Positions 1 through 32,988 of a stretch of 32,988 nucleotides of DNA are shown here, piece by piece. Origin of the DNA: Spirochaetales bacterium (GTDB lineage Bacteria > Spirochaetota > Spirochaetia > JABMQR01); NCBI GenBank assembly GCA_023139255.1, contig JAGLNY010000069.1:1-32988 (forward strand), given 5' to 3'. Numbering within the stretch: the first letter of the stretch is position 1; the number at the start of each line of letters is the position of its first letter. A program made the position numbers and the translations under genes. The notes under the pieces are model-generated. The model was not told the origin of the DNA, searched no databases, and saw nothing but the letters and a program-made list of their open reading frames with translations.

Positions 1-1
1 T

Positions 2-3000
2 GACTACAGCAGTTCCGATAAAGCTATTTTCTCAAAACTTCATTTGGATGATTTTTCAGTAGATCAGTATAGAGAACAGCTGTCCTTGTTTATTGATGAT
101 AAATATCTGAATATTTTATCTGGAACTGAACTAGATGGAACGTTTTCTGCGGATTATGTATTTCCGGATAACACCCTGCTATATTCAGGACAATTATCCA
201 TAGATGATTTCTATATAAATTCAAAACTGCCGAATATCAGTATTCAGGCTGTGTTTGAGGGAAATAATAATTATTTGTCGGTTACCAAGTCAGAAGTAAC
301 TGCCCCGGACTTTGCAGTTGTTCTTGATGGAAGACTGAACCTTCATGATGCTGCATCCACAATTAATGCATCACTATATGAAATAGATGATTTTTATCAG
401 AAGAATCTACAGCCTGGGATATTCCCTCTTGTTAATGCTGAAATTTCCGGAAAATCACTTTTGGAAGGGGATGTTACTCTCTACTCACAAAAAATATCTG
501 GTGGAATAATAAAATCTGACTATCTGTTAAGCAGTGATTTTAATCATCTTGACCTTGACGGCAGGATTTTATATCAGAAAATAGATTACCCTTTTCAATT
601 GCTGGCTAATTTGAATGAATTATCGTTTAAAGGGGTAGGTGGTGATAGTGCTATTGGCATAACGGAATTTACTGTTAAGAAGCAGAGTGGAAATCCATTT
701 AGATTTTCCGGATCATTGTTGTTTACTGATCAAAGCATACCGGATAATATTGTTCCAATTCATTCTGACATTCGAGTTGATGCAGCAGCTGATTTTGAAA
801 TATATGAAGCAAATGATTGGGAAGTTATAATTGAATATGCTGACATTAAAAACATTCTTGTAGGCAATAAAAATATTTCTCTCAATTTAAAATCAGTGAA
901 CATTATTCCGGATTTTATTAGTATTCAACAGCTGCTGTTTGACGACTCTATTTCCCTATTAACAGGCAGTGGAGAAATTACATATGGTTTGTCCGATGGT
1001 TTTTTTATAAATTCTTTAATCAGTATGAATAATGATACTGAAGAAATCACAGTTTCTTATAACAAATCGGGAGGAACCTATGAATTATCTGCTGAAATAT
1101 CAGGTGCAAGTCTGCTGCATGCTCCTTTTGACATTGGTTTAGGGATAGTTGATGGTTCATTAACTATCTCAGGAAAAGAGGCTGAATATATATTGGTGTC
1201 TGATTTAAGTGTTCGTAATGGATTAATGTCACAAAAACCCTATTCAGGAAGGGTTATGCTTACAGGAAGTGAGAGTGAGCTGAAAATTGAGAATTTTTCT
1301 GGTAAATATGATGGTAATTCCGTTGAAAATTTCTCATTGTTCTATGATTTCTTAAGCGGCAATATAGAAAGTTCCAGTTCACAGCAATTCATAGCAAAAA
1401 ACGGAGCTATAACATTTAACCTTAATCTGGACTCATCAGTCAAACCAATACTTTCAATTTTTGATGTTTCTATTAATGAATTACTTAGTCAGGATTTGAT
1501 TGTCAATGGAGCAGTTACAGAAATATTATCAAATGGTATCCGGCTGCTTGATGATTTTACTGCGGTTGCCAGAATATCTGATGGTGCAATCTCTGTAATA
1601 GGGGGACCGGAAAACTCTATTATGGCTGAAATATCAAGAGATGGGAAAATAGCCGCCTCATTCGGGCAAGCCCCGGAAAGTTCACTTCCATTTTCTTTCT
1701 CGCTTAATGGTTTTTTGAAAAATGGGCAAATTGATGTTAAATCGGAGGATATTGAGTTTGATTTAATCTTTCTAAACTCTATTCTTGTTTTACTGAATGA
1801 ATTTTTAAAGTTTGATACCGGAACATTATATGGCAATATACATGTAATCGGCAGTTTGTCGGATCCGGATTTTTTTGGTGAATTATATTGTGACTATACT
1901 GAGATATCATCCGGTATTTTACCGGATAGGGTTAAAGCAGAGAACGTAATGGCTTCTATAAGTGGAAAAACTCTCTATTTTGTTCCTTTTTACGCTGAAA
2001 TAAAAAACAATTTTGTTAAAGTGAATATGCAGTTGGATATGGAATATATCATACCTTATTACTATGATATTACAGTCACAATACCTGTTAATGAAAAAGT
2101 ACAAATGAAAAAAAGGTTTAATCAGTTTGGCCTCCTGTTTGATGGTATGATTTCCGGACCTGTTAATTTTCGCGGTGCAGGAACTGATTTGCTTATTACT
2201 GGGGACATTGATATTGATAACTCTATTATTAGCATGACTCCTGAGGGTAGGATTTATGATCCTGATCCACCTTTTTCAATATCTGCGGAACTTGCTATAA
2301 CAACCGGTAATAATGTTACTGCGATTCTACCTAATCTTGATTTCCCCATTATTTCAGCTACTATTGCCGAAAACCAGAATATGACTATTTCATACAGTTC
2401 AAAAAAAAATTATCAGGTAGATGGGGATTTGAAAATTTTGGGTGGTGAAATATTTTATTTTCAAAGAAGCTTTTTTATTACAAATGGCTTCCTGAAATTG
2501 AAAGAAAGCCATTTATATGACTTTGATCCAGTTATTAGTATTGAAGCAAAACTTCGTGATTTTGATAAAAATGGTGAAAAGATTGATATCTTCCTTAGAA
2601 TTCAGAATGACCATTTAAGTAATTTTATTCCTGTTTTAAGCTCAAGGCCGACAAAAACTGTTGCGGAAATAGCGGCAATATTGGGGCAGAATATTTTACC
2701 CGAAAACATTATAGGCAGTACTAATATCTCGTCCGCACTTGCTTTGGCCACAATTGCCACAGATATAATTCAGAAACTTGGAATAATAGAACTTGACCCA
2801 ATATCAGATTTTGAGAATATTATTCGTAACACTCTTCAGCTTGATCTGTTTTCTATTCGAACACAGGTTTTTCAAAATATTATTCTGGAAACTATTACAA
2901 ATTCTCAAGTACAGATGTTGTCTCTTAACCCTATTGCAAGGTATCTTGACAATACAACAGTTTTCCTTGGAAAATATATTAATAATGATGTCTTTTTGCA

Positions 3001-3202
3001 GGCTATGCTGCATCTATCTGCAAATGACAGATATGGACCTGGTTTATTTATGACGGACGACTTGAAACTTGATATTGAATTAAGTGTCGAGTGGGAGAAT
3101 CCATTATATTTATTACGGCTTTCAACTCAACCGGAAGGATTGCAGCCCTATCAGTTGTTGGACACACTCACAATTGGAGTGTTCTGGGATTTCTCATTTT
3201 AG
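2..3202 (+). CDS. tamB: TamB/translocation and assembly module-like protein (DUF490 family), N-terminus truncated by window edge
   Basis: Frame is open to the left edge upstream of the listed TTG start at 44. Long repetitive beta-rich protein; C-terminal region (…RPTKTVAEIAAILGQNIL…YINNDVFLQAMLHLS…LDIELSVEWENPLYLLRLSTQPEG…FWDFSF) is typical of TamB C-termini. Located directly upstream of bamA. Confidence 0.85.
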   Translation, partial: DYSSSDKAIFSKLHLDDFSVDQYREQLSLFIDDKYLNILSGTELDGTFSADYVFPDNTLLYSGQLSIDDFYINSKLPNISIQAVFEGNNNYLSVTKSEVTAPDFAVVLDGRLNLHDAASTINASLYEIDDFYQKNLQPGIFPLVNAEISGKSLLEGDVTLYSQKISGGIIKSDYLLSSDFNHLDLDGRILYQKIDYPFQLLANLNELSFKGVGGDSAIGITEFTVKKQSGNPFRFSGSLLFTDQSIPDNIVPIHSDIRVDAAADFEIYEANDWEVIIEYADIKNILVGNKNISLNLKSVNIIPDFISIQQLLFDDSISLLTGSGEITYGLSDGFFINSLISMNNDTEEITVSYNKSGGTYELSAEISGASLLHAPFDIGLGIVDGSLTISGKEAEYILVSDLSVRNGLMSQKPYSGRVMLTGSESELKIENFSGKYDGNSVENFSLFYDFLSGNIESSSSQQFIAKNGAITFNLNLDSSVKPILSIFDVSINELLSQDLIVNGAVTEILSNGIRLLDDFTAVARISDGAISVIGGPENSIMAEISRDGKIAASFGQAPESSLPFSFSLNGFLKNGQIDVKSEDIEFDLIFLNSILVLLNEFLKFDTGTLYGNIHVIGSLSDPDFFGELYCDYTEISSGILPDRVKAENVMASISGKTLYFVPFYAEIKNNFVKVNMQLDMEYIIPYYYDITVTIPVNEKVQMKKRFNQFGLLFDGMISGPVNFRGAGTDLLITGDIDIDNSIISMTPEGRIYDPDPPFSISAELAITTGNNVTAILPNLDFPIISATIAENQNMTISYSSKKNYQVDGDLKILGGEIFYFQRSFFITNGFLKLKESHLYDFDPVISIEAKLRDFDKNGEKIDIFLRIQNDHLSNFIPVLSSRPTKTVAEIAAILGQNILPENIIGSTNISSALALATIATDIIQKLGIIELDPISDFENIIRNTLQLDLFSIRTQVFQNIILETITNSQVQMLSLNPIARYLDNTTVFLGKYINNDVFLQAMLHLSANDRYGPGLFMTDDLKLDIELSVEWENPLYLLRLSTQPEGLQPYQLLDTLTIGVFWDFSF

Positions 3203-3218
3203 TAGCTAGAGGGTATTT

Positions 3219-5789
3219 ATGATAAAAAAAATTGTACTTCTATTTTTAGTTTTTCTGGCAATTAGTAGTTTTATTTTTGCACAGGAACAGTCTGAACAAT
3301 GGTGGCTTGGCAAACCTATCTTTAGTATTCAATTTGAAGGTGAAACTGAAGGTGAAGGATTAGTACATGTTGATGAATCTGAGCTTCGTGAAATCACAAA
3401 TGCATATCTTGGAAAATCTTATGAGAATGCTCTGTTTACTTCACTTCAAAATGAGCTTTTTAATCTGCAGTATTTTGCATATTTCTCGGCACGGGCTGAG
3501 CATGGTGGTGGTGATTATGGTGGTGATAATTATGAAGATCTTATTATTATTTTTCAATTTGTTGAGCTGCCCATAATCCTGTCACTGGAAATTTTCGGCA
3601 ATCAAACTATTCGCCTGAATGATATTGAGGAAATACTAACAATAGGCATAGGTAGTTTTGCTACCAGCGCAAAAATTAAAGAAACCGAAGCCGCCATCAG
3701 GGAATTGTATTTATCGAAAGGTTATACATCTATTGAAATAGTTAGTGATTTGGCAACAAATACAGATGAGAACACAATTGATCTCACAATAACAATAACC
3801 GAGGGTCTGCAATCAAAAATTTCTCTCATCACATTTGAAGGTAATGATCGGTTTTCAGAAAATACGCTGAAAAATATTATTGTTTCCAAGCAGCAGTCAC
3901 TATTCAATCCAGGTAATTATATTGAGAAGAGTATACTGGAAGATAAACAGGCAATTCTTATATATTACAAAGAAAGAGGATTTGTTGATGTCGCTATTAT
4001 TAATGTGAATATTTCCGAGACAGATCAAACAGATTCATCAAAAAATATGCTTGAAATTAGCTTTGTTATTGAAGAGGGCGAAGAATGGACATTTGGCGGT
4101 ATGGATGTTTTCGGGAATACCATTTTTACCGATGAGGAAATTCAGAAAGTAATTACTCATGTTCAGGGTAAGTCGATAAATGTAGTTACCATTCAGCAAA
4201 ATATATCAGATGTGGCAAAACTTTACTGGAATGACGGGTATGTAGCTAGTAAAATTGATACACAAGAAACAAAAAACGAGGCTGAACGAACCATATCCTA
4301 TACTTTGACTATTTCTGAGGGTCTTCAATCAATCGTAGAAGATGTTATCATAAAGGGATTTGATAAAACAAATGAGTTTGTTCTTTATCGTGAACTTGAC
4401 ATCAATCCGGGAGATGTTTTTAGCATCGATAAATTATTCAGCAGTATGCGTAATATTTATAATACCGGAATAATTGATGATGTTACCTATGAAATACTGT
4501 ATGGAAGTGAGGAAGATGCTGTTGTAATTGAAATCACTATTATTGAGTCAAATAAAGTAGATTTGGAATTTGGTGCAACATTCGGCGGCACAGATGAGTT
4601 TCCGATGTCAGGATTCTTTTCCTGGACAGACAAGAATTTTCTGGGAAATGGACAGGATTTTTCTATTGGTCTCAATGTTTCACCTTCATCCCAGACTTTA
4701 GATTTCTCATTTCAGGAGACATGGATTATGAATCAACGTTGGAGTGGTGGGATTTCACTCTCAGCAGGGCATTACATTCAGTCAAATATTCTCCAGGATT
4801 TTGAAGGAATCATTTTCACTGAAGAAGATTATATGAATGGTATCGCAGCACCGGATCCATATAACAGTTACGGAGAGTATCAGGCTGCTTTGACTGCAGG
4901 GTTAGTAATCCCTGAACGTCATTTCATGAGCTATGACCAATATAAATTTACCCTTGGGTTATTCTCAGGATACACATTCCATACTGATCTTGGAAGAGTT
5001 ACCCTTGGGGGCAGTACGAATATAGCATTATCTTATATAGATTATGATAATGGTCTCTACAGACCGTATAATCCAATAATAAGAAACAATTTTAGGAGCT
5101 GGAAATTTACTAATAAGATTGGTTTTAATTTTTCCTGGGATGGGCGGGACTTAATTGAAAATACGACAACCGGTTTTTTGTTTCAGGAAATTGTGAATTA
5201 TGCAGGCGGGGTTATAGGCGGTACTTCAAACTACATTAAAACTAATACTTCATTATCAGGGTTTACGACTGTTTTTGAGATTCAAGAAGAAGAGACAGCG
5301 CCAATAAAGGGTGTAGTTTCAGTCAGAACAAATGTTTCCACAATTTTTCCTCAATTTTATTACAATAAGGGAACCTGGGAATGGGGAATCGGTGCAACCC
5401 AGTCTGAGAAGCTCTATATTGACGGTATGAATATTGCACGAGGTTGGAGTACTGTATATAATCTGGAATTTCTCTGGGATAATATGCTTGAGTTCAGTAT
5501 GCCGATATCTGAAAAGGTACTATGGGCTGAGGCATATATTAGTGCTACCGGTTTTAAATCAGATTTGGATGATGTCACCAGTTTAGGTATAAATGATTTT
5601 TATTTCAGTACAGGCGTAGGTATACGGCTTGCTATTCCAGGATTTCCACTTGGTTTATATCTCACAAAAAATTTCACTGTTGATGAGAGTGGCGGTTTTC
5701 ATTGGATTCCAGGTGAGATTCTGGCAAATCCCGATGATTCTGAATCAGGGTTGAAGCTTGTTTTAGCTATTACTACAAGTCTTTACTAA
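3219..5789 (+). CDS. bamA: Outer membrane protein assembly factor BamA (POTRA repeats + Omp85 barrel)
   Basis: Signal peptide MIKKIVLLFLVFLAISSFIFAQ; repeated POTRA-like segments (ITEGLQSKISLITFEGNDRFSENTLKNII; GEEWTFGGMDVFGNTIFTDEEI); C-terminal beta-barrel ending in an aromatic residue. Confidence 0.93.
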   Translation: MIKKIVLLFLVFLAISSFIFAQEQSEQWWLGKPIFSIQFEGETEGEGLVHVDESELREITNAYLGKSYENALFTSLQNELFNLQYFAYFSARAEHGGGDYGGDNYEDLIIIFQFVELPIILSLEIFGNQTIRLNDIEEILTIGIGSFATSAKIKETEAAIRELYLSKGYTSIEIVSDLATNTDENTIDLTITITEGLQSKISLITFEGNDRFSENTLKNIIVSKQQSLFNPGNYIEKSILEDKQAILIYYKERGFVDVAIINVNISETDQTDSSKNMLEISFVIEEGEEWTFGGMDVFGNTIFTDEEIQKVITHVQGKSINVVTIQQNISDVAKLYWNDGYVASKIDTQETKNEAERTISYTLTISEGLQSIVEDVIIKGFDKTNEFVLYRELDINPGDVFSIDKLFSSMRNIYNTGIIDDVTYEILYGSEEDAVVIEITIIESNKVDLEFGATFGGTDEFPMSGFFSWTDKNFLGNGQDFSIGLNVSPSSQTLDFSFQETWIMNQRWSGGISLSAGHYIQSNILQDFEGIIFTEEDYMNGIAAPDPYNSYGEYQAALTAGLVIPERHFMSYDQYKFTLGLFSGYTFHTDLGRVTLGGSTNIALSYIDYDNGLYRPYNPIIRNNFRSWKFTNKIGFNFSWDGRDLIENTTTGFLFQEIVNYAGGVIGGTSNYIKTNTSLSGFTTVFEIQEEETAPIKGVVSVRTNVSTIFPQFYYNKGTWEWGIGATQSEKLYIDGMNIARGWSTVYNLEFLWDNMLEFSMPISEKVLWAEAYISATGFKSDLDDVTSLGINDFYFSTGVGIRLAIPGFPLGLYLTKNFTVDESGGFHWIPGEILANPDDSESGLKLVLAITTSLY

Positions 5790-5806
5790 TATATCGGAAT
5801 TAAGTT

Positions 5807-8413
5807 ATGAGTGAAACTCCCATGATGCGTCAGTACAGAGGCATAAAAGAGCAGTATGCTGATGAGATCTTATTCTTCAGGCTTGGTGATTTTTATGAAA
5901 TGTTTCTGGATGATGCTAAAGAAGTATCTCAATTACTGAATCTTACTCTAACAGCAAGAAACGGGATACCAATGTGCGGGATTCCGTTTCATGCAGCTAA
6001 AATCTATATAAAACGTTTACTTGATGCTGGAAAGAAAATAGCAATTTGTGAACAGACAAAACTTCCAGAGAATGGGAAAGGTCTGGCTGAAAGGGAAGTC
6101 GTTCAAATAATTACTCCCGGAACAGTAGTTGATGATGATCTTCTCACTTCCAGTATTAACAATTATATTTTATCAATTGCCTGCATACATAAAAAAATAT
6201 CTTTATCTTATGCTGATATTTCTACTGGAGAATTTGTGGTCTCATTAGTTGAAAAAGAGAAAAACTATGAGAGCCTCAGACGGTACATCGCAAAACTACA
6301 GCCAGTTGAGATTCTTATTCAGGAATCTTTATACTTTGAAGATGAACAATTCAGGCGGGCAGTCGAGCATGAATGGACAATGATAACACGCTATCCGGAT
6401 TGGCATTTTGATATAAGTCAATCTGAAGATCTATTAAAAAAACATTTTGAGACAGCATCTCTTCGTCATTTTGGATTTGAAATCAACGATGTCCTGCTTA
6501 AATCAACAGGGGTTCTCTATACGTATCTTACACATACCTCAAAAAAATCCATGATTCATCTGCATAATATCAAACGGGAATCAGAAAATGAGTATATGCT
6601 GGTTGATGAATCCTCACAGAAAAACCTTGAACTCGTAAGAAATATGCATGACAATACAGAAAAATTTACACTATTCTCAACTATTAAGCATACAAAAACC
6701 GCTTCCGGAACCAGACTGCTGAGAAAATGGATACTCTCACCTTTATGTTCTATCAATAAAATTGAGGCAAGACATCATTATATAGACTTGTTATATCATA
6801 ATCAGGATCTACAGAATAATATTAGAGAAAAATTAGGTTTCATCCTGGATCTGGAAAGATTGTGCGCACGGTTATCGCTGCAAAAAGCATCCCCAAGAGA
6901 TTTGGTTGCTATCAGTTTAACTATTGAACATTTTTTTTCAATTATATCTTTTTCAGATGAATTGTATGCATATGTATTAGAGAGAGTTGATGAAGAAAAG
7001 CTGAAAGAAATTTTCGGGCTGCATTCATATATAAATACATGTATTATTGAAGAGGTAAATGGTCCTTTTGCTGAAGGTAAAGTTATAAGAGATGGATATA
7101 GTCCTGAATTGGATGAACTGAGAAATATAAAAATAAATGCTGTATCTTATCTGGATAACTACTCTGAAAAGCTTCTTAAAGAAACATCCCTTCCAAAAAT
7201 AAAAATAAAATATAATAGAATAATCGGCTATTTTATAGAAATATCCAAACTTCATACTGCAAAGGTTCCAGATTATTTTATCAGAAAGCAGTCACTTGTT
7301 AATGGTGAACGATTTACAACAGATGAACTTATTATTCTTGAAAGGAAAATACAATCTTCTTATCAGGAGGCAGAACTTCTTGAACGTAAAATATATCAGG
7401 ATGTTCTCTCTTTTTGTGTGGAGAAAATAGAGCCTCTCCTTATAATAGGTGTGTGTATTTCAGAAATCGACTGTTTTCAATCAATGGCATATTCTGCTGC
7501 CAGGAATGGATATACCAAACCGGTATTTACATCTGATTCATCACTTCAAATCATAAACGGCAGACACCCGGTTGTTGAACTTAATCTGCCTCCTGGGGAG
7601 TTTGTATCAAATTCATTGGAATTTACTTCCTCAAAAGGCAGGTTCGCATTAATAACCGGTCCAAATATGGCAGGGAAATCAACATTCTTAAGACAAACGG
7701 CACTTATTGTTTTGCTGGCACATATAGGTTCCTATGTCCCTGCTGACAGTGCTGCAATGAGAATTCACGATAAAATATTTTGCAGGGTCGGGGCAACTGA
7801 TAACCTGGCAAGAGGAGAATCTACCTTTTTAGTTGAAATGACGGAAACTTCATATATTCTTCGTAATGCAACAACTAATAGCCTGATCCTAATGGATGAA
7901 GTAGGCAGGGGTACAAGTACTCAGGATGGAGTCTCTATCGCTTTTGCTGTTATGAAAAAATTAATATCCATATCAGCAGAAACATTATTTGCAACACATT
8001 TCCATGAGCTTACTGTTTTTATGGATAAAGAGACTCAACATCTTTATCTTGAAGTTCTTGAGACAGAAGGGAAAATTGTTTTTCTTAATAAAATACGTCC
8101 AGGTACCACTTCTTCGTCATATGGTCTGCATGCAGCCCGCTTGGCAGGGTTACCCCTTAGTGTGATTAGAGCAGCTGAATCATTTCAAAAAATTCATGCT
8201 AAGCATGAAATTGAAGACGTTCAAGGATTGCAAAAGGATTTAGACAACCTGTTTACCGAAGAGCAGGGGGAAGATTATGAGGAAATTATTCACAAGAAAT
8301 ATGAGGAAATTATTCAGCAGCTAGATACTATTAATATTGATGAGATGTCGCCGCGTGAAGCTTTGCTATTTTTGTATGAATTAAAAAATTATTTGAATAA
8401 CCATGACTCATAA
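5807..8413 (+). CDS. mutS: DNA mismatch repair protein MutS
   Basis: MMRQYRGIKEQYADEILFFRLGDFYEMF N-terminal motif; Walker A TGPNMAGKSTFLRQ; LMDEVGRGTSTQDGVSIAFAV; FATHFHEL. Confidence 0.98.
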   Translation: MSETPMMRQYRGIKEQYADEILFFRLGDFYEMFLDDAKEVSQLLNLTLTARNGIPMCGIPFHAAKIYIKRLLDAGKKIAICEQTKLPENGKGLAEREVVQIITPGTVVDDDLLTSSINNYILSIACIHKKISLSYADISTGEFVVSLVEKEKNYESLRRYIAKLQPVEILIQESLYFEDEQFRRAVEHEWTMITRYPDWHFDISQSEDLLKKHFETASLRHFGFEINDVLLKSTGVLYTYLTHTSKKSMIHLHNIKRESENEYMLVDESSQKNLELVRNMHDNTEKFTLFSTIKHTKTASGTRLLRKWILSPLCSINKIEARHHYIDLLYHNQDLQNNIREKLGFILDLERLCARLSLQKASPRDLVAISLTIEHFFSIISFSDELYAYVLERVDEEKLKEIFGLHSYINTCIIEEVNGPFAEGKVIRDGYSPELDELRNIKINAVSYLDNYSEKLLKETSLPKIKIKYNRIIGYFIEISKLHTAKVPDYFIRKQSLVNGERFTTDELIILERKIQSSYQEAELLERKIYQDVLSFCVEKIEPLLIIGVCISEIDCFQSMAYSAARNGYTKPVFTSDSSLQIINGRHPVVELNLPPGEFVSNSLEFTSSKGRFALITGPNMAGKSTFLRQTALIVLLAHIGSYVPADSAAMRIHDKIFCRVGATDNLARGESTFLVEMTETSYILRNATTNSLILMDEVGRGTSTQDGVSIAFAVMKKLISISAETLFATHFHELTVFMDKETQHLYLEVLETEGKIVFLNKIRPGTTSSSYGLHAARLAGLPLSVIRAAESFQKIHAKHEIEDVQGLQKDLDNLFTEEQGEDYEEIIHKKYEEIIQQLDTINIDEMSPREALLFLYELKNYLNNHDS

Positions 8414-9119
8414 TCATACTTGTATCATCTGTTCAAGCTTTTCAGTTAATGAAAATATTTCAAACTTGAGTATATTGTGCAAAACTTGTAAAAACACGCT
8501 TGAGCAGCTTTTTCTACCTAATGTATACAATATTTTCTGTCCGACATGCGGTCAGCCAATGTTATCAGAAGAAAATTGCGTGAATTGCCCAACCCCTGAT
8601 TTATCTTTAAAAATAAAAAAACAAGCTTGCTTCCCCTATAACAATATTATTAAAGAACTAATCACCTATTATAAATTCAAAAACATAATTCAGTTAAGTG
8701 AAATTTTTGCTGATTTTATTTTACGTTTGTTACAAAATTACAATACAAACTTAATCCTGGTTCCAATACCCGGAAATCCTGGAAATATAAGAAAAAGAGG
8801 GTGGGATCAGGTAAGTGAAATCACAAAACATATAAAGCATAGTAATATTCAAGTTCATTCTCTACTTAAGCAGAAAAAAAAACACTCAGAGCAGAAATCC
8901 CTTGATAAGTCACAAAGAATTGCACAAGCAAAAAATAAATATACTATAGATAGAAAAATTTTGTGTTGTATAAAAAGAGATCTTTCATCATTCCCCTTGT
9001 CTCAGGTCGTGTTGATTGATGATATAATTACTACCGGGGCAACACTGAATTCTGCTGCTGCAGCCATATTAGAGGTGCTTGAAGTACCTGTTCATGCAGT
9101 CACGCTGGCAATGGATTGA
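8403..9119 (+). CDS. comF: ComF family phosphoribosyltransferase
   Basis: N-terminal Cys motifs (CIIC…CKTC…CPTCGQP…CVNCP), PRPP-binding motif VVLIDDIITTGATLNSAA, RKRGWDQ motif. Overlaps the mutS 3' end by 11 nt. Confidence 0.88.
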   Translation: MTHNHTCIICSSFSVNENISNLSILCKTCKNTLEQLFLPNVYNIFCPTCGQPMLSEENCVNCPTPDLSLKIKKQACFPYNNIIKELITYYKFKNIIQLSEIFADFILRLLQNYNTNLILVPIPGNPGNIRKRGWDQVSEITKHIKHSNIQVHSLLKQKKKHSEQKSLDKSQRIAQAKNKYTIDRKILCCIKRDLSSFPLSQVVLIDDIITTGATLNSAAAAILEVLEVPVHAVTLAMD

Positions 9120-9193
9120 GGATGTTACAAAATACTTTCTTTGATAAATTCCTATTTTAAAGATTCTCTTTTAATTAATTGTGTGAGCCTCGA

Positions 9194-9222
9194 TTGACTT
9201 ACTTAAACTTTACTGGTATACA
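9194..9222 (+). promoter_or_regulatory. Candidate sigma70 promoter for the rimP-nusA-infB operon
   Basis: TTGACT (9194-9199), 17-bp spacer, TATACA (9217-9222); located in the only sizeable gap upstream of rimP. Confidence 0.75.
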
Positions 9223-9251
9223 TAACAGATATTCCAATAAAAATTTTTTAT

Positions 9252-9279
9252 AGGAGTCGAGTTGATCGGCTCTTTTTTT
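9252..9279 (+). terminator. Terminator-like hairpin in the 5' leader immediately before rimP (possible attenuator)
   Basis: AGGAGTCGA (9252-9260) - GTTGA - TCGGCTCTT (9266-9274), pairing with G·U wobbles, within/followed by a T7 run (9273-9279), 8 nt before the rimP ATG. Confidence 0.6.
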
Positions 9280-9287
9280 ATGGTACA

Positions 9288-9773
9288 ATGTTAAAAGATA
9301 TAATTACTGCTAATACATTATTTATTGAAACTTCACCACTGATTCAGAAAATAGGACTTGATCTTGTAGATATCACTGAAAGTGAACAACACAATTCAGT
9401 TCAGGTAAGAGTTGTTGTAAAAGCTTTAAACAGGATAACTACTATAGGTGATTGTACCAGGGTTCACAAATTGCTTGAACCTCGCCTGGAATTGTTAGTA
9501 AACAATAAAGATTTAAATATTGAAGTTTCTACTCCAGGATTACAGAGGAACTTCAAAGATGTTTATGAATTTAAATTGTTTAAGGGTGAAAACGTTAAGG
9601 TTTTTGACGACAGAATTTCTGAATGGGTTACAGGAAGAATTTCAGATATTCAGACAGAAGATGATGTTCTTTCTTTGGATATATTCGTGAAGAAAGAAAA
9701 TAATACTATTAAAATACCATATAAATATATCAAAAAAGCTAAACTGGAAGTTGTGTGGGGGGATAAGAAATAA
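9288..9773 (+). CDS. rimP: Ribosome maturation factor RimP
   Basis: Position directly before nusA; RimP-like features (GLDLVDITESE…, DCTRVHKLLEPRLE, IEVSTPGLQRNFK). One-nt overlap (TAATG) with nusA. Confidence 0.9.
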   Translation: MLKDIITANTLFIETSPLIQKIGLDLVDITESEQHNSVQVRVVVKALNRITTIGDCTRVHKLLEPRLELLVNNKDLNIEVSTPGLQRNFKDVYEFKLFKGENVKVFDDRISEWVTGRISDIQTEDDVLSLDIFVKKENNTIKIPYKYIKKAKLEVVWGDKK

Positions 9774-11209
9774 TGGCCACAGGATTAAGTGCTGTAATAA
9801 AAAGCCTTGTAATAGACCGCGGGGTTTCAGAGGAACTAATTCTGCAGACTATAGAAGATTTTCTTCTTGCTGCTTATAAAAGAAAATACGGTACTTCTGA
9901 GAATGCTGTAGTGAAATTTGATAATGATGGGGATGAAGTTACCCTTTATTCCAGGAAAATAATTGTAGATGAAGTTGAAGATGAAGTTATGGAACTTCCA
10001 CTTGACGAAGCTCTGCTGTTGAATGATGAATGTGAAATAGGTGATGAACTATTAATTGAGATAGATCCGAAAAGTTTTGATAGAATTGCGGTTCAAAGTG
10101 CTAAGCAAAAAGCAAAACAGACATTACGAGAGATTCAGAAGGATACATTATATTCTGAATTTAAAGGAAAAGAAGGTGAGATGGTCATCGGTTATTACCA
10201 ACGCGATAAAAACGGTGATATATTTATTGATCTTGGAAAAACAGAAGGAATTTTACCAAAGAGATTCCAATCACCGCGTGAAATTTATCGTAGAAATGAT
10301 AGAGTTAAAACTTTGATATATAACGTTGAAAAAAGCTCTTCCGGCTTACGTATTATTCTTTCACGAACTCATACTGATTTTGTAAAAAAACTATTTGATC
10401 TTGAGGTTCCCGAATTATATGATAACTCGATAGAAATATATAAAATTGTGCGTGAACCGGGGTATCGTACAAAATTGGCAGTCTACTCAAACCGGACTGA
10501 TATTGATCCTGTTGGAGCCTGTGTCGGTCTGAAGGGTATCCGTATTCAGACAATTGTCCGGGAACTTGAGGGAGAGAAGATCGATGTCTTAAAATATGAG
10601 ACTGACCCGACATTTTTTATTAAGAATGCACTATCTCCAGCTGAGGTAAAGCAGGTATATATTTTAGATGAAGCCAAACGTTCTGCGCTCGCTGTAGTTG
10701 CTGAAAATCAGCTGTCTTTAGCAATCGGGAAACAGGGTCTGAATGTTCGGCTTGCAAACAGATTGGCTGATTGGAATATAGATGTAAAAACAGAAGAACA
10801 ATTTCTTGAAATGGATATTGCTCAGGAGTCAAGACGTGGACTTGATGCACTTTTCTCTGATGAACCTGAAGACGAAATAATCAATATTGAGGATATACCG
10901 GATATTGATGAAAGAATTGTAAAAATTCTTGATGAAAATGAAATTGTAAGAATAGAAGATTATATAAATATGTCAACTGCTGAGCTTTCAGGGATTCCTG
11001 GATTATCAGAAAGTGATATAAAAACTATTAATGAAGCGATTAATGAATATGTAGATATAGTTGAAGAAGAATCTGATGCACTTGATGATGAATATGAAGA
11101 AACTTTTGAGTGCCCTGAATGTGGATATTCATTAACGGAAGATATGACATCTTGCCCAAACTGTGGTGTTGGGTTAAGTTTTGAAGAAGAAGTTGTTGAG
11201 GAAGATTAA
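9773..11209 (+). CDS. nusA: Transcription termination/antitermination protein NusA, with C-terminal zinc-ribbon-like motif
   Basis: S1 domain ([28 protein letters not shown]), KH domains ([55 protein letters not shown]), one HhH/AR-like segment, then CPECG-x15-CPNCG. Confidence 0.97.
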
Positions 11210-11223
11210 GATCAGGAAGGAAA

Positions 11224-13737
11224 ATGGCTGAAGAAAACAAGGTGAATAAACCAAAAGCTACATTAATTAAACATCCCAGGAAAGCCCCGGAAGCAGCACC
11301 TGTAAAAACTGTTGATGAAAAAAAACCGGTTGAAAAAAAACGTGTTGTGGTTATTAAGAAAAAAGTTGTTGTCAAAAGACCAACAATTACTACTCCAGCC
11401 GAAGTTCCGGATGATGCAAAGAGTGAAAAAATAGCTTATGAGAAAACCCGGAAGGGGCAACCCTCTCAAAGTGAAAATGCTGAATTAAAGTCTCATTCTT
11501 CAGTTAAGACAAAAAAACCAGATAGGGTTTTACATGATAAAACTGGTCGTCAAAGTAAGTCCGGGGATCAGACAAAAAAGAAACCTGAACCTGTTAAATC
11601 TGATGTAAGAAGACGTACGGATTTTCGTTCAAACCAACCTCGTCCTGCTGGAATCAGAGTAGGAACATTACATGGAAAACCGGTTTCCAATTCTGATCGA
11701 CCTGGAAATTTTCGGGATCAGCGCGGGAGAACTCCTGCCAGACCTGGCCGTCCTCCAATTAGTTCTGGTAAAGGTGCCCCGGTTAGAAGAAGTGAACCTG
11801 GTCGATTTAACAGAAGCAGACCTGGAGGAGGAGAACCTTCTACCATCCAGGAAAACCAGAAAACAGTAAAAAAAGTATTTAAACCAAAAAATAAAAGACA
11901 AAGAGATTTTCAGAAAAAAAGAGAGGGATTAATAGAAAAAGATTTTCAGATAAAGAAAAAAACTATTAATAAAACCAATCCAATCCCTAAAAAAATAGAT
12001 ATGATGGAAGTTATTACTGTTTCTGAACTAGCCAAGAAAATGAACCTAAAAGCTTCAGAACTCATAGGAAAACTTATGAATATGGGAATGATGGTTACAA
12101 TTAATCAGCAAATCGACTCAGAAACAGCACAAATTCTCGCCAGTGAATATGGATGTGAGGTAAATGTCGTTTCTTTATATGAAGAGACATTAATTAAAAC
12201 AGAAGACGATGCTAATGCTGAACTAAAACACCGCCCGCCAATCGTTACAGTGATGGGACATGTTGACCATGGAAAGACTAAACTTCTCGATGCTATTCGT
12301 GAGACTGATGTTGTTTCAGATGAATTTGGTGGAATAACTCAGCATATTGGGGCTTATAAAGTTCAATACAACGATAATGATATTGTATTTCTTGATACAC
12401 CGGGTCATTCAGCTTTTACACTTATGAGAGCTCGCGGGGCTCAGGTTACTGACATTGTTATACTTGTAGTTGCTGCGAATGATGGTGTTATGCTGCAGAC
12501 AAAAGAGGCTATAGATCATGCTAAGGAGGCAGGTGTACCAATTATTGTAGCAATTAATAAAATTGATTTACCTGAGGCAAGTCCTGAGCGTGTAAAACAG
12601 CAGCTCTCGGAATATGATCTGTTACCGGAAGATTGGGGTGGGTCTACTCTCTATTGTGAAATTTCTGCTTTAAAGCGGCTCGGGATAGATGAATTACTTG
12701 ATATGATCTTGCTTCAAGCAGAAATGCTTGAACTTGATGCAAACTACGAATGCAGAGCCGAAGGAAAAATTATTGAATCGAAAGTTGATCATGGTCGGGG
12801 CATCGTATCTACAGTTATTATTCAGAGAGGAACTCTAAAAGTTGGTGATTCCTTTATAGCAGGGGTCTACTCAGGAAAAGTTCGAGCTTTGTTTAATGAC
12901 AAAGGACAAAAAATTGATGAGGCAACTCCTTCAACGCCTGTAGAAATACTTGGTTTCACAGGAATACCTAATGCAGGAGCTCCTTTCCAGGTAACTGAGA
13001 CAGAAAAAATTGCTCGTCAGATCGGGGCAAAAAGACAGGAATTAGAAAGACAGGGTGTGGCTAATAATGTGAAAAAAGTTACGCTTGATAATCTTTTCGA
13101 CTCAATACAGGAAGGAGAAATCCAGGAACTGAAAGTTATTATTAAGGGAGATGTACATGGTTCTGTGGAAGCCCTGCAGACTTCACTTGAGAAACTTTCT
13201 ACTTCTGAAGTACGTTTAGCAGCCATCAGGGCTTCTGCCGGAGCAATTATTGAAGATGATATCAATCTTGCATCAGCCTCAAATGCTATTATAATTGGTT
13301 TCAATGTTCGACCAACACCAAAAGCAAAATTACTTGCTGACAGGGAAAAGATTGATATTCGTAAATACAATATTATTTATGATGCAGTAGATGATATGAA
13401 ATTAGCAATGGAAGGACTTCTTGCTCCTGATATCAAAGAGGAGATAATTGGTAAAGTAGAAGTACGTGAAACTTTTAAAGTTCCTAAAATCGGTCTTATT
13501 GCAGGATGTTTTGTCCTTGAAGGAAAAGTTCAGAGAAATGCCTCAATTCATGTAATTCGGGATAGTGTGGAACAGTATACTGGTAAAGTTACTTCTTTAA
13601 AAAGATTTAAAGATGATGCCAGAGAAGTTCTTGAAGGATTTGAGTGTGGTTTAAGTGTTGATAGTTATCAAGACATAAAAGTTGGAGATATCCTTGAAGT
13701 ATTTCAGATTATTGAAATTGCAAAAAAACTAACTTAA
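11224..13737 (+). CDS. infB: Translation initiation factor IF-2
   Basis: K/R/P-rich N-terminal region, then IF2 N-term domain and GTPase motifs [36 protein letters not shown]. Confidence 0.98.
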
Positions 13738-13738
13738 T

Positions 13739-14095
13739 ATGAGTGAATTTACAAGAAACCGTTTAGAATCAAAATTATTAGGAGCTATTAGTACTATCAT
13801 CACAAGAGGAGATGTTAAAAATCCTGGGCTTAGCAGATTAGTCTCGATAAGCAGCCTTTCGATTTCACCTGATTTTTCACATGCAAGAGTAAACATAACT
13901 TCTTTTGAGGATGAAAATTCACTTCGCCAATCAGTTAATGCTCTTAATAGCGCTTCAAGCTATATTCAGTCGAGGATTTCAAAACTGATAAAAACAAGAA
14001 ATACTCCTAAATTAACATTCTATGTGGATACATCAATACGTGATGGGATGAAAATTAATAATATTATTGATAACATATATGATAATGAAAAATAA
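13739..14095 (+). CDS. rbfA: Ribosome-binding factor A
   Basis: Short ORF between infB and truB; RbfA-like LSISPDFSHARVNITSF and KLTFYVDTSIRDGMKINNIID. Confidence 0.92.
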   Translation: MSEFTRNRLESKLLGAISTIITRGDVKNPGLSRLVSISSLSISPDFSHARVNITSFEDENSLRQSVNALNSASSYIQSRISKLIKTRNTPKLTFYVDTSIRDGMKINNIIDNIYDNEK

Positions 14096-14981
14096 TGGCA
14101 TACTTTTATATGACAAATCTTCTGGTGTAACGTCTTTTGGTGCGCTTTATCCTATTAAAAAACTGTTTCAAGTAAAAATCGGGCATGCAGGAACTCTGGA
14201 TAAATTTGCTGAAGGCCTTTTAATTGTTTTGCTGGGTAAATACACTAAATTAAATACTATCTTCAGTGGGTTAGATAAAGTGTATGAAGCAGTATTTTAT
14301 ATGGGTATTGAGACTGATACGCTTGATCCGGAAGGCTCTGAAGTTAAAAATTGTGAGTTGCCTACAATCAAGACAATGGAATCAACTTTAAAGAGTTTTA
14401 TTGGAAAGCTTCAGCAAGTCCCGCCAGCATACTCTGCAATTCATGTAAATGGGAAAAGAGCGTATCAGGAAATCCGTAACGGACGGATACCGAAATTAAA
14501 GCAAAGGGAAGTTATGGTATATGATTTTTCTATTATTAGCTGGATACCCCCTTACTTACATGTGCGGATTCACTGCTCTAAAGGAACTTATGTAAGAGCT
14601 CTTGCAAGAGATTTTGCCTATGCCTGTGGCTCAGCGGCTTATGTATGCAAATTAACAAGAACATCAATTGGTCCTTTCAAACTTATGGATGCGACGAATG
14701 AATCTCAATTAGCGGAAAAAGATATTCTCCATGGTTGTGATTTCTTTAAGAAATTATCAGGATTTCATATGGTTGAACCAACTCAAAAAGAACTGGATCG
14801 CCTGAAATATGGAGCATTGCCTGAAACGATGATTCTCCACAATGAGGAAGAAATTGAACCACAATATTGTGTTTTTATTGATAAAGAGGGAAAAGTTTCC
14901 GGAGTTTCTACACTTAAATATGTTAATTCGTATTTAACGCCTGACAAGTTTTTGTTTTCTGTTACTGAAAATGACAAGTGA
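14085..14981 (+). CDS. truB: tRNA pseudouridine(55) synthase TruB
   Basis: NNGILLYDKSSGVTSF, GHAGTLDKFAEGLLIVLLG (catalytic Asp motif), QVPPAYSAIHVNGKRAYQ, GTYVRALARD. ORF track starts at TTG 14067; ATG 14085 (or 14079) is the likelier start. Confidence 0.94.
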   Translation: MKNNGILLYDKSSGVTSFGALYPIKKLFQVKIGHAGTLDKFAEGLLIVLLGKYTKLNTIFSGLDKVYEAVFYMGIETDTLDPEGSEVKNCELPTIKTMESTLKSFIGKLQQVPPAYSAIHVNGKRAYQEIRNGRIPKLKQREVMVYDFSIISWIPPYLHVRIHCSKGTYVRALARDFAYACGSAAYVCKLTRTSIGPFKLMDATNESQLAEKDILHGCDFFKKLSGFHMVEPTQKELDRLKYGALPETMILHNEEEIEPQYCVFIDKEGKVSGVSTLKYVNSYLTPDKFLFSVTENDK

Positions 14982-15789
14982 GAGTTTTATGAAAATACTT
15001 GATTTTGAAATGTTGAAAAATGCTTATTTATCTTCTGATAGAAAAGCAGCTGTGACTATTGGTGTGTTTGATGGTATACATAAAGGTCACATAAAACTTT
15101 TTCACGAAGTAACCAGAGATCCCGGTCTGGAGTCATTTGTGATAACTTTTTTTACAAATCCTAAAAAGATTCTTCGACCTGATTCCTTTCATGGATGTAT
15201 TTTGACACAGAAGCAGAAATTGGAACATTTAGAGGCCTACGGGATAGATAATGTTATTTTCATTGACTTTTCCTCTGATTTTAGTAAACTACGAGGAGAT
15301 GAATTCTTTAAATATATTTCTTCCAATATTGCAATTGCAAAACTAATTATTGGAAGTAATTTTAGATGCGGAATTAATGCATCATTTACTGCAGCAATGA
15401 TTCAGGCCTTTTTTTTAGGTACTGATACGGAAACTGTTATTGTTGATCAGCTTGTAAGTGATAGCAGAATTAGGATAAGCAGCTCCTATATAAGACAATT
15501 GATTATTCACGGAGAAATGAAGGAGGCTGCTGATTTATTAGACAGAACCTATTCGCTTGATTTTTCTTCAAGCAAGTTGAAGCAATGTGATAAGGTTATT
15601 ATTATACAGAAGACTGAAATTATACAGCTGCTGCCGCCACCGGGGTTGTATGATGTATTGGTAAAGGATGAATCATCAATTATTAATGGAAAATTGAAAA
15701 TAGATGAATCAAAAATAACTATTAGACTTGAAAAAGTGTATGGTGATCTTAAGAATCAGGAAATTATGATTATTGAAAAAATTGATTGA
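14971..15789 (+). CDS. ribF: FAD synthetase RibF-like; riboflavin-kinase domain shortened/degenerate
   Basis: FMN adenylyltransferase motifs GVFDGIHKGHI, IIGSNFRCG, RISSSYIRQLI. C-terminal ~80 aa keep only remnants of the kinase domain. Start could be ATG 14971 or 14989. Confidence 0.87.
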   Translation: MTSESFMKILDFEMLKNAYLSSDRKAAVTIGVFDGIHKGHIKLFHEVTRDPGLESFVITFFTNPKKILRPDSFHGCILTQKQKLEHLEAYGIDNVIFIDFSSDFSKLRGDEFFKYISSNIAIAKLIIGSNFRCGINASFTAAMIQAFFLGTDTETVIVDQLVSDSRIRISSSYIRQLIIHGEMKEAADLLDRTYSLDFSSSKLKQCDKVIIIQKTEIIQLLPPPGLYDVLVKDESSIINGKLKIDESKITIRLEKVYGDLKNQEIMIIEKID

Positions 15790-15810
15790 GGGTAAGGAGA
15801 TATAGCTCAA

Positions 15811-16080
15811 ATGGCTTTTACTAAGGAAAAAAAACAGGAAATTATTAACGAATTCGGTGCAAATGCACAGGATACAGGATCCACAGAAGTACAAATAGCT
15901 CTTATAACAGCCCGGATCGGGGAATTAACAGAGCATTTTAAAGTAAATAAAAAAGATCATGCAAGTAGGCGTGGACTACTCAAAATGGTAGGGCAGCGAA
16001 GAAGACTGCTGCGATACCTTAAAAATACTGAAATTGATAAATACCGGGAACTTCTTGTCAAGTTAAACTTGAGAAAGTAA
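15811..16080 (+). CDS. rpsO: 30S ribosomal protein S15
   Basis: 89 aa, [51 protein letters not shown] taaggaga upstream. Confidence 0.99.
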
Positions 16081-16097
16081 CAGGTAAAAAAGAAAAT

Positions 16098-16160
16098 GAG
16101 ATTGCCAAATGATCTGCCGCTTTTCTTGAAAGCGGCTGTATTATGTATTCAGCACATCTC
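16098..16160 (+). promoter_or_regulatory. rpsO-pnp intergenic stem-loop (candidate processing/autoregulatory RNA element)
   Basis: Perfect 8-bp stem GCCGCTTT (16116-16123) / AAAGCGGC (16129-16136), 5-nt loop, no T-run afterwards; outer complementarity GAGAT (16098-16102) / ATCTC (16156-16160). Confidence 0.6.
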
Positions 16161-16179
16161 GGAAAAAGGAAATAAATAG

Positions 16180-18279
16180 ATGATACAAAAAGTAACGGTA
16201 AGAATAGGTAAAGAAGACCTTATTCTTGAAACAGGAAGAATGGCAAAACAAGCTAATGGTGCTGTGTTTGCTTCATACGGCGGCAGTTCCGTACTAGCAA
16301 CTGCATGCTGCGGCAGCAGTAAAGTAGAGGGACTGGATTATGTACCTCTGCAGGTTGAATATAATGAGAAATATTATGCAGCAGGAAAGATCCCTGGCGG
16401 ATTTCTAAAAAGAGAAGGAAGACCTAAAGACAAGGAAATTCTTGTCTGCAGATTGATTGACAGACCAATGAGACCTCTTTTCGATAAAGCTTTTGGCAGA
16501 GAGATACAGGTAGTTCCGACGGTTGTTTCTACAGACCAGATAAATCCTCCTGATATGGTAGCAATGGTTGCAGCTTTTACCTCTGTTGCAATCTCGGACA
16601 TACCTTTTGATGGTCCTGTCGGGGCTGTAAGGATTTGTTCACTTGATGGTGAGTATATAATTAACCCAACTTTTGATGAGATATCAAGAAGCAGTCTTGA
16701 AATAATTGTCTCCGGAACTAAAGATGGTATTACAATGGTTGAAGGTGGGGCTCTTCAGGTGAGTGAAGATGTATTACTTGGAGCAATTGAAACTGCACAG
16801 CCGGTTATAGCTGAAATATGTAACGCGCAGGAAGAATTTGCTAAATTAGTCGGTCTCGAAAAATTACCAATAATCGAAATTGAAGAAGATCATTCATTCC
16901 TGGACCCGATAAAAGAATATGCATTCCCGTTGCTGCAGGAAGCTTGTTTTGTAAAAGGAAAACATTATAGATACTCTGCTATCAAAAAAGTTAAAAGTGA
17001 TACACAGGAAAAATTTTCTGATTTTATTCAGGATGAAAACCAGAAGAAAGTAGATCAGCTTTTCGAGGATATGGAATACGAAATAGTCCGATCATCAATA
17101 CTGGATAAAGGTATCCGTACAGATGGACGTGGAGCGGAAGATATTAGAGCTATAACATGTGATATTAATGTTTTACCAAGAACCCATGGTAGTGCATTGT
17201 TTACACGTGGTGAAACTCAGAGTCTTGCAGTAACTACCTTGGGTACAGTATATGATGAACAAATGCACGATAATATTGATGGTGAAAAAAGTTATTCACA
17301 CTTTATGCTGCATTATAATTTCCCGCCATTCTCTGTAGGTGAGTGTGGGAGAATGGGAACCGGCAGAAGAGAGATTGGGCATGGGCATCTTGCAATGAGA
17401 GCTTTACAATCTGTACTTCCTGAAAAAGATAAGTTCCCTTATACTATTCGATTAGTATCTGAGATACTTGAATCAAATGGGTCTTCTTCAATGGCTTCAG
17501 TTTGTGGTGGTTCATTATCATTACTTTCAGCTGGTGTTAAACTTGAGAAACCAGTTGCGGGAATTGCAATGGGTTTAATTTCTTCTGAAGATAAAGCAGT
17601 AGTACTAAGTGATATTCTAGGTGAAGAAGATCATCTCGGAGACATGGATTTTAAGGTTACTGGTACTGAAGATGGAATTACTGCCTTCCAAATGGATATT
17701 AAAATTGCAAATGTAAGTAGAGAACTTATGGGTAAGGCTCTGGAACAGGCAAGAAAAGGTAGGTTACATATCCTTGATATTATGAATAAGGTTATTAATA
17801 AACCAAATGATGAACTATCTGAGTATGCCCCCAGAATTGAGACAATGAGTATTGATGAAGAAAAAATTGGTGCAGTAATTGGACCTGGTGGAAAAACCAT
17901 TAAGAGCATTGCGGCAAGGACTTCAGCAGAAGTAAATATAGACAATGATGGTAAAGTTACAGTGTATGGGAAAGATTCAAAATCTGCAATGAGTGCAATT
18001 GACTTAATAAAATCTATTATTGAGGAACCGGAAGTAGGAAGGATATATAACGGTACCGTTAAGAAAATAATGGATTTTGGTGCATTTATTGAGATTTTAC
18101 CTGGTAAAGAAGGTTTATGTCATATATCCAAGATGGCTAAAAAAAGAGTCAATGATGTAAATGATATATTAAAAGTTAATCAGGAAATACCAGTGAAATT
18201 ACTTGAAATAGATCGAATGGGTAGACTTAATTTAAGTTATATTGATGCTCTTATAAAATTAGGAAAAGATACAGAATAA
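16180..18279 (+). CDS. pnp: Polyribonucleotide nucleotidyltransferase
   Basis: RNase PH-like domains ([44 protein letters not shown]), KH ([25 protein letters not shown]) and S1 ([31 protein letters not shown]) domains. Confidence 0.99.
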
Positions 18280-18321
18280 ATATATATTTATAGTTACTCA
18301 TTTTGGTAGATCTTTAAAAAT

Positions 18322-18359
18322 TAATAGCACTGGTGTAGAAATATATCGGTGCTCTATTA
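18322..18359 (+). other. Stem-loop in pnp-dut intergenic region (weak terminator or processing element)
   Basis: TAATAGCACTG (18322-18332) pairs with CGGTG-ct-CTATTA (18347-18359) with a 2-nt bulge and one G·U; no solid T-run follows. Confidence 0.4.
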
Positions 18360-18403
18360 TTTAATTGTTAACAGAAGGAGATGGGGTAGCCCCTGTGTAG
18401 AAT

Positions 18404-18868
18404 ATGGGAAACAAACTTAACGATTTTTCCGGGGGAATTAATATAACTTTAGATCCAGGGGCTATTATGCCTTCCTATGCTACTGAAGACTCATCAGGAG
18501 CTGATATTTGCGCGTATCTTCCTGATTCTACATATTATATTTTAGAGCCTGGTGCATTTGCTTTAATCCCAACAGGTATCAGGATGGAAATCAGTCCAGG
18601 TTTTGAGGTCCAAATACGGCCAAGATCGGGGTTGGCAGCGAAAAGTGGTATAACAGTCCTAAATACTCCAGGAACAATTGATGCGGATTATAGGGGAGAA
18701 GTTAAGGTTATACTTATTAACCATAGCGAAATATCGTATACTATAGAACATGGTTCAAGAATTGCGCAAATGGTATTTGCTGAAGTGAGGAAAGCTGAAT
18801 TTCAGCTAACACATAAATTAAATATAACAAGACGTGGGGAAGGAGGTTTCGGGTCTACCGGAACATAG
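18404..18868 (+). CDS. dut: dUTP diphosphatase
   Basis: dUTPase motifs: SSGADICAYL, RPRSGLAAKSGITVLNTPGTIDADYRGEVKVILIN, HGSRIAQMVF, RGEGGFGSTG. Confidence 0.96.
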   Translation: MGNKLNDFSGGINITLDPGAIMPSYATEDSSGADICAYLPDSTYYILEPGAFALIPTGIRMEISPGFEVQIRPRSGLAAKSGITVLNTPGTIDADYRGEVKVILINHSEISYTIEHGSRIAQMVFAEVRKAEFQLTHKLNITRRGEGGFGSTGT

Positions 18869-18873
18869 AAAAT

Positions 18874-20142
18874 ATGAATGGAAAGCATAGATATACTACT
18901 CTATACGTATATATATCAAAAGAGTATATATTTACTTTCTTCGTATCATTTTTTTTCTTTTTTTCAATATTCTTCATAAATCAACTTTTAGTTGTCGCAA
19001 AAAATGTACTAATTGCAAATGTAAATATAATAGATGTTTTTCGAATAATTCTTTATTCAATCCCTGTTATTTTATCTTTTACTTTCCCTTTTGCTTCATT
19101 AACCGGGGCAGCGATGACAATTGGGCAGCTTGCTTCGCAAAACGAATTATTAGCACTGAGAGCAAGCGGGATTTCTTTCAAGCGTATATTTACTCCAGTA
19201 ATAATAATAAGTATACTTTTTTCTTTTTGCTCCTTTATGTTAAACGATATATTCCAACCACTTGGCACTATAAAATACAAAGAACTTTATAGAGAATTGT
19301 TATACCGGAACCCGAATCTTGAATTAAATTCTCATTCTGTAACGCAATTTGGAAATACATTTTTTATAACTGGTGATGTAAAAAATAACGAAGTTAATAA
19401 TCTAATGATTCTTGAACAATCTTCTTTAGGTTTGTCTGTAATATCTTCAAAGGCAGCAAGTTTTTCTGAAGCTGAGAAGAGTTCCGATTTAATTACCATC
19501 AAACTGGATTCTGTTGAGGGATTTTCTCCAAGAAGCAAAGCAGTAGGAGATTATGATTATTTTATCTCGGAACATATGGAATATAATATTCTTTTAAATG
19601 TAGTAAGTTTTAATTTTATGGGTGTGACCCCCAATGATATGAGTATTCGTGATTTATTATCTGAAATAAAAAAACTGAAGATAAATCAAACTGCAACTGA
19701 GTTACAGTCATATAAAAGGATTACTGAGTACAAATATTTGACTTATCTGAATTATTATCAAGATTTTTCAGAACGCCGGGATTATGAACCCTCGAATACT
19801 TATAATTCATGGTTAAACTATCTTGCTTCAATTAATTCAGATTTAAGGAATAAAAAGCTTCAATATTATCAAATTGAATTGTATAAAAAGACTGCTCTAC
19901 CTGTTGCATGTGCCGCACTGGTTTTTTTTGCATTTCCATTATCAGCTTTCCGTTTAAAGAATGGAAGGCTTGTAGGGTTTGGGGTAGGAATAATTGCTGC
20001 TACATTTTACTGGTTTATGCTATTTGCGGGGCAATCACTTGGTACAAGAACTTTTTATTCCCCCATACTGCTCATGTGGCTGCCTAACTTGATTTATATA
20101 GGGATTGGATTGTTTCTATTTTCTATCAGGAGTAAAAGGTGA
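18874..20142 (+). CDS. LptF/LptG family permease (YjgP/YjgQ)
   Basis: Multi-TM protein with YjgP/YjgQ-like TM layout; tandem with a second family member (20139-21236). N-term …LYVYISKEYIFTFFVSFFFFFSIFFINQLL; LRASGISFKRIFTPVIIISI. Confidence 0.88.
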   Translation: MNGKHRYTTLYVYISKEYIFTFFVSFFFFFSIFFINQLLVVAKNVLIANVNIIDVFRIILYSIPVILSFTFPFASLTGAAMTIGQLASQNELLALRASGISFKRIFTPVIIISILFSFCSFMLNDIFQPLGTIKYKELYRELLYRNPNLELNSHSVTQFGNTFFITGDVKNNEVNNLMILEQSSLGLSVISSKAASFSEAEKSSDLITIKLDSVEGFSPRSKAVGDYDYFISEHMEYNILLNVVSFNFMGVTPNDMSIRDLLSEIKKLKINQTATELQSYKRITEYKYLTYLNYYQDFSERRDYEPSNTYNSWLNYLASINSDLRNKKLQYYQIELYKKTALPVACAALVFFAFPLSAFRLKNGRLVGFGVGIIAATFYWFMLFAGQSLGTRTFYSPILLMWLPNLIYIGIGLFLFSIRSKR

Positions 20143-21236
20143 TATTTACACTCTGGAAATATGTAACAAGGCAAATATTTTTATCTTTTCTTCCAGCAGT
20201 TTTCTGTTTTGTTTTTGTATTGGAATTTGTTGATCTCTTTGCAAATATAAACAGATATGTAATTAATAATGTAGATTTCATTGATATACTAAAGATTTTT
20301 GTTTTATATCTACCAAAAACAATTGCTTTTTCTTTAAGTCCAGCCCTTTTGTTTTCAGGTACTTTTGTTCTTGCAGGCTTATATTCAAACAATGAATTAA
20401 TATCGATTTTAAATGCAGGTATTTCCTATAGAAAACTCATAATTCCTGTTATTGTTATTGGTATTTTTATGAGTTTATTCAGCTTTTTTTTTAATGAATA
20501 TATAGTTATTTCTACATTTAGAATGAAAAACGAAATTTCATCTGAACTTCTGGGGTTTTCCAGTTCGTTTAATAACACACAAATTGTTCTAAAGGTAAAA
20601 GTTGACAATCCGGAAGATACGTATATTGTATATTATGCAAAATATTATGACGATGAGCAGAAAAAAATTAACGATGTTGTAATCTTATACACTGAAAGCG
20701 GTAATACTTTAACTAAACGGGTAGATGCTTCATGGGGAAAATACAATGAGAAAGGAATTTGGGAGCTGAATGATGCTATAATTTATGATTTTTCAGGATC
20801 GGGAGTGAATCCACAATTTAAAGAAATCTATTCAGATTCAAATCTTAATCTTCATCCTGATTATTTACGAAATACGTCTGCAGATATTTCCGAATTAAAG
20901 ATTAATGAAGCTCGAAGATTGTTAGATCGTGTCAAAAAAATTAGCTTCATAGAGTATAGATCATATTATACGGATTTTCTTGAACGGTTTTCCTTTTCTT
21001 TTACACCTTTGATTGTTATTATGATTTCCAGTGCTTTCGCCTGGAGATTTAAGAAAAATATACTATTATTCAGTATTCTACTAAGTTTATCAATATCAAT
21101 ATTCTATTATGTAATTGAAATGCTGAGTATTATTTTTGCTAAACAGGGATTTATTTCGCCTGTACTTGGAGCCTGGTTGCCTTTTTGTATTTTCTTTCTT
21201 TTTGGGGCTCTTGCACTTAATTCAGTAAAAACTTGA
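20139..21236 (+). CDS. LptF/LptG family permease (second paralogue)
   Basis: LWKYVTRQIFLSFLPAVFCFVFVLEFVDLF; NNELISILNAGISYRKLIIPVIVIGI; C-terminal TM cluster. 4-nt overlap with preceding permease. Confidence 0.88.
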   Translation: MIFTLWKYVTRQIFLSFLPAVFCFVFVLEFVDLFANINRYVINNVDFIDILKIFVLYLPKTIAFSLSPALLFSGTFVLAGLYSNNELISILNAGISYRKLIIPVIVIGIFMSLFSFFFNEYIVISTFRMKNEISSELLGFSSSFNNTQIVLKVKVDNPEDTYIVYYAKYYDDEQKKINDVVILYTESGNTLTKRVDASWGKYNEKGIWELNDAIIYDFSGSGVNPQFKEIYSDSNLNLHPDYLRNTSADISELKINEARRLLDRVKKISFIEYRSYYTDFLERFSFSFTPLIVIMISSAFAWRFKKNILLFSILLSLSISIFYYVIEMLSIIFAKQGFISPVLGAWLPFCIFFLFGALALNSVKT

Positions 21237-21245
21237 GGCTGTAAT

Positions 21246-22370
21246 ATGGAAAAACTTTTTAACCTTATTCATAAGGATTCTGGATCAAGCGCAAGAACTG
21301 GAAATATCCGATTATCACATGGAAATGTTAAAACACCTGCATTTATGCCGGTAGGTACAAATGGGACCGTAAAAGCTGTTCATCATTCAACAGTAGATAA
21401 AATTGGTTATAAACTTATTCTAGGTAATACTTATCATCTCTATTTACGTCCTGGACTGGATGTAATAAAGGAATTTGAAAGTCTACATAAATTTAGCAAT
21501 TGGAAACACAATATACTCACCGATAGTGGTGGTTTTCAGGTGTTTAGTCTTGCAGCTTTACGAAAAATAAAAAAAGAAGGAGTTACTTTTAGATCACATA
21601 TAGATGGATCCTATCATGAGTTGACGCCGGAAAAAGTTGTTGATGCCCAGATTATTTTTAATAGCGATATTTCCATGTGCCTGGATGTCTGCACCCCACC
21701 GTCAATCTCTGAGAGAGAGGCGATTGATGCACTTAAAATAACTCACACATGGGCAGAAAGATCATTAAAACACAGAAACAACTTTCCGGAATATTCAGGA
21801 AATCTTTTTGGTATTATTCAGGGAAACTTTTTTAAAGATTTACGTAAGAAAAGCGCATTAATAATTTCCGAATTAGGATTTCCAGGGATTGCGATCGGCG
21901 GGCTTTCAGTTGGTGAGCCGTTTGAGGTTTTTAAGGATATGCTTTCACACACTGTTCAGTTTATTCCTGTTGATCGTCCTCTTTATGTTATGGGAATAGG
22001 TACTCCTGAGTATATTTTAGAGGCTGTTGAAAATGGGGTAGACCTTTTTGATTGTGTTTTTGCAACTCGGACAGCAAGAAATGGTGCTGTTTTTACTAAT
22101 CATGGTATGATAAATCTAAAAAAAAGTTTTAATAAATTTTCTCGGGAACCTATCGTAGAAGGATGCTCTTGTGCAGCATGCACTCAATACTCAAAAGGAT
22201 ATCTTCATCATCTTTTTAAGGCAAATGAAATGTTGGGACCAATGCTTGCGAGTGAACACAACCTGACATTCTTATATGATTTTCTCTTTGATATACGGAA
22301 AAACATTCAAAGTAATAGCTTTAAAAGTTATAAAAATAATTTTTTGGAAATGTATGGTAAAAAAAAATAA
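21246..22370 (+). CDS. tgt: Queuine tRNA-ribosyltransferase
   Basis: TPAFMPVGTNGTVKAV, LGNTYHLYLRPG, ILTDSGGFQVFSL, GIAIGGLSVGEP, zinc motif CSCAACTQYSKGYLHHLFKANE. Confidence 0.98.
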   Translation: MEKLFNLIHKDSGSSARTGNIRLSHGNVKTPAFMPVGTNGTVKAVHHSTVDKIGYKLILGNTYHLYLRPGLDVIKEFESLHKFSNWKHNILTDSGGFQVFSLAALRKIKKEGVTFRSHIDGSYHELTPEKVVDAQIIFNSDISMCLDVCTPPSISEREAIDALKITHTWAERSLKHRNNFPEYSGNLFGIIQGNFFKDLRKKSALIISELGFPGIAIGGLSVGEPFEVFKDMLSHTVQFIPVDRPLYVMGIGTPEYILEAVENGVDLFDCVFATRTARNGAVFTNHGMINLKKSFNKFSREPIVEGCSCAACTQYSKGYLHHLFKANEMLGPMLASEHNLTFLYDFLFDIRKNIQSNSFKSYKNNFLEMYGKKK

Positions 22371-23922
22371 CATGTTAAATACTTCAAAAAATTCCAGTTC
22401 TCTGGTTTTTATGGTTTGTACACTTATTTCAAGATTGTTAGGAATTGTACGAGTCCGACTAATCTCTACATATTTTGGTGCCAGCGGTATAGCAGATGTA
22501 ATAAACTTCACATTTAATATTCCCAATAATTTTAGAAAACTTTTAGCTGAAGGGGCTTTATCATCCGCTTTTATTCCAATTTTAACAAAGACTGTGCAGC
22601 ATGATGAGCAATATGTACATGATAAGTATGCACAAACTTTGATACATAGAATAATGACATTCCAATTACTCATTCTCTTACCAATATCCATAATAGTATT
22701 TTTAGTTCCAGAGACAATAATTGGATTTCTTTCAGATTTTACAGATCTAAATCAAATAACAATTTCTGCTGCCTTATTAAAATATTTTATTTTGTACCTT
22801 ACGATTATATCAATAATAGCTGTTTTACAAGCAGCATTGCAATGCAGATCAAGATTTACAATAACAGCTTTGTCACCCTTGGTTTTCTCAGTCTCAGTTA
22901 TACTCTCAATTGTTTTTTTATCTGAAAAATATGGTGCTATATCTATGGGTATAGGAGTTTTGATAGGAGGATTGCTTCAGGGATTGTTGCTTTTACCTAT
23001 ATATTATCGGATAGGTTATAGTTTTCGTATCAACCTGAAATTCTATAACCCCTATTTTATCTCTGTTATGAAATCCTTTGTTCCAGTAGTTATTACTTCA
23101 ATCATTCTTATTGCTTCACAACAAGTATCATATTTTTTAGCAACAGGACTTCCTGTTGGAGGGGTTACAGCTTTATCCAATTCACTTGTATTCTGGCAAA
23201 TGCCTTATGGGGTATTCTATATCTCAATTGCTACCGTTTTATTCCCAGCAATGAGCAGGTGTTATCACGAATCAGATAGAGTTGGGCAGGTAAAAAATTT
23301 AGAGAAAGGTATTGGCTACATTATTGTTTTCTTGCTTCCTTCAGCTCTGCTTTTAATGTTTCTAAGTGATGAATTGGTATTCACTATTCTTCAGAAAGGA
23401 AAGTTTAGCCCTGAAAACGCAATGCGAACTGCTAAATCCTTACGATACTTCACTCCAGGTTTAATATTTGCAGGTATTTTTAATTTTAATCAGCGTTTTT
23501 TTTATTCCATTCACAAATTTACCCATACTGTATATATAGTTATTATTTATGCAGTTTCTGATATTGTTATATCAATACTTTGTATAGCATTGAATCTGGA
23601 TGTAGCTGCTTTGGGGATCGGGAGCTCCTCCGCTTATTTTCTATCAGTTTGTGTACAGGGATTCTTTATTAAAAAAGAATTACCTGAAATACGGTTTTGG
23701 CAACTTTCCAAATATGCTTTTAAAATTATACTGGCAAATATACCATTAGCAGCCGGATTGCTGATTTATCATTTTTCAAATACAATTTGGTTTATTCAGG
23801 GAAGTACGTTATTGAATTTCTTTATTCTCTTTACATTAGGTCTTCTTTATTTAGTAATAGTAATATTTTCTTACCGAATGTTTCATATCGATTTTATTTA
23901 TAAAAAAAGCGAATCGACCTAA
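22354..23922 (+). CDS. murJ: Lipid II flippase MurJ (MviN)
   Basis: MVCTLISRLLGIVRVRLISTYFGASGIADVINFTFNIPNNFRKLLAEGALSSAFIPI. ORF track start 22276 overlaps tgt heavily; ATG 22354 or 22372 is likelier. Confidence 0.95.
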   Translation: MVKKNNMLNTSKNSSSLVFMVCTLISRLLGIVRVRLISTYFGASGIADVINFTFNIPNNFRKLLAEGALSSAFIPILTKTVQHDEQYVHDKYAQTLIHRIMTFQLLILLPISIIVFLVPETIIGFLSDFTDLNQITISAALLKYFILYLTIISIIAVLQAALQCRSRFTITALSPLVFSVSVILSIVFLSEKYGAISMGIGVLIGGLLQGLLLLPIYYRIGYSFRINLKFYNPYFISVMKSFVPVVITSIILIASQQVSYFLATGLPVGGVTALSNSLVFWQMPYGVFYISIATVLFPAMSRCYHESDRVGQVKNLEKGIGYIIVFLLPSALLLMFLSDELVFTILQKGKFSPENAMRTAKSLRYFTPGLIFAGIFNFNQRFFYSIHKFTHTVYIVIIYAVSDIVISILCIALNLDVAALGIGSSSAYFLSVCVQGFFIKKELPEIRFWQLSKYAFKIILANIPLAAGLLIYHFSNTIWFIQGSTLLNFFILFTLGLLYLVIVIFSYRMFHIDFIYKKSEST

Positions 23923-23939
23923 ATTAAGTCAATCCGCTT
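23900..23939 (-). terminator. Intrinsic terminator of the minus-strand greA transcript, overlapping the murJ stop codon
   Basis: On minus strand: AAGCGGATTGAC-TTAATTTAG-GTCGATTCGCTT (12-nt arms, two mismatches) followed by a T-run (A-run on + at 23902-23908). Confidence 0.7.
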
Positions 23940-23960
23940 ACTCTTCGAACTATCCGCTAA

Positions 23961-26636
23961 TTAAAAAATAAAAGCAGTAATACTATTAATTCTATAAGAA
24001 TATTCACGTTCGTTAATGATAAACTGTATTTCTTCCCCAACAGAATTATTCAGCAGTTTTGAACCAAAAGGAGCAAGATAAGAAATTATATTCTCAGAAG
24101 GATTTGATTCCCAAGGACCAAGAATTGTAAATGTCTCCTCACTGTTCTTATTTAAATTAGTCATTTGGACTATTGTCCCATATGAAACTTTTGATATGTT
24201 AATTTCTTCCTGTTTAACGATAGTTGCACGATCCAATTCATTAGTAAGTTTACCAACAGCTATGTTTAGAAGTTCCTGACGTTCTTTACCAGCCTTGTAC
24301 TCTGCATTTTCTTTTAGATCTCCTAAAAGTCGGGCTTCGCCAATTTCCTGAGAGTTTTGCGGGATTTCGACATCAAGAATTGTTTGAAGTTGTTTATGTT
24401 TTAAATCATACATTCTCTGTGTAACCAACAATCCGCCTGATATGGTTGTAGTACGGGAATTGTCTTCACCATGAAAAACAAAATTTGGGAATCTTTCCAT
24501 TATTATATGCTTTAACTCTATTAATACTGCAGGATCGAGTTCGTCGACATCTTTTACAAGACTATAAACACGTTTAATGGAATTCTGATCACTTTCATAT
24601 AGATACTGGTGAAGTCCTTTTTCGGTAAATAGGATTCCCGATATTATCTTACCAATTTTTCTATTAAAACTTACATCCTTTTTATTGCTTACAGCACGAT
24701 TAGATATATCCAGAAGGTGAAGTAGGGCGAGAAGGATTCTTTCAAAATCTATACCAATATAATCTTTCCAATATTCTCTGTCATAATATTTTACAAGCCA
24801 AAGAAACATTTCCGGCATTTCTTTATAGCGCGAATATGAATCATTAAATAATTGCAGTAAAGTATCATTAAAACCTTGGTCCTTCAATTCATCTATGATG
24901 AAATTACTCAAATAATAGGGAAATAGCTGCTTGAAAATCATATTCCAATCATTACGGAGAAACATTACTTCTTCCAGAAATGATCTCTTTAATTCAGCAT
25001 CCGGAAGATGAGAAAATATTTGATCTATATTTTGTATAGATGTAAATAAATCAGAAAAATTTACTTCAATATTCTGATTCAGAAAAGGGTAAGATTTTAC
25101 AAGCCGCTTAACGATTAAATAACTTGTTACTACAGTATCTGTAACATTAGCGAAACTTTTTAAAATACTAATGAAATATGAGAAAATCTCAGTAAAATTA
25201 TCTGATTCGGGATCACTATTCTCCAGGAATTCACGAAGAATTTTTACCTTTTGATAAAAATCTTTTTCTGCTTTAAACATATTCAATGTTTTTTCCTCAT
25301 AGGAAACAGGTGTTTCTCTCACTGAATATTCATCGGAACGATCCGGATTAACACCAAAATATGGATCTGTCTTAAGTAATTTTTTAGCGGCGGTGTTCCA
25401 GGCAAGCCACTCATTTGCTGTAAGTATTGATGGTACAATTTCAGCTTTTATTTGTTTAAGACTGGCTGAATTATTGAAACTTGTTATAATTGTTCTTAGT
25501 GTCCATAATATATCCTGCTTTATTTTAGTTTTAAGCTTCTCTTTCGGGAAAACGCTTTTAATAACCCAGATATGATTTTTCAACAGCACATTTAAAGCAT
25601 TTACTGCCATCTTCAGGGACATTGGATGATTACGTTTATTAATAAAATCAATGATAAGTGAATCTTCAAGTATTTGCTGGATTCTACCAATTCCCCATGT
25701 TTTATGATGAACAAATGTTCCCTGATCAAAGGATATATGTTTCTCAAAATCAGCTATTGCTGCATTGATATCACGATAGGACTGTGTCAGATTTGTTTTA
25801 TCAATATAATCCTCAAGTTTACTATGATCTTTATATTTTGATCTGTAACAGGTTATAAGCCGCTCTCTAGCATCTGCATTTTTAGGTTGATACTGTAGAA
25901 TCTCTTTTAATATGTAAATTGATTTGTTCCAATTACTTTCTGCAAAGTATATTTCATACATACCCTCAAGCATTTGGGAAGCCCTGTCTTTGTTGAGTAT
26001 TTTTACCACTCGTAAAATAATATTAATCTGATTATCAAAATCATCGGGATTGTAAATCAATAATTTTTGCCAAATATCTTTTATCTGTGAGAAGTTCTTT
26101 GTGTTGATATAACGATGAAGTGCTTTCATAAAATAAAAAACTGCTTTTTCAAGATCATTTTGTTCTTCGTAACGATCAGCAATAAGTTTTATCAGGTCGA
26201 TTTCATCATAATCTACTTTTATTAATCTTTCCCAAACTGCAAATTTTTCTTCTTCATTTCCCAGATTGTCATAACATTCAGAAAGAGAACGGAGTGCGAT
26301 TGCATTTTCACCATATTTCAGGAGACTCAGACAAAGAAATTCAACGATTTGCCATTTTCTATTATCATAAAAAAGGTTAATAAGCTGAATTATGTTTGAG
26401 TCATCAATTAAATGTTTTTCCAATGAAATAATTCCGGAAATATATAGTGCAATAATACTGTTTTTTGTATGATTTAAATGCTCATCACAATTTTCCTTGA
26501 TTTTGATCCAGTCATTTTTATGTACATCAGAGCTCAAAAGGTCATCTAATTCTTCAAAATTATTAACTGTATAGCTGTTTATTGTTGCCCTTGTCCATTT
26601 TTCTTCATTTAGCATCTCTGCAATTTTATCGATCAT
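23961..26636 (-). CDS. greA: Large GreA-type transcript cleavage factor: TPR-like N-terminus + Tudor/CarD-like segment + C-terminal GreA domains
   Basis: C-terminal GreA coiled-coil signature EIGEARLLGDLKENAEYKAGKERQELLNIAVGKL and GreA C-domain VSYGTIVQMTNLNKNSEETFTILGPWESNPSENIISYLAPFGSKLLNNSVGEEIQF. N-terminal ~750 aa lack GreA similarity. SD ggag upstream. Confidence 0.92.
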   Translation of the reverse strand: MIDKIAEMLNEEKWTRATINSYTVNNFEELDDLLSSDVHKNDWIKIKENCDEHLNHTKNSIIALYISGIISLEKHLIDDSNIIQLINLFYDNRKWQIVEFLCLSLLKYGENAIALRSLSECYDNLGNEEEKFAVWERLIKVDYDEIDLIKLIADRYEEQNDLEKAVFYFMKALHRYINTKNFSQIKDIWQKLLIYNPDDFDNQINIILRVVKILNKDRASQMLEGMYEIYFAESNWNKSIYILKEILQYQPKNADARERLITCYRSKYKDHSKLEDYIDKTNLTQSYRDINAAIADFEKHISFDQGTFVHHKTWGIGRIQQILEDSLIIDFINKRNHPMSLKMAVNALNVLLKNHIWVIKSVFPKEKLKTKIKQDILWTLRTIITSFNNSASLKQIKAEIVPSILTANEWLAWNTAAKKLLKTDPYFGVNPDRSDEYSVRETPVSYEEKTLNMFKAEKDFYQKVKILREFLENSDPESDNFTEIFSYFISILKSFANVTDTVVTSYLIVKRLVKSYPFLNQNIEVNFSDLFTSIQNIDQIFSHLPDAELKRSFLEEVMFLRNDWNMIFKQLFPYYLSNFIIDELKDQGFNDTLLQLFNDSYSRYKEMPEMFLWLVKYYDREYWKDYIGIDFERILLALLHLLDISNRAVSNKKDVSFNRKIGKIISGILFTEKGLHQYLYESDQNSIKRVYSLVKDVDELDPAVLIELKHIIMERFPNFVFHGEDNSRTTTISGGLLVTQRMYDLKHKQLQTILDVEIPQNSQEIGEARLLGDLKENAEYKAGKERQELLNIAVGKLTNELDRATIVKQEEINISKVSYGTIVQMTNLNKNSEETFTILGPWESNPSENIISYLAPFGSKLLNNSVGEEIQFIINEREYSYRINSITAFIF

Positions 26637-26725
26637 CTACTCATCTCCAATACTGGTATCTACATCTTTTAAGCACATCTACAATCAAACATAATCCAGA
26701 ATAACATCCTGGAATTTGATAACCA

Positions 26726-26753
26726 TTTATAACATAATGAATTATTAACACAA
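26726..26753 (-). promoter_or_regulatory. Candidate sigma70-like promoter for greA
   Basis: On minus strand: TTGTGT - 16 bp - TATAAA in the divergent greA/rpe gap. Confidence 0.4.
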
Positions 26754-26934
26754 TACTCATTTTCCAAACTAATAAAACAGACAAAAAAGTTTTGTACTGC
26801 TTAATTAATGAGTAAAATTTACTGCTATAAGTATCCAGGATTTTAACAAAAAAGGATAGATTATATCAATACAAATACTGTTTTCAATCCATGCACTATA
26901 TAAAATACCCTATAAGTAATAATCTTTCAACCGA

Positions 26935-26964
26935 TTGATAATAGCTTCGCTTTCTGTTTATAAT
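26935..26964 (+). promoter_or_regulatory. Candidate sigma70 promoter for rpe operon
   Basis: TTGATA (26935-26940), 18-bp spacer, TATAAT (26959-26964). Confidence 0.72.
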
Positions 26965-26970
26965 GATTTC

Positions 26971-27630
26971 ATGGATAAAAAGAAAATAATTATAGCACCT
27001 TCAATTCTATCAGCAGATTTTTCAAGTATTTGTGAAGCGTTATCTGTAATTGAGAGCTCTGGAGCAGAATGGGTACACCTTGATGTGATGGATGGTTTTT
27101 TTGTTCCAAATATAACTTTTGGACCAAAATTTATTCGAGACATACGTGCCGGATCCTCGCTGATCTTTGATACACACTTAATGATACATCAGCCTGAAAA
27201 TTTTATTAAGGATTTTGCTGATTCCGGATCTGATTATATAACAGTACATTATGAAGCTTCATTGCATCTCCATAGAACAATTCAGGAGATTAAATTGTCT
27301 GGTAAAAAAGCAGGGATTTCATTAGTACCATCAACTCCGGTTGAAGTACTTGAAGATATTCTTCCAGAATTAGACCAGGTTTTGGTTATGACTGTTAATC
27401 CAGGATTTGGGGGTCAGACTTTAATTCCATTTTGTGTTGATAAAATTGCAAAATTAAGAAATATGTGTGACAGGAAGAACCCTGATTGTAAGATTTCTGT
27501 TGACGGTGGGGTAAACAACGATACTATTTCTGTATTAAAAACCGCTGGAATTGATGTTGCAGTTACTGGGAGTGCTTTTTTTTCATCTCTGAACCCTACT
27601 GAATTTGTTAAGATTCTTAAAAACAGGTAG
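26971..27630 (+). CDS. rpe: Ribulose-phosphate 3-epimerase
   Basis: IIIAPSILSADFSSI, WVHLDVMDGFFVPNITFGP, DTHLMIHQPENFI, MTVNPGFGGQ, ISVDGGVN. Track start TTG 26935 coincides with a -35 box; ATG 26971 preferred. Confidence 0.97.
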   Translation: MDKKKIIIAPSILSADFSSICEALSVIESSGAEWVHLDVMDGFFVPNITFGPKFIRDIRAGSSLIFDTHLMIHQPENFIKDFADSGSDYITVHYEASLHLHRTIQEIKLSGKKAGISLVPSTPVEVLEDILPELDQVLVMTVNPGFGGQTLIPFCVDKIAKLRNMCDRKNPDCKISVDGGVNNDTISVLKTAGIDVAVTGSAFFSSLNPTEFVKILKNR

Positions 27631-27682
27631 ATTGATTTTTATCTTATACATGATATAAAAAGCATAGAAGTATGAGGAAATT

Positions 27683-28129
27683 ATGCGGGCAGTCGTTCAA
27701 AGAGTACTAAAAGCAGAAGTTACTATTGATAAAAAATCTTATGGAAAAATATTACATGGATTACTTGTTTTTTTAGGAGTTGAAAAAGATGATACAGAGA
27801 AGGATCTTGATTATCTTGTAAATAAAATTGTAAACGCAAGAATCTTTCAGGATAAAAACAATAAAATGAACTTATCTGTATTGGATATTTGCGGTGAGGT
27901 TCTTGTTATCAGTCAATTTACATTATGTGCAAATGTACAGAAAGGAAACAGACCCTCTTTTAATAATGCTGCTGAACCTGTATTAGCTGAATTATTATAT
28001 AATAACAGTTTAGAAGCATTTTCAAAACATGTGCATACTGAATATGGAGTATTTGGTAAAATGATGAATATTGAGATAGTTAATTCAGGGCCTGTAACAA
28101 TTCTTTATGATTCAAAAAAGATTTTTTAA
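27683..28129 (+). CDS. dtd: D-aminoacyl-tRNA deacylase
   Basis: MRAVVQRVLKAEVTI, GLLVFLGVEKDD, LSVLDICGEVLVISQFTLCANVQKGNRPSF, NSGPVTI. Confidence 0.97.
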   Translation: MRAVVQRVLKAEVTIDKKSYGKILHGLLVFLGVEKDDTEKDLDYLVNKIVNARIFQDKNNKMNLSVLDICGEVLVISQFTLCANVQKGNRPSFNNAAEPVLAELLYNNSLEAFSKHVHTEYGVFGKMMNIEIVNSGPVTILYDSKKIF

Positions 28130-28221
28130 ATTTTTTGATTTTTTGAATTTTTTTACTAAATAATTCTGTTATATTAGTATAAAGTAATTAGGTGATTGTA
28201 GAGATATTCGGTGGAGGAAAT

Positions 28222-29301
28222 ATGGCAAAGAAAAATAATATTTCATTTGTTAAACATGAAGAATTAAGTGAAAAGAATAAGGCAATTGAAGCTGCTCGTT
28301 TGCAAATAGAAAAACAATTCGGTAAAGGCTCATTAATGAAGCTTGGAAATGAGAAAATTGATTTAAACATTGGGACTATTCCTTCAGGATCTATAATGAT
28401 TGATGAGGCGCTTGGAATTGGTGGATACCCAAAAGGTAGAATAATTGAAATATATGGGCCGGAAGCATCAGGAAAAACTACTTTGGCTTTACATGCATTA
28501 GCTGAAACCCAGAAGCAGGGCGGTATCGCTGCATTTATTGATGCCGAACACGCACTTGACCCAACTTATGCAAAAAATCTTGGCGTGAACATTGATGAAT
28601 TATGGATTTCACAACCTGATACTGGCGAACAGGCTCTTGAAATAACCGAGTCATTAGTTCGTTCCGGCGCTGTAGACATAATTGTTATCGATTCAGTAGC
28701 AGCACTCACTCCACAAGCAGAAATCGATGGGGAAATGGGTGATTCACATATGGGGCTCCAGGCAAGGCTTATGAGCCAGGCGCTTAGAAAATTAACTGCT
28801 ATTCTCTCAAAATCACAGACCTGTCTCATATTCATAAACCAGATCAGGATGAAAATTGGAGTAATGTTCGGAAATCCAGAGACAACAACAGGCGGAAATG
28901 CTTTAAAATTTTATTCCAGTGTACGTATTGAGGTCAGAAGAATTGAAACTATATCAAAAAATGCTGATGAAGCTATCGGTAATAGGGTAAGAGTTAAAAT
29001 TGTCAAAAATAAAGTCGCTTCTCCCTTTAAAAAAGTTGAAATCGATTTGATGTTTGGGAAAGGAATCAGTTATTTCGGGAGCCTGTTAGATGCAGCAGTT
29101 AAATATGATTTAATTTCCAAGAGCGGAAGCTGGTATACCTATGGTGATAATAAAATAGGTCAGGGAAAAGAGAACGCTAAACAGTTTCTTGAAACACAAG
29201 TTGAAATCTCAACTGAGATTGATAAAATTTTACGAAATATAATGTTTCCTGAAGCAAATAAAAAAAATCTGATAAAAACTTCGAAGAATAAAATTTTGTA
29301 A
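28222..29301 (+). CDS. recA: Recombinase RecA
   Basis: [16 protein letters not shown], Walker [76 protein letters not shown] ggagg before ATG 28222; track GTG 28192 is probably upstream of the true start. Confidence 0.99.
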
Positions 29302-29312
29302 AAATTTTATTC
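29286..29312 (+). other. Perfect 12-bp inverted repeat overlapping the recA stop codon
   Basis: GAATAAAATTTT (29286-29297) - GTA - AAAATTTTATTC (29301-29312). Confidence 0.6.
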
Positions 29313-29352
29313 CATAGACTTATATCGAAGAAATTAATATACTATCCTGAAG

Positions 29353-30132
29353 ATGATTGAACAGCAACAAAAAGAAAAAAATAGTTTTAAATTACAAAAA
29401 TTTGAAGGCCCTCTGGATCTTCTATTATTTCTCATACAAAAATCAGAAATTAATATCTATGATATACCAATATCAGAAATCACAGAACAGTATTTGAGGT
29501 ATTTACAGTATACTACGAAGATTGATTTAAATAATTTAACAGATTTTTATTCTATGGCAGCAACTCTGATATATATAAAATCAAAAATGCTATTGCCTGT
29601 GGAAGTTGAATTTGATGAAGACTTTGAAGATCCACGCAGGGAATTAGTTGAACGATTGATTGAATATCAAAAGTATAAGAAATACTCAGAATTGATTGCA
29701 GAAAAAGAGAGTGAACTGGATTATATATTTACACGAAAAAATACACAAAAGACGCTCCCTTTTGAAGATGAATCCTTGTGGGAAGAGATTGATGCATGGG
29801 ACTTATTGAAAACTTTTTCAGGTATTCTTTCAAAAATTGCCCCTGAGAAAGTAATAAATATGTTCGAAGAAGTTTCAGTAAATGAAAAAGTAACATTGAT
29901 GTATGAGTTGTTTGAAAATTCAAGCGAAATATCATTTTCTGATCTTGTTGTTAGGCACAATTCACCACTAGATATTATCTGTGCTTTCCTGGCTATATTG
30001 GAAGCAGTTAAAATCCGGATAATAAAAATATACCAAAATACAATTTTTGGTGATATTCGTATAGCAAAAAGAGATGATGTGAACCCGCTTTACAGTGTTC
30101 TGGATGATTTTGCAGAAGGAGAAGAATTATGA
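29353..30132 (+). CDS. scpA: Segregation and condensation protein A
   Basis: FEGPLDLLLFLIQKSEINIYDIPISEITEQYLRYL and SMAATLIYIKSKMLLP motifs; followed by scpB. Confidence 0.96.
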   Translation: MIEQQQKEKNSFKLQKFEGPLDLLLFLIQKSEINIYDIPISEITEQYLRYLQYTTKIDLNNLTDFYSMAATLIYIKSKMLLPVEVEFDEDFEDPRRELVERLIEYQKYKKYSELIAEKESELDYIFTRKNTQKTLPFEDESLWEEIDAWDLLKTFSGILSKIAPEKVINMFEEVSVNEKVTLMYELFENSSEISFSDLVVRHNSPLDIICAFLAILEAVKIRIIKIYQNTIFGDIRIAKRDDVNPLYSVLDDFAEGEEL

Positions 30133-30677
30133 TGCCTAATTCGTTAAGCAGTGAAACCAGATACATTGAATCAATTCTTTACCTGGAAAATGAACCTATT
30201 GATTTGGCTGCTATATGTCGCATTTCTTCATTTCAAAAAGATATTGTAGTTCAGGCTCTTGCTGAATTGAAAATTCATTATTCTGAAGGTAATCATGGTA
30301 TTGAAATTAGTGAATTTGCCGGAGGTTTTCATTTTATGCCTAAAGAAGACTTATGGCCTGAACTTAAAAATCATTACGGCAGGAAGATAGATAGAAGATT
30401 ATCAAAATCTGCTTTAGAAACTATATCAATAATCGCATATTCTCAGCCAATAACAAGAAGAGAAGTGGAAAATATCAGAGGGGTTTCTTCTGATAATGTC
30501 TTGAGACTTCTCCTTGAACGCGAGTATGTTCATGTTATCGGCAGAAAAGATGTTCTTGGAAGACCATTCCTATATGGCACAACCAAAAAATTCTTACAGG
30601 ATTTTAATCTGAAAAGTATTTCTTCACTACCAAAACTTGGTGATTTAGATAAAGAGAGATTTAATGAACAAGAATAA
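30129..30677 (+). CDS. scpB: Segregation and condensation protein B
   Basis: YIESILYLENEPIDLAAI, ALETISIIAYSQPITRREVENIRGVSSDNVLRLLLER, GRPFLYGTT. Confidence 0.95.
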   Translation: MMPNSLSSETRYIESILYLENEPIDLAAICRISSFQKDIVVQALAELKIHYSEGNHGIEISEFAGGFHFMPKEDLWPELKNHYGRKIDRRLSKSALETISIIAYSQPITRREVENIRGVSSDNVLRLLLEREYVHVIGRKDVLGRPFLYGTTKKFLQDFNLKSISSLPKLGDLDKERFNEQE

Positions 30678-31401
30678 AAGTATTTCAATATATCCCATAA
30701 GACTCCAAAGTTATTTAGCGAAATGCGGAGTATGCTCCAGACGAAAAGCAGAAGATTTTATCCGTAATGGTTTTGTCACCATTAATAACAAAATTGTTCT
30801 TAACCCGGCAGAAAAAATCAATATGGACGATGCTGTATATTGTAATAATCAATATATTGAACCAATGGATCTTATATATATTGCATTGAACAAACCAAAA
30901 GGCTATGTCTGCACCAACTCTGACCCCCATGAAAAATTATTTTCCAGAGACTTAATTGCAATTCCTGAACAAAAATCACTTTTTCATGTAGGTCGTCTTG
31001 ACAAAGACTCCACTGGTTTAATCTTTTATACAAATGACGGCGATTTTGCCAATCGTGTTTCACATCCATCATTTGGTGTAGAAAAAGAGTATGTAGTCAG
31101 AACTAAGGAGAAAATAGATAAAAAAGATCTTCTTTCTGCTTTGAAAGGAATTCGTATACAAAGAATCCTCTATAAAATTGAAAAATTTCATTTTATTAAC
31201 AGCAGAACAGCCTCACTCATTTTATTAGAAGGAAAAAATAGGGAAATCAGGAAAATTATGGACCATTTGGGTTATAAAATTCTTTCATTAAACAGAATCA
31301 GAATAGGATCTATTGAACTTGCAAATCTACAGTCTGGTTGTTTCAGGTATATAAAAAAGAAGGAAATGGCACAATTGTTGAATAAAAGGGGTGCCAAATG
31401 A
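30664..31401 (+). CDS. RsuA/RluB/E/F family pseudouridine synthase
   Basis: S4 domain (RLQSYLAKCGVCSRRKAEDFIRNGFVTIN), LNKPKGYVCT, GRLDKDSTGLIFYTNDGDFAN, EGKNREIRKI. Confidence 0.93.
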   Translation: MNKNKSISIYPIRLQSYLAKCGVCSRRKAEDFIRNGFVTINNKIVLNPAEKINMDDAVYCNNQYIEPMDLIYIALNKPKGYVCTNSDPHEKLFSRDLIAIPEQKSLFHVGRLDKDSTGLIFYTNDGDFANRVSHPSFGVEKEYVVRTKEKIDKKDLLSALKGIRIQRILYKIEKFHFINSRTASLILLEGKNREIRKIMDHLGYKILSLNRIRIGSIELANLQSGCFRYIKKKEMAQLLNKRGAK

Positions 31402-32060
31402 TAGTAGCTATCGATGGTCCTGCAGGTGTTGGGAAAAGTACAATAGCAAAAAATATAGCTGATAAGTGTGGTCTTTTTTATATAAATTCAGGGAATTATT
31501 ATCGGGCAGTTGCATATAAGCATCTATCATTCGGTGAGAAGCCGGCTATTGATTCTGAAATAATTAAAACTGCACGCAGCTGCAGTTTCTCAATAAATAA
31601 TGGAAAACTAATGCTTGATGGGAAACTGATTGAGCATCTATTGCATAATAAAAAGATCGATATGGCATCCTCGGTTTTTTCTTCAATTGTTGAAGTTAGA
31701 CTCATCATTAATGAGGCGTTGCGGGATGCCTCAAAATCACTTGATATAATTATGGAAGGGAGGGACATAACAACCGTTGTTTTTCCCAACGCTGATCTGA
31801 AATTCTATTTAGGTGCATCACCGGAAATTCGTGCTGAAAGAAGATTTAGACAAAACGAATCCGATTTGTCTCTCATAGAACTGAAAAAAGAAATAATTAA
31901 GCGTGATTATAACGATCTTAACAAGAAATTCGGTGCTTTGAAACAGGCAAATGATGCTGTATTTATAGATACATCATACTTGACCATAGAGGAAGTTTGT
32001 GACAAAGTAGTACAGAAGATTTTAGGCTTAAAGCAATCAAAAGTATCAGGAGAATCATAG
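31398..32060 (+). CDS. cmk: (d)CMP kinase
   Basis: IVAIDGPAGVGKSTIAKNIA, LFYINSGNYYRAVA, MEGRDITTVVFPNADLKFYLGASPEIRAERR. Confidence 0.96.
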   Translation: MIVAIDGPAGVGKSTIAKNIADKCGLFYINSGNYYRAVAYKHLSFGEKPAIDSEIIKTARSCSFSINNGKLMLDGKLIEHLLHNKKIDMASSVFSSIVEVRLIINEALRDASKSLDIIMEGRDITTVVFPNADLKFYLGASPEIRAERRFRQNESDLSLIELKKEIIKRDYNDLNKKFGALKQANDAVFIDTSYLTIEEVCDKVVQKILGLKQSKVSGES

Positions 32061-32988
32061 TGGCAACAGAGAATAGTGTCGATAATAATGATATCGACAA
32101 AACAAATGAAATGCAGAATCTATTACAGGAAGAATACTTAAAATCTCTTGATGAAATCGAAGAAGGACAGATTGTTTCCGGACGTGTAGTACAAGTGAAC
32201 AATGAATTTATTTTTGTTGACGTCGGTTACAAATCAGAAGGCAGAATTCCCATTATTGAATTCTCAGAAGTGCCCTCTGTTGGATCAACTGTTAGTGTCG
32301 TTTTTGTCAGTAAGGAAGGACGTGGAGGACAAGTAGTTGTATCTAAACAGAAAGCTGATCTAATGATCAGAACCGAACACCTTAGAGAAGCTGCTGAAAA
32401 ACATGAACCTGTTGAGGGTACTTTCTCAAAAGTTATTAAAGGTGGTTTTGAGGTCGATTTATTACATGACTTGAAAGGTTTTTGCCCATTATCAAAAGCT
32501 GATCTGATTAGGGTAGAAGAACCTGAGGATTATATTGGCATCAAGGATTTCTTTATAATTGATAAACTTCATACAGGTACAAGATTAAAATCTGTTTTAT
32601 CAAGACGGGCCTTTCTGGAAAAAGCAATCAAAGTAAAAAAAGAAGAGTTTTTTAACACAGTCAAGGTTGAGGATGAAATAGAAGGAATTGTTAAAAGTTT
32701 TACTTCTTTTGGTGCATTTGTAGACCTTGGTGGTTTTGATGGATTGCTTCATATCAATGATATGAGTTGGGGGCATGTAACCCGGCCAAAAGATTATGTA
32801 AAAAAAGGTGATAAAATAAATCTTAAAGTTATTCATATTGATATTGAATCACAGAAAATTAATCTTTCGCTTAAACATTTTACTGAAGACCCATGGGTTT
32901 CTTTTGAACAAAGATATCAGCTTAATGATGTAGTTGATGGAAAAGTAACAAAAATAACAGATTTTGGTGTTTTTATTGAACTTGAAGA
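32060..32988 (+). CDS. rpsA: 30S ribosomal protein S1 (3' end beyond window)
   Basis: GTG start overlapping the cmk TAG (TAGTG); translation VATENSVDNNDIDKTNEMQNLLQEEYLKSLDEIEEGQIVSGRVVQVNNEFIFVDVGYKSEGRIP… with repeated S1 modules (EIEGIVKSFTSFGAFVDLGGFDGLLHINDMSWG). Frame stays open to window end; absent from the ORF track. Confidence 0.95.
   Translation, partial: MATENSVDNNDIDKTNEMQNLLQEEYLKSLDEIEEGQIVSGRVVQVNNEFIFVDVGYKSEGRIPIIEFSEVPSVGSTVSVVFVSKEGRGGQVVVSKQKADLMIRTEHLREAAEKHEPVEGTFSKVIKGGFEVDLLHDLKGFCPLSKADLIRVEEPEDYIGIKDFFIIDKLHTGTRLKSVLSRRAFLEKAIKVKKEEFFNTVKVEDEIEGIVKSFTSFGAFVDLGGFDGLLHINDMSWGHVTRPKDYVKKGDKINLKVIHIDIESQKINLSLKHFTEDPWVSFEQRYQLNDVVDGKVTKITDFGVFIELE

Follow-up and report, generated by a model that had tools for sequence, protein, structure and literature searches.

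A spirochaetal long GreA with a helical-repeat, Tudor and probable winged-helix arm is a predicted transcript-cleavage factor that may be anchored on RNA polymerase

Judged by its sequence, the 891-residue GreA protein encoded in the stretch of Spirochaetales DNA analysed here (32,988 nucleotides; hereafter the window) belongs as an ordinary member to a known, mechanistically uncharacterised family and is no oddity of its own genome, and the long GreA is the standard GreA-type transcript-cleavage factor of its phylum, with predicted cleavage activity. Its interest lies in a Tudor domain of the type that binds RNA polymerase (RNAP), a probable winged helix and the variety of its natural forms, which are fused, split, tip-less or GreA-less. 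The reading that we put at about even odds is that the long GreA is an RNAP-anchored elongation factor, in which GreA would be a tethered cleavage module.

The long GreA gene (P0001) occupies positions 23961..26636 of the minus strand and starts with ATG. The open reading frame and its complete C-terminal GreA are exactly those given by the initial annotation, and the gene is, as also claimed there, the only recognisable one in the window to lie on the minus strand. A Shine-Dalgarno-like GGAG (26645..26648, minus) is found 8 nt 5' of the ATG. The gene had further been credited with a terminator and a promoter of its own. A terminator-like hairpin of 15 pairs is indeed present between the convergent greA and murJ genes (23907..23939, minus). 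The candidate promoter, TTGAAA-16-TATAAT with an extended -10 (26860..26887, minus), is an 11/12 consensus match only, and promoter-like matches were as common in shuffled sequence as in the greA region. Many relatives share the synteny, in which greA is flanked by tgt-murJ and, in the other direction, by rpe-dtd-recA-scpAB.

Residues 2–889 of the protein matched positions 6–903 of the 906 in NCBIfam NF011309 (PRK14720, "transcription elongation factor GreA"), scoring 972 bits where the equivalog cut-off is 714 bits. Thus, the fusion is an already curated and annotated family that covers the long form from end to end, in agreement with the earlier remark that it was not unprecedented. The family name assigns no function to the N-terminal 730 residues. 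Members were present in 242 of 247 sampled genomes of the phylum, including all 182 good-quality ones, and the best ~150 of the 242 matches all extended as far as the GreA C-terminus. In its own genome, whose assembly is 91.5% complete, nothing but the long GreA matched the Gre N-terminal domain. A search with the Tudor motif as a DNA pattern found, among the matches listed, almost exclusively spirochaetes. No functional study of long GreA was found in the open-licence literature, as judged by titles and the openings of abstracts, and we found undescribed the free-standing N-terminal proteins, the tip loss in genus g69 and the grouping of fused GreA domains as a single clade that are reported below.

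A second NCBIfam family, NF004969 (PRK06330, "transcript cleavage factor/unknown domain fusion protein"), which we take to be chlamydial, is 718 residues long and lacks most of the N-terminal TPR part. It matched only residues 169–886 of the 891-residue protein, with 158.7 bits, the cut-off being 697. NF004969 was also matched by a spirochaete protein that consists of the N-terminal region and has no GreA (E 8e-25), which argues that the arms of NF004969 and NF011309 are homologous.

The GreA module spans residues 736–891 in the AlphaFold2 model and was matched by Foldseek to E. coli GreA (1grj; TMt 0.80). It combines the two domains that define the GreA/GreB superfamily. The N-terminal coiled coil is at residues 736–806 (24219..24431, minus; Pfam GreA_GreB_N, PF03449, residues 737–806, E 2.9e-16, and Foldseek), and the C-terminal FKBP-like domain is at residues 815–889 (23970..24194, minus; Pfam GreA_GreB, PF01272, residues 815–887, E 4e-18). 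Sequence alignment placed the catalytic tip, GDLKENAEY, at residues 772–780 (24297..24323, minus). Its two acidic residues, D773 and E776, which are those expected at a Gre coiled-coil tip and from which cleavage is predicted, were retained by 65 of the 66 fused homologues in the alignment. The fold and the catalytic tip are therefore common to long GreA and to canonical GreA/GreB (E. coli 1grj and 2p4v), whereas canonical GreA/GreB has no N-terminal arm. In a phylogenetic tree, the fused GreA domains grouped as a single clade, separate from the free GreA proteins, among them that of E. coli (support 100/99).

We consider it very improbable that internal initiation or proteolysis yields the active form, a short GreA, and that the long product is incidental. 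The flexible linker in front of the module (residues 716–735; 24432..24491, minus), whose pLDDT falls below 50 at residues 724–733, could be cleaved. Against a short form stands the conservation of much of the N-terminal half, which is about equal to that of the GreA part. Moreover, no start codon with a Shine-Dalgarno sequence was found near the GreA domain in this gene, nor one conserved across the family; internal-start candidates at the domain border occurred in 15 of 66 relatives and were scattered in position. Thus, an internal start that yields a 17-kDa GreA, which the initial annotation had named as the outcome that would undo its reading, is unsupported.

The full-length AlphaFold2 model was built from 58 sequences and had a mean pLDDT of 87.7 and a pTM of 0.61, the latter making the relative placement of its domains unreliable. 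Its N-terminal part is a helical superhelix at residues 2–301 (25734..26633, minus), of which residues 95–265 are of TPR type. A profile of the N-terminal region matched designed and consensus TPR proteins of the PDB over about residues 95–265, with a best E of 3.8e-33, and a Foldseek search of the PDB with the full-length model matched TPR superhelices as well as GreA. Pfam TPR models matched several family members, and the single TPR matches in the 891-residue protein were below the cut-off. Together, the PDB profile and the model identify the tandem helical hairpins by which TPRs are defined. The TPR-like array read earlier from the sequence is thus borne out by the structure prediction that had been proposed for it.

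Behind the TPRs, residues 305–351 (25584..25724, minus) were modelled as a Tudor or CarD-RID-like beta barrel with pLDDT >90, and the segment 286–446 modelled alone had a pLDDT of 91. The best Foldseek match of this segment was the UvrD Tudor 7egt_B (TMt 0.86, rmsd 1.3), followed by the UvrD1 Tudor, the PcrA Tudor (5dma), the CdnL N-domain, CarD/RNAP-beta complexes and 7egs, in which the C-terminal domain of UvrD is bound to the RNAP lobe of E. coli, with E-values for the Tudor segment of only about 0.01–0.1. Among 59 family members, Pfam matches were to CarD_TRCF_RID (34/59), PcrA_UvrD_tudor (24/59) and DUF3553 (16/59); in the 891-residue protein itself, no Pfam Tudor/CarD match was above the curated cut-off and all were sub-threshold. 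The barrel, the structural matches and the repeated sub-threshold Pfam matches identify a Tudor fold of the UvrD/PcrA/CarD/Mfd type, as had been suspected, and suggest that it may bind RNAP beta. It is followed by two domains that the initial annotation had missed. The first, at residues 356–440 (25317..25571, minus), is a probable winged helix in the AlphaFold2 model, with weak Foldseek matches to the winged helices of Cdt1 and of the cullin WHB domain. The TFA2 winged-helix model of Pfam, which matched 2 of 22 members, was dropped as evidence, being absent from the families listed for 286–446. The second is another helical-repeat domain in the model, at residues 446–715 (24492..25301, minus), for which no sequence family was found.

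The binding face of the Tudor is where the case for RNAP binding can be examined residue by residue. In PcrA, H681, W684, K712 and L714 are each required for RNAP pull-down (PMC5397179). A HMMER alignment to PcrA and UvrD Tudor chains placed H311 and W314 of the 891-residue protein on H681 and W684, and the UvrD alignment placed H337 and M339 on K712 and L714. Among 78 sequences, position 311 was His in 77, position 314 Trp or Phe in 71, position 337 His in 68, and position 339 Met, Ile or Leu in 76. In addition, G317 of the Tudor was invariant and H311, F331 and L348 were nearly so. Long GreA thus shares the Tudor fold and conserved binding-face positions with UvrD/PcrA and with the RNAP-interaction domains of CarD/CdnL and Mfd. 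Different from UvrD/PcrA and Mfd, however, it has no helicase or translocase, and different from CarD it has no DNA-binding domain.

The site on RNAP may differ from that of PcrA. Of nine spirochaete RpoB sequences, a single one had PETGEIL, the known motif in beta SI1 on which UvrD/PcrA docks, and it was not found in the RpoB of the protein's own genome, so docking would need another site, and docking through the PcrA motif is not favoured. The one RpoB (L254) contains NPETGEILI at about residue 267, which resembles the PcrA-docking motif of B. subtilis RpoB. We also dropped the proposal that spirochaetes lack a UvrD/PcrA Tudor that long GreA replaces, because UvrD C-termini show divergent Tudor-like tails. 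The Pfam PcrA/UvrD Tudor model matched in one of nine genomes, and divergent tails were seen in the own genome and in others. For instance, a UvrD-like helicase of the own genome (L271) has at its C-terminus a Tudor-like tail, YHDQYGAGHI, which escaped the Pfam model. The own genome also contains two other genes of CarD/RID type, encoding 207 and 1116 residues and interpreted as CarD and Mfd. Docking of long GreA at beta1 would mean that it shares that site with these two proteins or competes with them for it.

In the mechanism that we propose for the RNAP-anchored factor, the Tudor would dock on the RNAP beta subunit in the manner of CarD, Mfd and UvrD/PcrA, and the arm would span the RNAP surface. 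When RNAP backtracks, the flexible linker would let GreA reach the secondary channel, and the TPR groove may bind a further partner. The arm would then be a standing RNAP-associated elongation factor and GreA its tethered rescue module. The tethering and recruitment suggested in the initial annotation are compatible with this evidence; the recruiting element best backed by homology, however, is the Tudor and not the TPRs to which the role had been given.

Relatives in which arm and GreA are uncoupled bear on what the arm does. In five families (f22, f16, f24, f33 and f50), a separate protein consists of the N-terminal ~730 residues, and a canonical GreA of ~157 residues is encoded elsewhere in the genome. 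No Gre was found in three genomes with N-terminal-only proteins, G163 (98% complete; arm locus L051), G012 (95%; L048) and G044 (80%; L052). Only short GreA was found in f34. The loci L211–L216 (f20 and f31) encode short canonical GreA, and most of these genomes also carry a fused long GreA. A spirochaete N-terminal region is also found at a contig edge in a record titled Syntrophomonadaceae MAG (L107), in whose genome a free GreA is encoded elsewhere; this contig is possibly mis-binned.

In genus g69 (f40), the fusion was intact and the GDLxENAEY tip deleted in 4 of 4 genomes examined (loci L045:1489-4206 and L217–L220), and no second Gre was found in the four genomes. The g69 form is presumably a natural cleavage-dead long GreA. 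The Gfh1-type Gre paralogues of Thermus are cleavage-inactive. Similar to Gfh1, the g69 proteins lack a working tip in their Gre domain; different from Gfh1, their tip is deleted outright, within a fusion, in the sole Gre found in the genome. Given that the arm persists without a fused GreA and with a tip-less one, it would have a role beyond cleavage. The N-terminal arm probably has a job of its own and is more than an accessory of GreA.

Such a job need not involve RNAP. It is possible, although we favour it less than the anchored factor, that the arm is a separate module, such as a TPR scaffold for protein or RNA, that was fused once to GreA and for which a role on RNAP is optional, GreA being its passenger. 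TPRs usually bind other proteins, and free-standing arm proteins occur in several families, with an unlinked GreA or without a detected Gre. In a reduced set from which the long f40 branch was left out, the N-terminal-only proteins also grouped together with a support of 87.8. In the tree of the larger set, they fell into two groups and the deep nodes were not resolved; the groupings in both trees would fit one fusion or one fission. What speaks against a separate module is that the Tudor is of the RNAP-binding type, with its binding-face positions conserved, and that the fusion to an RNAP factor has been kept across most of the phylum. An autoinhibitory or regulatory arm, which would keep GreA off RNAP until a signal arrives, is unlikely. 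The two are physically linked and the single Gre of the genome would need control, but a disordered linker separates arm and GreA in the model and the arm is retained where there is no GreA to inhibit.

The anchored-factor reading also has a bolder form, which we offer tentatively and hold about as probable as the separate module. The arm, with its TPR, Tudor and winged-helix domains, would be an unrecognised phylum-wide RNAP-associated elongation factor that works with or without GreA, and cleavage would be a dispensable add-on that was inactivated in one lineage and never fused or lost in others. With fused, split, tip-less and GreA-less proteins all occurring in nature, the question of the arm is directly testable.

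Lyme disease, syphilis and relapsing fever are all caused by members of the spirochaete phylum. The spirochaetes appear mostly to rescue stalled RNAP with a protein several-fold larger than usual, whose main part is functionally unassigned. If the arm anchors on RNAP, the phylum would have a scaffold, unseen in model bacteria, built into its elongation complex.
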